Of a stretch of DNA of 64,000 nucleotides, positions 1 through 64,000 are shown piece after piece; within the stretch, counting starts at the first letter, position 1, and each line of letters begins with the position of its first letter. The notes below the pieces were generated by a model. It worked only from the letters and a program-made list of their open reading frames with translations, searched no databases and was not told the origin of the DNA. Both the position numbers and the translations under genes were made by a program. The DNA comes from Aquabacterium commune (GTDB lineage Bacteria; Pseudomonadota; Gammaproteobacteria; Burkholderiales; Burkholderiaceae_C), in NCBI RefSeq assembly GCF_004362855.1, contig NZ_SNXW01000001.1, positions 246,121 to 310,120 on the forward strand. Direction: 5' to 3'.

Positions 1-173
1 GCACCATGATCTCGATGGCGCACGGCCTGCGCCTGCACGTCGTGGCCGAGGGCGTGGAAATGCCCGACCAGGAGGCCTTCCTGAGCAGCCTGGGCTGCGA
101 CGTGGCCCAGGGCTACCTGTACAGCCGGCCCGTGCCCGCCGCCCAGATTTCCCAGATGCTGACGCGCCACTGA
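1..173 (+). CDS. EAL-domain cyclic-di-GMP phosphodiesterase, C-terminal end (partial)
   Basis: Only the last 56 residues lie in the window, read from base 3 to a TGA at 171-173. The segment carries the VVAEGVE motif followed by LGCD and QGYLYSRP, which are the closing strands of EAL domains that hydrolyse cyclic di-GMP. The VAEGVE glutamate is one of the conserved catalytic-site residues of active enzymes. Upstream domains (GGDEF, PAS or membrane segments) cannot be judged because the gene starts outside the window. Nothing here indicates what process it controls. Confidence 0.85.
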   Translation, partial: TMISMAHGLRLHVVAEGVEMPDQEAFLSSLGCDVAQGYLYSRPVPAAQISQMLTRH

Positions 174-275
174 GCCGGCCCTGCCCACAGCGGGGTCAAA
201 ACGACGTCAACGCGCAGCGCACACAAAAAAGCACGATCGTTCGATAATGCCTCACCCTCACACGACGTGCCTGCC

Positions 276-1148
276 ATGAACCTGTTCGCCCCCACCTCCG
301 CCGAGGCCGCTGGCCCGACCGCCACCCTGGCCGAGCTGCTGTCCCGCCGCGAACGCACCGACGCTGGCTCGCTGCACCGCGTGCGTTTCGACGTCAGCCC
401 GGATTGGCAACAAGGCCGCACAACCTTCGGCGGGGTGCTGTCCGCCCTCGCCGTGCAGGCCATGCGCGACGTCTGCGGCAGCGACTGGCCCTTGCGCGCC
501 CTGCAGACCAACTTCGTCGGCCCCGTCAGCCCGGGCCGTTTCGACATCGAGGTCGTGCTGCTGCGCCAGGGCAAGAACATCCGCCAGGTGCAAGCCCGCG
601 TGCTGCAAGCCGATGAAGCCGGCGTCGAACAGGTCGGTGGCGTGCTGCTGGGCGTGTTCGGCGCGGCGCGCACCTCCACCCTGCCTCACCTGCGTCCGGA
701 CCACCACCCCGTGGCCAAAGACCCCGACAGCGCCTTCCTGTGGCCCTTCGTGCCGGGCATCACGCCGGCCTTCACGCAGCACCTGGAATTCCGCCAGGCC
801 GAAGGCGGCATGCCGTTCACCGGCTCGGACGAATGGCACAGCCGCACCCACGTGCGCCTGCGCGCGCCCGGGGGCATCGACAACGAGCTGCAATCGGTGC
901 TGCTGGCCGACGCCGGCCCGACTCCCGCCCTGGCCCAGCTCAACGGCTTCGCACCGGCCTCGTCGGTGTCCTGGGCGCTGGAGCTGCGCCCGGTCGAGCT
1001 GGGCACAGGCTCAGACACTGGCTTTTGGCGCATGGACAAAGACGCCCTGGCCACCGGCGACGGCTACGTCAACGAAAAGACCACACTGTGGACGCCCGAC
1101 GGCCAGCTCGCCGCCTTGGGCTACCAGGTCGTGGCCGTGTATGGCTGA
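276..1148 (+). CDS. Thioesterase-family protein (double hot-dog acyl-CoA thioesterase type)
   Basis: This 290-residue protein resembles TesB-like, two-hot-dog acyl-CoA thioesterases, which hydrolyse acyl-CoA to free acid and CoA in the cytoplasm. The first half has the typical FGGVLSALAVQAM helix after a QGRTTFGG turn; the second half ends in a strand with YVNEKTTLWTPDGQLAALGYQ, as in these families. I start at the ATG at 276; an in-frame GTG at 267 would add three residues, and neither has a clear ribosome binding site. Its last 8 bases overlap the start of the first chromate-transporter half gene, so the genes are probably translationally coupled. The substrate is unknown. Confidence 0.8.
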   Translation: MNLFAPTSAEAAGPTATLAELLSRRERTDAGSLHRVRFDVSPDWQQGRTTFGGVLSALAVQAMRDVCGSDWPLRALQTNFVGPVSPGRFDIEVVLLRQGKNIRQVQARVLQADEAGVEQVGGVLLGVFGAARTSTLPHLRPDHHPVAKDPDSAFLWPFVPGITPAFTQHLEFRQAEGGMPFTGSDEWHSRTHVRLRAPGGIDNELQSVLLADAGPTPALAQLNGFAPASSVSWALELRPVELGTGSDTGFWRMDKDALATGDGYVNEKTTLWTPDGQLAALGYQVVAVYG

Positions 1149-1755
1149 CACGCCAGCACTGGCCCGCCCGGCCTCGTTGCGCGAGCTGTTCATCGCTTTC
1201 ACTGTGCTGGCCTTGCAGGGCTTTGGCGGCGTGATCGCCGTGGCGCAGCGCGAGCTGTGCGAGCGCCGCCGCTGGCTGGACGCGCGCGAGTTCGTGGACA
1301 TGCTCGCCTCGGCCCAAGTGCTGCCCGGCCCCAACGTCTGCAACCTGTCGCTGATGATCGGTGACCGTTTCTTCGGTTGGCGCGGTGCCCTCACCGCCCT
1401 GGCCGGCATGATCCTGGCGCCCATGGCCTTGATGCTGCTGCTCGCCTGGGGCCTGGGCGAGGCCAGCAGCCTGCCCCAGGCGCAAGGGCTGATCCGGGGC
1501 GCGCTGGGCGGCATCGCAGCGGTGGCGGCGGGCCAGATCATCGGCACGGTGCTCAAGCTGTCGGCACCGCTGCGTGAGCACGAACTGGGCTGGCCCGCCT
1601 GCTTGGGCCTGGCCGCACTGGCACTGGCCCTGGTCGTTCAATGGCACTGGCCGCTGGTGCAGGTGCTGCTGAGCCTGGGCGGTGCCGCCTGCCTGGTGAG
1701 CTACGCCCTGCTCAAACGACAGGCCGCGCGGCGAGCGCAAGAGACGCAGGCATGA
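1141..1755 (+). CDS. Chromate transporter, N-terminal-type half protein
   Basis: This 204-residue hydrophobic protein is one CHR domain of the chromate ion transporter family. It shows the family's early FGGVIAVAQRELCERRRWL region and the VLPGPNVCNLS motif (about residues 58-69), followed by several membrane helices. Full-length ChrA proteins have two such domains in about 400 residues; here each half is a separate gene, the arrangement known as paired short-chain CHR proteins. It overlaps the thioesterase gene upstream by 8 bases and the second half downstream by the ATGA at 1752-1755. CHR proteins export chromate or related oxyanions, but many homologues are untested, so the substrate is inferred. 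Confidence 0.85.
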   Translation: MADTPALARPASLRELFIAFTVLALQGFGGVIAVAQRELCERRRWLDAREFVDMLASAQVLPGPNVCNLSLMIGDRFFGWRGALTALAGMILAPMALMLLLAWGLGEASSLPQAQGLIRGALGGIAAVAAGQIIGTVLKLSAPLREHELGWPACLGLAALALALVVQWHWPLVQVLLSLGGAACLVSYALLKRQAARRAQETQA

Positions 1756-2300
1756 GCGTGCCGGTCTGGTCCTGGTCGCCCGAGGTCTGGTGGACGCTGT
1801 TCGGGCATTTCCTTGCCTTGTCGCTGATGTCGATCGGCGGGGCCATCACCCTTGTGCCCGACATGCACCGCCGCCTGGTGCAAGACAGCGCCTTGCTCAG
1901 CGACGCCGACTTCACCGGCGCCATCGCCCTGGCCCAGGCCGCTCCCGGCCCCAACGTGCTCTTCGTGGCCCTGATGGGCTGGTACGCGGGCGGCCTGGGT
2001 GGCGCGGTGGTGAGCATGGTGGGCATCATGCTGCCCTCGACGACGCTGGCGCTGGCCGTCTCGCGCTGGGTTTCGGTGCGGCGCCACTGGCTCGGCGTGC
2101 GCGCCTTCCAGGCGGGCATGACGCCCGTCACCGTGGGTCTGCTGCTGGCCACGGGCTGGCACCTCATGCCGCCGCTGGACGGCCAACCACGGGCCTGGGG
2201 CCTGGCGGTGGCCGTGGCCTTGCTGGTCTGGCGCACGCGCATCCGCTTGATCTGGCTGGTGCTGGCCGGTGCGGTGCTGGGCGCGCTCGGGGTGGTCTGA
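1752..2300 (+). CDS. Chromate transporter, C-terminal-type half protein
   Basis: This 182-residue membrane protein is the second CHR domain of the split transporter. It has the matching MSIGGAITLVPDMHRRLV region and AAPGPNVLFVALMGW motif, then hydrophobic helices. Its ATG lies inside the stop of the first half (ATGA overlap), so both halves should be made in equal amounts and probably pair in the inner membrane in opposite topologies, as described for other short CHR pairs. It is not a broken chrA: both halves have clean starts and stops, and the break falls between domains. Chromate export is the family role; function here is inferred. Confidence 0.85.
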   Translation: MSVPVWSWSPEVWWTLFGHFLALSLMSIGGAITLVPDMHRRLVQDSALLSDADFTGAIALAQAAPGPNVLFVALMGWYAGGLGGAVVSMVGIMLPSTTLALAVSRWVSVRRHWLGVRAFQAGMTPVTVGLLLATGWHLMPPLDGQPRAWGLAVAVALLVWRTRIRLIWLVLAGAVLGALGVV

Positions 2301-2315
2301 GGCACACTGAAAGCC

Positions 2316-2621
2316 ATGAGCCGCACTGCCACACCTGCCCAAGCCACGCCCTTGGCCATCCAGCACCACGCTGGCACCGGGCGCTTCGAAGCCATGGTCG
2401 AAGGCCTGCGCTGCGAGCTCGACTACCAGCTCGACGAACGCCTCATGCGCATCACCCATACCGGCGTGCCACGGGCCCTCGAAGGCAGGGGCATTGCCGC
2501 TGCGCTGGTCGCCCACGCCCTCGCATGGGCGCGTGCGCAAGGCCACCAGGTCCAGCCGCTGTGCAGCTATGTGCAGGTGTACATGCGGCGCCACCCCGAG
2601 TGGCAGGACCTGCTGGCCTGA
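2316..2621 (+). CDS. Small GNAT-like N-acetyltransferase (YjdJ-type)
   Basis: This 101-residue protein resembles the short Gcn5-related acetyltransferase-like family (Pfam GNAT acetyltransferase 2 / YjdJ group). The core is the stretch with LMRITHTGVPRALEGRGIAAALV (about residues 47-69), where the R-G-x-G-x-A loop is the acetyl-CoA pyrophosphate-binding signature, followed by PLCSYVQVYMRRHPEWQDL, the usual C-terminal motif of this group. It starts 15 bases after the chromate transporter stop and probably shares its transcript. The acetyl acceptor is unknown for the family. Confidence 0.85.
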   Translation: MSRTATPAQATPLAIQHHAGTGRFEAMVEGLRCELDYQLDERLMRITHTGVPRALEGRGIAAALVAHALAWARAQGHQVQPLCSYVQVYMRRHPEWQDLLA

Positions 2622-2631
2622 CGCTGGCGCT

Positions 2632-2670
2632 TGGGCTCAGCCGCTGGGCTCAGCCGCTGGGCTCAATCGC
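2632..2670. repeat. Three tandem copies of a 13-bp unit
   Basis: The unit TGGGCTCAGCCGC occurs at 2632-2644 and 2645-2657, with a third copy at 2658-2670 carrying two changes. It fills the short gap between the convergent acetyltransferase and exosortase genes. It is likely a slippage product; no function is evident. Confidence 0.8.
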
Positions 2671-2675
2671 CAAGG

Positions 2676-4331
2676 TCAGCGCCCTGCTGCGTCTTCTGGT
2701 AGTGCCCCCAGCACGCGCAAACGCTGGGAAGGCGACAAGGCTGCAGCCAGATCGCGTGCGAAAACCTCCTGCCAGCGCCAGCCCGCATCGGCGTTGGCAT
2801 TGATGGTGGAGAGGCGCACCAGCAGGCCATCGGCCAGGCCGCGGCGGCTCAGCCCCGCGATGAGCTGGCGCCACTTGAGGCTGGCCTCGTCACGCACAGG
2901 CTCATCACCAAACAAGCGCCAGTAAGTGATGGGCTCAGGGCGCTCTGGCAAAGCCGCCACCAGACGCACCACAGGCAGGCTGGATGAGGCTGTGGCACCG
3001 GTCAATGCCAAGCTGCCCGGCGTGACATCGCTGACCCGAAAGCCCCCGGCCCGGTAGCAAACCTCGGGGCGGTGCATCTGCAAACCCACCGATTGCTGGC
3101 GCCCATAGGCCACCGACAGCATCACCCGCTGGCCGCTGGGGTGCACATAAGTGCGTTCCAGCACCTGGTCGTACATCTGGAAGCGCCGCGCTGCTTCGAA
3201 CGCAGGCCTCACCATGCCAGAAGCCACCGGGTCCAATCGCCAGGCACTGCGCGGCGCGCTGGCTGGTCCGTCGTCCTGGGTCGGTATCTCCAGCGGGAAC
3301 AACGATTCCAGAGGCACCTGCGCACGCGCCTCGGCCTCAGTCGAGATGCCAGGTCGCAAGCACCAGCCGGCCCATGCGGCCACACCGAGGCAGGCAGCCA
3401 GGACCAGACCGCGCCTGGCCGAGGACACGCCCGTCGGCGTTGGCGTTGGCTTTGGCGTTGGCATCGGCGCAACCGCCGTCCCATGCCGGTCGGCCGAAGC
3501 ACCGGCAGACACACGCCGATCAGGCCAGATCAGACCGAGCACAGCGTCTGCAATCGCCATCAACACCAGTGCGACCGCGAACAGTGCCAGACCGGCAAAA
3601 TTGTGGACAAAGCCCTGACCTGCCGCGTCGCCGAAATGGTGGGTCACCACCACCAGGATCATCACCCGCACCACATTGGCCAGGAAAGACACCGGCACGG
3701 CCAGCACCGCGAGCAAGCCGTTGCGCCACCACGAGGTGTGCTGCGCGAGGTGGCTGTAGAGCAGGCCCATGGCCTCCAGGATGAACATGGAGTGCAGCCC
3801 GGCACAGGCCTCGGCCACCAGCAGTTGGTACTGCCCCACCGTGATGACGACGCCACTGCGCCCCACCGGATACCCCACGCCGGACAGCACGGTGGTTGCC
3901 ACCATGGACACCGCCTCCTTGAGCGGCGCCGTCAGCGCCAGCACCAGCGAGAACGGCAGGGGCATGGCGAACAGGCAGAACAGCCAAGCGAACCAGGTGC
4001 GGCGCAAGCCCTGCCAGCCGCGAGCCGACCACATCACCAGCAAGGCCGACAACCACAAAGACAGCAACTCGATGCGGATGAACTCCTGCGAGCGCCCCAG
4101 CACATAGCCCAGCAAGCACAGCACCCAGGTCAGCCAGAAAATGGCGCCCAGGCGGACGGGCCGCCCTTCCGACGTGGCGTCTCGCTGGCGCCAGACCAAC
4201 CAGCCCGCCACGCCCAGCAACAGCAACTCATGACCTTGACTGTAGGCGGTCCAGGTGCCGAACAACCAGTCCCACAGGCTGGGGATGGCCAGGGTCAACC
4301 AGGCCAGGGGCAAGAGCAAAGACAGTGACAC
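2676..4331 (-). CDS. Exosortase fused to an EpsI-type domain
   Basis: This 551-residue inner-membrane protein is an exosortase, the presumed transpeptidase that cleaves the PEP-CTERM tail of exported proteins. The N-terminal half has about eight membrane helices and carries the proposed catalytic residues: Cys in AEACAGLHSMF, Arg in ANVVRVMI, and His in VTHHFGDAAGQGFVHNFAG. After a Pro/Thr-rich linker and one more hydrophobic segment comes a periplasmic EpsI-like domain with YGRQQSVGLQMHRPEVCYR. The likely start is a GTG at 4331 preceded by GGAG. The gene lies downstream of an EpsD-like lipoprotein and a PEP-CTERM substrate. The EpsH-EpsI fusion fits exosortase A-type enzymes, but I cannot fix the subfamily. 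Confidence 0.9.
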   Translation of the reverse strand: MSLSLLLPLAWLTLAIPSLWDWLFGTWTAYSQGHELLLLGVAGWLVWRQRDATSEGRPVRLGAIFWLTWVLCLLGYVLGRSQEFIRIELLSLWLSALLVMWSARGWQGLRRTWFAWLFCLFAMPLPFSLVLALTAPLKEAVSMVATTVLSGVGYPVGRSGVVITVGQYQLLVAEACAGLHSMFILEAMGLLYSHLAQHTSWWRNGLLAVLAVPVSFLANVVRVMILVVVTHHFGDAAGQGFVHNFAGLALFAVALVLMAIADAVLGLIWPDRRVSAGASADRHGTAVAPMPTPKPTPTPTGVSSARRGLVLAACLGVAAWAGWCLRPGISTEAEARAQVPLESLFPLEIPTQDDGPASAPRSAWRLDPVASGMVRPAFEAARRFQMYDQVLERTYVHPSGQRVMLSVAYGRQQSVGLQMHRPEVCYRAGGFRVSDVTPGSLALTGATASSSLPVVRLVAALPERPEPITYWRLFGDEPVRDEASLKWRQLIAGLSRRGLADGLLVRLSTINANADAGWRWQEVFARDLAAALSPSQRLRVLGALPEDAAGR

Positions 4332-4399
4332 AGGCAGAACTCCGTGTGTTCAGCGCGGCCCAGGCACCGCGCCAGGCACCGCGCCAGGTACAGGCACGC

Positions 4400-5293
4400 T
4401 CAGTGACTGGCCGACGGCTCAGGCGCGCTGGCGACGTCCGCGGCCGAAGCGGCAGAGGCGACTGCCGCAGCCTGAGCCATGAACCGGGTGATCTTGGCCT
4501 GCTCGCGCAAACGGGTCATGCCGTCGCGCACGGCTTCCTGCCGGCGTTGTCCAGCCAGCACCGCCTGGATGGCCGGCGTGGCCTGGCCCAGCAGCACTGG
4601 CGCGTCTTCCGTCTTGATCACCGTCAGCATGTAAACGCTGTCAGGTCTGCGCAAGGCGATGGAATGGCCAGGCTTGAGCTTGGCCAGACGGGGCAGCAAC
4701 TCCAGCGGCAGCCCCTCGGCCCACTGCGCAAAGCGCCGGCTCTTGCGCGGCACCGTCTGTTGCGCAAGCCAAGCCTGCAGTTCTTCCACGCTGCCAGTTG
4801 ATTCAACCTTGCGCAACCAGGCATCCACATCGCCGGCGGGAACCTGGGCCACGGTCTCCTCCAGCAAGTACTGGCGGCGCTGCGAGAACAACTCCGGGTG
4901 CTCGTCGTAGTAGCGCTCCACCGCACTGGTGTCTGGGAGGGATGCCTTTTCGGCCAGTTGATCCTGGTAGGCGCGCGCCAGCACCTCCCGACGGGCCAAG
5001 GCCAGGGCCTGCAAAGTCCTGGGACTGCTGTCCAGCCCAGCCTGCACAGCGGCCTGGGCGGCCAACTCCTGCTCGATCAGGCTGTCGAGCGCACGGGCCG
5101 AAGCCTGCTCACCAAACCTGGCCCCCAGCGCGGGCTGCAATTGCAGCAAGGCCTCCACCTGGTGGACCGAGACCTCCCCTTCGTTGACCTGGGCGGCCAC
5201 CTGGGACTCACCTGCCGCAGGCGCTGCGTCCTTCTTGCTGCAACCGCCCAGCAAAGCCACCACAGCCACGAAACACACCCAAGTTTTGTCCAA
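4400..5293 (-). CDS. EpsD-family peptidyl-prolyl cis-trans isomerase lipoprotein
   Basis: This roughly 297-residue protein has a short signal sequence ending in LLGGC, a lipobox that should be lipidated at Cys, followed by a SurA/PpiC-like chaperone layout: an N-terminal helical segment (EVSVHQVEALLQLQPALGA) and a parvulin-like C-terminal part. It matches the EpsD family found in exopolysaccharide/exosortase loci, thought to help fold exported partners. I favour a TTG start at 5293 because AGGAG (5300-5304) sits six bases upstream; a TTG at 5299 is too close to it. The gene is 68 bases upstream of the exosortase gene and probably in one operon with it. Confidence 0.82.
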   Translation of the reverse strand: MDKTWVCFVAVVALLGGCSKKDAAPAAGESQVAAQVNEGEVSVHQVEALLQLQPALGARFGEQASARALDSLIEQELAAQAAVQAGLDSSPRTLQALALARREVLARAYQDQLAEKASLPDTSAVERYYDEHPELFSQRRQYLLEETVAQVPAGDVDAWLRKVESTGSVEELQAWLAQQTVPRKSRRFAQWAEGLPLELLPRLAKLKPGHSIALRRPDSVYMLTVIKTEDAPVLLGQATPAIQAVLAGQRRQEAVRDGMTRLREQAKITRFMAQAAAVASAASAADVASAPEPSASH

Positions 5294-5334
5294 ACCCAAC
5301 TCCTGTCATGGGGCTTGACCCGCCCGTGAAACCC

Positions 5335-5359
5335 AAAAAAAACGGACCCGAAGGTCCGT
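5335..5359 (-). terminator. Rho-independent terminator after the PEP-CTERM gene
   Basis: A perfect 7-bp stem ACGGACC/GGTCCGT with a four-base loop (TTCG on the minus strand) is followed on the minus strand by eight T residues. It lies between the PEP-CTERM gene and the EpsD-like gene, so the two are probably separate transcripts. Confidence 0.85.
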
Positions 5360-5427
5360 GATGGCACAAACGGGCATGACCCGCTTGTGGATGGCCCGAC
5401 AGGCCACCGGCAGTGGCAACAGCCTGA

Positions 5428-5979
5428 TCAGGCGGCCTTGCGGCTGCGGCGCAGCAGCAAGCCAACGCCAGCCAAGCCCATGGCGGTCAGTGCCAGGTCA
5501 GCGGGCTCGGGTGCCGGCGAAGCCACCGAAGCGGTCGTGCGGATGGTACCAGCGTAAGAAGCCGACCGATTGTCGCCAAGCGTCACAAAACCCGTCACTG
5601 CCAACTTGTAGCTGCCAGCGCTCAGGTTGGAGAAGCTGAAAGTGTTGGTGGTGCCGTTGAAGGGGATGCCGAGGTCCACACCGTAGTAGGAGCCGAAGCT
5701 GGTGTTGCCCAGGATCAACGAGGTCAGGACCACGTCCTTGTCAAAGGACAGCAAGGCGTTCAGCAGAGAGCCATCGGTCGTCGTGCCAGAGACCGTGCCG
5801 CTGCCACCGATGCTGAACGTGTAGTAGTCGGTGAAGCCCGGCGTGGACGCGTAAAACGTGTTGCCGAAGGTCTTGTCCGCTGCGCTCAGCGTGCCAAGGT
5901 TGGCCTCGAGTGCGGATGCCCCAAAGCATGCCAGGGACAGGACTGCACCGATAGAACCAACTCGAATCACGTTTTTCAT
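5428..5979 (-). CDS. PEP-CTERM sorting-domain protein, FxDxF-like
   Basis: This 183-residue exported protein has a signal peptide (about residues 1-23, ending GASALEA) and a C-terminal PEP-CTERM tail: APEP, a hydrophobic segment ALTAMGLAGVGLLL, then RRSRKAA. Such tails are recognised by exosortase. The middle is a beta-rich domain of about 130 residues with GFTDYYTF near residue 48, resembling the FxDxF-type PEP-CTERM family. An ATG at 5979 is preceded by GAGG at good distance, and a strong terminator follows. It sits beside the exosortase and is its likely local substrate. The molecular function is unknown; surface or extracellular-matrix location is the usual inference. Confidence 0.85.
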   Translation of the reverse strand: MKNVIRVGSIGAVLSLACFGASALEANLGTLSAADKTFGNTFYASTPGFTDYYTFSIGGSGTVSGTTTDGSLLNALLSFDKDVVLTSLILGNTSFGSYYGVDLGIPFNGTTNTFSFSNLSAGSYKLAVTGFVTLGDNRSASYAGTIRTTASVASPAPEPADLALTAMGLAGVGLLLRRSRKAA

Positions 5980-6045
5980 GACAACCTCACTGCGTTTCCA
6001 ATGTCTGAACGATACACAAATCAGTTGCAGATTGTTACCCCCCGA

Positions 6046-7392
6046 TCACGGGGCATACACAAAACGGAGTATGTCAACCGACATGCGCTTCGACGCCCCC
6101 TGGTGCTGGCGTGCAAACGCCCTGGCTGCTGACTGCGCGGATGAAGCCCCTTCTGCCAGCCAAACCTGTGACGCATGCACAGCCTCCGGCCAGTCAGCCA
6201 CTCGTCGCGATGCCCCTGCCGCCAAGCTCAGTTCTGCTGCTTCCGAGAAATTGTACGTCGAAGGCCCCAGGATCAGCGGGCATCCACAGGCCGCAGCTTC
6301 GATCAGGTTTTGCCCGCCCAGCGGCGCGAAGCTGCCGCCCAGCCAGGCCACGGTGGCCGCAGCGTAGTACGCCGGCATCTCGCCCATGCTGTCGCCCAAC
6401 CACACGTCGGCACCCAGGGCGACCGCATCGGGCTGATGGTCAGGCCAGCTGCTGCGCCGCGACAGGCTCAGACCGCGCTGCGCCACGAGCGCCGCCACCT
6501 CGTCAAAGCGCTGCGGGTGACGCGGCACAATCAGCAAGCGGGGCCTGGGGATCGGAGATGCCTTCGGCGCGGCCAACCAGGCTTCGAGCAAACCGGCCTC
6601 CTCGCCCTCCCGCGTGCTGGCGGCCAGGCACAGGGGACGGGCATCGGCGCCCCGCCAGCGCCGCCCCAGCGTCAGCAGCTCGGGTGACGGCGTCATGTCG
6701 AACTTGAGGTTGCCACACACCTGCACCGGGTCCGCACCCATGGACCGCAGGCGGTCCGCGTCACATTGCGTTTGCGCCAGGGTCAGGCTCAGGGCCTGGG
6801 CCGCGGGGCGCAACAAGGCCGCGAAGCGTTGTCCTTGCCGCAGGCTTTTGGCACTCAGCCGCGCATTGGCCAGCACCATGGGCACCTGGGCCAGGCGGGC
6901 TTCGTGCAGCAAATTGGGCCAGACCTCGGTTTCCATCAGCACGCCCACGCTGGGCTGGAAATGGCGCAAGAAACGCCGCACGGCCCCCGGCGTGTCGCAA
7001 GGCAACCAGCTTTGTGCATCGCCCGGCTGCAGCAGCGCGCGACCGGCTTCGCGGCCCGTGGCGGTGGTGTGGGTCAGCAGCAGGCGCAGCCCTGGCCGCT
7101 GCGCGCGCAAAGCGGCGATCAGCGGCGCGGCGGCGCGGGCCTCGCCCAGCGACACCGCATGCACCCAGACCCGGCCGCCGTGTGGATGTCGGCTGCCCTC
7201 CAGGCCCGCGCTTCCTCGGTAAAAGCCCAGGCGCTCAGGCCAGTGTGCGCGGTAATCGGGCTCTTCGCGGCCACGCGACCACACCCGCCACAGGTAGAGG
7301 GGCGTGCCCAGTCGCAAGACGAGGGTGTAGGCCTGGCGCGCGAGCCAGGCCTTGACAGGAGAATCGGCCAAAGGGGGGTGATGCGGTTTCAA
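6046..7392 (-). CDS. waaA: 3-deoxy-D-manno-octulosonic acid (Kdo) transferase
   Basis: This 448-residue protein transfers Kdo from CMP-Kdo to the lipid A precursor at the inner face of the cytoplasmic membrane, an essential step in lipopolysaccharide core synthesis. Recognisable parts are the N-terminal membrane-proximal helix (YTLVLRLGTPLYLWRVWSRG), the WPERLGFY motif, the acceptor region GRVWVHAVSLGEARAA, and the C-terminal donor site GGSFAPLGGQNLIEAAACG. Length and order match family GT30. No ATG is available near the N terminus; the frame opens with TTG at 7392, with another TTG at 7371 as an alternative. It lies 52 bases downstream of the phosphomannomutase gene. Confidence 0.95.
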   Translation of the reverse strand: MKPHHPPLADSPVKAWLARQAYTLVLRLGTPLYLWRVWSRGREEPDYRAHWPERLGFYRGSAGLEGSRHPHGGRVWVHAVSLGEARAAAPLIAALRAQRPGLRLLLTHTTATGREAGRALLQPGDAQSWLPCDTPGAVRRFLRHFQPSVGVLMETEVWPNLLHEARLAQVPMVLANARLSAKSLRQGQRFAALLRPAAQALSLTLAQTQCDADRLRSMGADPVQVCGNLKFDMTPSPELLTLGRRWRGADARPLCLAASTREGEEAGLLEAWLAAPKASPIPRPRLLIVPRHPQRFDEVAALVAQRGLSLSRRSSWPDHQPDAVALGADVWLGDSMGEMPAYYAAATVAWLGGSFAPLGGQNLIEAAACGCPLILGPSTYNFSEAAELSLAAGASRRVADWPEAVHASQVWLAEGASSAQSAARAFARQHQGASKRMSVDILRFVYAP

Positions 7393-7444
7393 GCCCGCGA
7401 TCGTAGCCTAGGCCGGACCTGCCAGTCGCGCGAACCGCGAACGC

Positions 7445-8833
7445 TCAGTGCGCCGAGGCGCCCACGTGCGCGTCCGGCTTGACCGCCAGGATGGCGGCCA
7501 TGAAGTGCGCGCGGATGCGCTCCAGCGCTTCGGGCGTCTGGCCCTCGAAACGCAGCACCAGCACCGGCGTGGTGTTGGAGGCACGCACCAGGCCGAAGCC
7601 ATCGGGGTAGTCGGCACGCAGGCCGTCGATGGTCGTCATCTCGGCGCCCTCGAAGGTGGCCGTCTGGCGCAGCTTGTCGATGACGGCGTGGTGCTCGCCC
7701 TCGGCGCAGGGCACGTTCAGCTCGGGCGTGCTGTGGCTGGTGGGCAGGGCGTTGAGCACGGCGCTGGGGTCGGCCACCTTGGACAGGATCTCCAGCAGGC
7801 GGGCCGCCGTGTAAGTGGCGTCGTCGAAGCCATACCAACGCTCGCCGAAGAAGATGTGACCGCTCATCTCACCGGCGAACGGCGAGGCCATCTCCTTGAG
7901 CTTGGCCTTCACCAGCGAGTGGCCGGTTTTGTACATCACCGGCACGCCGCCGGCTTCGCGGATGGCCACGGCCAGGCGTTGGCTGCACTTGACGTCGAAA
8001 ATGATGGGGGCACCCGGCACGCGCGAGAGCACGTCCTTGGCGAACAGCATGATCTGGCGGTCCGGGAAGATGTTGTGGCCTTCCTTGGTGACCACGCCCA
8101 GGCGGTCGCCGTCGCCATCGAAGGCCAGGCCCAGGTCGGCGCCTTGCGCCTTCACGGCCGCGATCAGGTCGGCCAGGTTCTCGGGCTTGGACGGGTCGGG
8201 GTGGTGGTTGGGGAAGTCGCCATCGACCTCGGAGAACAACTCCGTGACCTCGCAGCCCAGCGCGCGCAGGATGCCCGGGGCCGAGGCGCCAGGGATGCCG
8301 TTGCCCGAATCCACCACGATCTTCAGCGGGCGGGCCAGCTTGCAGTCGCCGATGATGCGCTGGGTGTACTCGGCCAGCACGTTCAGTTCGGTCAGGCCAC
8401 CGTTGCCGCTGGTGTAATCCTCGGCCTCGATGCGCTGGCGCAGGCCCTGGATGTCGTCGCCGTGAATGGCGCGACCGGCCAGCACCATCTTGAAGCCGTT
8501 GTAGTCCTTGGGGTTGTGGCTGCCCGTGACCTGGATGCCGCTGTGGCAGCCGACATCGCCGCGGGTGGCGGCCACGTAGTACAGCATGGGCGTGGTGACG
8601 GCGCCCAGGTCGATCACGTCGATGCCTGTGGCGCGCAGGCCGCGGATCAGGGCTGCGCTCAACGAAGGCCCGGAGATGCGGCCGTCGCGGCCGATGGCCA
8701 CGGCCTTCTCGCCCAGCTTCAGCGCTTCGGTGCCGAAGGCCCGGCCCAGGTGCTCGGCCACGGCTTCGTTCAAGGTCTGCCCGACGATGCCCCGGATGTC
8801 GTAGGCCTTGAAGATGGAAGCGGTGACTTGCAT
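7445..8833 (-). CDS. algC: Phosphomannomutase/phosphoglucomutase
   Basis: This 462-residue cytoplasmic enzyme interconverts hexose 1- and 6-phosphates and supplies GDP-mannose and UDP-glucose precursors for lipopolysaccharide and exopolysaccharide. It has all four alpha-D-phosphohexomutase signatures: the phosphoserine loop GSHNPKDYNG, the metal loop DGDGDRLGV, the sugar-specificity loop GEMSGHIFF, and the C-terminal phosphate-binding loop RASNTTPVL. The ATG at 8833 gives the usual N terminus with IFKAYDIRG. The frame stays open far upstream, but that extension crosses the permease and tRNA genes and is not coding. The symbol is assigned from similarity to AlgC/ManB; manB would be equally valid. 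Confidence 0.93.
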   Translation of the reverse strand: MQVTASIFKAYDIRGIVGQTLNEAVAEHLGRAFGTEALKLGEKAVAIGRDGRISGPSLSAALIRGLRATGIDVIDLGAVTTPMLYYVAATRGDVGCHSGIQVTGSHNPKDYNGFKMVLAGRAIHGDDIQGLRQRIEAEDYTSGNGGLTELNVLAEYTQRIIGDCKLARPLKIVVDSGNGIPGASAPGILRALGCEVTELFSEVDGDFPNHHPDPSKPENLADLIAAVKAQGADLGLAFDGDGDRLGVVTKEGHNIFPDRQIMLFAKDVLSRVPGAPIIFDVKCSQRLAVAIREAGGVPVMYKTGHSLVKAKLKEMASPFAGEMSGHIFFGERWYGFDDATYTAARLLEILSKVADPSAVLNALPTSHSTPELNVPCAEGEHHAVIDKLRQTATFEGAEMTTIDGLRADYPDGFGLVRASNTTPVLVLRFEGQTPEALERIRAHFMAAILAVKPDAHVGASAH

Positions 8834-8965
8834 GGTGGTCCTTTGCTGGATGGAGTGTTGTTCGCAGATTGTAGAGACGCCCAGATGACAGTTCGTGCCG
8901 CCCATGCCCCTCGGTCTGCGGGTGTGGATGCGGATGTGGGCGCCGCCAGCTATGATCGTTTTCAC

Positions 8966-9925
8966 ATGAATCCCAAAGACTTGCTGGCCATGATCGCGCT
9001 GGCCGCCATCTGGGGGGCGTCCTTCCTCTTCCTGCGGGTGGCGTCCCCGGCCCTGGGCCCCTTGGCGGTGGCCGCCGGTCGCGTGGGCCTGGCCGCGGCC
9101 TTGCTGCTCCCGCTGGCCTGGCAGGCCGGGCAAGGGCGCGCCATGCGCCTGGCCATGTGGCCGTTGGCGGCATCCTCGCTCTTGTCTTGCGTGCTGCCCT
9201 TCCTGGCACTGAGCCGCGCCGCGCAGACACTGCCCGCCGGGCTGATGTCCATCCTGAACGCCGCCACACCCATGTGGGGCGCGCTGGTGGGTTGGGCCTG
9301 GGCTGGCGAGAAACTGGGCCGCGCGCGCATGCTGGGCCTGCTGGTCGGCATGGTCGGCGTGACCTTGCTGAGCGCCGATGCGTCGTCCCTCATGCCCAAG
9401 GGGCAGTGGCACGAGACCTTGCTGGCTTGCGCCCTGCTGATGGCCGGCACGCTGATGTACGCCATGTCGGTGCACTTCAACCAGCGCTTCCTGCCTGGCA
9501 TGAGCCCCATGGCCATCAGCGCCGGCACCATGGGCTGGGGCGGTGCCTGCTTGCTGGCACCCGCCTTGTGGACAGGGCCGATGCCGATGGCGCATGCCGG
9601 CCTCGGTCAAGGCGCAGTCCCAGCGCTGTGGGCCGATGTGCCTCTGGCCGCCTGGGTCTCGCTGGCTGGGCTCGGCGTTCTGTGCACCGCCCTGGCTTAT
9701 GTGATGTTCTTCCGACTGATCCAGCGCATCGGGCCCAGCCGCGCGCTGACCGTCACTTTCCTCATCCCCGTGTTCGGCATGCTGTGGGGCGCCCTGTGGC
9801 TGGGCGAAGTCATCACGCCCACCATGCTGGTCAGCACGGGCATCATCGCCTGGGGCACCTGGCTCTCCAATCGCCGGCCTGCCTTGCCGGCCGCCCCCGC
9901 TTTGTCCGCCACCACCCACACCTGA
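8966..9925 (+). CDS. EamA-family drug/metabolite-type permease
   Basis: This 319-residue protein has two EamA repeats of five membrane helices each, the layout of the 10-TMS drug/metabolite exporter superfamily. The first repeat starts with AAIWGASFLFLRVASPALGP and ends near LLVGMVGVTLL; the second ends with GALWLGEVITPTMLVSTG, a typical closing helix. It is transcribed divergently from algC across about 130 bases. The substrate cannot be predicted; relatives export amino acids, nucleosides or other metabolites. Confidence 0.88.
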   Translation: MNPKDLLAMIALAAIWGASFLFLRVASPALGPLAVAAGRVGLAAALLLPLAWQAGQGRAMRLAMWPLAASSLLSCVLPFLALSRAAQTLPAGLMSILNAATPMWGALVGWAWAGEKLGRARMLGLLVGMVGVTLLSADASSLMPKGQWHETLLACALLMAGTLMYAMSVHFNQRFLPGMSPMAISAGTMGWGGACLLAPALWTGPMPMAHAGLGQGAVPALWADVPLAAWVSLAGLGVLCTALAYVMFFRLIQRIGPSRALTVTFLIPVFGMLWGALWLGEVITPTMLVSTGIIAWGTWLSNRRPALPAAPALSATTHT

Positions 9926-9938
9926 CCGCGGAGCTCCC

Positions 9939-10448
9939 ATGCCATCCGAACCCCCAAACGCCGCCAAACCCGATGTCCGCTGGCATTGGGAAGATTTCCA
10001 CGAGGGCCTGAGCCTGACCTTCGGCCCCAAACGCGTCGAGCGCGATGAGGTCATCCGCTTCGCCACCGATTTCGACCCCCAACCCTTCCACCTGAGCGAG
10101 GAGGCGGGCAAGGCCTCGCTGTTCGGCGGGCTGGCGGCCAGCGGCTGGCACACGGCCGGCATGGTGATGCGGCTGATGTGCGACGGCTTCCTGCTGGACT
10201 CCAGCAGCCTGGGCTCGCCGGGGCTGGACAGCCTGAAGTGGCTCAAACCGGTGATGGTGGGCGACGAGATCCGCGCGCGAATGACCATCCTGGGCACACG
10301 CCCGATGAAGAGCAAAGCGCACGTGGGCCTGGTGCAGTCGCGCTGGGAAGCCATCAACCAGCGCGACGAGGTCGTGATGGTGATCGAGAGCTGGGCGATG
10401 TTCGGCCGGCGCGAGGCGGCCACGGAAAGCCACGCTGCGGGGCTGTGA
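9939..10448 (+). CDS. MaoC-like hot-dog dehydratase family protein
   Basis: This 169-residue protein is a single hot-dog-fold MaoC-like domain. The region FATDFDPQPFHLSEEAGKAS followed by GGLAASGWHTAGMVMRL holds the conserved D-x-x-P-x-H hydratase motif and the central hot-dog helix. Family members are (R)-enoyl-CoA hydratases or related thioester enzymes. It begins 13 bases after the EamA permease stop, so the two are likely co-transcribed, although a functional link is not obvious. A strong hairpin terminator follows at 10460-10489. Confidence 0.85.
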   Translation: MPSEPPNAAKPDVRWHWEDFHEGLSLTFGPKRVERDEVIRFATDFDPQPFHLSEEAGKASLFGGLAASGWHTAGMVMRLMCDGFLLDSSSLGSPGLDSLKWLKPVMVGDEIRARMTILGTRPMKSKAHVGLVQSRWEAINQRDEVVMVIESWAMFGRREAATESHAAGL

Positions 10449-10459
10449 GGGCCAGCAAA

Positions 10460-10489
10460 AAAGCCCCGATGGCGGACCATCGGGGCTTT
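10460..10489. terminator. Bidirectional terminator between the maoC-like gene and the tRNA array
   Basis: A 13-bp perfect stem (AAAGCCCCGATGG and its complement) surrounds a four-base loop. The minus strand has six T residues after it and the plus strand three, so it should end the tRNA transcript and also serve the maoC-like gene. Confidence 0.85.
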
Positions 10490-10496
10490 GCATTTT

Positions 10497-10573
10497 TGGC
10501 GGAGTGGACGGGACTCGAACCCGCGACCCCCGGCGTGACAGGCCGGTATTCTAACCAACTGAACTACCACTCC
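10497..10573 (-). tRNA. tRNA-Asp (GTC), copy 1
   Basis: The 77-base gene includes an encoded CCA end. The acceptor stem is GGAGTGG/CCACTCC, the T arm carries GGTTCGAGTCC and the anticodon loop CTGTCAC gives GTC, for aspartate. It is the last gene of the six-tRNA minus-strand array and is identical to copy 2. Confidence 0.97.
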
Positions 10574-10623
10574 ACGTGGCTGACGACTTTCACTGCTTTC
10601 GCAGCACAAGCGCCGTCAAAACT

Positions 10624-10699
10624 TGGCGTCCCCTAGGGGATTCGAACCCCTGTAATCACCGTGAAAGGGTGGTGTCCTAGGCCTCTAGACGAAGGGGAC
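10624..10699 (-). tRNA. tRNA-Glu (TTC), copy 1
   Basis: This is a 76-base gene with encoded CCA. The acceptor stem is GTCCCCT/AGGGGAC and the anticodon loop CTTTCAC gives TTC, for glutamate. It is identical to copy 2, and its cognate synthetase gene gltX lies just upstream of the array. Confidence 0.97.
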
Positions 10700-10800
10700 T
10701 TCGTGCTTCTGAACTTCAAACTTCTCAATTGCTTGAAACGTCGCCGTGCCTGCCTGCGCCCTGACAACCGCCACACGTTGCGGACATCCGCAAGGTGTTT

Positions 10801-10876
<76 letters not shown>

Positions 10877-10978
10877 ATCGTGTTCGCACATGCGCCTCAC
10901 GAGGCGGGCGCCAGACTGGCACCGAAACCGTTTCAACGATGCCGCTGTGTCACCAGCAACATCTTCTTCCAAAGAACT

Positions 10979-11055
10979 TGGCGGAGTGGACGGGACTCGA
11001 ACCCGCGACCCCCGGCGTGACAGGCCGGTATTCTAACCAACTGAACTACCACTCC
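10979..11055 (-). tRNA. tRNA-Asp (GTC), copy 2
   Basis: This 77-base gene is identical in sequence to copy 1, including the encoded CCA, and lies 482 bases from it. The anticodon is GTC. Confidence 0.97.
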
Positions 11056-11105
11056 GCGTGGCTGACGTCTGTGGCTGCTTGCGCAACCCAAGTGCCGTCA
11101 AAACT

Positions 11106-11181
11106 TGGCGTCCCCTAGGGGATTCGAACCCCTGTAATCACCGTGAAAGGGTGGTGTCCTAGGCCTCTAGACGAAGGGGAC
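11106..11181 (-). tRNA. tRNA-Glu (TTC), copy 2
   Basis: This 76-base gene is identical to copy 1 and is again 482 bases away from it. The 50-base spacer to tRNA-Asp is the same length in both copies and similar in sequence. Confidence 0.97.
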
Positions 11182-11255
11182 TCAATCCTTCATGCATCTT
11201 GTTCGACGCTTCACTTGGCCCAACCGCAACCGGTTCACCGCGCAACCTGGGTTGC

Positions 11256-11331
<76 letters not shown>

Positions 11332-11462
11332 GTCAAACTGGCTTGCAGCTTTCACTGCCAACGTAGCTTTTCGGTTTGCCCGGCTGCTTTGTTCTCAAAC
11401 AAAGCGTCGTTCAAGCGAGACCAAGAGTATATACCGGTTTTTGCGTGTCTGACAAGCAGATG

Positions 11463-12935
11463 TCAGGCGCGGCGCAAACGTTGCACAACGACATCACGCT
11501 CGAACAGGGCCAGGGCCGCGTCCACCGACGGTGTTTGCGAACGACCGCACACCAGCAGGCGCACCGGGATGGCCAGTTGCGGCATCTTCAAGCCATGCTC
11601 ACCCAGCGTGTCTTTGAGGGCCTGGGCGATGCCGGCCTTGTCCCAGGTGGCGGTCGTCAGGCGCTCGGCCAGGGCGGCCACGGCGGGCTTGACGGCCTCG
11701 GTGAGCTGCGCAGCCAGTTCCTCGGCCGGCGGGGTGACATCGGCCACGTACATGGCCAGCCAATCGGCCAGCTCCACGGTGGTGGCGCAGCGGTCTTTGT
11801 AAAGCGCGCACAGGGCGATCAGCCTGGCATCGCCCTCCCCTGCCTGCAGCAAGGCGGGCAAGGTCACGCCACGGCGGGCGAACTGCTCGCGCACCAGGCC
11901 GGCCAGCAAGGCGTCATCGGCCGTCTTCATGTGTTGCTGGGCCACCCAGCGCAGCTTGGCCTCGTCGAACTGGCTGGCGCTCCTGCCCAGGTGGTCGAGG
12001 TTGAACCATTCGATGAACTGGGCGCGCGAGAAGATCTCGTCGTCGCCGTGACTCCAGCCCAGGCGGGCCAGGTAGTTGACGATGGCGTCGGCCAGGTAGC
12101 CTTCGTCGCGGTACTGCGTGACGGCCTTGGCGCCATGGCGCTTGGACATCTTGGAGACGTGCTTCTCGCCGTGCTCGTCCACCGTTTCGGTCATCACGGT
12201 GGGCAGGTGGGCGTAAACCGGCGGCTCCTGGCCCAGGGCGCGCAGGATGTTGATCTGGCGCGGGGTGTTGTTGACGTGGTCGTCGCCGCGGATGACGTGG
12301 GTGATGCCCATGTCCATGTCGTCCACCACGACGCAGAAGTTGTAGGTGGGCGTGCCGACGAAGCTGTCGCTGTCGGCCGCGGCCGGGCGGGCGATGACCA
12401 GGTCGTCGAGTTCGTCGTTGCTGATCTCGATGCGGCCCTTGACCTTGTCTTCCCACACGACGCTGCCGCCTTGCGGGTTCTTGAAACGCAGCACGGGCTT
12501 GACGCCAGCGGGCACGGGCGGCAGGGTCTTGCCCGCCTCGGGGCGCCAGGTGCCGTCGTAGCGGGGCTTTTCCTTCGCTGCCATCTGGCGCTCGCGCAGG
12601 GCGTCGAGTTCGGCCGAGCTCATGTAGCAGGGGTAGATCAGGCCCTTGTCCAGCATCTCCTGCACGACCTGCTTGTAGCGGTCCATGCGCTGCATCTGGT
12701 AGAACGGGCCTTCGTCGTGGTTCAGGCCCAGCCACTGCATGCCGTCCAGGATGACGTCAACCGCGGCCTGCGAGGAGCGTTCCTCGTCGGTGTCTTCGAT
12801 GCGCAGGATGAACACGCCCTGGTTGGCGCGCGCAAAGGCCCAGGGATAAAGGGCCGAGCGGATGTTGCCCAGGTGGATGAAGCCGGTGGGCGACGGGGCG
12901 AAACGCGTGCGGACAGGGGTGCGGACGGACGTCAT
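11463..12935 (-). CDS. gltX: Glutamyl-tRNA synthetase
   Basis: This 490-residue class I synthetase charges tRNA-Glu in the cytoplasm. The ATP-binding HIGH-type motif is in [18 protein letters not shown] near residue 12-29, and the KMSKS-type loop is [12 protein letters not shown]. The helical anticodon-binding domain makes up the C-terminal third. Length fits the family. It is the last protein gene of the long minus-strand biosynthetic run and is directly followed by the tRNA array, which contains two tRNA-Glu genes. Confidence 0.97.
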
Positions 12936-12953
12936 GGGTTCTTCAGGCGATCT

Positions 12954-14237
12954 TCAAGCGTTCAGGGTGTCGAGGCCGCGGGCCAGGTCGGCCGTGAGGT
13001 CGTCGATGTGCTCCAGGCCCACGGCCACGCGGACCATGCCCTGCGTGATGCCGGCGGCCAGGCGCTGGTCTTCGGTGAGGCGCCCGTGCGAGGTGCTCGA
13101 CGGGTGCGTGATGAGGGTTTTGGTGTCACCGAGGTTGGAGGTGATGGAGCACAAGCGGGTGTGGTCGATCACATGGAAGGCGCCCTGGCGCAGGCGCATC
13201 GCGTCTTCGCTCAGGGTGGCCGGCCCGGGCACGGTGACAGGGCCTTGCGCAGGCTTCGTGGTGAAGGACACCACCGCGCCGCCGCAACCGTTTTGCTGCT
13301 TCATGGCCAAGGCGTGCTGCGGGTGGCTGGGCAGGCCGGGATAGAAGACCTGGTCCACCTGCGGCTGCGACTCCAGCCATTGCGCCAGCTTGAGCGCGTT
13401 GGCGCTTTGCGCGGCCATGCGGATGGACAGCGTCTCCAGGCCCTTGAGCACGACCCAGGCGTTGAAGGGCGACAAGGCCATGCCCGCACCGCGCAGCGTG
13501 GCCATCAGCGGGCCGTTGACGATCGCGTCCGGGCCGCAGACGGCACCGGCCAGCACACGGCCCTGCCCATCGAGGTACTTGGTGCCGGAGTGGATGATGA
13601 GGTCGGCGCCCATCTCCACGGGCTTTTGCAAGGCCGGTGTGCAGAAGCAGTTGTCCACGGCCAGCAAGGCGCCACCGGCGTGGGCGATCTCGGCCAGCGC
13701 GGCGATGTCACAGACCTCGGTCAAGGGGTTGCTGGGCGTTTCGGCGAACAGCAGCTTGGTGTTGGGCTGCATGGCGTCGCGCCACTGCTGCACATCGGTC
13801 TGCGACACGAAGGTGGTCTGCACGCCGAACTTGCCGAACTGGTTGGCCAGCAGCGAGATGGTCGAGCCGAACACGCTGTGCGAGCACACGACGTGGTCGC
13901 CCGACTTCAGCAGGCCCATCACCATCAGCAGGATGGCGCTCATGCCACTGGCGGTGGCAATCGCCGCCTCGGTGCCTTCGAGCGCCGCCAGCCGACGCTC
14001 GAACATCATCGTGGTCGGGTTGGTGAAGCGCGAATAAACGAAGGCTTCTTCTTCGTTGGCAAAGCGGGCGGCGGCCGTGGCGGCATCGGGGTGGTTGAAG
14101 CTGCTGGTCAGGAACAGCGCTTCGGAGTTCTCACCCCACTGCGTGGCGGGCAGGCCCTCGCGCACGGCCAGCGTCTCGATGCGGGCATCGGGCGGCAGGT
14201 CCTTGCGCGGCAGTTTTTTCTTGTCGGTGTCGGCCAT
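12954..14237 (-). CDS. metZ: O-succinylhomoserine sulfhydrylase
   Basis: This 427-residue PLP enzyme of the Cys/Met metabolism family makes homocysteine from O-succinylhomoserine and sulfide, the direct sulfhydrylation route to methionine. The PLP lysine is in HSGTKYLDGQGRV; upstream are YSRFTNPTTMMFERRLAALEGTE and the SGMSAILL loop. Assignment as MetZ rather than MetB or MetY rests on the length and on the cvpA-purF-metZ order, which is conserved in pseudomonads and Burkholderiales. It starts 39 bases after the purF stop and ends 18 bases before gltX. Confidence 0.9.
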   Translation of the reverse strand: MADTDKKKLPRKDLPPDARIETLAVREGLPATQWGENSEALFLTSSFNHPDAATAAARFANEEEAFVYSRFTNPTTMMFERRLAALEGTEAAIATASGMSAILLMVMGLLKSGDHVVCSHSVFGSTISLLANQFGKFGVQTTFVSQTDVQQWRDAMQPNTKLLFAETPSNPLTEVCDIAALAEIAHAGGALLAVDNCFCTPALQKPVEMGADLIIHSGTKYLDGQGRVLAGAVCGPDAIVNGPLMATLRGAGMALSPFNAWVVLKGLETLSIRMAAQSANALKLAQWLESQPQVDQVFYPGLPSHPQHALAMKQQNGCGGAVVSFTTKPAQGPVTVPGPATLSEDAMRLRQGAFHVIDHTRLCSITSNLGDTKTLITHPSSTSHGRLTEDQRLAAGITQGMVRVAVGLEHIDDLTADLARGLDTLNA

Positions 14238-14276
14238 GGCGGCCCTCCTGTCGGATCGAGAAACAGGCTTGGGGGC

Positions 14277-15803
14277 TCAGTCCGGCTTGTTCTGCAAGGC
14301 CAGGCGCGAGTTGGAAGCGGCTTCCTCGTCGGTCTGGGTCAGGCGCTGCGACTCGATGGCGGCGAAGTCGGCCGCGCTCACATCGCCCGTGATATAGACG
14401 CCGTCAAAGCACGAGGCCTCGAAGCCCTGGATGGCCGGATTGAGCTTGCGCACCACCTGCTTCATGGCGTCCACGTCCTGGTAGATCAGGGCATCGCAGC
14501 CAATGATCTTGCGGATGTCGTCGAGCGTGCGGCCGTGGGCGACCAGCTCGGCCTTGGTGGGCATGTCGATGCCATACACGTTGGGGAAACGCACCGGCGG
14601 CGCGGCGGAGGCCAGATAGACCTTGTTGGCACCCGCCTCGCGGGCCATCTGCACGATTTCCTTGGACGTGGTGCCGCGCACGATGGAGTCATCGACCAGC
14701 AGCACGTTGCGGCCCTTGAACTCCAGGCCGATGGCGTTGAGCTTCTGGCGCACGGACTTCTTGCGGGCACTCTGGCCCGGCATGATGAAGGTGCGACCGA
14801 CGTAGCGGTTCTTCACGAAGCCTTCGCGGTACGGCTTGCCCAGGCGCTGCGCCAGCTGCATGGCCGAGGGGCGGCTGGACTCGGGGATGGGGATGACGAC
14901 GTCGATCTCCGAGGGCGGCATGGTCGAGATGACGCGCTGGGCCAGGGTCTCGCCCATTTCCAGGCGGGCCTGATAGACCGACACGCCGTCCATGACCGAG
15001 TCCGGGCGGGCCAAATAGACATACTCGAACATGCAGGGGTTGAGCACCGGGTGATCGGCGCACTGCTCGGCATGGACCACGCCATCGAGGTCGATGAACA
15101 GGGCTTCGCCCGGAGCCACGTCGCGCACGAAGCGGTGGCTGGTGCCTTCCAGCGCCACCGACTCGCTGGCCACGATGACTTCGCGGCCCTCGGGCAGGTC
15201 GGCCTCGCCATAGCACAGGGGGCGGATGCCGAAGGGGTCGCGGAAAGCGACCAGGCCGTAGCCGGCGATCAGGCAGATCACGGCGTACGAGCCCTTGATG
15301 CGCTTGTGCACGGCGCGCACAGCCTTGAAGACGGCTGCGGGCGTCAACGGCAGCTCGCGACCGGCCAGCTCCAGCTCGTGGGCGACGACGTTGATCAGCA
15401 CCTCGGTGTCGCTGTCGGTGTTGAGGTGGCGGCGGTCGATGTCGAACAGCTCTTTGCGCAGGTCGTGCGCATTGGTCAGGTTGCCGTTGTGCACCAGCAC
15501 CAGGCCAAACGGCGCGTTCACGTAGAAGGGTTGGGCCTCTTCTTCGTTGAAGGCATTGCCGGCCGTCGGGTAACGCACCTGGCCCAGGCCCACATTGCCG
15601 GGCAAGGCGCGCATGTCACGGGTGCGGAACACGTCCTTGACCATGCCGCGGGCCTTGTGCATGAAGAACTTGCGGCCATGGTCGTCAGGACCTGCCGTGA
15701 CGATGCCTGCCGCGTCCTGACCCCGGTGCTGCAGCAGCAGCAACGCGTCATAGATCAGCTGGTTGACGGGCGTCTTGGAAATCACCCCCACGATGCCGCA
15801 CAT
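14277..15803 (-). CDS. purF: Amidophosphoribosyltransferase
   Basis: This 508-residue enzyme performs the first committed step of purine synthesis, converting PRPP and glutamine to phosphoribosylamine. The N-terminal nucleophile Cys follows the initiator Met (MCGIVGVIS) and is exposed after Met removal. The glutaminase domain covers about the first 240 residues, with [11 protein letters not shown]. The phosphoribosyltransferase domain carries the PRPP loop [16 protein letters not shown]. It lies between cvpA and metZ, as in related genomes. Confidence 0.97.
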
Positions 15804-15884
15804 GGTTCACCTCTCCGCGGACGGCGGTCCGCTCTCAAACATCAAAGAAAAAATCTGGCCGCACAGGGCTTGTCACGTGATGGC

Positions 15885-16496
15885 TCAAAAGGCCACAGGC
15901 TGGGGCTCTGGCCGGGGCCCAGGCAGGAATTGGAGCACCTGAACGGGCAGGATGGGACGAAGCCCCTCCAACAGCACCTGACTCCAGCCCATGCTGCGTG
16001 AAGAGCGCCACAACTCGGTCTGCGCCAGCGGCGTCATCTGAACCAGCGTGGCCACCACCAGGGCCACCAGCACACCACGCATCAGGCCAAACACGGCCCC
16101 GAGCATGCGGTCGGTGCCGCCCAGGCCCGAGGCCTTGAGGATTTGCGCCAGCCCCCAGGACAGCACGGCCCAGCCCAGCCAGGTCACCACGAACACCACG
16201 ACCATGCCGGCCAGCACGTTCATGCGCGAGCCGGGCTCGCCCACGGGCAGGCGCAAGCCGGTGTCAGGGCCCAGGAACTGCGCGGCGAAATACGCCACGG
16301 CCCAGCCCAGCAGGGCCAGCAATTCGGTCAGCAGGCCGCGCCAGGCGCCCACCAGCACGGACACACCCAGGCCGACCGCCACGACAAGGTCGATCAAGGT
16401 CCAGGAAGCGGGCAAGGCTGGCAGCGCTTGCGAAGCAGCCTGCGCCACCTGTGCCACCTGTGCAGCCTGGTTGAGGGCGTCCACCGTGGGGGTCAT
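15885..16496 (-). CDS. cvpA: CvpA-family membrane protein
   Basis: This 203-residue protein has four predicted membrane helices, beginning with WTLIDLVVAVGLGVSVLVGAWRGLLTELLALLGWAVAYFAA in two helices, the hallmark CvpA start. CvpA was named for colicin V production in Escherichia coli, and family members affect envelope integrity; the biochemical role is unresolved. The position upstream of purF matches the cvpA-purF arrangement. The first 30 residues are Gln/Ala-rich and could be an over-long N terminus. Confidence 0.9.
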   Translation of the reverse strand: MTPTVDALNQAAQVAQVAQAASQALPALPASWTLIDLVVAVGLGVSVLVGAWRGLLTELLALLGWAVAYFAAQFLGPDTGLRLPVGEPGSRMNVLAGMVVVFVVTWLGWAVLSWGLAQILKASGLGGTDRMLGAVFGLMRGVLVALVVATLVQMTPLAQTELWRSSRSMGWSQVLLEGLRPILPVQVLQFLPGPRPEPQPVAF

Positions 16497-16537
16497 CGGG
16501 GCGTCATCCGGGTGTCATGCCAGGCATCACCGCGCGC

Positions 16538-17326
16538 TCACAGCGTGAGCACGGCGCCAGGCAGGCCGGCTTTGCGCAGGGATGCCGCCGCCTTGTCGGC
16601 CTCGGCCTTGTCGGCATAGGGGCCCAGGCGCACGCGGATGCGCTTGCCCTGGGGGGTGTCCACCTGCTGTGCATAGGTTTTCAGGCCCAGGCGCTCGGCC
16701 TTCATGCGCGCCTCGTGGGCCGAGTTGGCGTCCGCGAAGGCGCCGAACTGCACCACGTAACGGGTGCCGGCTTTGTCCTTGTCGGACTTGTCTTTGTCGG
16801 ATTTCTTATCAGTGGGCTTGTCTTTGGCCTTGTCGGCCGTGTTCGCTGCGGGCTTGTCAGCCGCCTTGGGTGTGGCCTTGGAAGCCGCCGCCACCGCAGG
16901 CTTGCTGGCCGCTGGCTTGGTCACGGGCACGGATGCCACCGCAGCCGCACGGGGCGACGCGTCGGTCACGAACTCTTCGCGATCGGCCTCGGGCTGTGCC
17001 CCCCGGGCTGCCGGAGCGACCGGCGCGGTGACCGCCGCGATCGTCGCACCCGGTGTCGGGCCGCTGGCAGCGGACTGCGGCGTCTGCTGGGCCTGTTGCG
17101 CTTGTGGGGCCTGCACGATCTGGATCTCACCCGACATGGGGCGCGGCTTGGTCTCGAACAACCAGGGGAAGCCCACGACGCCCGCGCCCACGAGCACCAC
17201 CATGCCGATCAACCTGCGGCGCGCACGCACCCGCATCACCTCGACGTCCGACGACGACAGGGGCACGGCATCGGGCGTCACAGGAGACCCACGGCGGAAG
17301 CGCTCAAAGAAGGAAGGCAAAGGCAT
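16538..17326 (-). CDS. SPOR-domain membrane protein (DedD-like)
   Basis: This 262-residue bitopic protein has a short cytoplasmic N terminus, one membrane helix (about residues 39-57, LIGMVVLVGAGVVGFPWLF), a long Ala/Lys/Asp-rich periplasmic linker with KDKSDKDK-type repeats around 165-185, and a C-terminal SPOR domain starting at YVVQFGAFADANSAHEAR. SPOR domains bind denuded peptidoglycan at the septum. The folC-dedD-cvpA order is conserved in proteobacteria, which supports a DedD-like accessory role in cell division. Confidence 0.88.
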   Translation of the reverse strand: MPLPSFFERFRRGSPVTPDAVPLSSSDVEVMRVRARRRLIGMVVLVGAGVVGFPWLFETKPRPMSGEIQIVQAPQAQQAQQTPQSAASGPTPGATIAAVTAPVAPAARGAQPEADREEFVTDASPRAAAVASVPVTKPAASKPAVAAASKATPKAADKPAANTADKAKDKPTDKKSDKDKSDKDKAGTRYVVQFGAFADANSAHEARMKAERLGLKTYAQQVDTPQGKRIRVRLGPYADKAEADKAAASLRKAGLPGAVLTL

Positions 17327-17409
17327 GCAGAGGTGTCAGGCGGGAAGCGGTCTGGCGAACGAGGCAAGGAACAGGGCAAAGAACGGGGCTGTGGGCAAAG
17401 CGGTGTGCG

Positions 17410-18789
17410 TCAGGGCGCCGGGAGCGCGGCCTCAGCCGCGGCCAGGTGCGGCGCGTTCAGCCTGGGCAGGCCTGCGTGCAGCACGCCACCCACCGTGAAG
17501 AACGACCCGAAAACCACGATTCTATCCGTCGGGTCGGCGCCAGCCAGGGCCGCGTGGAGGGCTGTCAGCGGGTCGGCATGGCGGTGAACCGTCGCCTTGG
17601 GCGCCGTCGCCGAAGGGTGCGCAGCGGTGTCTGCCTCGATGGCATCCTGCAACTGCTGGGCCGAGGCCGCACGCGGCGTGGGCAGGTCGCAGCAATGCCA
17701 GGTGTCCACCAGCGGGCGCAGCTTGTGCACCATGCCGGCCAGGTCCTTGTCGGCCATGGCGCCCCACACGGCATGGGTGCGCGGGAAAAAGCCCATCTGG
17801 TCGAGGTTGACGGCCAGCGTCGCCGCGGCATGCGGGTTGTGGGCCACGTCCAGGATCAGCGTGGGCTGCCCGGGGATGATCTGGAAGCGGCCCGGCAACT
17901 CCACCGTGGCCAGGCCGGTGCGCACCGCCTGGGCCGACACCGGCAGGCGGTTGCGCGTGGCCTCCAGCGCGGCCAGCACGCCCGAGGCGTTGAGCAGCTG
18001 GTTGGCACCGCGCAAGGCCGGATAGGCCATGCTGTTGAAACGCTTGTGGCGCCCCCCCCAGGACCACTGCTGCCGGTCGCCTGCGTAGTTGTGGTCACGC
18101 CCGAACAGCCACAGGTCGGCGCCGATGCTTTCGGCGTGTTGCTCCAGGCTGGCCGGCGGTTGCGGGTCCGAAACCACCGCAGGGCGCCCGGCGCGCATGA
18201 TCCCGGCCTTCTCGAAGCCGATGGCCTCGCGGTCCGGGCCCAGGTAATCCATGTGGTCCAGGTCGATGCTGGTGACGATGGCGCAATCGGCATCGATGAC
18301 GTTGATGGCGTCCAGGCGACCACCCAGGCCCACCTCCAGGATGACCGCGTCCAGCCCGGCGCAGGCCAGGGTGCGCATGATGGCCAGGGTCGTGAACTCG
18401 AAATAGGTCAGCGGGATGTCACCGCGCGCGGCCTCGATGGCCTCGAAGTGCGGCAACAGTTCGGCCGCCGTGATCAGTTGCCCACCGACGCGGCAGCGCT
18501 CTTCGAAATGCACCAGGTGGGGCGAGCCATACACCCCGGCCTTGAAGCCCGAGGCGAGCAAGATGCCCTCCAGCATGGCGCAGGTCGAGCCCTTGCCATT
18601 GGTCCCCGCCACGGTGAAAACCACCGGTGCGCCATCCACGGGCTCCTGGCCCAGGGGCGTGCCCAGCGTCACGCCGGTGCGCTGCCAGACCTGCCCGACA
18701 CGGTCCAGGCCCATGTCGATGCCCACCGGGTGCAATCGCTCGCAATGGGCCAACCAGTCATCCAGGGTGCGTGGGGTCGAGGCAGTCAT
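17410..18789 (-). CDS. folC: Bifunctional dihydrofolate/folylpolyglutamate synthase
   Basis: This 459-residue Mur-ligase-type enzyme adds glutamate to dihydropteroate and to tetrahydrofolate. The P-loop is VAGTNGKGSTCAMLE, followed by GSPHLVHFEERCRV and ITSIDLDHMDYLG-type motifs (here TSIDLDHMDYLGPD), then the C-terminal Mur ligase domain with LDVAHNPHAAATLA. Length is normal. It sits between accD and the SPOR gene; an imperfect terminator at 18847-18871 lies between accD and folC. Confidence 0.96.
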   Translation of the reverse strand: MTASTPRTLDDWLAHCERLHPVGIDMGLDRVGQVWQRTGVTLGTPLGQEPVDGAPVVFTVAGTNGKGSTCAMLEGILLASGFKAGVYGSPHLVHFEERCRVGGQLITAAELLPHFEAIEAARGDIPLTYFEFTTLAIMRTLACAGLDAVILEVGLGGRLDAINVIDADCAIVTSIDLDHMDYLGPDREAIGFEKAGIMRAGRPAVVSDPQPPASLEQHAESIGADLWLFGRDHNYAGDRQQWSWGGRHKRFNSMAYPALRGANQLLNASGVLAALEATRNRLPVSAQAVRTGLATVELPGRFQIIPGQPTLILDVAHNPHAAATLAVNLDQMGFFPRTHAVWGAMADKDLAGMVHKLRPLVDTWHCCDLPTPRAASAQQLQDAIEADTAAHPSATAPKATVHRHADPLTALHAALAGADPTDRIVVFGSFFTVGGVLHAGLPRLNAPHLAAAEAALPAP

Positions 18790-18846
18790 GGGCTTCAGTT
18801 GAGGGCGCAGGCGCGCACATGCAAGGCGGGAAACAGGACAGGAAGC

Positions 18847-18871
18847 AAAACGGGCTGCTCAGCGCAGCCCG
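18847..18871 (-). terminator. Hairpin with short T tract after accD
   Basis: The stem CGGGCTGC/GCAGCCCG with a five-base loop is followed on the minus strand by TTTT. It lies between accD and folC and may terminate or attenuate the trpFBA-accD transcript. Confidence 0.55.
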
Positions 18872-18910
18872 CTCAGGAGGGGTGCAATCACGCAGATTGC
18901 GCGGGGTCGA

Positions 18911-19795
18911 TCAGGCCGACACGGCGTCTGCCGGCTGGCGCAACATCACGGCCAGCTGACGGGCGATGGCGCGGCGCAGCTCGCGGCGGTCCATGATCAT
19001 GTCCACGGCACCCTTTTGCAGCAGGAACTCGGAGCGCTGGAAACCCTCGGGCAGCACTTCGCGCACGGTGTTCTCGATCACGCGGGGGCCCGCGAAGCCG
19101 ATCAGGGCCTTGGGTTCGGCGATCACCACGTCGCCCATGAAGGCGAACGAAGCCGACACACCGCCCATGGTCGGGTCGGTCAGCACACTGATGTAGGGCA
19201 GCTTGGCTTTGGCCAGCAGCGTCAGCGCCGCGTTGGTCTTGGCCATCTGCATCAGGCTCAGCAGGCCTTCCTGCATGCGGGCGCCACCGGTCGCGGTGAA
19301 GGAGATGAAAGGCGTCTTCTGCGCCACGGCGGTTTCCACGCCACGCACGAAACGCTCACCCACCACCGAACCCATGGAGCCGCCCATGAAGTCGAACTCG
19401 AAGCACGCGGCCACCACCGGGATGCTGTGCACCGAGCCGCCCATGACGATCAGGGCATCGGTCTCGCCGGTGGCTTCCATGGCCTGCTTGAGGCGCTCGG
19501 TGTACTTGCGGCTGTCCTTGAACTTCAGGGCATCGACCGGCAGCACTTCCTGGCCCAGCTCGTAACGGCCCTCGGCATCGAGGAAAGCGTCCAGGCGGGC
19601 GCGCGCACCGATGCGGTGGTGGTGACCGCACTTGGGGCAGACGTTGACGTTGGCCTCCAGGTCGTTCTTGTAGAGCACCGTCTCGCACGACGGGCACTTG
19701 ACCCACAGACCTTCCGGCACCGAGCGGCGCTCAGACGGGTCGGTCGGCTGGATCTTCGGGGGCAGCAGTTTCTCAAGCCAAGACATCTCGGTCAT
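18911..19795 (-). CDS. accD: Acetyl-CoA carboxylase carboxyltransferase subunit beta
   Basis: This 294-residue subunit pairs with AccA to transfer the carboxyl group from carboxybiotin to acetyl-CoA, giving malonyl-CoA for fatty acid synthesis. It has the N-terminal four-cysteine zinc ribbon, CPSC then CPKCGHH (about residues 34-57), and the crotonase-like carboxyltransferase core with [20 protein letters not shown]. Its ATG overlaps the trpA stop by four bases (ATGA), so translation is coupled to tryptophan synthase. Confidence 0.97.
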
Positions 19796-20622
19796 CCTTT
19801 CAGGGAATCCAGTGCAGCGCGGATTTCGGCGATGAAGCCGCGGGCCGCTGCCACCACGGTTTCAGGAGATTGGGTTTCGAGCAGCTGGACCAGCCGCGAA
19901 CCGATGACGACGGCATCCGACACCGCGGCCACGGCCTTGGCGGTTTCGGCATCGCGGATGCCAAAGCCCACGCCCACGGGCACGCTGACGTGCGCCTTGA
20001 TGCGCGGCACCATGTCGGCCACGGCGGCGGTGTCCAGGTGGCCCGCGCCCGTCACGCCCTTGAGCGAGACGTAGTAAACGTAGCCCGCAGCGATGCGGCC
20101 CACCTCGGCCATGCGCTGTTCCGAAGACGTGGGCGCCAGCAGGAAAATGGGGGCCAGGCCCACCGACTTCAAGCGCGCCGCGAACTCTTCGCACTCCTCG
20201 GGCGGGTAGTCCACCACGAGCACGCCATCGACGCCGGCGGCTTTGGCATCGCGCACAAAGCTGCCCGGGCCGTGGCGCAGGTCGTGGTTCTCGATGGGGT
20301 TGGCGTAGCCCATCAGCACGATGGGCGTGGTGGCGTTTTTCGCGCGGAAGGCACGGACGTCGTCCAGCACGTGGTTGAGCGAGATGCCCTTGACCAGCGC
20401 ACGCTCGGCGGCCTTCTGGATGACCGGGCCATCGGCCATCGGGTCAGAGAAAGGCACGCCCAGCTCGATCACGTCGGCGCCGGCTTCGGCCATGGCCAGC
20501 ATGATGTCCACGGTCTTCTCGGGGAAGGGGTCGCCGCAGGTGATGAAGGGGATCAGGGCCTTGCCGCCTTGCGCCTTGAGCGCGGCGAAGGTCTGGTCCA
20601 GGCGGGTCGGTGCGTGGCTCAT
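19792..20622 (-). CDS. trpA: Tryptophan synthase alpha chain
   Basis: This 276-residue subunit cleaves indole-3-glycerol phosphate to indole, which tunnels to TrpB. It has the catalytic glutamate in [17 protein letters not shown], the catalytic aspartate region VVDYPPEE and the phosphate site GVGFGIRD. The ATG at 20622 shares one base with the trpB stop (TGATG), and the stop overlaps the accD start, so trpB-trpA-accD are tightly coupled. The open frame continues upstream across trpB, but that stretch is not coding. Confidence 0.97.
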
Positions 20623-21866
20623 CACAGGCCTCCCTTCACCGATTGGCCGCGGCAGGACGGGCGGCAGTAGAACTCGGCGCCGGTCAGGTCGGCCACGGTG
20701 CCGATGTCCTTGTCGCCACGGCCCGACAGGTTCACCAGGATGTGCTGATCGGGGCGCATGGTGGTGGCCAGCTTCATGGCGTAAGCCGCGGCATGGCTGG
20801 ACTCCAGCGCAGGGATGATGCCCTCGGTGCGGCACAGGCGGTGGAAGGCTTCGAGCGCTTCCTTGTCGGTGATGCCGACGTACTCGGCCCGGCCGATGTC
20901 CTTGAGGTAGGCATGCTCGGGGCCGACACCTGGGTAGTCCAGGCCGGCCGAAATCGAGTGCGTCTCGGTGATCTGACCGTTCTCGTCTTGCAGCAGGTAG
21001 GTGCGGTTGCCGTGCAGCACGCCGGGCACGCCCATCTGCAGCGACATCGAGTGCTTGCCGCTGGCCGCGCCCTCGCCTGCCGCCTCCACGCCGATCAGGC
21101 GCGTGCCTTCGTGCGGGATGTAGGGGTAGAAGATGCCCATGGCGTTGGAGCCCCCGCCCACGCAAGCCACCACCGCATCTGGCTGGCGACCGATGGCCAC
21201 CGGCATCTGCTGCAGGCACTCCTCACCGATGACGGCCTGGAAGTCGCGGACCATGGCGGGGTACGGGTGCGGGCCCGCCACCGTGCCGATGATGTAGAAG
21301 GTGTTCTCGACGTTGGTGACCCAGTCGCGCATCGCTTCGTTGAGCGCGTCTTTCAGCGTCTTGCTGCCGCTTTCGACGGGCACGACCTTGGCGCCCAGCA
21401 GGTGTATGCGGTAAACGTTGGGCGACTGGCGCTTGACGTCTTCCGCGCCCATGTACACCACGCATTCCATGCCGTAGCGGGCGCAGATGGTGGCCGTGGC
21501 CACGCCGTGCTGACCGGCACCGGTTTCAGCGATCACGCGGGGCTTGCCCATGCGCTTGGCCAAAAGAGCCTGGCCAATGGTGTTGTTGATCTTGTGCGCG
21601 CCGGTGTGGTTGAGGTCTTCGCGCTTGAAGTGGATCTGGGCACCGCCCAACTCGCGGCTCAGGCGGTCGGCGTGGTAGATCGGGCTGGGGCGGCCGACGA
21701 AGTTGGCCAGTTCGCGGCGGAACTCGGCCTTGAAGTCGTCGTCGTGGCGGTAGTGCTCGTAAACGTCCTTGAGTTGGCTGAGTGCCAGGATCAGCGTCTC
21801 GGAGACGAAGGTGCCGCCGTAGGGGCCAAAGTGGCCGCGGGCATCGGGTTGGTCGTATGTGAACAT
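20622..21866 (-). CDS. trpB: Tryptophan synthase beta chain
   Basis: This 414-residue PLP enzyme condenses indole with serine to give tryptophan. The PLP lysine is in [21 protein letters not shown], the cofactor phosphate loop is GGGSNAMG and the ammonium-side motif is [11 protein letters not shown]. The ATG at 21866 yields the familiar N terminus with [13 protein letters not shown]. The stop overlaps the trpA start by one base. trpF lies 29 bases upstream. Confidence 0.97.
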
Positions 21867-21895
21867 GTCAATGCTTATTGTTTGCGCGTGCCGGC

Positions 21896-22582
21896 TCAAG
21901 CGGCAGGCGTCAGGAGGGGTTGGGCCAGAGAAGACACCTCGGCATCGGCGAGCCGCACGGCCCGGCAAAACGCGCGCAGCAGTGCGGCGTCCTTGAGGCC
22001 TTTGCCCGCTTCCACGCCCGAGCTGACGTCCACGGCCCAGGGCCGCACGCGCCGGACGCCTTCGCCCACGTTGCCGGCATGGAGGCCGCCCGACAGCACC
22101 AGTGGCAGGGGCAGCTGCCCCGGCTGGGGCAGGAGGGCCCAGTCGAACACCTGGCCACCGCCGCCGTAGCCTTCCACATGGGCATCGACCAGCAAGGCCT
22201 GCGCGCCGGCGAACTGCCGCGCGAAGTCTGCCAGGTCCAGCCCAGGGGCCATGCGCGCCGCGCGCAGGTAGGGGCGAGACGCCGCCGCGCACTCGGCCGC
22301 GGTCTCGTCGCCATGGAACTGCAGCAAGGCGTCGGGGACAGCGTCCAAAGCGCGCTGGCGCAGGTCGGCGTCCGCGTTCACCAGCAGCACGACCGGGGTG
22401 ACGAAGGGGGGCAGCCTGCGCGCGAGCACGCCAGCGCGTTCGGCGCTGACATGGCGGGGGCTTTTGTCGTACAGCACGAAACCGATGGCATCGGCGCCGG
22501 CTTCGACCGCGGCATCCACGTCCGCCTCTCGGGTGAGGCCGCAGACCTTGATGCGCGTTCGGTGAACAAACTCAGAAGACAT
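21896..22582 (-). CDS. trpF: Phosphoribosylanthranilate isomerase
   Basis: This 228-residue TIM-barrel enzyme performs the Amadori step of tryptophan synthesis. It has the opening strand [12 protein letters not shown] with the catalytic Cys, the LQFHGDE strand, the catalytic-Asp strand [13 protein letters not shown] (a variant of the usual D-x-x-x-x-G-G-T-G motif with Gly in place of Thr) and the phosphate loops [10 protein letters not shown] and DVSSGVE. Terminator-like hairpins lie between truA and trpF, so trpFBA-accD probably has its own promoter. Confidence 0.95.
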
Positions 22583-22636
22583 CCAGTGGCCGGGAGGTCC
22601 AGCATCCCGTGGCGGTGTCGATGGTGAGATTGTCTC

Positions 22637-22658
22637 AAAAAACCGGGGCTTTTCCCGG
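22637..22658 (-). terminator. Terminator-like hairpin upstream of trpF
   Basis: A 5-bp CCGGG/CCCGG stem with a six-base loop is followed on the minus strand by TTTTTT. Its position about 60 bases upstream of trpF would suit a terminator of the truA transcript or an attenuator of trpFBA. Confidence 0.5.
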
Positions 22659-22696
22659 GGGTGGCCCAGGGCATCACAGGGTCATCTGCCACGATG

Positions 22697-22719
22697 CGGA
22701 AAAACCCCCGCTGGCGGGC
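22697..22719 (-). terminator. Hairpin terminator directly after truA
   Basis: A short GC-rich hairpin (CCCG/CGGG core) followed by TTTTT on the minus strand begins three bases after the truA stop. The stem is short, so this is a moderate call. Confidence 0.5.
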
Positions 22720-22721
22720 AC

Positions 22722-23600
22722 TCAAGTCGGCAACCAGTCCATGCCGGGCACGTGCTCGGGCAAGGCGTGCTCGGGGTCGTAACGCGGGCCCATGAAGTAC
22801 AGGCCGTCCGGTGAAAACGTCGGGGCGGCCACCTTGCGGTCGCGGGCCTCGCGCACCTCACGCACCCAGTCGGGCGGCTGCACGCCCGTGCCGACCATGA
22901 TCAGGCAACCCATGATGTTGCGGATCATGTGGTGCAGGAAGGCCTGGCCCTCGAAATCGAAGCGCCAGTAGGCGGTCGGTGCGTCGGCTGGGCCGCAACG
23001 GCGGATGCGGATCTCGCGCAGGTGCTTGACCGGCGTGGGCGACTGGCACATGGACGAGCGGAAAGAGCTGAAGTCGTGCTCTCCGACCAGGTGGGCGGCC
23101 GCGGCCTGCATGGCCGGCAGGTCGAGCGGTCGGAACATCCAGCCCACCCGTCCCGACTCCATGGCCGGGCGCACGGCCGATTCCAGCAGCACATAGGTGT
23201 AGCGCCGCCCGCGCGCGCTGTTGCGGGCATGGAAGTGCGGCGGCACCTCGGCGGCCCACTGCACGGCGATGTCGGACGGCAGGAAGGTGTTGGTGCCGCG
23301 CACCCAGGAAAACGGCGCGCGGTCGATGTCGGTGTCGAGGTGCACGACCTGGTTGATGCCATGCACCCCGGCGTCGGTGCGACCGGCGCACATCACCTTC
23401 AGCGGGCGCACGGCAAAAGCCGCCAGCGCGGCTTCCAGCGCGTCTTGCACCGTGCCGCCGCCAGGCTGGCTTTGCCAGCCCTTGTAGGCGCTGCCGACGT
23501 AGGAAACACCGAGGGCGATCCGTCGGATCGCCCTCGTGGGTGCACCTTGCGGCGCCTCGGGGAGGGCCGCGCCCTCCCCTGGTTCACTGCCCATGGCCAT
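22722..23600 (-). CDS. truA: tRNA pseudouridine(38-40) synthase
   Basis: This 292-residue enzyme isomerises uridines 38-40 in the anticodon arm of tRNAs. The catalytic aspartate is in [19 protein letters not shown], the defining TruA motif. The domain starts at [17 protein letters not shown], so about 27 residues at the N terminus are extra; the first ATG is at 23600, only six bases after the fimV stop. The asd-fimV-truA-trpF order is common in betaproteobacteria. Confidence 0.96.
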
Positions 23601-23606
23601 GCGTCA

Positions 23607-26399
23607 TCAGGACAAGCTGTCGAGCATGTTCTGCGCCTTGCCGCGCAGGCCACCGTCTGTGGCGTTGTCGATGACTTCCTGCAGCAGCTCGCGGGCGCCG
23701 TCGGCATCACCGATCTGGCGGAACTCCTCGGCCAGCTCCAGCTTGCGCGCCATCGGGTCGCTGGACAGATCGGACAGGCCTTGCTGGCTGTCCATCGGCT
23801 CTGCGGCAGGCGGCGAACCGGCACCCAGGTCCAGGCTGATGTCGCTCAGGTCAAAGGCCGGCGCCTGGGCGGGCTCTGCCGGGGGCAACACGCTTTCCAA
23901 ATCGAAGTCCAGGCCATTCGATGCGGGTTCGGGCGAGGCAGCGAGCTCGGGCATGTCCAGGCCCTGATCGAGCCCCTGGTCCAGGCTTTCCAGCGAAGGC
24001 AGGTCCATCGGCTCAGGCGCGCCAGACGTGAAAGCCGCAGGCGCGGTGGCCTGGGCCAGCGGCAGGTCTTCGCCGAACTCGGGCAGGCTCAACGAAGGCA
24101 GATCGCCCGCCTCGGTCGTGGGCGACACGGAGTCGGTCACGGCGTCCAGGGACGAAGGCGCAGAGATGTCCAGGTCCAGGTCCAGGGCCGACGAGGCCGC
24201 GGCAGGTGCCAGCTCGGACACCGGCGGCGCGATGGAATCCAGCGCGCTGGGTGCGGGCATCACCGAGTGCGGGATGGTGCTGGCGCCCAGCATGTCTGAC
24301 GGCGACTCGACGCTCAGGGGCGTCGAAGACGGCTGACCGCCAGGCTGGTAAAGCGGGTTTTCAGGATCGATGCTCAGGCCGAGCTCCTGGGCCTTGGCCC
24401 AGTCTTCGCCCTGACCTTGGGTCAGGCCGTGCAGCTGCGCGGCCAACTGCTCGTAGCCCTTGGTGTCACGGCGCTTGGCATAGACCTCCAACAGCTTGCT
24501 GCGGATGGCCAGGCGGTCCGGCGTGCTGCGCAGAGCTTCCTTGAGGATTTCCTCGGCCTGCAAATCGCGGCCATAAGCCAGATAGACATCGGCCTCGGCG
24601 ACCGGGTCCACGTCACCGATGGCATCGAGCTGGCTGAGCGAGTAGCTCATGGACGAGGGGCCGCCGGTGGCATCGCGGGTGTCAACGCGCTGACCACCGC
24701 TGGCACCGAAGAAGGAATCCGGCTGCAGGCGGCTTTCCAGGAAGGAGGTTTCGCCCGTGTCAGAGCGACGGCGCGAGCGCAGGAACATCGCCACACCGGC
24801 CAGCAAGGCCACGCCAGCGCCACCGGCGGCCAGCAGCATGGGGTTGAGCGACTCCAGGAAACCAGGCTCTTCGGCCTGCGGCTCGGGCGGCGGGGCCACC
24901 GGCGCGGTCACGGCAGGCGCGGGACGTGAAGGCTCGACCGCTGGCGCAGAGGCCTGGTCGGCGACGGCCGTGGCCGCACCTTCGGACGAGCTCGATGCCG
25001 CGCTGGCCATGGCTTCGGCCAGCACCGCAGAAGCGGGGGCCGATGGCGCCAGCGGGGCGGGGGCGGGGACAGGTGCCGGTGAGGGCACTGGCGCGGGGGG
25101 CGGTGCCACTGGCGCCGGAGCAGGTGCAGGCACGGGTGCCGCGGCCTTCGCAGGCGCCGACGCCGGGCTGGTCGCCGACTTCTCTTTCAGCTTGCGCAGC
25201 TCGTCGAGGTTCTTCGACAGCTCGGCCACGCGGGCGCTGCTGTCTTCCTTGGCGCGGGCCTTGGCCACGCGGTCTTCGACACCCGAGGCCGAGCCGGAGC
25301 TGATGCCACCCTTGCTCAGGGTGAGCTTGTCGGGTGTGGGCACTGCCGCTTGCTTGCGGTCCTGGACCTCGGCTTCGACCTTGCCCTTGGCTTGGCGCTC
25401 AGGCTGCTCGTTCGGCGCGGCCACCACGGTGCCGGCGAGGCGCTGGCGGTAGGCCGAGAAATCGGCGCTTTGCGCCACGATGACCTGGCGCGCCTCGGGC
25501 TGGCTGACCTTTTGTGCCTCCTCGGCCGAGGGCACGTTCAACACGGCACCCGCCTTCAGGCGGTTCATGTTGTTGCCCTGGAAGGCTTGCGGGTTGTTGC
25601 GGTAGAGGCCCACCAGCATCTGGTCGAGCGACACACCGGCGGCGGCATTGCGCTGCGCGATGAGCGACAGCGAATCGCCCGACTTCACGCGCACGCTGCG
25701 GCCGTCGGCATCACCCGAAGGGGCCGTCGAGGAAGGGGCAGGCGCAGGTGCCGGTGCAGCGGCAAGCGAAGGCTCGACCGACGACGCGGCAGCGGCCGAT
25801 TTCACAGGCGCTTTCGGAGCACGCGACTTGGTCGCCGTGGTGCCAGGCGACGCGGCTTCGGCCACCACAGGCGCACGGGAGGCAGACTTGGCAGCACCCT
25901 TGGCAGCATCGGCCTGGGCGTCCATCACCGGCGCGGTCGGGGCGGGCGCAGCCTGGGCGGCCTGGCGCACAGACGGGGGATCGAACAACAGGGTGTACTC
26001 GCGCACCAGTCGTCCCGAAGACCAGTTCAGGTCCAGGATGACATCGACAAAGGGCTCTTGCACCGAGCGGTCGCTGGCGATGCGCAGGTAGGGCCGGCCG
26101 TCGGCGCGGCGCTGCAGCGTGATCTGGGTGGACGACAGCACGCCGTTGAAATCCACGCCCGCGGCGCGGTAGGTTTCAGGGGTGGCGACCTTGACCTGCA
26201 GCGTGGCGCTTTCTTCTGGCGTCAGGCTGGAGACGTCGATTTCGGCGCGCAGGGCCTCGCCCAGCGCGGATTGCACGTTCAATTTGCCCAGGCCCAATGC
26301 CCAGCCCGAAACCGGCAGGGCCGACAAGGCAGACATGGCGGCGGCAATGGCCACCCGATTCAGGACAAATCGCCCTGCGGACAACGAATGATCTTTCAA
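23607..26399 (-). CDS. fimV: FimV-family peptidoglycan-binding polar hub protein
   Basis: This 930-residue protein has a signal peptide ending near PVSGWA, then the FimV N-terminal domain (LGKLNVQSALGEALRAEIDV), a LysM-type segment (about residues 238-290, VKSGDSLSLIAQRNAA), a long Pro/Ala-rich region, one membrane helix (about 528-548) and an acidic cytoplasmic part with a TPR-like region and the FimV C-terminal helices (LAEEFRQIGDADGARELL). FimV organises the cell pole and type IV pilus or twitching functions in Pseudomonas. It starts with TTG at 26399, six bases after GGGAG. A promoter candidate lies at 26500-26528. Confidence 0.93.
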   Translation of the reverse strand: MKDHSLSAGRFVLNRVAIAAAMSALSALPVSGWALGLGKLNVQSALGEALRAEIDVSSLTPEESATLQVKVATPETYRAAGVDFNGVLSSTQITLQRRADGRPYLRIASDRSVQEPFVDVILDLNWSSGRLVREYTLLFDPPSVRQAAQAAPAPTAPVMDAQADAAKGAAKSASRAPVVAEAASPGTTATKSRAPKAPVKSAAAASSVEPSLAAAPAPAPAPSSTAPSGDADGRSVRVKSGDSLSLIAQRNAAAGVSLDQMLVGLYRNNPQAFQGNNMNRLKAGAVLNVPSAEEAQKVSQPEARQVIVAQSADFSAYRQRLAGTVVAAPNEQPERQAKGKVEAEVQDRKQAAVPTPDKLTLSKGGISSGSASGVEDRVAKARAKEDSSARVAELSKNLDELRKLKEKSATSPASAPAKAAAPVPAPAPAPVAPPPAPVPSPAPVPAPAPLAPSAPASAVLAEAMASAASSSSEGAATAVADQASAPAVEPSRPAPAVTAPVAPPPEPQAEEPGFLESLNPMLLAAGGAGVALLAGVAMFLRSRRRSDTGETSFLESRLQPDSFFGASGGQRVDTRDATGGPSSMSYSLSQLDAIGDVDPVAEADVYLAYGRDLQAEEILKEALRSTPDRLAIRSKLLEVYAKRRDTKGYEQLAAQLHGLTQGQGEDWAKAQELGLSIDPENPLYQPGGQPSSTPLSVESPSDMLGASTIPHSVMPAPSALDSIAPPVSELAPAAASSALDLDLDISAPSSLDAVTDSVSPTTEAGDLPSLSLPEFGEDLPLAQATAPAAFTSGAPEPMDLPSLESLDQGLDQGLDMPELAASPEPASNGLDFDLESVLPPAEPAQAPAFDLSDISLDLGAGSPPAAEPMDSQQGLSDLSSDPMARKLELAEEFRQIGDADGARELLQEVIDNATDGGLRGKAQNMLDSLS

Positions 26400-26759
26400 G
26401 GCGTCTCCCAGCTCATCATGGGTCGGTGTATGGGCTCAAAGCAGGCTGTGCGTGGGCGCCGATGCCCACGGCCATCTCTGCAGGTGATGTGCATAAAACA
26501 CAATAGCATCAGGCAGATAGGGTGACAAGCTCATGCAATGGCTGATCTCGGGAGAGCCCAGGACGAAAACCCGCCCCAGGCATCCGGTATTGCGCAATTG
26601 TCGCCCGCTGGCAACATGGCTTTTTGCGGATATTGTTTCCAGACGTTGCAAAACGCCCCGGAATTGGCCCGATGTGGGCCACCAATTCACGGCATCCCGC
26701 CGGAATTGGTGGCACTGATTGGCCCAGGTTGCGCTTCCCGCACCGCGGGAGCGGAGGGA
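26400..26759. other. fimV-asd intergenic region without a gene
   Basis: These 360 bases hold no convincing coding sequence. They contain the fimV promoter candidate and, just after the asd stop, a hairpin (CTCCCGC/GCGGGAA-type stem near 26731-26755) that lacks a T tract. The region is less GC-rich than its neighbours. Confidence 0.6.
26500..26528 (-). promoter_or_regulatory. Sigma-70-type promoter candidate for fimV
   Basis: On the minus strand TTGTCA (26528-26523) and TATTGT (26505-26500) are separated by exactly 17 bases. Transcription would start about 95 bases before the fimV TTG codon. Confidence 0.55.
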
Positions 26760-27893
26760 TCAGCGGTCCAGCAGGATGCGCAGCATGCGGCGCAGGGGCT
26801 CGGCCGCGCCCCACAGGAGCTGGTCACCCACGGTGAAGGCGCCGACGTACTCGGGGCCCATGGCGAGCTTGCGGATGCGGCCCACGGGGATGGTCAGCGT
26901 GCCGGTCGTGGCCACGGGCGTCAGGTCACGGATGGTGGCCTCGCGGGTGTTGGGCACGACCTTCACCCACTCGTTGTCGGCGGCGATCATGGCCTCGATG
27001 TCGGCCAGGGGCACGTCCTTCTTGAGCTTGAAAGTCAGGGCCTGGGAGTGGCAGCGCATGGCACCGATGCGCACGCAGAAACCGTCCACCGGCACGGCGG
27101 GCGAACCAAAGCCGTCGCCTTGACCCAGGATCTTGTTCGTCTCGGCCATGCCCTTCCACTCTTCCTTGGATTGGCCATTGCCGAGGTCCTTGTCGATCCA
27201 GGGGATCAGCGAGCCACCCAGGGGCACGCCGAAGCTGGCGGTCTCGACCTCGGTCAGCGAGCGCTGCTTGGCGATGATCTTGCGGTCGATTTCCAGGATG
27301 GCGCTCTTGGGGTCGTCCAGCAGCGAACGCACTTCGGCATTCAGCGTGCCGAACTGGGTCAGCAATTCGCGCATGTGCTGGGCACCACCGCCGGAGGCCG
27401 CCTGGTAGGTCTGGGTGGACATCCACTCGACCAGTCCCGCCTTGTACAGCGCACCCACGCCGATCAGCATGCAGCTGACCGTGCAGTTGCCGCCCACCCA
27501 GTCCTTGCCACCGTTGGCCAGGCTGTTCTTGATCACCGGCATGTTGACCGGGTCCAGCACGATGACGGCGTTGTCCTTCATGCGCAGCGTGGAGGCGGCG
27601 TCGATCCAGTGGCCGCTCCAGCCCGTTTCGCGCAGCTTGCCATAGACCTCGGTGGTGTAGTCACCTCCCTGGGCCGTGACGATGATGTCGCAGCGCTTGA
27701 GCTCGTCGATGTCGTAGGCGCTCTTGAGGGCCTTTTCGTTCTTGGCCATCGAGGGTGCGGCACCGCCGGCGTTCGAGGTCGAGAAGAACAGCGGTTCAAA
27801 GTGGTCGAAGTCACCCTCGGCCTGCATGCGGTCCATCAGCACCGAGCCGACCATGCCGCGCCAGCCCACCAAACCAACCAGAGTCGTAGCCAT
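26760..27893 (-). CDS. asd: Aspartate-semialdehyde dehydrogenase
   Basis: This 377-residue enzyme reduces aspartyl phosphate to the semialdehyde, the branch point to lysine, diaminopimelate, threonine and methionine. The NADP-binding start is [15 protein letters not shown], the catalytic Cys is in [11 protein letters not shown] (about residue 136), and the substrate histidine region is [12 protein letters not shown]. Length and insertions match the Gram-negative long form. leuB lies 40 bases upstream. Confidence 0.97.
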
Positions 27894-27933
27894 GATGTGT
27901 TCCTTCAGTCAACGTGTTGGATGCGCGGGGCGA

Positions 27934-29019
27934 TCAGCCCTGTGCCTGGAGCGCCGCCACGACGGCCTCGCCCATCTCGGTGGTGCCCACCTTCTTCGTG
28001 CCTTCGCTGAAGATGTCCGGCGTGCGCAGGCCCTGCTCCAGCACGGACTGCACGGCGCGCTCGATGCGGCTGGCGGCTTCTTCCTGGTTCAGGCTGAAGC
28101 GCAGCATCATCGCGGCGCTCAGGATGGTGGCCAGCGGGTTGGCCACGCCCTTGCCTGCGATGTCCGGTGCCGAGCCGTGGCTGGGCTCGTACAGGCCCTG
28201 GCCCTTGGCGTTCAACGAGGCCGAGGGCAGCATGCCGATGGAGCCGGTCAGCATGGCCGCAGCGTCGGACAGGATGTCACCGAACATGTTGCCGGTGAAC
28301 AGCACGTCGAATTTCTTGGGCGCCTTGATCAGCTGCATCGCGGCGTTGTCCACGTACATGTGGTCCAGCTCGATGTCGGGGTACTGGGCGTGCACCTCGG
28401 TGACGACGTCCTTCCAGAACTGGAAAGTTTCCAGCACGTTGGCCTTGTCCACGCTGGTGACGCGCTTGCCGCGCTTGCGGGCCGCCTGGAACGCCACGTG
28501 GGCGATGCGCTCGATCTCGGGGCGCGAGTAGCGCATCGTGTCGAAGGCCTCGGGCGAGCCCTTGAACTCGCCATCCGGGGCCTCACGGCGGCCGCGCGGC
28601 TGACCGAAGTAGATGTCACCGGTCAGTTCGCGGATGATGAGGATGTCCAGGCCCGCCACCAGCTCGGGCTTGAGGCTCGAAGCGTGGGTCAGCTGCGGGT
28701 AGCAGATGGCCGGGCGGAAGTTGGCGAACAGGCCCATGTGCTTGCGCAGGCCCAGGATGGCTTGCTCGGGGCGCAGCGGGCGGTCGAGCTTGTCGTACTT
28801 CCAATCACCGACCGCGCCGAACAGCACGGCGTCAGAGGCCATGGCCAGGTTCAGCGTGGCTTCGGGCAGCGGGTGGCCGTGGGCGTCGAAGGCGGCACCG
28901 CCGACCTTGGCTTCGTCCAGCTGGAAAGGCAGGTCCAGGACCTTCAGCACCTTGACCGCTTCGTGGACGATCTCGGAGCCAATGCCGTCACCCGGCAACA
29001 CAGCAATCTTCATGACCAT
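27934..29019 (-). CDS. leuB: 3-isopropylmalate dehydrogenase
   Basis: This 361-residue enzyme oxidises and decarboxylates 3-isopropylmalate in leucine synthesis. It has the [11 protein letters not shown] start, the [12 protein letters not shown] substrate loop, the metal-site aspartates around [14 protein letters not shown] and the NAD-binding [14 protein letters not shown]. Two ATG codons lie at 29019 and 29013; GAGA sits six bases before the first, which I chose, but the second gives the more common MKIAVLPG start. Confidence 0.96.
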
Positions 29020-29044
29020 GGTGGTTCTCAGTTCTTCTTGAAAA

Positions 29045-29692
29045 TCAAACGATGCGGTTGTTCAGCCAGGGCTTCTGGGCCAGGCGCTCGGCTTCATAGG
29101 CCTTGATCTTCTCTGCATGGCGCAGGGTCAGGCCGATGTCGTCGAAACCGTTGAGCAGACAGTACTTGCGGAAGGGCTGGACGTCGAAGGGCAGCTCTTC
29201 GCCGTCGCCCTTGACGACCACCTGGCGCTCCAGGTCGATGGTCAGCGCGTAGCCGGGGAAGGCCGCGACTTCGTTGAACAGCTTGTCCACCTGGGCCTCG
29301 CTCAGGACGATGGGCAACACGCCGTTCTTGAAGCAGTTGTTGAAGAAGATGTCAGCGAAGCTGGGCGCGATGATGGCGCGAAAGCCGTACTGCTCGAGCG
29401 CCCAGGGTGCGTGCTCGCGGCTGGAGCCGCAACCGAAGTTCTGGCGCGCGATCAGCACCGATGCGCCCTGGTAGCGCGGCTGGTTCAGCACGAAGTCCGG
29501 GTTGGGCTTGCGCGAGGCCGGGTCCTGGCCGGGCTCGCCCGCGTCCAGGTAGCGCCATTCGTCGAACAGGTTGGGGCCGAAGCCCGTGCGCTTGATCGAC
29601 TTCAGGTACTGCTTGGGGATGATGGCGTCGGTGTCGACGTTCTCACGGTCCATGGGCGCCACGAGGCCCTTGTGAATGCGGAAGGCTTGCAT
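29045..29692 (-). CDS. leuD: 3-isopropylmalate dehydratase small subunit
   Basis: This 215-residue subunit forms isopropylmalate isomerase with LeuC. It has the swivel-domain motifs [20 protein letters not shown] and [15 protein letters not shown]. The ATG at 29692 gives the standard [10 protein letters not shown] start; the frame is open further upstream but overlaps the entericidin-like gene. It ends 25 bases before leuB. Confidence 0.96.
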
Positions 29693-29699
29693 GGTGGGG

Positions 29700-29828
29700 T
29701 TACTTCTTCGCGGCGTTGGAGATGGCCTCGCCGGCCTTCTCAAGGTCCTGGCCCACGCCGTGCACGGTGTTGCAGCCGGCCAGAGAGAAAGCAGCGATCA
29801 GGGACAGCAGGGTGGTCAGACGGTTCAT
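29700..29828 (-). CDS. Entericidin-like small lipoprotein
   Basis: This 42-residue protein starts with ATG at 29828 and ends with TAA at 29700-29702. It has a signal sequence [19 protein letters not shown] with an LAGC lipobox, followed by [20 protein letters not shown], the typical entericidin A/B tail that forms one amphipathic helix. Entericidins are tiny envelope lipoproteins described as a toxin/antidote pair in Escherichia coli; only one copy is here, so a toxin-antidote role is unproven. It sits within the leu operon, 26 bases after leuC and 7 bases before leuD. Confidence 0.9.
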
Positions 29829-29854
29829 GGTCGAAAGCTCCGGATCTGAAGGGT

Positions 29855-31264
29855 TCAAGCCAGGCGGCGCACGTCAACGAAGTGGCCCTGCATGGCGGCC
29901 GCGGCGGCCATGGCAGGGCTGACCAGGTGGGTGCGGCCACCCGCGCCCTGACGGCCTTCGAAGTTGCGGTTGCTGGTGGAAGCGCAGCGCTCGCCGGGCT
30001 CCAGGCGGTCGGCGTTCATGGCCAGGCACATGGAGCAACCGGGCTCGCGCCACTCGAAACCTGCGGCCTTGAAGACCTGGTCCAGGCCTTCGCGCTCGGC
30101 CTGCTCTTTCACCAAGCCAGAGCCCGGCACAATCAGGGCCAGCTTGATGTTGGCGGCCACGCGGCCACCGATCTTGCGCACCACGGCAGCGGCTTCGCGC
30201 ATGTCTTCGATGCGGCTGTTGGTGCACGAACCGATGAAGACCTTGTCCACGCGGATGTCGTTGAGGGCCTTGTTGGGCTCCAGTGCCATGTAGGTCAACG
30301 CGCGCTCCATGGCCGAACGCTTGACAACATCCTTTTCCTTGTCAGGATCAGGCACGCGATCTTCGATGGACAGCACCATCTCGGGCGAGGTGCCCCAGGT
30401 GACTTGCGGCGCGATCTGTGTGGCGTCCAGCTCGACCACGGTGTCGAACGTCGCGTCGGCATCGGAGTGCAGCGTGCGCCAGTAGGCAATCGCCTGTTCC
30501 AGTTCGACGCCGGTCGGGCTGAAGGGGCGGTTCTGCACGTAGGCGATGGTCGTGTCATCGACGGCCACCAGGCCCGCACGGGCACCGGCTTCGATGGCCA
30601 TGTTGCACACGGTCATGCGGCCTTCCATGCTCAAGGCACGGATGGCGCTGCCTGCGAACTCGATGGTGTAGCCCGTGCCGCCAGCTGTGCCGATGCGACC
30701 GATGATGGCCAGCACGATGTCCTTGGCGCTCACGCCCTTGGCCACGGCGCCTTCCACCTTGACGAGCATGTTCTTGGCCTTCTTGGCCAACAGCGTCTGC
30801 GTGGCCAGCACGTGCTCGACCTCGGAGGTGCCGATGCCGTGGGCCAGCGCGCCGAAGGCACCGTGCGTGGAGGTGTGGCTGTCGCCGCAGACCACGGTCA
30901 TGCCAGGCAGCGTGGCGCCTTGCTCAGGGCCGATCACATGGACGATGCCCTGGCGCTTGTCGCCCATCTTGAACTGGGTGATGCCGACGCGGTCGCAGTT
31001 CTGGTCCAGCGTGTCCACCTGCAGCTTGGAGATGGGGTCGGTGATGCCTTGCGAGCGGTCGGTCGTGGGCACGTTGTGGTCGCTCACCGCCAGGTTGGCC
31101 GACAGGCGCCACACCTTGCGGCCGGCAATGTCCAGCCCCTCGAACGCCTGCGGGCTGGTGACTTCGTGCACCAGGTGGCGGTCGATGTAGAGGGTGGCGG
31201 TGCCATCTTCCTCGGTGTGGACGACGTGCTCGTCCCAGATCTTGTCGTAGAGGGTGCGTCCCAT
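29855..31264 (-). CDS. leuC: 3-isopropylmalate dehydratase large subunit
   Basis: This 469-residue aconitase-family subunit binds the 4Fe-4S cluster of isopropylmalate isomerase. Cluster cysteines are visible in [14 protein letters not shown] and [10 protein letters not shown]. The N-terminal [12 protein letters not shown] and the [19 protein letters not shown] motif are also standard. It is the first gene of the leuC-(entericidin)-leuD-leuB run and is transcribed away from the plus-strand cassette that starts at 31542. The 277 bases between hold no other gene. Confidence 0.97.
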
Positions 31265-31442
31265 GGTGCTCGTTCAAGAGGGGGCTGAAATGACCCAATG
31301 AGGGCAAAGATGAGATTTTACGGCAGCCGATCGGCGCATGCCGCATCAGGGCTGAGGTGCGGCCCGCCATGGTGCGCGCGCCAGCTGGGCCTCTTCCATA
31401 AAAAATCAAATCCATAAAACACGTTTTGTTACTTTTATTGTC

Positions 31443-31471
31443 TTTACGAGTGCATTTTGCACACGTACATT
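31443..31471 (+). promoter_or_regulatory. Promoter candidate with embedded dyad upstream of the cassette
   Basis: TTTACG (31443-31448) and TACATT (31466-31471) are spaced by 17 bases. The spacer contains the perfect inverted repeat GTGCA-TTT-TGCAC (31450-31462), a good place for a repressor. The surrounding bases are clearly AT-rich compared with the neighbourhood. This is inference from sequence alone. Confidence 0.45.
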
Positions 31472-31541
31472 GGGTGTGTCCCGCCGGGATGCCAGCACAG
31501 CGGACACGCCGTCTGGCCCATCAACAGACAAGGAACACACC

Positions 31542-31721
31542 ATGAACAAGATCGCACGCACCGCCTTCGCCGCCACCTTGGCCCTCGGCCTGATCGGCCT
31601 CGCCCAAGCCCGCGCCGAGCGCCCTGAGAAGGCAGAAAAGCCCGAGAAGGTGGAGAAAGTTGAAAAGATTGAGAAGGTTGAAAAAGTGGGCGCCGTGGCC
31701 TCGTCGCGCCTGACCGCCTGA
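31542..31721 (+). CDS. Small secreted protein with EK triplet repeats
   Basis: I do not recognise this 59-residue protein. It has a clear signal peptide (MNKIARTAFAATLALGLIGL, cleavage probably after AQA) and a short mature part built of x-Glu-Lys triplets (PEKAEKPEKVEKVEKIEKVEK, with A, P, V or I in the first place), ending in GAVASSRLTA. The triplets use mixed codons (GAG/GAA, AAG/AAA), which suggests the pattern is held at protein level rather than by recent slippage. AAGGA lies eight bases before the ATG. The next gene starts eight bases after the stop, so it is the first gene of a four-gene operon. Confidence 0.75.
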   Translation: MNKIARTAFAATLALGLIGLAQARAERPEKAEKPEKVEKVEKIEKVEKVGAVASSRLTA

Positions 31722-31729
31722 TCCGCATC

Positions 31730-32497
31730 ATGACAATGGCCATGCGCAGCTTGTGGACCCGGCTCCTGCCTGGGTGCTGGCTGTGCCTGGCCGGCTTGGC
31801 CTCTGCCGAGGTCGTGCCAGACCTGCCCCCACCCGACAACATCGACCTGCAACTGGCCTTCGAAAACGCCACCGGGCGTTATGGTGAGGCCAAGTCCTCC
31901 GGCATCCGCCAGACCACCTTGAGCACCCGCTACCGCAAGGGCAACTGGCTGCTGGGCCTGGACGCGCCCTGGTTGCAAATCCAAGACCGGGCGCCAGATG
32001 CCGACCACCCGCGCGCAGAAGGCGTCGGTGACGTGGTGCTCAGGCTGACACGCACGCTGCGCGACCTCGACACCCGAGGCCCCGGCATCGACATCACCAC
32101 GAAGGTCAAAACACGCACCGGGAACGCCGGGCTGGGCCTGGGCAGCGGCGCCACAGACGTGTCCCTGCAAATCGACGGCACCCAGCTGCTGAGCCGCAGC
32201 ACCTTGCTGTTTGGCCACATCGGCAAGCGTGAAACCGGCGACCTGCCCGGGCGCAAACCTTTCAAAGACCCCTGGTACGCCGAAGCGGGCTTCCAGACGC
32301 GCTGGGCGAACCAGCACGACGCCGGGGTGTACCACAGCGTCCGCGGTCGCATCGGCGCCCTGGGCCCCTTGCGGGAGTGGACGGCGTTTGCCGGCACCCG
32401 GGTGGACGCCATGCGGTTCCAGGTTTACCTCTCTCACGGCGTGAGCCGTGCCAGCGCAGATTGGGCAGCTGGCATGATCGGCCGCTACCGTTTTTGA
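31730..32497 (+). CDS. Predicted outer-membrane beta-barrel protein
   Basis: This 255-residue protein has a signal peptide (about residues 1-26, ending GLASAEV) and a mature part of alternating polar and apolar strands ending in Phe (GMIGRYRF), as outer-membrane barrels do. Segments such as TTLSTRYRKGNWLLGLDAPWLQI, and GVGDVVLRLTRTLRD resemble transporter-like barrel proteins of proteobacteria, but I cannot assign a family. There are three possible ATG starts (31730, 31736, 31742). It lies between the EK-repeat peptide and the DUF6502-like gene with gaps of 8 and 24 bases. Confidence 0.7.
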   Translation: MTMAMRSLWTRLLPGCWLCLAGLASAEVVPDLPPPDNIDLQLAFENATGRYGEAKSSGIRQTTLSTRYRKGNWLLGLDAPWLQIQDRAPDADHPRAEGVGDVVLRLTRTLRDLDTRGPGIDITTKVKTRTGNAGLGLGSGATDVSLQIDGTQLLSRSTLLFGHIGKRETGDLPGRKPFKDPWYAEAGFQTRWANQHDAGVYHSVRGRIGALGPLREWTAFAGTRVDAMRFQVYLSHGVSRASADWAAGMIGRYRF

Positions 32498-32521
32498 CCT
32501 GCACGCCAAGCTGCACCTCTG

Positions 32522-33403
32522 ATGACCGACGCGCCCTCCCCTCTGCCCAGCGACGATGCCCCCGACCGGGCGCCGGGCCTGACCGCTGCCGTGCGCGACA
32601 TCGTCGCGCCCTTGGCGCAGTTGGCGATCGCCAAAGGCATGCGCTACCCCGAGCTCGACGAGCTGCTGAAAGGGGCCTTGGTCGAGGCGGCACGCCAGGC
32701 CCACGCCGACGTGCCCTTGAGCCGAGTGGTCAGCCGCATCAGCACCGCCACCGGCATCAACCGCCGGGAGGTCACCCGCCTGACTCACCAAGCGTCCACC
32801 GAGAGCAGCAAACCGCGCTCCGTCGTCAATGAGCTGTACGCGCGCTGGTCCACCGACCCCGGCTACCTCCAACACGGTCAACCCATGCGACTGCCCCGCC
32901 TGGGCGCAGACCCCAGCTTCGAAGGCCTCGCCACCTCGGTGAACAAGGACGTGCGCCCCCGCAGCCTGCTCGATGAGCTCTGCCGCCTGGGCATGGCCAA
33001 GGTGCACGAGGACGACACGGTCGAGTTGCTGCAAGACAAATTTGTGCCCAGCCAGGACGAGCGCCAGATGTTCGCTTTCCTGGGGGCCAACGTGGGCGAC
33101 CACCTGCAAGCCGCAGTGCACAACGTGATGGGCCACGGCGTGCGCACGCTGGAGCAGGCCTTGTTCACCGATGCGCTCTCGGCCAGCTCGGTCGAAGTCA
33201 TCCGACCGAAGGTCAGCGCGCAGTGGCAATCCGTGGTGCGCAGCCTGGCGCCCGAGGTGCAATCCCTCATGGACCACGACAAGGCCCAGCAGCATCCGCA
33301 GGACCACCGACTGCGTATCGGCATGTACATGTACGCGGCGCCCCTGGCCCGCACACCCGAAGCGGACGAAGCATCCGCCCCCCCGAAAAAGGAGACCCCA
33401 TGA
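32522..33403 (+). CDS. DUF6502-family protein
   Basis: This 293-residue soluble protein resembles the DUF6502 family. It has an N-terminal helical part (AVRDIVAPLAQLAIAKGMRY), then a helix-turn-helix-like segment (PLSRVVSRISTATGINRREV, about residues 60-80) and a conserved block with RWSTDPGYLQHGQPMRLPRLG. There is no signal peptide or membrane helix, so it should be cytoplasmic. The HTH-like segment suggests DNA binding, but no function is established. Its stop overlaps the next start (ATGA at 33400-33403), so it is made together with the DUF5666-type lipoprotein; these two families are often neighbours in betaproteobacteria. Confidence 0.75.
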   Translation: MTDAPSPLPSDDAPDRAPGLTAAVRDIVAPLAQLAIAKGMRYPELDELLKGALVEAARQAHADVPLSRVVSRISTATGINRREVTRLTHQASTESSKPRSVVNELYARWSTDPGYLQHGQPMRLPRLGADPSFEGLATSVNKDVRPRSLLDELCRLGMAKVHEDDTVELLQDKFVPSQDERQMFAFLGANVGDHLQAAVHNVMGHGVRTLEQALFTDALSASSVEVIRPKVSAQWQSVVRSLAPEVQSLMDHDKAQQHPQDHRLRIGMYMYAAPLARTPEADEASAPPKKETP

Positions 33404-34653
33404 CGTCCAAACCTCCACGCGCGGCCCCCGCTGTCTCAGGCCTGAAACAGCGCTTCACAGCCTGTGCGCTGGGCTGCCTGCTGGCCCTGTCGGCCTGCGG
33501 AGGCGGAGGTGGCGGGAGCCCCTCCGCATCGAACGGGGTGGGCGTGGGAGGCACCGGCTCGGCGGCTGGGCCGGTGACGGGGTTTGGCTCCATCATCGTC
33601 AACGACATCCGCTTCGATGACAGCACCGCCCTAATCTTCGATGACGACGACACCAGCAAGAATCGCAGCGACATCAAGCTGGGCATGCTGGTCGACGTGC
33701 GATCGGGCGTGTTCACCGACGATGCGACAACGGGCTTGCGCAACGCCACCGCCACCCAGATCATTTACGGCAGCAGCCTGAAGGGCGTGGTGACGGCCAA
33801 GGGCGCCTCCAGCATCACGGTGCTGGGTCAGGTTGTCAACGTCACCAGCACGACGGTGTTCGACGGCTTCGCTTCTGGCCTCGCCAGCGTGACGACCAGC
33901 AGCCCGAACAACCTGGTGGAAGTTCATGCCTTGTTCAACCCGAGCACCAGCCAATTCACGGCCACGCGCATCGAACGCAAGAGCGCACCTTTGAGTGAAT
34001 GCAAGCTGACCGGGCTGGTGAACGCGCTGAGCACCAACGCACAAACCTTCTTCATCAATGGTTTCTCGGTGGCCTATGCCGGCGCCACCCGCGTCAGTGG
34101 CTTGGCGGAGGGACAGCGTGTCAAGGTGAGGCTGGCCTTCAATGCGGGCAACTGCACCAACAATGCCACACGCATCGACGGTGCCCAAACTGCCTTCGCA
34201 GACAACAGCAGCGCGGAAGTCGAAGGCTTCGTCAGCAACTTCATCAGCAGCGCTGGCGCCATCACCTTCAAGGTGAACGGCGTGCCCGTCAGCGCCACCA
34301 CGGTGGCCACGGGCGTCGCTGATGGCATCCGGGTGGAGGCCGAGGGCGTGGTGCGCAACGGCGTGCTCGTGGCATCCAAGGTGGAACGCAAGGACTTGCC
34401 CAGCACCGACAGCGTGAGGCTGTTTGGTTCACCCAGTGGCCATGCCCCCTCGACAGCCACCACCGGGACATTCATCGTCCAGGGGCAGACGGTGTACTAC
34501 GACACCGCGACGACCCGGTTCGACAACTTCTCGGACAGCAACACCTTCAACAACCCATCGGCATCTCTGGAAGTGCGCGGTGCGCCGGACAACTCGGGCA
34601 CCGTGAGCCCGGGCACCGTGATCATCGCGTCTGAAATCAAGCTCAAGAACTGA
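33400..34653 (+). CDS. DUF5666-type exported lipoprotein
   Basis: This 417-residue protein starts at the ATG inside the DUF6502 stop. The N terminus has a lipoprotein signal (CLLALSAC, Cys33) followed by a glycine run. The mature part repeats DUF5666-like beta units: each has a G-x-V-x-x-x strand, a V-x-V-x-x-x-T turn and a V-E-V or V-R-V strand (for example LKGVVTAKGASSITVLGQ, LTGLVNALSTNAQTF, and VEGFVSNFISSAGAITF). Such proteins are probably surface or periplasmic; no activity is known. A strong terminator follows at 34670-34698. Confidence 0.78.
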   Translation: MTSKPPRAAPAVSGLKQRFTACALGCLLALSACGGGGGGSPSASNGVGVGGTGSAAGPVTGFGSIIVNDIRFDDSTALIFDDDDTSKNRSDIKLGMLVDVRSGVFTDDATTGLRNATATQIIYGSSLKGVVTAKGASSITVLGQVVNVTSTTVFDGFASGLASVTTSSPNNLVEVHALFNPSTSQFTATRIERKSAPLSECKLTGLVNALSTNAQTFFINGFSVAYAGATRVSGLAEGQRVKVRLAFNAGNCTNNATRIDGAQTAFADNSSAEVEGFVSNFISSAGAITFKVNGVPVSATTVATGVADGIRVEAEGVVRNGVLVASKVERKDLPSTDSVRLFGSPSGHAPSTATTGTFIVQGQTVYYDTATTRFDNFSDSNTFNNPSASLEVRGAPDNSGTVSPGTVIIASEIKLKN

Positions 34654-34669
34654 AGCACCCTGCCCCATG

Positions 34670-34698
34670 AAAAAACCCCGCCAAGGCGGGGTTTTTTT
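34670..34698. terminator. Bidirectional terminator between the cassette and gltA
   Basis: An uninterrupted stem (AAAACCCCGCC with its complement, two-base AA loop) has seven T residues on the plus strand and six on the minus strand. It ends both the DUF5666 gene and gltA, which converge here. Confidence 0.9.
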
Positions 34699-34740
34699 GC
34701 GCCTCCGCCGAAGCGGTGACCGTCAGGCCGAGGCCTCGGC

Positions 34741-36051
34741 TCAACGCTGGGCGATGGGCTTGACGTCGCGCTTCTCGGCGCCAACGAACAGCTGACGCGG
34801 ACGGCCGATCTTGTACTCGGGGTCGCCGATCATTTCGTCCAGCTGGGCGATCCAGCCCACCGTGCGGGCCAGCGCGAAGATCGCGGTGAACAGCTGCACG
34901 GGGATGCCGATGGCGCGCTGGACGATGCCGGAGTAGAAGTCCACGTTCGGGTACAGCTTGCGCGACACGAAGTAGTCGTCTTCCAGGGCGATCTTTTCCA
35001 GGGCCATGGCCAGCTTGAACAGCGGGTCGTTCTGCAGGCCCAGCTCGTTCAGCACCTCGTGGCAGGTCTCACGCATCAGCTTGGCGCGCGGGTCGTAGTT
35101 CTTGTACACGCGGTGACCGAAGCCCATCAGCTTGACGCCGGAGTTCTTGTCCTTGACCTGGGCGATGAAGTCGCCGATCTTCTCGACGCCACCGTTCTTC
35201 TGGATGTCTTCCAGCATGGTCAGGGCGGCTTCGTTGGCGCCACCGTGCGCCGGGCCCCACAGGCAGGCCACGCCAGCAGCGATGGCCGCGAACGGGTTCG
35301 TGCCCGATGAACCGCACAGGCGCACGGTCGAGGTCGAAGCGTTCTGCTCGTGGTCAGCGTGCAGGATGAAGATGCGGTCCATGGCGCGCACCAGCACGTC
35401 GTTGACCTTGTAGTCTTCGCACGGCGTGGCGAACATCATGCGCATGAAGTTCTCGGTGTACGACAGGTCGTTCTTCGGATAGATGAACGGCTGGCCGATC
35501 GAGTACTTGTAAGCCATGGCCACGAGCGTGGGCATCTTGGCGATCAGGCGGATCGCGGCAATCTTGCGGTGCTCGGGGTTGTTGATGTCGGTGCTGTCGT
35601 GATAGAAGGCCGACAGGGCGCCGACCAAGCCGGTCATGACGGCCATCGGGTGGGCGTCACGGCGGAAGCCACGCAGGAAGAACTGCATCTGCTCGTTGAC
35701 CATCGTGTGGTTGGTCACGCGGGTGACGAACTCCGACTTTTCGGTCGCGTTCGGCAGTTCGCCGTTCAGCAGCAGGTAGCAGGTTTCCAGGAAGTCGCAG
35801 TTGGTGGCCAGCTGTTCGATGGGGTAGCCGCGGTACAGCAGCTCGCCCTTGTCACCGTCGATGTAGGTGATCTTGGAATTGCACGAAGCCGTCGACAGGA
35901 AGCCGGGGTCGTAAGTGAATTTGCCGGTCTGGCCGTACAGCTTGCGGATGTCGATCACGTCAGGGCCGACAGAGCCCTTGTAAATCGGCAATTCCATGCT
36001 GGGGCTGCCGTCAGAAAACGACAGGGTGGCTTTCACGTCGGACGGTGTCAT
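34741..36051 (-). CDS. gltA: Citrate synthase (type II, Gram-negative form)
   Basis: This 436-residue enzyme condenses oxaloacetate and acetyl-CoA at the entry to the TCA cycle. It has the N-terminal beta domain of the NADH-sensitive hexameric type, and the active-site motifs [15 protein letters not shown] and [18 protein letters not shown] with the catalytic histidines. I use the ATG at 36051 because GGAG lies five bases before it; an in-frame GTG at 36057 is less likely. The order sdhCDAB-sdhE-gltA on one strand is typical of Burkholderiales. Confidence 0.97.
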
Positions 36052-36214
36052 GAGCACTCCTAGGGGTCGGTCTTGTGTGGGAAAAAAGTGTTTGATGCAG
36101 GGCCCCGGCCGGTCACCGGAGTCGCTGAAAACGCGACATTATCGGGTCAAGAACTTGCCCCGAGCGTCTGCGACAACCGCCCAATCGTGTGGATGTGGAC
36201 GACGTCGCCCACAG

Positions 36215-36508
36215 TCACGCCTGGGACACCCTCATCAACAACAGCACCCGCCTGACTTCGGCGTTGTCCAGATCACCTTCGGGCTCCTTGCGGGCCAGCA
36301 GGAGATCCAGCAGGTCATTGTCAGACAGGTCCATGAGTTCAAGCAAGCCCTGTACCAGCGCGTTGGTCAACTGCCCGCCGTGCTGCTCGAAAAAACGGTC
36401 AATGAAGATGTCGTTCTCGAGCAAGCCACGGCGGCACCGCCAGCGCAAGCGCCTCAGCACGTCCTCGTCGGGCGTCTGGTCGGCTTCGGGCTGGGCGATG
36501 GCGGTCAT
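36215..36508 (-). CDS. sdhE: FAD assembly factor SdhE
   Basis: This 97-residue protein helps attach FAD covalently to SdhA. The conserved RGLLENDIFIDRFFEQHG segment contains a variant of the RGMxExD motif with the essential Arg-Gly; the family then has the LLDLLLARKEPEGDLDN helix. The ATG at 36508 gives a normal-size protein; an earlier start would add 13 residues. It lies between sdhB and gltA with gaps of 58 and 163 bases. Confidence 0.93.
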   Translation of the reverse strand: MTAIAQPEADQTPDEDVLRRLRWRCRRGLLENDIFIDRFFEQHGGQLTNALVQGLLELMDLSDNDLLDLLLARKEPEGDLDNAEVRRVLLLMRVSQA

Positions 36509-36566
36509 GGCAAGGGGCAATGGTTGACGTTCGGTACAGGTCAGCAAGGGACAGCGGTGAAGCGCG

Positions 36567-37268
36567 TCAAACGGCGCGACGCACCATCAGTTCCTTGATC
36601 TTGCCAATGGCCTTCGTGGGGTTCAGGCCCTTCGGGCACACGTCCACGCAGTTCATGATGGTGTGGCAGCGGAACAGGCGGTACGGGTCTTCCAGGTTGT
36701 CCAGGCGGCCAGCGGTGTCCTGATCGCGGCTGTCAGCGATGAAGCGGTAGGCCTGCAGCAAGCCGGCGGGGCCGACGAACTTGTCGGGGTTCCACCAGAA
36801 GCTGGGGCAGCTGGTCGAGCAGCTGGCGCACAGGATGCACTCGTACAGGCCGTCGAGCTCTTCGCGCTCTTCCGGGCTCTGCAGCCGCTCCTTGTCGGGC
36901 GGCGGCGTGTCGTTGACCAGGTAAGGCTTGATCGAGTTGTACTGCTTGAAGAACTGCGTCATGTCCACGATCAGGTCGCGGACCACGGGCAGACCGGGCA
37001 GCGGCTTGAGGGTGATCACGCCAGGCAGCGTCAGCATGTTGGTCAGGCAGGCCAGACCGTTCTTGCCGTTGATGTTCATGGCGTCCGAACCGCACACGCC
37101 TTCGCGGCAGGAGCGACGGAAGGACAGGGTCGGGTCAACCGCCTTGAGCTTGATCAGGGCGTCCAGCAGCATGCGCTCGTGACCGTCGAGTTCGATCTCG
37201 ATGGTCTGCATGTAAGGCTTGGCGTCCTTGTCCGGATCGTAGCGGTAGATGTTGAAAGTGCGCTTCAT
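36567..37268 (-). CDS. sdhB: Succinate dehydrogenase iron-sulfur subunit
   Basis: This 233-residue subunit carries electrons from SdhA to quinone. The 2Fe-2S site is in [13 protein letters not shown] with a later Cys at GLAC, and the 4Fe-4S and 3Fe-4S sites are in [17 protein letters not shown] and [12 protein letters not shown]. All ligands are present. It follows sdhA by 29 bases. Confidence 0.97.
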
Positions 37269-37297
37269 GGTGCGTTCCTAATTCGTTTGACCGTCGA

Positions 37298-39070
37298 TCA
37301 GAAGGTGCGGACCTTCGGGGGAACCGATTCCACCGTCAGCGGCGTCAGGTTCACCGGCTTGTAGTCCAGGCGGTTGCCTTCGGAGTACCACAGCGAGTGC
37401 TTCATCCAGTTGGCGTCGTCGCGGTTCGGGAAGTCGTCGTGGGCGTGGGCGCCACGGCTTTCCGGACGGGCGGCAGCGGCCACCATCGTGGCCTGAGCGG
37501 CCTCGATCAGGTTGTCCACTTCCAGCGCTTCGATGCGGGCGGTGTTGAAGACCTTGGAGTTGTCCTTCAGACCAATCGACTTGACGCGCTCACGCACAGC
37601 AGCGATGCGCTGAACGCCTTCGTCCATGGACTTCTGGGTGCGGAACACGCCGGCATGCTTCTGCATGGTGGCACGGATCTCGTTGGCCACGTCTTGCGAG
37701 TACTCACCGCTCTTGGCCGAATCCAGACGGGCCAGGCGCGACAGGGTGTAGTCGGCGGCGTCCTTGGGCAGGGGCTTGTGGTTCTTCGTCTTGAGGTTGG
37801 TCTCGACGATGTGGTTGCCTGCGGCACGGCCGAACACCACCAGGTCCAGCAACGAGTTGGTGCCCAGGCGGTTGGCGCCGTGCACCGACACGCAGGAGCA
37901 CTCACCCACGGCGTAGAGGCCGTTGACGATGTCGTTGTGCTTGCCGTTGTTCGGCACGACCACCTGGCCATAGACGTTCGTCGGGATGCCACCCATCTGG
38001 TAGTGGATGGTCGGCACCACGGGGATCGGCTCCTTGGTGATGTCAACGTTGGCGAAGTTGTGGCCAATCTCGAACACCGAAGGCAGGCGCTTCATGATGG
38101 TCTCGGCGCCCAAGTGGGTCATGTCCAGCAGGACGTAGTCCTTGTTGGGACCGCAGCCACGGCCTTCCTTGATTTCCTGGTCCATCGAGCGGGACACGAA
38201 GTCACGCGGGGCCAGGTCTTTCAGGGTCGGGGCATAACGCTCCATGAAGCGCTCGCCGTTGCTGTTGCGCAGGATCGCGCCTTCGCCACGGCAACCTTCG
38301 GTCAGCAGCACGCCCGCGCCGGCCACGCCGGTGGGGTGGAACTGCCAGAACTCCATGTCTTCCAGGGGGATGCCAGCGCGCGCTGCCATGCCCAAGCCAT
38401 CACCGGTGTTGATGAAGGCGTTGGTGGAAGCCTGGTAGATGCGGCCGGCGCCACCGGTGGCGAACAGCACGGTCTTGGCGTGCAGCACGTGCACGTCGCC
38501 GGTTTCCATTTCCAGGGCGGTCACGCCCACGGCATCGCCATCGGCGTCACGGATCACATCGAGGGCCATCCACTCCACGAAGAACTGGGTGCGGGCCTTG
38601 ACGTTTTGCTGGTACAGCGTGTGCAGCAGGGCGTGGCCGGTGCGGTCAGCCGCGGCGCAAGCGCGTTGCACGGGCTTTTCACCGTAGTTGGCGGTGTGGC
38701 CGCCGAAGGGACGCTGGTAAATGGTGCCGTCGGCGTTGCGGTCAAACGGCATGCCGAAGTGCTCGAGTTCGTACACGACCTTCGGTGCTTCGCGGCACAT
38801 GAACTCGATGGCGTCCTGGTCGCCCAGCCAGTCGGAGCCCTTGACGGTGTCGAAAAAATGGTAGTGCCAGTTGTCCTCGCTCATGTTGCCCAGCGAAGCA
38901 CCGATGCCGCCCTGGGCAGCGACCGTGTGCGAACGGGTCGGGAACACCTTGGACAGCACGGCCACGTTCAGGCCAGCCAGAGACAGTTGCAGCGACGCGC
39001 GCATGCCGGAGCCGCCGGCCCCGACGATCACGACGTCAAACTTGCGGGTAGGAAGAGAGGTAGCGGTCAT
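37298..39070 (-). CDS. sdhA: Succinate dehydrogenase flavoprotein subunit
   Basis: This 590-residue subunit oxidises succinate to fumarate at a covalently bound FAD. It has the dinucleotide fold VVIVGAGGSGMRASL, the FAD-linking histidine in TRSHTVAAQGGIGA, and the active-site region HGANRLGTNSLLDLVVFG. It is separated from sdhD by three bases, which implies coupled translation of the membrane anchor and catalytic subunits. Confidence 0.97.
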   Translation of the reverse strand: MTATSLPTRKFDVVIVGAGGSGMRASLQLSLAGLNVAVLSKVFPTRSHTVAAQGGIGASLGNMSEDNWHYHFFDTVKGSDWLGDQDAIEFMCREAPKVVYELEHFGMPFDRNADGTIYQRPFGGHTANYGEKPVQRACAAADRTGHALLHTLYQQNVKARTQFFVEWMALDVIRDADGDAVGVTALEMETGDVHVLHAKTVLFATGGAGRIYQASTNAFINTGDGLGMAARAGIPLEDMEFWQFHPTGVAGAGVLLTEGCRGEGAILRNSNGERFMERYAPTLKDLAPRDFVSRSMDQEIKEGRGCGPNKDYVLLDMTHLGAETIMKRLPSVFEIGHNFANVDITKEPIPVVPTIHYQMGGIPTNVYGQVVVPNNGKHNDIVNGLYAVGECSCVSVHGANRLGTNSLLDLVVFGRAAGNHIVETNLKTKNHKPLPKDAADYTLSRLARLDSAKSGEYSQDVANEIRATMQKHAGVFRTQKSMDEGVQRIAAVRERVKSIGLKDNSKVFNTARIEALEVDNLIEAAQATMVAAAARPESRGAHAHDDFPNRDDANWMKHSLWYSEGNRLDYKPVNLTPLTVESVPPKVRTF

Positions 39071-39073
39071 TTT

Positions 39074-39436
39074 TTACAGTCTCCAGAGCACTTGGATGGC
39101 CCAGCCGGCACAGCCCACCAGCCACACGAGGGTGAACACCTGCAGCGACAGGCGGATGCCCACCGGCTTGATGTAGTCCATCCAGATGTCGCGCGCGCCA
39201 ACCCAGGCGTGGTACAGCAGCGAAACGATGACAACAAAGGTCAGCGTTTTCATCCACTGCTGAGAGAAGATGCCCGACCAGCTGTAGTAGTCGAGGCTGC
39301 TGGCCGTCAGCACCTGCACCAGCAGGACGATGGTGAACAAGGCCATCAGGACGGCGGTGATGCGCTGGGCCAGCCAGTCGCGCAGACCATAGTGCGCGCC
39401 GGTGACGATGCGCTTGGTTCCGTAGTTTTGAGACAT
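39074..39436 (-). CDS. sdhD: Succinate dehydrogenase membrane anchor subunit
   Basis: This 120-residue inner-membrane protein has three hydrophobic helices. The segment SLLYHAWVGARDIWMDYI carries the conserved histidine and Asp of heme b and quinone-site surroundings. The ATG at 39436 gives the start MSQNYGTKRIVTGAHYGLRD, which fits the family; the longer reading frame upstream is not needed. Confidence 0.94.
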   Translation of the reverse strand: MSQNYGTKRIVTGAHYGLRDWLAQRITAVLMALFTIVLLVQVLTASSLDYYSWSGIFSQQWMKTLTFVVIVSLLYHAWVGARDIWMDYIKPVGIRLSLQVFTLVWLVGCAGWAIQVLWRL

Positions 39437-39470
39437 GGTTGTTTTCCTGGAACGGGGATGCAACGGGGGA

Positions 39471-39890
39471 TCAGAACAGGCCGAACAGCTTGGCGCCCAG
39501 CACCACGGTCAGGCCGATGCTCAGCGCCAGCGTCACGATGGCGGTGGAGTGGCCCTGTTCTTTGCTGACGGTGTGGGTGGCGTCCATGATCAGGTGGCGC
39601 ACGCCTGCGATGAAGTGGTGCAGGTAAGCCCAGATCAGGCCGAGGGCGAGCAGCTTGAAGAACCAGCCGAAGTCACCGCGGAAGACCGAGGTGAACTCAT
39701 CGAACGAGACTTCGGACGAGACGCTGGTGTCGAACATCCAGATGATGAAAGGCATCAGCAGGAACATCACCACGCCGCTGATGCGGTGCAGGATCGACAC
39801 GATGCCGGCCGGAGGCAGGCGGTACGAGACGATGTCCGTGACGTGGATGTTCCGATAGACGGGACGTGGGGTTTTCGCGTTATCAGCCAT
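39471..39890 (-). CDS. sdhC: Succinate dehydrogenase cytochrome b556 subunit
   Basis: This 139-residue membrane protein has three helices. The quinone-site motif SILHRISGV is at about residues 32-40 and the heme b histidine lies in AYLHHFIAGVRHLIMD. It is the first gene of the sdhCDAB-sdhE-gltA run. Two inverted repeats lie upstream, at 39938-39958 and 40014-40029, and may be operator sites. Confidence 0.95.
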   Translation of the reverse strand: MADNAKTPRPVYRNIHVTDIVSYRLPPAGIVSILHRISGVVMFLLMPFIIWMFDTSVSSEVSFDEFTSVFRGDFGWFFKLLALGLIWAYLHHFIAGVRHLIMDATHTVSKEQGHSTAIVTLALSIGLTVVLGAKLFGLF

Positions 39891-39937
39891 GTTGGTGAGG
39901 GCTCCTGCCGAGCGTCAAAAATCTGTCGAAAGAATCA

Positions 39938-39958
39938 GGGGATTTTAGGGCAATCCCC
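39938..39958. promoter_or_regulatory. Inverted repeat in the sdhC upstream region
   Basis: GGGGATT and AATCCCC flank seven bases. On the minus strand the central part includes TAAAAT, which would suit a -10 box for sdhC about 50 bases before its start, so the dyad could overlap the promoter. No matching -35 is clear. Confidence 0.35.
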
Positions 39959-40013
39959 ATGCCCTGGGTGTCGCCTGTCCTGTGGTCATCTGCGAGACAG
40001 GTCACAGCGCAGG

Positions 40014-40029
40014 CGAGAACACGTTCTCG
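40014..40029. promoter_or_regulatory. Palindrome between gntR and sdhC
   Basis: CGAGAAC and GTTCTCG flank two bases. It lies ten bases after the gntR stop and about 125 bases before sdhC. There is no T tract on the minus strand, so an operator is more likely than a terminator. Confidence 0.4.
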
Positions 40030-40038
40030 GAAAATCCG

Positions 40039-40875
40039 TTAACTCAATTCATTGCGGTAGTAATGGCGGTCTGTGCGGTACAAACCGCGTCGCAACTCCA
40101 CGGGCTGGTCGCCGTAGGTGAAGGCCAGTCGCTCCACGCTCAACAGGGGCGCGCCGGGCTCCACTTGCAGCAAATGCGCCACAGAGGGCTGCGCAGACAC
40201 GGCGCGCAGCTGCTCTTCGGCGCGGATCATGCGCACGCCGAATTCGGTTTCGAACAGGCCGTACATGGGGCCGCGGTATTCGCTCAGGCGCTCGGCGGTC
40301 AGCCCCTTGAAGAGGTGGGCCGGCAACCAGATGTCGTCCAGCACCACGGGCTGGCCGGAAAAATGCAGCACGCGCCGGACTTCGACCACCTGCTCGCCCA
40401 CGGGCAGTTGCAGCGAGGCTGCCACGTCGGGCGGTGCGACCAGGCGACGGCAGTCGAGGAATTCGCGGCGTGCGGCACCGGGGGTGTTGTCGGGCACGTC
40501 GGGGGCCAAACGCAGGAAGCGGTACTGGACCTGCTCTTCCGCGTGGGTGGCCACGAAGGTGCCCTTGCCCTGGCGGCGCACCAGCAGGTTCTCGGCAGCG
40601 AGTTCGTCCACGGCCTTGCGCACCGTGCCCTGGCTGACCTTGAAGCGTGCGGCCAGGTCGATTTCAGAGGGGATGGCCTCGCCCGGACGCCACTCGCCGC
40701 CCTGCAGGCTGCGCAGGATCAGCGTCTTGATCTGCTGGTAGAGGGGGCTGAACGACGGGGCCAACATGGCCGCGGTGGCTGCGCCCGTGACGCCGGCATG
40801 GAGCGGCGCGCCGCTGGAGGGCGGCATCTCTGGCGGCATGCCAGGCACAGCAGGGAGGGACGGAGGGGTCACCAC
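40039..40875 (-). CDS. GntR/HutC-family transcriptional regulator
   Basis: This protein (up to 278 residues) has a GntR winged helix (EIDLAARFKVSQGTVRKAVDEL, then a wing ending GKGTFVAT) and a C-terminal UTRA ligand-binding domain of the HutC type, with PVVLDDIWLPAHLF and LLSVERLAFTYGDQPVELRR. The start is uncertain: the frame opens with GTG at 40875, but ATG codons at 40839, 40827 and 40767 would remove a Pro/Ala-rich N terminus. It lies between sdhC and mdh, divergent from mdh. A palindrome at 41002-41019, related to a site upstream of acnB, is its most likely binding site, which would make it a TCA-cycle regulator. Confidence 0.88.
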   Translation of the reverse strand: MVTPPSLPAVPGMPPEMPPSSGAPLHAGVTGAATAAMLAPSFSPLYQQIKTLILRSLQGGEWRPGEAIPSEIDLAARFKVSQGTVRKAVDELAAENLLVRRQGKGTFVATHAEEQVQYRFLRLAPDVPDNTPGAARREFLDCRRLVAPPDVAASLQLPVGEQVVEVRRVLHFSGQPVVLDDIWLPAHLFKGLTAERLSEYRGPMYGLFETEFGVRMIRAEEQLRAVSAQPSVAHLLQVEPGAPLLSVERLAFTYGDQPVELRRGLYRTDRHYYRNELS

Positions 40876-41001
40876 GGCGTTTCAGTGAAAGGGGGCGATC
40901 GGGTGGATCGGCAGCGGCCCGAACCGTGCCAGGGTGGGGCTCGGCCGAACGGACGCCATTGCACCACAAGTGCGCAGCAAAGTCCACGCAAGGGCTGGAA
41001 G

Positions 41002-41019
41002 ATGTCTTATATAAGACAT
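41002..41019. promoter_or_regulatory. Perfect 18-bp palindrome upstream of mdh (putative GntR operator)
   Basis: ATGTCTTATATAAGACAT is a perfect palindrome eight bases upstream of the mdh -35 box and about 130 bases upstream of the gntR start. Its core GTCTTATATAAGAC has the GT...TATA...AC form expected for HutC-type operators and recurs with one change upstream of acnB. Confidence 0.75.
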
Positions 41020-41026
41020 AAGAGCG

Positions 41027-41055
41027 TTGACGTCACGGGCCTTTGTCCATAGACT
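41027..41055 (+). promoter_or_regulatory. Sigma-70 promoter candidate for mdh
   Basis: TTGACG (41027-41032) and TAGACT (41050-41055) are spaced by exactly 17 bases. Transcription would start about 50 bases before the mdh ATG. Confidence 0.65.
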
Positions 41056-41114
41056 GCCGCGCGACGCTACACTTGCGGTCTTACCCTTACCCCCTTCTCA
41101 TTTTCGGAGTTGCC

Positions 41115-42101
41115 ATGAGCAAAGCACCCGTTCGCGTCGCCGTCACCGGCGCCGCTGGCCAAATCGGTTACGCCCTCCTGTTCCGCATCGCCTCGGGCGA
41201 AATGCTGGGCAAGGACCAGCCTGTCATCCTGCAGCTGCTGGAGATCCCCGATGAGAAGGCCCAGAACGCCCTGAAGGGCGTGATCATGGAGCTGGAAGAC
41301 TGCGCTTTCCCGCTGCTGGCCGGCATCGAAGCCCACTCTGACCCCCTGCAAGCTTTCAAGGACACCGACTACGCCCTGCTGGTTGGCGCCCGTCCCCGTG
41401 GCCCCGGCATGGAGCGCGCCGACCTGCTGGCCGCCAACGCCCAGATCTTCACGGCCCAAGGCAAGGCACTGAACGCCGTGGCTTCGCGCAACGTGAAGGT
41501 GCTGGTGGTGGGCAACCCCGCCAACACCAACGCCTACATCGCCATGAAGTCGGCCCCGGACCTGCCGGCCAAGAACTTCACCGCCATGCTGCGCCTGGAC
41601 CACAACCGCGCTGCCTCGCAGCTGGCGGCCAAGACCGGCACCAAGGTGGGCGACATCCGCAAGCTGACCGTCTGGGGCAACCACTCGCCCACGATGTACG
41701 CCGACTACCGCTTCGCCACCACCAACGGCAAGTCGATCAAGGACCTGGTCAACGACCAAGTCTGGAACGCCGACACCTTCCTGCCGACCGTGGGCAAGCG
41801 TGGCGCCGCCATCATCGCCGCTCGCGGCCTGTCGTCGGCCGCTTCGGCTGCCAACGCCGCCATCGACCACATCCGTGACTGGGCCCTGGGCTCCAACGGC
41901 GAGTGGGTCACCATGGGCGTGCCTTCGAACGGCGAGTACGGCATCCCCGCCGGCATCGTGTTCGGCTTCCCAGTGATCACCAACAACGGCGAGTACAAGA
42001 TCGTCGAAGGTCTGGAAATCGATGCCTTCTCGCAAGAGTGCATCAACAAGACCCTGGCCGAGCTGCAAGGCGAGCAAGACGGCGTCAAGCACCTGCTGTG
42101 A
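41115..42101 (+). CDS. mdh: Malate dehydrogenase
   Basis: This 328-residue NAD-dependent enzyme interconverts malate and oxaloacetate. It has the nucleotide fold [15 protein letters not shown], the arginine loop [15 protein letters not shown], and the catalytic histidine in [14 protein letters not shown]. The ATG at 41115 has GGAG eight bases before it. Length matches the cytosolic-type bacterial MDH of betaproteobacteria. The gene is divergent from the GntR regulator, has a well-spaced promoter and palindrome upstream, and is followed by a terminator. Confidence 0.97.
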
Positions 42102-42141
42102 TCCTGAAGTGATGCAAGGCGGCGCAAGCTGCCGCACAATG

Positions 42142-42177
42142 AAAACCGGCGGCCTTCGGGCTGGCCGGTTTTTTTCT
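42142..42177 (+). terminator. Rho-independent terminator after mdh
   Basis: A long stem (AACCGGC...GGCC with a TTCG loop and the complementary GGC...GCCGGTT, one internal mismatch) is followed by a run of T residues. It separates mdh from the CitE-like gene. Confidence 0.85.
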
Positions 42178-42206
42178 TTTCGGCTTGTCTTTGTCAGGAT
42201 GCCCAG

Positions 42207-43220
42207 ATGTCCACGCTGACCACCATCCACCCTCGCCACGCGCTGTTTGGCGCCGAAGCCGCGACCCACCACCTGCCGGTGTGCGACCACTACGCGGGCG
42301 TCGAGGCGCGCATGCGCAAAAGCCTGGCCTTGCAGGCCGAGATGGCCGAGACCGCCGGCCGCGCCGTGTTCGACGTGACCCTGGACCTGGAGGATGGCGC
42401 GCCGGTGGGGGGCGAGCACGAGCACGCCTTGCTGGTGGCCGAGTTGCTCGACAGCCCGGCCAACGCCTGGGGCCGTGTGGGCGTGCGCGTGCACGACGTG
42501 GGCCACAAGCGCTTCGAGGACGACCTCGACACGCTGATCGGCCGGGTGGGCGCGAAGCTGGCCTACATCATGGTGCCCAAGCTGGCGGGCGTGGACGACA
42601 CGCGCCGCGCCATCGACGCCATCAAGGCCGCGCGCGTCAAGCATGGCGTGAGCCACGTCATCCCGGTGCATGGTTTGATCGAGACGCTCAGCGGTTTGCG
42701 GGACGTCGCGCAGATCGCCGCCCTGCCCGGGCTGGAGTCGCTGTCTTTCGGGCTGATGGATTTTGTGTCAGCGCACCGCGGCGCGATCCCCGCATTGGCC
42801 ATGGGCGCACAGGGCCAGTTCGCGCACCCGCTGGTGTTGCGCGCCAAGATGGAAATCGCCGAGGCCTGCCACGCGGCGGGCATCACGCCCTCGCACTGCG
42901 TGGTGACGGAGTTCAAGGACACCCGCGCGCTCTCCAAGGCGGCCGAGCGCGCCAGCCGCGAGCTGGGCTACACGCGCATGTGGAGCATCCACCCCGACCA
43001 GATCCCCGTGATCATCGACGCCTTCGCCCCGGTGACCGCCGAGGTGGACGATGCGGTGGAGATTTTGAGCGCCGCGCAGGCCGCGCACTGGGCGCCCACG
43101 TCCTACCACGGCGTGCTGCACGACCGCGCCAGCTACCGCCACTACTGGTTCGTGCTGGAGCGCGCCTGGCTGACCGGGCAGCCGTTGCCGGCGGAGATCC
43201 GACAGGCTTTCTTCGGCTGA
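42207..43220 (+). CDS. HpcH/HpaI aldolase / CitE-like CoA-ester lyase family protein
   Basis: This 337-residue protein is a TIM-barrel of the CitE/malyl-CoA lyase family. Characteristic segments are VTLDLEDGAPVG with metal-site acids, RVGVRVHDVGHKRFEDD with the substrate arginine, and the C-terminal MWSIHPDQIPVI. Family enzymes cleave malyl-CoA, citramalyl-CoA or related esters. The position directly after mdh, close to methylcitrate-cycle genes, is common in Burkholderiales and hints at C4/C5 CoA-ester metabolism. The substrate is unknown. AGGA lies before the ATG. Confidence 0.85.
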   Translation: MSTLTTIHPRHALFGAEAATHHLPVCDHYAGVEARMRKSLALQAEMAETAGRAVFDVTLDLEDGAPVGGEHEHALLVAELLDSPANAWGRVGVRVHDVGHKRFEDDLDTLIGRVGAKLAYIMVPKLAGVDDTRRAIDAIKAARVKHGVSHVIPVHGLIETLSGLRDVAQIAALPGLESLSFGLMDFVSAHRGAIPALAMGAQGQFAHPLVLRAKMEIAEACHAAGITPSHCVVTEFKDTRALSKAAERASRELGYTRMWSIHPDQIPVIIDAFAPVTAEVDDAVEILSAAQAAHWAPTSYHGVLHDRASYRHYWFVLERAWLTGQPLPAEIRQAFFG

Positions 43221-43242
43221 GGCCAGTCAGGCCGCCCGGGCT

Positions 43243-45222
43243 TCAGCCGCGGGTCAGATCACTCAAGGCCCGCGCGACGAACTGCCGCGGCACCGTGGGG
43301 CGCGAGACGCGCACATCGAACCAGGCGCGCACGTCCTGGTCGAGCAGGTTGCCGTGCATGAAGTTGTAGATCGCCTTCTTCAGAGCCACGCCCAGGCGGT
43401 CGTGGTCCACGCCCGTCGGATCGATGAAGCCGACGTCGTTGCGCGCAAAGTTGCCTTCGGGCAGAGGCACGAGTTCGATGCCGTACTCGGACGGGTTCAG
43501 GCCCACGGGCGAGTGCACCGTGCAGGCGAAACGGTGGAAGAAGCCGGAGTGGATGCAGCCGGCCTCGAACAGCTGGCGCACGTACTCCAGCGCATCAACC
43601 GTGTCTTGCACCGTCTGCGTGGGGAAGCCATACATCAGGTAGGCGTGGACCATGATGCCGGCGTCCGCGAAGGCCTTGGTGACGCGCGCCACCTGGGCCA
43701 CGGACACGCCCTTTTTCATGAGCTGCAGCAGGCGGTCTGAGGCGACTTCCAGCCCGCCTGAGATGGCGATGCAGCCGCTTTCGGCCAGCAGCTCGCACAG
43801 CTCGGGGGTGAAGGTTTTCTCGAAGCGCACATTGCCCCACCAGCTGATCTGCACGCCGCGCTTGAGCAGCTCTTCTGCCAGGGCGCGCAGCACCTTCGGC
43901 GGCGCGGCCTCATCGACGAAATGGAAACCGGTCTGGCCGGTCTCGGCGACGATGGCCTCGATGCGGTCCACCAGCACCTCGGCCGACGCGGCTTCGTAGC
44001 GGGAGATGTAGTCCAGGCTGACATCGCAGAAGCTGCATTTCTTCCAGTAGCAGCCGTGCGCCACGGTGAGCTTGTTCCAGCGCCCGTCGGACCAGAGCCG
44101 GTTCATGGGGTTGAGCATGTCCAGCAGGGACAGGTACTTGTCGAGCGGCAGGCCGTCCCAGGTCGGCGTGCCCACGTCGCTGAAGGGCACATCGGGCTCT
44201 TGCCATTGCATGAGCTTGACGGCGCCTGCGTCGTCGCGCACGAAGGTGCGCACCAGGCGCTCGCGGCTGCGGCGGCCGGCCACGTGTTCGAGCAGGGCCA
44301 GCAACGGGCGCTCGCCCGCGTCCAGCGAGACGAAATCAACGAAATCGAACACGCGGGGCTCGGCCAGCTCGCGCAGCTCGGTGTTGACGAAGCCGCCGCC
44401 CAGGGCGATGCGGATGCCCGGGTGCTGCGCCTTGATCGCCTGGGCGATGCGGAAGGCCGCATAGACCGCCCCTGGGAAGGGCACGGACAGCAGCACCAAC
44501 CCAGGTTGATGGCGCTGGATGGCATCGAGTGCCAGTTCGCACAGCGTGGCGTCCACCAGGTTGTGCGGCGCAGCCAGGGCCTCGGCCAGCGGGTCGAAGC
44601 TGGGCTGGCTCATGGCCAGGGACTCGGCGTAACGGACGAACTCGAAGCGCGGGTCGATGGCGTCGCGCAGGACGTCGGCCAGGTCGTTGAGGTAGAGCGT
44701 GGCGATGTGGCGGGCGCGGTCTTGCAGGCCCAGTGCACCGAAGGCCCAGGCCAGTGGGTCGCCGCCATCGTCTTCGTCAAGGACGTAGTGGTCGAGTGCA
44801 GCGAAGCGCGGGCCCTCGGGCAGAAAGCCGCGGCCGGCGATGCGGTGGGCCAGCGTGGCGTCCCGGCCCTGCAAGAAGGCGATGGTGCGGTCGATGGTGG
44901 CGAGGTAGGCGTCGGCCTGCTCGGCGAACGAGCGCACCGCCGCGCTGCGGGCAGCCGCCGATGAGGCCGGCAAGGCATCGACCACCTCGCGCACCGACTG
45001 CAGGCCGGCTCGCGACAGCAGGCGCAACACCAGGGCCAGGGCGAGGTCCTCCTGCGCCGCGTCCACGCCCTGTTGGCGCAGGAAGCCGGTCAGGTAGGCG
45101 GTGGACGGGTACGGCGTGTTGAGCTGCGTCATCGGGGGGATGAACGACAGGACACGGGGCGTCGCGCGCGCATTGAGCGCATTGGAAGCATTGAGCGCGG
45201 CGGGCGCTGCAGGCTGGGTCAT
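43243..45222 (-). CDS. Radical SAM protein with B12-binding-like N-terminal domain
   Basis: This 659-residue protein has an N-terminal Rossmann-like region resembling cobalamin-binding domains (IRIALGGGFVNTELRELA then DFVDFVSLDAGERPLL) and a radical SAM core. The cluster motif is GCYWKKCSFCDV at Cys391, Cys396 and Cys399, a C-x4-C-x2-C spacing rather than the usual C-x3-C-x2-C. Downstream are the EAAPP segment and ISGGLEVASDRLLQLMKKGV, which fit the SAM-binding GGE/GLE region. The B12 histidine motif (DxHxxG) is not evident. I use the ATG at 45222. No partner gene is adjacent, and the reaction is unknown. Confidence 0.82.
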   Translation of the reverse strand: MTQPAAPAALNASNALNARATPRVLSFIPPMTQLNTPYPSTAYLTGFLRQQGVDAAQEDLALALVLRLLSRAGLQSVREVVDALPASSAAARSAAVRSFAEQADAYLATIDRTIAFLQGRDATLAHRIAGRGFLPEGPRFAALDHYVLDEDDGGDPLAWAFGALGLQDRARHIATLYLNDLADVLRDAIDPRFEFVRYAESLAMSQPSFDPLAEALAAPHNLVDATLCELALDAIQRHQPGLVLLSVPFPGAVYAAFRIAQAIKAQHPGIRIALGGGFVNTELRELAEPRVFDFVDFVSLDAGERPLLALLEHVAGRRSRERLVRTFVRDDAGAVKLMQWQEPDVPFSDVGTPTWDGLPLDKYLSLLDMLNPMNRLWSDGRWNKLTVAHGCYWKKCSFCDVSLDYISRYEAASAEVLVDRIEAIVAETGQTGFHFVDEAAPPKVLRALAEELLKRGVQISWWGNVRFEKTFTPELCELLAESGCIAISGGLEVASDRLLQLMKKGVSVAQVARVTKAFADAGIMVHAYLMYGFPTQTVQDTVDALEYVRQLFEAGCIHSGFFHRFACTVHSPVGLNPSEYGIELVPLPEGNFARNDVGFIDPTGVDHDRLGVALKKAIYNFMHGNLLDQDVRAWFDVRVSRPTVPRQFVARALSDLTRG

Positions 45223-45500
45223 GCGAGGGCCAGGCGAGGGCCAGGCGGGACAGCAAGAGGAGGCGGCATTGTGCCAGCGCGGCCGCGGCGCGTCAGCCGA
45301 AGCTCGGACAGCCGCAGGGTTGCGCCCTCCGCATCGTGGCGTCACTTTTCACCCAGTGGCCGACCGTGCGGACATATTCACGCTTTGCCAGCCCGGTGGG
45401 GCTGGACCTCCTCCACATGAGGGGGCGCAGGCCCGCTGCGCGCTGGGCGCCATTCGCGTAACATCCCCCCACAAAGTTGTGCTTGTCACAGGAAGTACCC

Positions 45501-46187
45501 ATGCAGTTCACCCGCCTTGCCTCCGCCGCCGCTCTGAGCGCCCTGCTCTGCCTGTCCGGCGCAGCAGCCCACGCAGCGTCCATCGTGGTCAACGGCTCCC
45601 TGACGGGCTCGACGGTCAACATGGGCACGCCCGATGGCTGGCGCATCCTGGAAGGCACGCCCGACACCCTGGACGGCGGCAACAACGTCGGCGTGGCGGG
45701 CGCCACCGACTTCGGCGTGGCCCCCACCGCATCGCCCGACGGCGGCACCTGGGTCGGCCTGGGCATCAACGGCAGTTATGTCGAGCGCTTCGGCCAGATC
45801 CTCCAAGGCTTGTCGGTCGGTCAGACCTACACCGTGAGCTGGTTCGCCGGCAACTTCGGCCTGAACCGCCCGGACGCCGCCTCGCCGGTGCAGTACCTGG
45901 GCAGCAATGCCATCGACGTGATGCTGGACGGCGTCTCGATCGGCCATGGCAGCACGCTGGGCCTGTCGTCGAACTGGCTGAGCGAGTCGCTGGTCTTCAC
46001 GGCCACGTCGGCCAGCCCGCAGCTGTCTTTCCGCCTGGCCGACACGACCAAGGCCTACCTGTCGATCGACGGCATCGCCGTGGTCACGGGCGGCACGACG
46101 CCAGCCGTGCCCGAGCCCGGCACCTGGGCGCTGATGGGCGCAGGCCTGATCGGCCTGGCCCTCGCCAAGCGCCGCACGCTGGGCTGA
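45501..46187 (+). CDS. PEP-CTERM sorting-domain protein
   Basis: This 228-residue exported protein has a signal peptide ending AAAHA (about residue 26), a beta-sandwich-like body and a C-terminal PEP-CTERM tail: VPEPGTWALMGAGLIGLALAKRR. The body, with NGSLTGSTVNMGTPDGW near the start and YTVSWFAGNFG and LSFRLADTT strands later, resembles DUF642 or choice-of-anchor carbohydrate-binding-like domains. AGGAAG precedes the ATG at 45501. It is a second likely substrate of the exosortase at 2676-4331, far from it on the map. The 278 bases upstream hold no gene. Confidence 0.85.
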   Translation: MQFTRLASAAALSALLCLSGAAAHAASIVVNGSLTGSTVNMGTPDGWRILEGTPDTLDGGNNVGVAGATDFGVAPTASPDGGTWVGLGINGSYVERFGQILQGLSVGQTYTVSWFAGNFGLNRPDAASPVQYLGSNAIDVMLDGVSIGHGSTLGLSSNWLSESLVFTATSASPQLSFRLADTTKAYLSIDGIAVVTGGTTPAVPEPGTWALMGAGLIGLALAKRRTLG

Positions 46188-46202
46188 TTCAGCAAGCAGG
46201 CT

Positions 46203-48209
46203 TCAGCCCGCGCGCAGCTTGCGCCACAAGGTGGTGCGGCTGATGCCCAGGCGCTGACAGGCCAGGGCCTTGTCCTCGCCACACTCGGCCAGGGTGGCCA
46301 GGATGTGCTCGCGCTCGCTCAGGCGCTGGGCGGGCCTGAGTGCATGGGCACGGCCATCGCGGCCACCGATGTCTTGTCTGTCCTCCCCACCCGATGGGGA
46401 CTGCACAGCGCCAGGCACGGCGCACAGCTCGGGCGCCAACTCGCGCAGCCACTGCGTCGCCTCAGCAGATGACAGCACCGCCGCGGGCGGTACGCACACC
46501 ACCAGGCGCTCGATGAGGTTGTCCAGCTCGCGCACATTGCCAGGCCAGCTGTGGTGCGGGGCTTGTGCCATCAAGGCCTGCCAGACGGCGCCCCAACCCT
46601 TCCCCTCACCCGTCCCGAGGCGCTCGCGCACCTTGGCGAGCAAAGTGGCCGCGATGTCGGGGATGTCGGCCAGGCGCTCGCGCAGCGGCGGCACCTCGAT
46701 GCGCAAGATGTTGAGCCGGTAATACAGATCGAGCCGAAAGCGCCCTTGCGCCACCTGCTCGGCCAAGTCGCGGTGGGTGGCCGCGATCACGCGCACCTGC
46801 ACAGGCGTGGGCTCCACCGCGCCGACGCGCAGCACCTCGCGCTCCTGCAGCACGCGCAGCATGCGGGTCTGCAAGGCCAGCGGCATCTCGCCGATCTCAT
46901 CGAGGAAGATGGTGCCTTTGTGGGCCGCCTCGAACAGGCCGATCTTGCCGCCGCGGCGCGCGCCGGTGAAGGCGCCCTCCTCGTGGCCGAACAGCTCGCT
47001 CTCCAGCAGGGTCTCGGACAGGGCCGCGCAGTTCACGGCCACGAAGGGCATGTCGCGGCGGTCACTGGCGCGGTGGATGCCCTGGGCGACGAGTTCCTTG
47101 CCGGTGCCGCTCTCGCCCAGCAACAACACGGTGGCCGAGCTGTGTGCACATTGCAGCGCAAGCGCCTGCACACGCTGCGTGGCCGCACTGCGCCCTGCGA
47201 GCTGCGAGAGGTCGTAGCGCGCCGAGGCGGCCTGCGAATGCGCTCGGGCGCGGATGTGCCGGTCAACGCGCTGGATGGCCACCGCGTCCTGGGCCGACAG
47301 CACCGCGCCGGTCAGCACGCCCTGCTCGACGATGGGGATGCGGTTGACGATGAGCTGGCGCCCACGCACGCGCTCGATCTTCTCCAGCTCGGGCAGGCCC
47401 AGGCGCAAGGTCGATTGCAGGCTGAGCTCGGGGCAGGCGGCACTCAAGCGACGGCCTTGCCACGCACCGGCATCGATGCCCAACCATTGCGCCATGGCCG
47501 GGTTGAGCGTCTCGATGCGCTCCTGCGTGTCCACGGCGATCACGCCATCGCTCAGCTGGGCCAGCAAGGTGTTGAGGCGCTCACGCTTGGCCTGCTGGAT
47601 GCGGGCAGCGCGTGCCACCTCGACCGCATCGGCCAGGGCTTCGCGCACGGCGTCCATCGAGTACAGGAACAGCCCGGTCAGCCCCAACTGCTCGGCCACA
47701 TCAACGGCCACCCCTGAGCCCACCACGACCTCGGTGCCGCCTTGCTGCAGTGCGCGCACGCAGGCACGTGCCTCGTCTTCGGTGCGGTAGCTGCGCTGCG
47801 CAATCGCGAAGTCGAACAGCTGCTCGAAGCGCTGCAGGTCGGGGGCCATGCCGTCGTACGTCACGAGACCGATGCGGTCAGACACCCGGCGCGCCTGCGC
47901 CAGGGCGTGCATGAGGTCGAAGCCACCCACCTTGACCAGCACCACGGGCACATCGAGGTGCTGACGAAGGTAGCCACCGTTGGAGCCTGCCGCCACGACC
48001 ACATCGACCGGCTGGCGGGCCTGCAGCGCCTTGACCCGCGCCACCGCCTCCTCGAAGCCCACGTCCAGCACGTCCACCACCGCGCGGTCGGCCACCACGG
48101 GCGCCAGCTCCTGCAACATCTTGTTGATGCGGCGAAACCCCACGGCCACGATGCGAGGCATCGAGCGGGCGGGCGGGTGCATGTACGGCGGCGAGCGGCC
48201 AGAAGTCAT
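46203..48209 (-). CDS. prpR: Propionate catabolism sigma-54-dependent regulator
   Basis: This 668-residue protein activates the methylcitrate operon. It has an N-terminal PrpR sensor domain ([20 protein letters not shown] through [13 protein letters not shown]), a PAS-like segment ([21 protein letters not shown]), a sigma-54 AAA+ domain with Walker A GESGTGKE (about residue 364) and intact GAFTGA (about 412), and a Fis-type HTH ([19 protein letters not shown]). The ATG at 48209 gives the normal size. It is on the opposite strand to prpBC, but a glycosyltransferase-like gene now separates them. 2-methylcitrate is the known co-activator for the family. Confidence 0.93.
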
Positions 48210-48235
48210 CTGAGGTGCAATGGTGTTCCACCTCA

Positions 48236-48253
48236 TTGTTTCATAAACGGAAC
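48236..48253. promoter_or_regulatory. GTTTCA-containing dyad upstream of prpR
   Basis: The sequence TTGTTTCATAAACGGAAC lies 27 bases upstream of the prpR ATG. Its GTTTCA half matches the half-sites seen upstream of prpB; the other half is degenerate. It may be an autoregulatory PrpR site. Confidence 0.4.
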
Positions 48254-48313
48254 GTTCGCCGCTAGACCTCGCGACGCGGACAGGCCGCGCGAAGTGCACA
48301 GAGGACAAGTCGC

Positions 48314-49837
48314 TCATTCTCCCGCCTGAACGACCACCGGGACCCTGAAAACAACTGTCAGCAGTCCGCTGGGTGATTGATGGCTTGCCAATACGGGCAT
48401 GCATACCCGCGTACGGACCGCACGATCACCGGCCTGAACGAGCTCGGTCACAAGGTAGCAACCCTCGCCGGGGATCGGCTGGGGGCTGGTGGCAACGTAA
48501 GCGCCGACCTTGTACTTCCGCAAGACGTCAAAAAGATCGAGATGACTTGCGTAGCGATCAAGGAAACCCCTGTCCATGACCAAACCCTCGAGCTGGACTA
48601 CGCTCGCACTGGTCGCGTAGCCGACTGCTCCAGCCCTGTCCCCCATGGCAAGCACATCAATCCCGTTTTCGAGTGCAACATCGGCCACAAATTTACCCAC
48701 CGCCATCATTTCACTGTCCTGCTTGCGTGTTTTGAATTGATCTACCGCCTTCGAAAACACCATGCCGACCGAGATCAGGAAAGTGGCCACCAAAAGAATT
48801 CTCATGCCCGGGCCTGACTTCTTTGCAAAACCTGCCGCACCTTCGGACAAGCCAATGACCAGGATATGCAGCAAGAAATTATACTGATACCAAGGCCACA
48901 CACCGTAATCGGACCTGAAAGCGTGCAACACATAAAACACAAAGATCAAGAAAAAGCTGACCGCGATGATGAGGCGCTTATTGGGTAGCAAATAAAAAAG
49001 TACGGGCGTAACAAGCACACTCCACATCAAAAACACTGGCGGCCTCGGCGAAAGCAAGAACGATGTAAAGGTTTGGGCGTGGAAGGAAAACACCGGGGCA
49101 TTCTTGGCCAAGCCCGACACTGGCATCCAGAGCCCAAAGAAGAACTTGTTGGCAAGGCAATACAGCGCCACCAAGGTGGTCAGCAGCAGAAGCGAGCGCA
49201 TCAAATGTTTTTTAAAGCCCCAAAGCAGAAGGCAGATCATCGGTAGCCAGTAAACCATGCTGTCGATGCGCGACAGAAAACAGCCGAACAAAGCAAACCC
49301 AATGACCGAGGAGGAGCGCCCTCCCCGGCCCACATGCAACATCAAAATGGTAGAGAAGAAAAACAGGGCCGGAACCTCCATGCCCATGTTCAAAAACAAA
49401 TACACCACGCCCGAGCAAAAAACCAAGGCAAGAACTCCCTCGTCCGAAAGCCTTCGGTTTTCCCTCAGCACCAACACCACGGAGAACAAACAAATCGCTG
49501 CACTCAGCACATACACCACTCGCAAGGGTGACCATCCTGATACTTCAGCGCCGTACGCCGCAGCAATGACCAAGAACTGCCACAAAGGCTGGTAGCCGTT
49601 TGTCAGCACACCTTTGAAATAGCTTGTTCCATTCCCAGATATGAAATTTCTCGCAACAACCAGATAGTAATAAAAATCGTCCTCGTACAGACCTTCGATG
49701 TTTGAAAAGTGGAGCGTGAAAACAATGCCAAAAAGCAAGGCGCCGACGCCAACCCAAGACAGGAATCTACGAACTACAATATACGAATCCGGGATGCCTT
49801 CAACACTGGGCGGCAAAATCAAATAACGGTCATTCAT
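48314..49837 (-). CDS. Polytopic GT-C glycosyltransferase-like membrane protein
   Basis: This 507-residue protein has about ten membrane helices and a C-terminal extracytoplasmic domain. The first loop has [19 protein letters not shown] followed by [11 protein letters not shown], the acidic-motif loop of GT-C enzymes that use polyprenyl-phosphate sugars. The C-terminal part contains [19 protein letters not shown], a motif seen in related uncharacterised proteins. GGGGAG precedes the ATG. Base composition is visibly AT-richer than all neighbours (many Phe, Leu, Ile codons ending in A/T), which points to horizontal acquisition. It lies between prpR and prpB, with no other sugar genes nearby; acceptor and donor are unknown. 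Confidence 0.78.
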
Positions 49838-50286
49838 TTCAACATCTCCCCTGTATTTTATAAATCAAACCGACAAAATCAAATCATCACTGCGCGCATT
49901 CAAGCGCATCGATCAGATGTCAGCGTGTTTGCAGCAACTCGCGATCAAGCGAGGTCTGGGCCCGCACTCGGGCATGCGCGAATCAACGGAACCCCCAGGA
50001 GGGGCGGTACCCCACCGGAGCCCAGCCACGCTCCAGCCAGCCAGAGATGCGCAAACGTCCGCGTAGTCAAACCCACGACCCCCCGCTTGGCGAGGCGAAC
50101 ATGGGCAAGATCATTCCCTGCTTTGTTTGTTTAATTGCTACTGACTTTAGGTCGTCGAGGCAAGCGACACAAGTGAGCAATCCTTCCTCAAGCCATTGTC
50201 TTTCTTCAGGAAGCTGAAATTACAGTTTTTTACACCTGGCGGGTTGCTCACCTATGAAACGGAGAAAACGTCAAGCGAATCACAAA

Positions 50287-50311
50287 TGAAACGTAGTTTC
50301 ACTTTCGAAAC
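50287..50311. promoter_or_regulatory. Putative PrpR upstream activator site
   Basis: TGAAAC-GTA-GTTTCA (50287-50301) is a perfect dyad, followed by CGAAAC (50306-50311). Another TGAAAC is at 50255-50260. They lie 110-180 bases upstream of the sigma-54 promoter, the usual place for an enhancer. Confidence 0.65.
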
Positions 50312-50420
50312 ATCAAGATCCATTGAGTCACACGGCGACACGCCAGCCAACCCAGCATTCACACGTTGAATCAAGGACTTAAGCTCCGGCACATGCGCCC
50401 TCTCATCGCGAAATGCCGCA

Positions 50421-50436
50421 TGGCATAGACGTTGCT
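50421..50436 (+). promoter_or_regulatory. Sigma-54 promoter of the prp operon
   Basis: TGGCATAGACGTTGCT fits the -24/-12 consensus: GG and GC are separated by exactly ten bases, and TTGC and TGGCA are intact. Transcription would start near 50447, about 36 bases before the prpB ATG. Confidence 0.8.
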
Positions 50437-50482
50437 GCGTCCGCCCCGTATCCTGTTGGATTGATCAAGTGAGAGAGCAACC

Positions 50483-51367
50483 ATGAACACCCTGTCCCCC
50501 GGCGCACGCTTTCGCCAAGCCCTGAAGGAAGAATCCCCCCTTCAGATCATCGGCGCCATCAACGCCAACCACGCCCTGCTGGCCCAACGCGCCGGCTACA
50601 AGGCCATCTACCTGTCGGGTGGTGGCGTGGCGGCTGGCTCGCTGGGCCTGCCTGACCTGGGCATCAGCGGCCTGGAAGACGTGCTGATCGACGTGCGCCG
50701 CATCACCGACGTGTGCGACACGCCGCTGCTCGTGGACATCGACACCGGCTTCGGGCCGAGCGCCTTCAACATCGAGCGCACCGTCAAGAGCCTGATCAAG
50801 GCCGGCGCCGCCGCTTGCCACATCGAGGACCAGGTCGGCGCCAAGCGCTGCGGCCATCGTCCCGGCAAGGAAATCGTCACCACCGAAGAGATGGTGGACC
50901 GCGTCAAGGCCGCCGCCGACGCCAAGACCGACAAGGACTTCTTCCTGATCGCCCGCACCGACGCCATCCAGGTGCACGGTGTCGATGCCGCCATCGAGCG
51001 CGCCATGGCCTGCGTGGAAGCAGGCGCCGACGGCATCTTTGCCGAAGCCGCCTACGACTTGCCGACCTACGAGAAATTCGTCAAGGCCGTCAACGTGCCC
51101 GTGCTGGCCAACATCACCGAATTCGGCAAGACGCCGCTGTTCAGCGTGGACGAGTTGCGCCCCACCGGCGTGGGCATGGTGCTCTACCCCTTGAGCGCCT
51201 TCCGCGCCATGAACAAGGCCGCCGAAGCCGTGTACACCGCCATCCGCCGTGACGGCCACCAAAAGAGCGTCGTGGACACCATGCAGACGCGCGACGAGCT
51301 GTACGACCGCATCAATTACCACGCATTCGAAGGCAAGCTGGACGCCCTGTTCGCTGCCAAGAAATAA
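50483..51367 (+). CDS. prpB: 2-methylisocitrate lyase
   Basis: This 294-residue enzyme cleaves 2-methylisocitrate to succinate and pyruvate, the last step of the methylcitrate cycle. It belongs to the isocitrate lyase/PEP mutase superfamily; the catalytic loop is [11 protein letters not shown] with the active Cys, and the metal region is [16 protein letters not shown] lies before the ATG. It is the first gene of prpBC-acnD-prpF and is preceded by a sigma-54 promoter and dyads. Confidence 0.96.
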
Positions 51368-51400
51368 GCCACACACCTTCATCCCCAGGAGACCCCGACC

Positions 51401-52576
51401 ATGAGCGCCACCCCCGAGACCCCCACTGGCTCTACCGCGCCCGGCTTCAAGCCCAAAAAGTCCGTCGCCCTGTCCGGCACGGCAGCTGGCAACACCGCCC
51501 TGTGCACCGTGGGCCGCACCGGCAACGACCTGGCCTACCGCGGCTACGACATCCTCGACCTGGCCACGACCAGCGAGTTCGAAGAAATCGCCTACCTGCT
51601 GGTGCACGGCAAGCTGCCCACGGTGGCGGAACTGGCTGGCTACAAGGCCAAGCTGAAGTCGCTGCGCGGCCTGCCCGCTGGCCTGAAGACCGCGCTGGAA
51701 CAGCTGCCCCCGTCGGCCCACCCGATGGACGTGATGCGCACCGGCGTGTCCGTGCTGGGCTGCCTCTCGCCCGAGAAGGACGACCACAACCACCCCGGCG
51801 CCCGCGACATCGCCGACAAGCTGATGGCCTCGCTGGGCTCGATGCTGTTGTACTGGTACCACTACAGCCACAACGGCAAGCGCATCGACGTGGAGACCGA
51901 CGACGACTCCATCGGCGGCCACTTCCTGCACCTGCTGCACGGCCAAAAGCCGCGTGACAGCTGGGTGCGCGCCATGCACACCTCGCTCATCCTGTACGCC
52001 GAGCACGAGTTCAACGCCTCGACCTTCACCTCCCGTGTGGTGGCCGGCACGGGCTCCGACATGTTCAGCGCCATCACCGGTGGCATCGGCGCCCTGCGTG
52101 GCCCGAAGCACGGTGGCGCCAACGAAGTCGCCTTCGAGATCCAGAAGCGCTACGACAACCCCGATGAGGCCGAGGCCGACATCCGCGCCCGCGTCGAGAA
52201 GAAGGAAGTCGTGATCGGCTTCGGTCACCCGGTCTATACCGTGAGCGACCCGCGCAACGTGGTCATCAAGAAGGTGGCCGAGGACCTCTCCAAGGAAGAG
52301 AACAACCTGAAGATGTACGCCATCGCCGAGCGCCTGGAATCGGTGATGTGGGAAGTCAAAAAGATGTTCCCCAACCTGGACTGGTTCAGCGCCGTGAGCT
52401 ACCACATGATGGGCGTGCCCACCGCGATGTTCACACCGCTGTTCGTGATCGCCCGCACCAGCGGCTGGTCGGCCCACGTGATCGAGCAGCGCATCGACGG
52501 CAAGATCATCCGCCCCTCGGCCAACTACACCGGCCCTGAGGACCAGAAGTTCGTGCCGATCAAGGACCGCAAGTGA
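51401..52576 (+). CDS. prpC: 2-methylcitrate synthase
   Basis: This 391-residue citrate-synthase-family enzyme condenses propionyl-CoA with oxaloacetate. It lacks the N-terminal domain of GltA and has the short-form active-site motifs [15 protein letters not shown] and [16 protein letters not shown]. Its stop shares one base with the acnD start (TGATG). It follows prpB by 33 bases and has its own AGGAGA ribosome binding site. Confidence 0.95.
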
Positions 52577-55194
52577 TGAACACCTCGTTCCGCAAGAACC
52601 TGCCCGGCACCTCGCTGGATTACTTTGACGCGCAAGCCGCCGTCGAAGCCATCCAGCCTGGCGCCTGGGCCACCCTGCCCTACACCTCGCGCGTGCACGC
52701 CGAGAACATCGTGCGCAAGGCCGATCCAGCCATCGTGACGCGTTCGCTGACGCAGCTCATCGAGCGCAAGCGCGACCACGACTTCCCCTGGTTCCCTGCT
52801 CGCGTGGCCTGCCACGACATCCTGGGCCAAACCGCGCTGGTGGACTTGGCCGGCCTGCGTGACGCCATCGCCAAAGAAGGCGGCGACCCCGCCAAGGTGA
52901 ACCCCGTGGTGCCCGTGCAGCTGATCGTGGACCACTCGCTGGCCGTGGAGTGCGGCGGTTTCGACCCCGACGCTTTCCAGAAGAACCGCGACATCGAAGA
53001 GCGCCGCAACGAAGACCGCTTCCACTTCATCAACTGGACGAAGAAGGCCTTCGCCAACGTGGACGTGATCCCTGCGGGCAACGGCATCATGCACCAGATC
53101 AACCTGGAGAAGATGTCGCCCGTGATCCACGCCGACCAGGGCGTGGCCTACCCCGACACCTGCGTCGGCACCGACTCGCACACCCCGCACGTGGACGCCC
53201 TGGGCGTGATCGCCATCGGCGTCGGCGGCCTGGAAGCCGAGAACGTGATGCTGGGCCGCGCTTCGTGGATGCGCCTGCCTGAAATCGTGGGCGTCAAGCT
53301 CACCGGCCAACGCCAGAGCGGCATCACCGCCACCGACGTGGTGCTGGCCCTGACCGAGTTCCTGCGCAAGAGCAAGGTCGTGGGTGCTTACCTGGAGTTC
53401 CACGGCGAAGGCGCCTCGAAGCTGACGATCGGCGACCGCGCCACCATCTCGAACATGGCCCCCGAATACGGCGCCACCGCCGCCATGTTCAGCATCGACG
53501 ACCAGACGCTGGAGTACCTGACCCTGACCGGCCGCGATGCAGCCCAGGTCAAGCTGGTGGAAACGTACGCCAAGGTCGCCGGCCTGTGGTCGGATTCGCT
53601 GAAGAGCGCGGTCTATGAGCGCGAGCTGACGTTCGATTTGAGCACCGTGGTGCGCAACATGGCGGGCCCCTCGAACCCGCACGCCCGCGTGGCCACCACC
53701 GACCTGGCGGTCAAGGGCATCTCGGGCCAATGGGCCATGCCTGCTGCGTCGGAAGGCACCATGCCCGATGGCGCAGTGATCATCGCCGCCATCACCAGCT
53801 GCACCAACACCTCCAACCCGCGCAACGTGATCGCCGCCGCACTGCTGGCCCGCAATGCCAACAAGCTGGGCCTCACGCGCAAGCCTTGGGTGAAGTCCTC
53901 GCTGGCCCCCGGCTCGAAGGCCGTGGAGCTCTACCTGAACGAAGCGGGCCTGATGGGCGACCTGGAAAAGCTCGGCTTTGGCATCGTGGCCTTCGCCTGC
54001 ACGACCTGCAATGGCATGTCGGGCGCGCTCGACCCGGTCATCCAGCAAGAGATCATGGGCCGCGATCTGTATGCCACCGCCGTGCTCTCGGGCAACCGCA
54101 ACTTCGACGGCCGCATCCACCCCTACGCCAAGCAAGCCTTTCTGGCCTCGCCCCCGCTGGTGGTGGCCTACGCCATCGCCGGCACCATCCGTTTCGACAT
54201 CGAAAACGACGTGCTGGCGGTGGTTGACGGCAAAGAGATCCGCCTCAAGGACATCTGGCCTTCGGACGACGAGATCGACGCCGTGGTCAAGGTGGCTGTG
54301 AAGCCTGAGCAGTACCGCGCCGTGTACGAACCCATGTTCGCCATCAAGGCCGACGATGGCGTCAAGGTGAGCCCGCAGTACGACTGGCGCCCGCAGTCCA
54401 CCTACATCCGCCGCCCGCCTTACTGGGACACGGAAGGTGTGGGCGCGCTGGCCGCGAACCCTCGCACGCTCAAGGGCATGCGCCCGCTGGCCGTGCTGCC
54501 GGACAACATCACCACCGATCACCTGTCGCCTTCCAACGCGATCATGATGAACTCGGCCGCCGGTGAATACCTGCACAAGATGGGCTTGCCTGAGGAGGAC
54601 TTCAACTCCTACGCCACCCACCGCGGTGACCACCTGACCGCCATGCGCGCCACCTTCGCCAACCCGACGTTGAAAAACGAAATGGTGCGCGACGCCGACG
54701 GGAAGGTGAAGGCCGGCTCGCTGGCCCGCATCGAGCCCGAAGGCAAGGTCGTGCGCATGTGGGAGGCCATGGAGGCCTACCAGGAGCGCAAGCAGCCGCT
54801 GATCATCGTGGCCGGCGCGGACTACGGCCAGGGCTCCTCGCGCGACTGGGCCGCCAAGGGCGTGCGCCTGGCCGGTGTGGAAGCCATCGCCGCCGAAGGC
54901 TTCGAGCGCATCCACCGCACCAACCTGATCGGCATGGGCGTGCTGCCCCTGGAGTTCAAGCCCGGCACCACCCGCCTGACGCTGAACATCGACGGCACCG
55001 AAACCTACGACGTCGAAGGCGACCTGAAGCCCCGCACCGACCTGACCCTGGTCATCACCCGCAAGAGCGGTGAGGTCGTCAAGGTGCCCATGACCTGCCG
55101 ACTGGACACGGCCGAAGAGGTCTCGGTGTACGAAGCCGGTGGCGTGCTGCAACGCTTCGCGCAAGATTTCCTTGCAGCGAACAAGGCGGCCTGA
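52576..55194 (+). CDS. acnD: Fe/S-dependent 2-methylcitrate dehydratase
   Basis: This 872-residue aconitase-superfamily enzyme dehydrates 2-methylcitrate to 2-methyl-aconitate in organisms that lack or supplement PrpD. Cluster cysteines are in ITSCTNTSNPRNV and ACTTCNGMSG, and the substrate region has GTDSHTPHVDALGV. The C-terminal swivel domain has GADYGQGSSRDWAAKG. The ATG at 52576 overlaps the prpC stop by one base. The neighbouring prpF is its functional partner. Confidence 0.95.
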   Translation: MNTSFRKNLPGTSLDYFDAQAAVEAIQPGAWATLPYTSRVHAENIVRKADPAIVTRSLTQLIERKRDHDFPWFPARVACHDILGQTALVDLAGLRDAIAKEGGDPAKVNPVVPVQLIVDHSLAVECGGFDPDAFQKNRDIEERRNEDRFHFINWTKKAFANVDVIPAGNGIMHQINLEKMSPVIHADQGVAYPDTCVGTDSHTPHVDALGVIAIGVGGLEAENVMLGRASWMRLPEIVGVKLTGQRQSGITATDVVLALTEFLRKSKVVGAYLEFHGEGASKLTIGDRATISNMAPEYGATAAMFSIDDQTLEYLTLTGRDAAQVKLVETYAKVAGLWSDSLKSAVYERELTFDLSTVVRNMAGPSNPHARVATTDLAVKGISGQWAMPAASEGTMPDGAVIIAAITSCTNTSNPRNVIAAALLARNANKLGLTRKPWVKSSLAPGSKAVELYLNEAGLMGDLEKLGFGIVAFACTTCNGMSGALDPVIQQEIMGRDLYATAVLSGNRNFDGRIHPYAKQAFLASPPLVVAYAIAGTIRFDIENDVLAVVDGKEIRLKDIWPSDDEIDAVVKVAVKPEQYRAVYEPMFAIKADDGVKVSPQYDWRPQSTYIRRPPYWDTEGVGALAANPRTLKGMRPLAVLPDNITTDHLSPSNAIMMNSAAGEYLHKMGLPEEDFNSYATHRGDHLTAMRATFANPTLKNEMVRDADGKVKAGSLARIEPEGKVVRMWEAMEAYQERKQPLIIVAGADYGQGSSRDWAAKGVRLAGVEAIAAEGFERIHRTNLIGMGVLPLEFKPGTTRLTLNIDGTETYDVEGDLKPRTDLTLVITRKSGEVVKVPMTCRLDTAEEVSVYEAGGVLQRFAQDFLAANKAA

Positions 55195-55212
55195 CCCCTA
55201 GGAGACAACGAC

Positions 55213-56424
55213 ATGGCTCACGCCCCCCAAGTGAAGATCCCCGCCACCTACATCCGTGGCGGCACCAGCAAAGGCGTGTTCTTCCGCCTGCAGGACCTGC
55301 CGGCCTCGTGCCAGCAACCCGGCGCCGCGCGCGACAAGCTGTTCATGCGCGTCATCGGCAGCCCCGACCCCTACGCCGCCCACATCGACGGCATGGGCGG
55401 GGCCACGTCGAGCACGAGCAAGTGCGTGATCCTGTCGAAGTCCAGCGTGCCCGACCACGACGTGGACTACCTCTACGGCCAGGTCTCCATCGACAAGGCC
55501 TTTGTCGATTGGTCGGGCAACTGCGGCAACCTCTCCACCGCGGCAGGCGCCTTCGCCATCCACGCAGGTCTGGTGGACCCTGCGCGCATTCCCGAGAATG
55601 GCGTGGCCGTGGTCCGCGTCTGGCAGGCCAACATCCAGAAAACCATCATCGCCCACGTGCCCGTGACCAACGGTCAGGTGCAGGAAACCGGTGACTTCGA
55701 ACTCGACGGCGTGACCTTCCCCGCCGCCGAGATCGTGCTGGAGTTCATGGACCCGTCCGACGATGGCGACGAAGGCGGCTCGATGTTCCCCACCGGCAAC
55801 CTGGTGGATGACCTGGAGGTGCCCGAGTCCGTGGTCAAAGGTGGGACGCTCAAGGCCACGATGATCACGGCTGGCATCCCCACCGTGTTCGTCAACGCCG
55901 CCGACATCGGCTACAGAGGCACCGAACTGCGCGAGCAAATCAACGGTGACGCCGACGCCCTCAAGCGTTTCGAAGCCATCCGCGTGGCCGGCGCCCTGCG
56001 CATGGGCCTGATCAAAACGCCTGAGGAAGCGGCCACCCGCCAGCACACCCCGAAGATCGCCTTCGTCGCGCCGCCCACGACCTACACCGCCTCCAGCGGC
56101 AAGACCATCGACGCCGGTGACGTGGACCTGCTGGTGCGCGCCCTGTCCATGGGCAAGCTGCACCACGCCATGATGGGCACCTGCGCCGTGGCCATCGGCA
56201 CGGCGGCGGCCATCCCCGGCACGCTGGTGAACCTGGCGGCCGGCGGCGGCGAGCGCGAAGCCGCGCCTGAATCTGTCTGTTTTGGCCACCCCTCGGGCAC
56301 CCTGCGCGTGGGCGCCCAGGCCAGCCAGGTCAACGGTCAGTGGACGGTCACCAAGGCCATCATGAGCCGCAGCGCCCGCATCCTCATGGAAGGCTGGGTG
56401 CGCGTGCCCGGTGACGCGTTCTGA
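55213..56424 (+). CDS. prpF: 2-methyl-aconitate isomerase
   Basis: This 403-residue protein has a diaminopimelate-epimerase-like fold. It converts the trans- form of 2-methylaconitate made by AcnD to the cis- isomer, which aconitase can hydrate. Motifs are the start RGGTSKGVFFRLQDLP, the region GGATSSTSKCVIL and the SGNCGNLSTAAGAFA loop with the conserved Cys. AGGAGA lies seven bases before the ATG and 19 bases follow acnD. No prpD gene is present in the window, which fits the AcnD/PrpF route. Confidence 0.95.
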   Translation: MAHAPQVKIPATYIRGGTSKGVFFRLQDLPASCQQPGAARDKLFMRVIGSPDPYAAHIDGMGGATSSTSKCVILSKSSVPDHDVDYLYGQVSIDKAFVDWSGNCGNLSTAAGAFAIHAGLVDPARIPENGVAVVRVWQANIQKTIIAHVPVTNGQVQETGDFELDGVTFPAAEIVLEFMDPSDDGDEGGSMFPTGNLVDDLEVPESVVKGGTLKATMITAGIPTVFVNAADIGYRGTELREQINGDADALKRFEAIRVAGALRMGLIKTPEEAATRQHTPKIAFVAPPTTYTASSGKTIDAGDVDLLVRALSMGKLHHAMMGTCAVAIGTAAAIPGTLVNLAAGGGEREAAPESVCFGHPSGTLRVGAQASQVNGQWTVTKAIMSRSARILMEGWVRVPGDAF

Positions 56425-56560
56425 CAAACCGCACTGACACTTGTCACACACTGGCGCGCCCGATCGGTGGCAAGATCGGCAGATGAGCAACGCTGCGGGT
56501 GCCACGCACCCCACGCACGTCCTGACCCACGACCCGTTCCGCCCCGAGGTTTGCAGCAAC

Positions 56561-57097
56561 ATGAAGTCATCCGCCGTCATCCGTCGCCACCAACGCATCC
56601 GCACCTGGGCCCTGTCGGCCGGCATGGTGCTGGGCATGGTGGCCGCCACCTTCGGCCCGCAACTGGCGCACGCCGCTGTACCGGCCAAGGCCTCCAAGGC
56701 CGTGATCAAAGGCGCCGCTGCTGAGAAGCCCTTGGTGCTGGCCGCGGCCGATGACGTGCAGATGCAGGCGGCGGACCGCGTGCTGCTCGGTCGCTACGAG
56801 TGCGAGTTCGGCCGCCGCATCACGGTGGACCGCAACGACACCCACCCCGGCTACGTCAACCTCGCTCTGGACCGCCAGGCCTGGGTGATGAAGCCCGTGC
56901 AATCGGCCACCGGCGCCATCCGCCTCGAAGACGTGCGCGGCCAGGCCCTGCTGGTGCAGATCCTCACCAAGTCCATGGTGCTGGACACCAAATCGGGCAA
57001 GCGCCTGGTGGACGCCTGCGTGCACGAGGTGCAGCGCAAGGCCGAAGCCGACCTGGCCAGCCAGCCCCCGCGCCCGTCCATTTTCGACGCGCGCTGA
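56561..57097 (+). CDS. Uncharacterised exported protein between prpF and acnB
   Basis: I do not recognise a firm family for this 178-residue protein. It has a Arg-rich signal peptide ending LAHA (about residue 38) and a mature part with two cysteines: YECEFGRRITVDR near residue 88 and VDACVHEVQR near 155, which could form a disulfide. The Y-x-C-x-x-G start resembles MliC-type lysozyme inhibitor domains, but this is weak. The start at 56561 follows from the signal peptide; the frame is open to 56441. A terminator at 57141-57166 separates it from acnB. Confidence 0.65.
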   Translation: MKSSAVIRRHQRIRTWALSAGMVLGMVAATFGPQLAHAAVPAKASKAVIKGAAAEKPLVLAAADDVQMQAADRVLLGRYECEFGRRITVDRNDTHPGYVNLALDRQAWVMKPVQSATGAIRLEDVRGQALLVQILTKSMVLDTKSGKRLVDACVHEVQRKAEADLASQPPRPSIFDAR

Positions 57098-57140
57098 GGC
57101 GCCAAGCGCTCCTTGTGCCGTGATGCGCGGCACCTCCCGC

Positions 57141-57166
57141 AAGCCCGCCACCGTGCGGGCTTTTTT
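57141..57166 (+). terminator. Rho-independent terminator upstream of acnB
   Basis: AAGCCCGC and GCGGGCTT form an 8-bp stem around six bases, followed by further T residues. acnB is therefore likely to have its own promoter. Confidence 0.8.
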
Positions 57167-57253
57167 CATGGCTTGCGCGCACCACAAGCCCCACAAGAAG
57201 CCCTTCAAAACATGGTCAAAACGCCATTCCTGAGCGACAATGGCCATCTGTCC

Positions 57254-57271
57254 AAGTCTTCTATAAGACTT
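57254..57271. promoter_or_regulatory. Inverted repeat upstream of acnB (putative GntR operator)
   Basis: AAGTCTTCTATAAGACTT has 7-bp arms around four bases. Its core GTCTTCTATAAGAC differs by one base from the palindrome upstream of mdh. It lies 72 bases before the acnB ATG. Confidence 0.7.
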
Positions 57272-57342
57272 GAGCGTCGGCAGCGTGACCCGCGCCCACG
57301 CGGACAACCCGTTCCTGTCCCCATCCTCACCAGGTGAACACC

Positions 57343-59955
57343 ATGTTGCAAGCCTACCGCCAACACGTTGCCGAGCGCGCCGCGCTGGGCATTCCCCCGC
57401 TGCCCCTGACCGCGCCTCAAGTCGCCGAACTGATCGAGCTGATCAAGAACCCGCCGGCTGGCGAAGATGCGTTCCTGCTCGACCTGCTGACCCACCGCGT
57501 GCCCCCTGGCGTGGACGATGCCGCCAAGGTCAAGGCCTCCTTCCTGTCGGCCGTGGCCCACGGCGACGTCGTGGCCAAGCTGATCTCCAAGGCCAAGGCC
57601 ACCGAGCTGCTGGGCACCATGGTCGGCGGCTACAACGTCAAGCCCCTGATCGACCTCCTGTCCGACGCCGAAGTCGGCGGTGTCGCCGCTGAAGCGCTGA
57701 AGAAGACCCTGCTGATGTTCGACGCGTTCCACGACGTGTCCGAGTTGTGCAAGTCGGGCAACGCCAACGCCAAGGCGGTGATGCAGTCCTGGGCCGACGC
57801 CGAGTGGTTCACCACCCGTCCGAAGGTGGCCGAGAAGATCACCGTGACCGTGTTCAAGGTGCCTGGCGAGACCAACACCGACGACCTGTCGCCCGCTCCG
57901 GACGCCTGGAGCCGCCCCGACATCCCGATGCACTATCTGGCGATGTTGAAGAACACCCGTCAGGACTTTGGTGCTCCTGGTGGGGCGGCCTTCAAGCCCG
58001 AAGAAGACGGCAAGCGCGGCCCGATGCAGTTCATCGAAGACCTCAAGAAGAAGGGCAACCTGGTTGCCTACGTGGGCGACGTGGTCGGCACCGGCTCTTC
58101 GCGCAAGTCGGCCACCAACAGCGTGATCTGGGCCACCGGCGAGGACATCCCCTTCGTGCCCAACAAGCGCTTTGGCGGCGTGACCCTGGGCGGCAAGATC
58201 GCCCCCATCTTCTTCAACACGCAAGAAGACTCCGGCTCGCTGCCCATCGAAGTCGATGTGACCGCGTTCGAAATGGGTGATGTCATCGACATCTTCCCGT
58301 ACGAAGGCAAGATCGAGAAGAACGGCGCCGTGGCTGCGAAGTTCGAGCTGAAGTCGCAAGTCCTGCTGGACGAAGTCCAGGCTGGCGGCCGCATCAACCT
58401 GATCATCGGCCGCTCGCTGACCGGCAAGGCCCGCGAGTTCCTGGGCCTGCCCGCCTCCACCAGCTTCCGCCTGCCCGTGGCCCCGAAGGATTCTGGCAAG
58501 GGCTTCACCCTGGCCCAGAAGATGGTCGGCCGTGCGGTCGGTTTGCCCGAAGGCCAAGGCGTGCGCCCCGGCACCTACTGCGAGCCGAAGATGACCACCG
58601 TGGGTTCGCAAGACACCACCGGCCCGATGACCCGCGACGAGCTGAAGGACCTGGCTTGCCTGGGCTTCTCGGCCGACCTGGTCATGCAATCGTTCTGCCA
58701 CACCGCCGCTTACCCCAAGCCCGTGGACGTGAAGATGCACCGCGAGCTGCCCGCCTTCATCAGCAACCGCGGCGGCGTGGCCCTGCGTCCGGGCGACGGC
58801 GTGATCCACTCGTGGCTGAACCGCCTGCTGCTGCCCGACACCGTCGGCACCGGTGGCGACTCGCACACCCGTTTCCCCATCGGCATCTCCTTCCCCGCTG
58901 GTTCCGGCCTGGTCGCCTTCGGCGCTGCCACCGGCGTGATGCCCCTGGACATGCCCGAGTCGGTGCTGGTGCGCTTCAAGGGCGAGATGCAGCCTGGCGT
59001 CACCCTGCGTGACCTGGTGCACGCCATCCCCCTGTACGCCATCAAGGCTGGTCTGCTGACCGTGGCCAAGGCCGGCAAGAAGAACATCTTCTCGGGCCGC
59101 GTGCTGGAAATCGAAGGCCTGCCGAACCTGAAGGTCGAGCAAGCGTTCGAGCTGTCTGATGCTTCCGCCGAGCGCTCTGCCGCCGGCTGCACCATCAAGC
59201 TGAACAAGGAACCGGTTGCCGAGTACCTGAAGTCGAACATCGTTCTGATGAAGAACATGATCGCCGACGGTTACGCCGACGCCCGCACCCTGCAGCGCCG
59301 CATCGAAGCCCAGGAAGCCTGGCTGGCCAACCAGACCCTGCTGGAAGCCGACGCCGACGCCGAGTACGCCGCCATCATCGAGATCGACCTGGCCGACATC
59401 AAGGAGCCGATCGTCTGCTGCCCGAACGACCCGGACGACGCCAAGTTCCTGTCCGAAGTCGCCGGCACCAAGATCGACGAAGCCTTCATCGGTTCGTGCA
59501 TGACCAACATCGGTCACTTCCGCGCCGCCGGCAAGCTGCTGGAAGGCAAGAAGGACATCCCGGTGCGCCTGTGGGTCGCCCCGCCGACCAAGATGGACGC
59601 CGCCGAGCTGACCAAGGAAGGCTTCTACAACACCTTCGGCACCGCCGGCGCTCGCACCGAGATGCCCGGCTGCTCGCTGTGCATGGGCAACCAGGCGCAG
59701 ATCAAGGAAGGCTCGACCTGCATCTCGACCTCGACGCGCAACTTCCCGAACCGCCTGGGCAAGAACACCAACGTGTTCCTGGGCTCGGCCGAGTTGACCG
59801 CCGTGGCCTCCAAGCTGGGCAAGCTGCCGACGCCGGCAGAGTACCTGGCCGAGATCGGCGTGGTCTCCAAGGACGCCGACAAGATCTACAAGTACCTGAA
59901 CTTCAACCAGATCGACGAGTACGTGGAAGCCGCCAAGGACGTGAAGGCCGCCTGA
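57343..59955 (+). CDS. acnB: Aconitate hydratase B
   Basis: This 870-residue enzyme isomerises citrate and isocitrate and, in many bacteria, hydrates 2-methyl-cis-aconitate to 2-methylisocitrate in the methylcitrate cycle. The order is typical of AcnB: an N-terminal HEAT-like domain ([19 protein letters not shown]), the swivel domain with [13 protein letters not shown], then the catalytic domains with cluster cysteines in [16 protein letters not shown] and [16 protein letters not shown] lies five bases before the ATG at 57343. A palindrome related to the mdh site is upstream. Confidence 0.97.
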
Positions 59956-60020
59956 TCACGGCCTGACACCCTCTGACCGTGCCCTGGCCAACGCCGGGGC
60001 CGTCGCAGGGTCTCACATCC

Positions 60021-60051
60021 AGCCCGCCCGGGAAACCGCGGCGGGCTTTTT
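60021..60051 (+). terminator. Rho-independent terminator after acnB
   Basis: AGCCCGCC and GGCGGGCT form an 8-bp stem around eleven bases, followed by TTTT. It lies about 65 bases after the acnB stop. Confidence 0.8.
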
Positions 60052-60155
60052 CATGGCCGCCCAGACATGCTTCGACACAGGCGGTGCCCGCCCGCGCGGG
60101 ATAATCCGGCGGTTGCTGCTTTCGCAGACGCCGACCTGGCGCCCGCACCCACCGC

Positions 60156-62534
60156 ATGCCTGTCCTGGCCCTGCCCCGCGCCCGCCCTCGCCCCCGCCGC
60201 CGCCCCTTGCGCGCCATGAACCCACAACGCGGCCTTGTGCTCGCCCTCGTCCTGGGGCTGCTTGCACTCATGGCCGCGGGCGTGCTGAGCCTGCTCGTCA
60301 CGGCGGTGGTGCTCTCCCCCCAACTGCCCGACACCCGCGGCCTGGCGCACTACCAGCCCAAGCAGCCTTTGCGCGTGTACACGGCAGATGGCATAGAGAT
60401 CGGCGGCTTTGGCAGCGAAAAGCGCCAATTCCTACCCTTCGAGAAAATCCCGAAGCTGATGCGGGACAGCCTGCTGGCGGTGGAAGACAGCCGCTTTTAC
60501 GAGCACCACGGCATCGACCCCATCGGTGTGCTGCGCGCGGTGGTCGCCAACGTGACGGGCGGGCGCACGCAGGGGGCCTCCACCATCACGCAGCAGGTGG
60601 CGCGCACCTTTTTCCTGACCCGGGAGAAGACGCTGAGCCGCAAGCTCAAGGAGGCGCTGCTGTCGCTGAAGATCGAGCGCGAGCTGAGCAAAGACCAGAT
60701 CCTCACGCTCTACATGAACCAGATCTACCTGGGTGCCCGCTCCTATGGCTTTGCCGAGGCCGCGCAGACCTACTTCGGCAAACCGCTGAGCGCGCTGTCG
60801 GCCGCCGAGTGCGCGATGCTGGCCGGCCTGCCCCAGAACCCGGCCAACGTGAACCCGATCAAGAACCCCACGCGGGCGCGGGCACGCCAGCTGGTGGCGC
60901 TGTCGCGCATGCACACCGAGGGCGTGCTCAACGACGAACAGTACGCCGCAGCCAAGGCCGAGAAGCTGAGCGTGCGCAACCCGGCCGAGGCCGAGGTGCA
61001 CGCCGAGCACGTGGCCGAGATGGCCCGCGCCCAGGTCTTTGCGCAGTATGGCGACAAGGCCTACACCAGCGGCATGAAGGTGGTGACCACCTTGCGCGCC
61101 GCCGAGCAGCAAGCTGCCTGGAAGGCCTTGCGCAAGGCCCTGATCGACCGCGAGGTGGGCCAAGCCTGGCGCGGCCCCGAAGGCCAGGAGGACCTCGAAC
61201 GCGATTTGGAGGACACCGACCCGGCCGTCTCGCAGGTGCTCAACGACTACAACGACGACGAGATGCTGCACGCCGCCGTGGTGACCCAGGTCAGCGCCAA
61301 GCGCGTGACGGTGGTGCTGGCCGGCGGCGAGGTCATCCCTGTCAGCGGCAAGGGGCTGCGCCAGGTGCAGGCCGCGCTGGCGCCCAAAGCCAGCGACAAG
61401 CTCAGGCTGCGCCGCGGCTCGGTGGTGCGCGCGGCCCAGCAAGGCGGTGACTGGGTGATCACGCAGTGGCCCGAGGCCGAAGGCGCCGTGGTCGCGCTGG
61501 ATCCGCGCGACGGGCAGGTCCGCGCCATGGTGGGCGGCTTCGACTTCCAGCGCAACCAGTTCAACCACGCCACGCAGGGCTGGCGCCAGCCGGGCTCCAG
61601 CTACAAGCCCTTCCTGTACGCCGCCGCGCTGGAAAACGGCGTGATGCCCGAAACCCTGGTCAACGACGCGCCCCTGAGCGTGGGCGACTGGAGCCCCTCG
61701 AACGCCGACGGCCAATTCGAGGGCCCCATGCCGCTGCACACCGCGCTGGCCAAATCGAAAAACATGGTCAGCATCCGCCTGGTGCAACTGCTGGGGCCGC
61801 AGGCCGCGCGCGCCTGGACCGGCCGTTTCGGCTTCGACGTGGACAAGCAGCCCGACAACCTGACCCTCGCCCTCGGCGCCGGGGCCACCACGCCTTTGCA
61901 ACTGGCCAGTGCCTATGCGGTGATCGCCAATGGCGGGATGAAGGTGTCGCCGGTGGTGATCCGCCGCATCACGAACGGCGATGGCAAGGTGGTGTTCGAA
62001 GCGCCAACCAAGGTGCTGGACGAGGGCGACCGCGTGGTCCCGGCCCGCAACGCCTTCCTCACGGGCACGCTGCTCAACGAGGTGGCGCGCAGCGGCACGG
62101 CAGCGCGTGCTCAGGCCCAACTCAAGCGCCCCGACCTGTACGGCAAGACGGGCACCACCAACGACGTCGTGGACGCCTGGTTCGCCGGCTTCCAGCCGCA
62201 CGTCGCCGCGGTGGTCTGGCTGGGCTACGACACGCCGCGCAGCCTGGGCAGCCACGCCTCGGGCGCCTCGCTGGCCCTGCCGGTGTGGATCCAGTACATG
62301 GCCACGGCCCTCAGCCGCGAGCCCGTGCTGGCGCTGCCTGTGCCCGAGGGCGTGGTGCGGCAGGACAGCGGCTGGCGCTACCGCGAATGGGCCGACGGCG
62401 GCTTCCTGCGCGAGCTGGGAATGGACGACACCCCCATCGGGCCGGACCTGATCCCCCAACCGCCCGAGGGTGGCGCCTCGCTGGGCACGCAACTGGAGGA
62501 CCGCCTCAAGGCCTTCATCGACAAGCTGTTCTGA
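60156..62534 (+). CDS. mrcA: Penicillin-binding protein 1A (bifunctional class A)
   Basis: This 792-residue inner-membrane protein polymerises and cross-links peptidoglycan. One membrane helix (about residues 27-52) is followed by the GT51 glycosyltransferase domain with VEDSRFYEHHGIDPIGVLRA and TITQQVARTFFL, and the transpeptidase domain with SxxK in GSSYKPFLY, SxN in AKSKNMVSI, and the KTGTT box. An OB-like insert lies between them. The ATG at 60156 gives an Arg/Pro-rich cytoplasmic tail; the ATG at 60216 is an equally good start. Neither has a clear ribosome binding site. Confidence 0.94.
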   Translation: MPVLALPRARPRPRRRPLRAMNPQRGLVLALVLGLLALMAAGVLSLLVTAVVLSPQLPDTRGLAHYQPKQPLRVYTADGIEIGGFGSEKRQFLPFEKIPKLMRDSLLAVEDSRFYEHHGIDPIGVLRAVVANVTGGRTQGASTITQQVARTFFLTREKTLSRKLKEALLSLKIERELSKDQILTLYMNQIYLGARSYGFAEAAQTYFGKPLSALSAAECAMLAGLPQNPANVNPIKNPTRARARQLVALSRMHTEGVLNDEQYAAAKAEKLSVRNPAEAEVHAEHVAEMARAQVFAQYGDKAYTSGMKVVTTLRAAEQQAAWKALRKALIDREVGQAWRGPEGQEDLERDLEDTDPAVSQVLNDYNDDEMLHAAVVTQVSAKRVTVVLAGGEVIPVSGKGLRQVQAALAPKASDKLRLRRGSVVRAAQQGGDWVITQWPEAEGAVVALDPRDGQVRAMVGGFDFQRNQFNHATQGWRQPGSSYKPFLYAAALENGVMPETLVNDAPLSVGDWSPSNADGQFEGPMPLHTALAKSKNMVSIRLVQLLGPQAARAWTGRFGFDVDKQPDNLTLALGAGATTPLQLASAYAVIANGGMKVSPVVIRRITNGDGKVVFEAPTKVLDEGDRVVPARNAFLTGTLLNEVARSGTAARAQAQLKRPDLYGKTGTTNDVVDAWFAGFQPHVAAVVWLGYDTPRSLGSHASGASLALPVWIQYMATALSREPVLALPVPEGVVRQDSGWRYREWADGGFLRELGMDDTPIGPDLIPQPPEGGASLGTQLEDRLKAFIDKLF

Positions 62535-62543
62535 CGCGCCAGC

Positions 62544-63116
62544 TCAGGCTTCGGCCACCCCCGGCATCAACCCCAGGTCACGGGCGGTGAGCCACAGCCT
62601 CAGGTCGAACTCGTGCTGGTGGTAATCGGGCGACATGTGGCGGCACAGCTGGTAGAAGGCCTTGTCGTGCTCGCGCTCTTTCAGGTGCGCCAGCTCGTGC
62701 ACCACGATCATGTTCAAGAACTCGGGCGGGGCCTCGCGGAAGAGGCTGGCGATGCGGATCTCGCGCTTGGCCTTGAGCTGCCCGCCCTGCACGCGCGAGA
62801 CGCGGGTGTGCGTGCCCAACGCATGCTGGATGACCTTGAGCTTGCTGTCGTAGGCCACCTTGCTGATGGGCGCGGCACCCCGCATGCAGCGGGCCTTCAG
62901 CTCGGTGACATAGTCGTAGAGCGCCTTGTCGGTGCGCACCTCGTGCAGCGTGGGGTAACGCTGGCTCAGGGTCTCACCCAGGCGCCCTGCGTCGATCAGG
63001 CCCTGCACTTGCTGCAGCAGGTGCGCCGGGTAGCCACCCAGGTAGCGCAGCGGCTGGCTCGGTGGCTGTCTCAGCGCTTGCGCCAGCGGCTGTTCAGGGT
63101 GCGATCTGCTCGGCAT
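62544..63116 (-). CDS. YgjP-type zinc metallopeptidase-like protein (M48/DUF45 group)
   Basis: This 190-residue protein has the zinc motif VVHELAHLKEREHDKAFY, an HExxH with a third histidine a few residues on (H-E-L-A-H...E-H-D), as in the YgjP/DUF45 family related to SprT and WLM peptidases. The C-terminal half fits the family, and the N-terminal part is extra. The ATG at 63116 makes its first 23 bases overlap the end of the exonuclease I gene. Substrates are not known. Confidence 0.85.
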   Translation of the reverse strand: MPSRSHPEQPLAQALRQPPSQPLRYLGGYPAHLLQQVQGLIDAGRLGETLSQRYPTLHEVRTDKALYDYVTELKARCMRGAAPISKVAYDSKLKVIQHALGTHTRVSRVQGGQLKAKREIRIASLFREAPPEFLNMIVVHELAHLKEREHDKAFYQLCRHMSPDYHQHEFDLRLWLTARDLGLMPGVAEA

Positions 63117-64000
63117 AGTCGTAGAGCGCCCCCAGGATGTCCTGGCCACGCTCGTCGTCTTCGGACAGTTGCTCGCTGAGCTGGTCGATGCGCTCGAAGA
63201 ACGCCGACATCGACAAACCACCGCCTGCGCCTTCCAGCAAGCGTGCGCTGCGCAGGGCGTGCCAGCGGCCTTGTTCTTCCTCGTTCAGGGTGTCGGGGAA
63301 GTTGCGTGCGCGGTAGCGGAAGACGATCTCTTCCAGGCGCTCATCGGCGAAGCCCGGCGAGCGGCCGGGCGACGTGCGCTGGGCGAGTTCGTCGGGCGAC
63401 AAGGCCTTGAGGCGCTGCAGGATGCGGCGGTCCTCGTTGCCGACGAAGCCGCCGTAGAGGTCTTCGTCCACGTCGGGTGCGGCGCCCTCGCGGAGTTCGG
63501 GGCGGCTGTACACCTCGGCCCAGATGCCATCCATGCGCTGGCCCAGCGAGGCGGCGATCTCGGCGTGGCGCGCAGCCACGTCCAGGTCCACGCCCCACTT
63601 CTGCTGCAAGGCGGGCGTGAGGATCTTCAAGTTGCCGATGACGATGGGCGATTTGTTGATGTGCAGGCTCTTGAGCGGCAGGCGGGTGACGCCCTCGGGC
63701 AGGTCGGCCGTCTTGCTGAACAGGCGCTGGCGGATGGTCGCCACATTCAGGTCGATCAGCTCGGAGGGGTCATGGGCCAGGTCCCACAGCAGCACTTCGT
63801 TCTTGTTGCTGGGATGCTGGGCCAGCGGCCAGACCAGGGCCATGCAACCGCGCTCGTGGCCGTACATGCCGGAGATGTGCAGGAAGGGCTTCCAGGCGCT
63901 GCGCGGTTTGTCCAGGCCGGCTTCGGCCAGCACGGCGTCCTTCTTGCGCAGCTTCAGGCAGAAGTCCCAGAGCTTGGGCTGGGCCTGCTGGAGGATGCGG
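63094..64000 (-). CDS. sbcB: Exodeoxyribonuclease I, C-terminal part (partial)
   Basis: The 301 residues in the window match the C-terminal two-thirds of exonuclease I, a 3'-5' single-strand DNA exonuclease used in recombination and mismatch repair. Family segments are KLWDFCLKLRKKDAVL, HERGCMALVWPLAQHPSNKNE, KSLHINKSPIVIGN, and VFRYRARNFPDTLNEEEQ. The N-terminal DEDD catalytic domain lies beyond 64000, so I cannot say whether it is intact. It overlaps the metallopeptidase gene downstream by 23 bases. Confidence 0.93.
   Translation of the reverse strand, partial: RILQQAQPKLWDFCLKLRKKDAVLAEAGLDKPRSAWKPFLHISGMYGHERGCMALVWPLAQHPSNKNEVLLWDLAHDPSELIDLNVATIRQRLFSKTADLPEGVTRLPLKSLHINKSPIVIGNLKILTPALQQKWGVDLDVAARHAEIAASLGQRMDGIWAEVYSRPELREGAAPDVDEDLYGGFVGNEDRRILQRLKALSPDELAQRTSPGRSPGFADERLEEIVFRYRARNFPDTLNEEEQGRWHALRSARLLEGAGGGLSMSAFFERIDQLSEQLSEDDERGQDILGALYDYAEQIAP

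Follow-up and report, generated by a model that had tools for sequence, protein, structure and literature searches.

What might the four genes that lie between leuC and gltA in Aquabacterium commune do together? An earlier note on the 64,000-nucleotide stretch of DNA that holds them (the window) had proposed a sensing or surface-display system, in which a coupled regulator/lipoprotein pair is joined by a barrel and a charged partner. The genomic neighbourhoods and promoter palindromes described here back this coupling. A role in sensing is unsupported, since DUF6502 looks like a one-component autoregulator with no known signal, and surface display of the system is an inference. The reading that we favour, with moderate confidence, is that of a single DUF6502-controlled envelope operon, whose barrel has the charged repeat as its partner, threaded through it or lodged in it as a plug.

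A probable four-gene operon between leuC and gltA

The four plus-strand genes are spaced by 8 and 24 bases and by an ATGA overlap (33400-33403), all as the earlier note had placed them, and they appear to form one operon, 31542-34653, in Aquabacterium (Table 1). The identical four-gene order is found in locus L105, from a Comamonadaceae MAG, behind one perfect palindrome, and this recurrence speaks against a chance assembly of the gene set. An enzyme or toxin–antitoxin operon was supported by no family match, the libraries searched including none of defence families. The strong terminator ascribed to the operon exists as a hairpin (-20.9 kcal/mol, z -3.3), not listed by the consensus scan used for the promoter; because it lies between convergent gene ends and relatives without the cassette have similar hairpins, it does not belong to the operon itself.

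Table 1. Features of the operon and its borders in the window
Feature	Position	Strand	Basis
Candidate promoter with embedded palindrome	31443..31471	+	Place and register as in DUF6502 operons
EK-repeat exported peptide, 59 aa	31542..31721	+	ORF; same gene type in the same place in L105
Outer-membrane beta-barrel, 255 aa, FapF / Phenol_MetA_deg superfamily	31730..32497	+	Family profile
DUF6502 protein, 293 aa, predicted helix-turn-helix autorepressor	32522..33403	+	PF20112
DUF5666 lipoprotein, 417 aa	33400..34653	+	PF18914, sequence
Bidirectional terminator-like hairpin between operon and gltA	34669..34698	.	Folding energy

A palindrome in the promoters of DUF6502 genes

The third gene product matches DUF6502 with 68.1 bits (Pfam cut-off 27) and has a putative recognition segment, SRISTATGINRREVTRL, at residues 71-87 (32732-32782), within which several residues are invariant. 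A search of solved structures gave no usable match for DUF6502 or DUF5666. The palindrome AAATGTGC-N5-GCACATTT was found in 41 of 50 non-redundant DUF6502 promoters, as compared with 0.3 per 50 expected from shuffles; the set comprised 67 upstream regions, reduced to 50 by removal of near-copies, with the window included and loci with a cut or short DUF6502 gene dropped. In 80 loci, every one of the 63 sites scoring at least 14/16 lay at an open frame for DUF6502 or DUF5666 (with a manual count for L105), and an exact search of 399 genomes returned two sites, both at DUF6502 promoters. The window's own genome also carries the palindrome at an orphan DUF5666 gene (contig C8) and at a DUF6502 paralogue (C7).

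Part of an earlier register score (27 rows) came from the letters of the palindrome itself, and the flanking letters were therefore tested separately in 39 rows. They agreed with TTG / ATAAT at a mean of 4.3 of 8 positions, against 2.0 for shuffled flanks, which never exceeded 2.6 in 1000; the window scores 5/8 and the perfect palindrome of L105 2/8. The palindrome of the window, ACGAGTGC-ATTTT-GCACACGT (31446-31466), is degenerate, with a GTGC-N5-GCAC core at 31450-31462. It agrees with the consensus at 11 of 16 letters, which 2 of 50 shuffles attain as well, and its core is present twice in the 64 kb, against about five copies expected by chance. It lies in the same promoter register as the palindromes of its DUF6502 relatives, between a -35 box TTTACG (31443-31448) and, across a 17-bp spacer, a -10 box TACATT (31466-31471). 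The promoter candidate put forward earlier needs correction: a consensus scan gives none at 9/12 or more of the sigma-70 consensus, and the pair of boxes described here is an 8/12 match in the register of its relatives.

The palindrome is conserved in sequence and in position in promoters of the DUF6502 family; the window copy, taken alone, is a weak match. Its location, filling the 17-bp spacer between -35 and -10, suggests that DUF6502 is most likely an autorepressor of its own promoter: a dimer would bind the palindrome by its predicted helix-turn-helix and shut the operon.

A variant, GTGGGA-N5-TCCCAC, occurs at barrel-linked DUF6502 genes; its 25 sites are all in barrel loci that have DUF6502 (16 of 22), and none was found in the 38 barrel loci without it. 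In the 15 of the barrel-linked genomes that were searched throughout, the variant and its backwards control occur 13 and 17 times, so that the former shows no excess, and nine of the 13 sit at the cassette. The four others were rejected as further targets: two lie inside a gspG-like coding sequence, one is 5′ of a PEP-CTERM-like gene, and one is 5′ of a secreted-protein gene in a genome with nine control-pattern matches.

The DUF6502–DUF5666 pair

A gene for DUF5666 lies directly 3′ of DUF6502 in 69/80, 18/20, 20/20 and 20/22 cases, a count that scores L103 as lacking it although DUF5666 sits 2 bases downstream there; the two genes form a near-obligate unit. The core target of DUF6502 would be the DUF5666 protein, typically a lipoprotein whose repeated domains follow a GG-x-GGTG motif. 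The window protein matches DUF5666 in four stretches (99.1 bits, Pfam cut-off 27), and possesses a lipobox, LSAC, ending at Cys33 (codon 33496-33498), a GVGVGGTG motif and repeated DUF5666 domains; its sequence has no charged tail.

The barrel and the charged repeat

The window barrel was assigned to no Pfam family and had no match to Phenol_MetA_deg (PF13557) at E up to 1; the latter matches 11 of the 42 members of the family alignment at E up to 0.01. The profile built from these 42 members matches FapF (E 6.4e-6), collinearly along the barrel. Kinship between the barrel and DUF5666 was rejected, their profiles being unrelated when compared, and no relative of the barrel was confirmed in viral contigs.

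The EK peptide begins with a signal peptide of about 25 residues, followed by ERPEKAEKPEKVEKVEKIEKVEKV (about 31617-31688); the export signals of the operon proteins were judged by eye. The Pfam scan assigned it to no family, and an identity with the Spy chaperone (NF007769) was rejected at 18.4 bits, against a curated cut-off of 174. Across loci the repeat varies between EKV, ERPEKV and RPEI, often with a proline in each repeat, and the charged chain is presumably unfolded. A literature search with the letter strings of the repeat returned no match.

An EK/RPE-repeat gene or tail is present near the barrel in 30 of 61 barrel loci, the other 31 having no repeat gene by the strict test, as compared with no such ORF in 1,201 kb of control DNA (99 DUF6502 loci, of which one, L026, has a barrel-like ORF). 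By a second criterion, a charged gene adjoins the barrel in 18/61 loci against 1/319 distant genes. Some barrels adjoin other partners. The loci represent 29 of 36 non-window places and 31 of 59 places (window and G051 excluded), plus L105; a few places at contig edges were skipped, and weak barrels are under-represented because the loci were chosen from the stronger matches.

Might the repeat be a separate gate or periplasmic scaffold, replacing the coiled coil and plug helix of FapF, with the barrel passing small molecules or some other substrate? In the relatives, the first strand of the mature barrel directly follows the signal peptide, whereas FapF depends critically on its coiled coil and plug, according to PMC5557850. 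Moreover, in the window, in L105 and in eight other loci (L084, L085, L087, L089, L091, L092, L094 and L096), the repeat gene immediately precedes the barrel gene and is co-directional with it, an arrangement reminiscent of the N-terminal part of FapF. We nevertheless hold this alternative to be unlikely: the repeat can also form the tail of a DUF5666 protein of far greater size, and the proline often found in each repeat makes a stable coiled coil improbable.

How regularly do the barrel and repeat accompany the DUF6502–DUF5666 pair? The four genes are rarely found together in Burkholderiales, so that the co-occurrence expected by the earlier note fails at that level: among the DUF6502 loci (80 named, 20 class), a single one has a barrel. 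Yet barrel and repeat do recur in DUF6502/DUF5666 loci at several places of the DUF6502 tree, for which the named loci had been thinned to about half (barrel-less rows outside the labelled groups). The barrel and EK peptide thus join the DUF6502 regulon in a minority of genomes, but recurrently.

The cassette site is empty in the sister genome G026 and variable within the genus, and the barrel occurs in 1 of the 42 genomes of the genus survey, as would also be seen if a conserved DUF6502–DUF5666 pair and an unrelated barrel/EK pair had met by accident at a variable cargo site. Such an accident, already disfavoured by recurrence elsewhere, seems to us very improbable, considering the four-gene order in L105, the presence of DUF6502 and/or DUF5666 at 24 of the 61 barrel loci, the restriction of repeat tails on DUF5666 to proteins beside barrels, and the palindromes that in L227, L229, L231 and L232 lie 5′ of the barrel or in the interval separating it from DUF6502.

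Fusions of the repeat to DUF5666

The EK/RPE repeat forms a C-terminal tail in 10 of the 22 DUF5666 proteins encoded beside a barrel and in none of 141 others (Fisher 2e-10), and a lipobox is present in 2/16 barrel-linked DUF5666 proteins against 111/120 others that could be scored (2e-11), P values that overstate independence because most barrel-linked rows fall in one clade of the DUF6502 tree. Among the nine others scored as lacking a lipobox, some still look like lipoproteins on inspection; the counts supersede an earlier criterion (4/22 versus 101/141), which overlooked clear lipoboxes. The argument from fusion comes from other genomes, since the window encodes the repeat as a peptide of its own, and its DUF5666 protein, which has no tail, retains the lipobox.

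That tails occur where the lipobox is missing, in barrel-linked loci, might also hint at a polyampholyte tether, a periplasmic repeat tying the barrel to DUF5666 or to the cell wall for spacing or stiffening, without transport. Flexible spacers of other proteins, such as titin PEVK and the TonB linker, are indeed charged, proline-containing repeats. However, tethering needs no FapF-type barrel, and the scanned EK proteins (that of L105 from its second codon, the start codon being at 4714) have no cell-wall-binding domain, and we regard a tether as decidedly improbable.

A proposed regulated envelope operon

To return to the DUF6502-controlled envelope operon, a recurring variant of the locus, to which the window belongs, also has a short FapF-like barrel and an exported charged repeat; the two are associated, and the repeat would be the partner of that barrel. 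The barrel probably exports, or is gated by, the repeat, which would either thread through it to the cell surface or lodge there as a separate plug. In the fused forms the tail would bring a lipobox-less DUF5666 to the barrel in place of the lipid anchor; that tailed DUF5666 proteins mostly lack the lipobox is expected if the tail directs them there. It is tempting to speculate, more tentatively, that this is an undescribed DUF6502-regulated export route, by which a plugless FapF-like barrel takes a non-amyloid, charge-balanced EK/RPE repeat to the surface, either by itself or fused, as a C-terminal export tail, to a DUF5666 protein that has lost the lipid anchor.

Two unnamed families would thereby gain a joint role, with DUF5666 as the main target of a predicted transcription factor, DUF6502, for which a palindrome is defined, from Burkholderiales to Geobacter, and the natural DUF5666–repeat fusions point to an export or docking tail.

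Comparison with known systems

The closest comparison is with Fap (FapABCDEF). The window barrel belongs to the FapF superfamily, at superfamily level only, and in both cases an exported repetitive partner is encoded beside the barrel. In PMC3792158, 68 of 217 FapF-model matches are correct and FapF is inferred to be part of a larger family. Membership of Fap was rejected on three tested features: the 255-residue window barrel lacks the coiled coil and plug that FapF has at its N terminus; the C39 protease FapD, part of the fap operon, has no counterpart near the window operon, the two C39 matches of this genome, a 737-aa frame at C7:127655 and a 748-aa one at C1:116969, being either on a different contig or some 160 kb distant; and the amyloid subunits FapB and FapC are not among the four genes of the operon. 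The partner is instead a charged EK/RPE repeat, and DUF6502 is part of the operon. FapF-like barrels may have a second type of cargo, which would be no amyloid but a charged chain of low complexity.

The regulatory logic resembles that of TetR/MarR-like one-component autorepressors, with a predicted helix-turn-helix protein encoded in its own operon and a palindrome inside the promoter spacer; unlike these, DUF6502 is a separate Pfam family with no ligand domain identified. The literature searches made brought up no published account of the pairing of DUF5666 and DUF6502, of the palindrome, or of the lipobox-less form with an EK/RPE tail. The window DUF5666 protein is itself a full match to the Pfam family, with several domain copies, and it is these three features that set the present group apart from DUF5666 proteins in general.

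The cassette and its site in Aquabacterium

The four plus-strand genes that the earlier note had placed between leuC and gltA, encoding an EK peptide, a barrel, a DUF6502 protein and a DUF5666 protein, are present where it had located them, and the sequence confirmed the 8- and 24-base gaps and the ATGA overlap between them. A Pfam scan of the four products confirmed the DUF6502 and DUF5666 assignments and found no family for the EK peptide or the barrel. In G026, the nearest sister genome compared (LeuC 99.8% identical, flanking DNA about 97%), leuC and gltA are 186 bp apart and the cassette is absent. The interval (31272–34737 in the window) is variable across the 14 Aquabacterium genomes examined: in G007 a single, apparently broken DUF5666 gene remains there, with 47% identity to the window protein, while G003, G006, G024 and G062 carry other genes and some genomes have nothing at the site. 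The absence from the sister, together with the variability of the site, implies that the window holds a discrete 3.5-kb unit, either gained here or lost in the sister.

Coordinates of the cassette genes in the window and of barrel-associated features at other loci
Feature	Location	Strand	Basis
EK peptide, 59 aa	31542-31721	+	sequence
Barrel, 255 aa	31730-32497	+	sequence
DUF6502 protein, 293 aa	32522-33403	+	sequence, Pfam
DUF5666 protein, 417 aa	33400-34653	+	sequence, Pfam
Partner with FAGS segment	L095:6924-7556
Partner with FAGS segment	L099:5316-5987
Partner with FAGS segment	L215:5016-5699
Partner with FAGS segment	L249:6761-7423
Partner with FAGS segment	L251:4877-5548
Barrel with loop insert	L101:6237-7673
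Barrel with loop insert	L243:5688-7088
Barrel with loop insert	L244:6419-7483
Barrel with loop insert	L245:6118-7440
Barrel with loop insert	L246:6083-7324

A FapF-like barrel and its charged partner

A profile of 42 barrel members matched FapF of Pseudomonas (6.4e-6), collinearly along the barrel, and Pfam Phenol_MetA_deg matched 11 of the 42. FapF is described as an exporter of amyloid subunits, a 12-stranded trimeric barrel equipped with a coiled coil and a plug (PMC5557850); the barrels studied here begin immediately after the signal peptide. Searching 399 genomes of the order with the window protein located barrels in 35, and a profile search located them in 50 of 369 genomes of the class, the window genome being included in both counts; among 42 genomes of the genus, the window's own is the single carrier.

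Beside the barrels lie proteins with export signals (judged by eye) and charged repeats, for example EKVEKV, ERPEKV, ERPERA or RPEI. By a fixed score, an EK/RPE repeat gene or tail occurs within 2.5 kb of the barrel in 30 of 61 barrel loci, and no open reading frame passed this score in 1,201 kb from 99 DUF6502 control loci, one of which (L026) has a barrel-like frame. Of the 22 DUF5666 proteins linked to barrels, 10 have the repeat as their own C-terminal tail, as against none of 141 others; several of the remaining 12 end in different charged repeats, and those of L105 and L237 in none. Of the barrel-linked DUF5666 proteins, 16 could be scored for a lipobox and 2 have one, versus 111 of 120 scorable others (6 and 21 proteins, respectively, being unscorable). 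At the level of sequence, these counts establish that barrel, repeat tail and missing lipobox associate, the repeat being fused to DUF5666 proteins that mostly lack the lipobox, with the reservation that one main clade supplies most barrel-linked rows and that the P values ignore kinship.

Some same-family barrels adjoin copper/heavy-metal-like genes (by eye) at L221:7039-7509, L240:6808-7254, L247 and L100; the small exported neighbour at L221 and L240 is Met/Gln/Gly-rich, not EK/RPE. Several barrel partners carry an unnamed segment, approximately FAGSxxNAxALVxGLRxG, ahead of their RPE-rich end, and the four scanned (L095, L215, L249, L251) had no Pfam match. In one barrel family, a single loop contains a long insert rich in Asp, Asn, Ser and Gly, and at L093:6886-10327 a barrel is followed by gspG-, gspF- and gspE-like type II secretion genes (by eye).

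The DUF6502–DUF5666 pair

The gene immediately following DUF6502 encodes DUF5666 in 69 of the 80 named loci; the same holds for 18 of 20 class-drawn loci, 20 of 20 loci from relatives and 20 of 22 barrel loci, the four sets overlapping in some genomes. Among the 11 misses in the named loci, L119 is a contig end, L103 does have DUF5666, 2 bases downstream, and the other nine are labelled Geobacteraceae, Geobacter, Desulfuromonadales or Deltaproteobacteria; in two of these nine, L123 and L176, the next gene is lipoprotein-like, with a GGTG motif in L123. The window genome contains DUF6502 twice and DUF5666 at three loci. The order DUF5666–DUF6502–DUF5666, with a second DUF5666 gene directly upstream, is frequent (L104, L117, L169, L173, L257 and others).

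Palindromes in DUF6502 promoters

An open search for spaced tetramers upstream of DUF6502 genes returned AAATGTGC-N5-GCACATTT as the shared site. At spacer 5 it scores at least 12/16 in 41 of 50 non-redundant upstream regions, as against 0.3 per 50 in shuffles. All 63 sites scoring at least 14 in the 80 named loci (58 loci) adjoin DUF6502 or DUF5666 open frames, that is, lie at most 450 bp before, or inside the first 450 bp of, a stop-to-stop frame (L105 counted by hand). Across 399 genomes of the order, the exact palindrome was found twice, both times at a DUF6502 promoter, one of which is common to a divergent DUF5666 gene; the backwards control gave none. With up to three mismatches, the window genome has five sites versus three for the control. 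Two of the five are a one-mismatch site on contig C8, which starts 82 bp upstream of an orphan DUF5666 gene (L318:1583-3019) beside which no DUF6502 gene was found, and a two-mismatch site ahead of the C7 paralogue of DUF6502.

Scored against TTGACA-N17-TATAAT, register 0 gives a mean match of 7.04/12, with at least 8 in 11 of 27 rows; at other shifts the mean never exceeds 4.6, and shift -6 gives at least 8 in 2 of 27. Since this test includes palindrome letters, it was repeated on the flanking letters only, and the resulting mean of 4.3/8 in 39 rows, versus 2.0 for shuffled flanks (maximum 2.6 in 1000 shuffles), supports the promoter register. The location of the palindrome within the 17-bp spacer suggests repression. 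The window site, ACGAGTGC-ATTTT-GCACACGT at 31446–31466, has TTTACG and TACATT in register (8/12; flanks 5/8). Its palindrome alone is weak, 11/16 being also reached in 2 of 50 shuffled regions, and its core is no rarer than chance within the window.

Other DUF6502 clades carry related palindromes. TGGG-N6-TCCC, inside GTGGGA-N5-TCCCAC, occurs in 14 of 22 upstreams of the barrel-linked set (shuffles 0.0), and TGGG-N7-TCCC in 11 of 20 of the class sample (shuffles 0.1). At least 11/12 matches to GTGGGA-N5-TCCCAC were obtained at 25 sites in 60 barrel loci, all within 16 of the 22 loci containing DUF6502 and none in the 38 without it; one shuffle gave four sites, and other DUF6502 loci, 894 kb in all, gave one. 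The sites lie between divergent barrel and DUF6502 genes at L227, L229 and L231 and before the barrel at L232, and one L102 site (11373) is away from the cassette. Genome-wide, the exact form is no commoner than the control (13 versus 17 in 15 genomes), 9 of the 13 being at the cassette. One copy (L327:1501-1517, genome G354) lies about 90 bp before a PEP-CTERM-like gene, and may be a further target or chance.

Possible repeated assembly and a proposed mechanism

In L105, from a Comamonadaceae bacterium MAG, the genes are arranged as in the window (EK-type peptide, barrel, DUF6502, DUF5666). The locus has a single perfect palindrome, which starts 36 bp upstream of the EK start codon and whose flanks match just 2/8 promoter letters; neither the N-terminal motif nor a lipobox was seen in its DUF5666 frame. 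The DUF6502 tree has a main barrel-linked clade (18 of 20 rows, 97/81) and a separate L227/L229/L231 clade, with L230, L239, L105 and the window placed apart. The L105 protein is sister to that of a Hydrogenophaga locus where no barrel was seen, and the window protein has no supported position of its own. These placements suggest that barrel-linked loci were assembled repeatedly.

Gene order, barrel superfamily and the palindromes in promoter spacers of the DUF6502 family are established by sequence comparison. DUF6502 would bind the palindromes and repress, the charged repeat would pass through the barrel or lodge in it, and the DUF5666 domain would act at the surface.

Relation to known systems

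No mention of DUF6502 or PF20112 was found in the literature searched, where PF18914 occurs in a single paper; DUF5666 appears in four papers, once or twice each, and within lists in the passages of two of them. Although the cassette departs from Fap in three tested features, namely the N-terminal coiled coil and plug and, within the operon, the C39 protease FapD and FapB/FapC, it resembles that system in pairing a barrel of the FapF type with a partner of its own.
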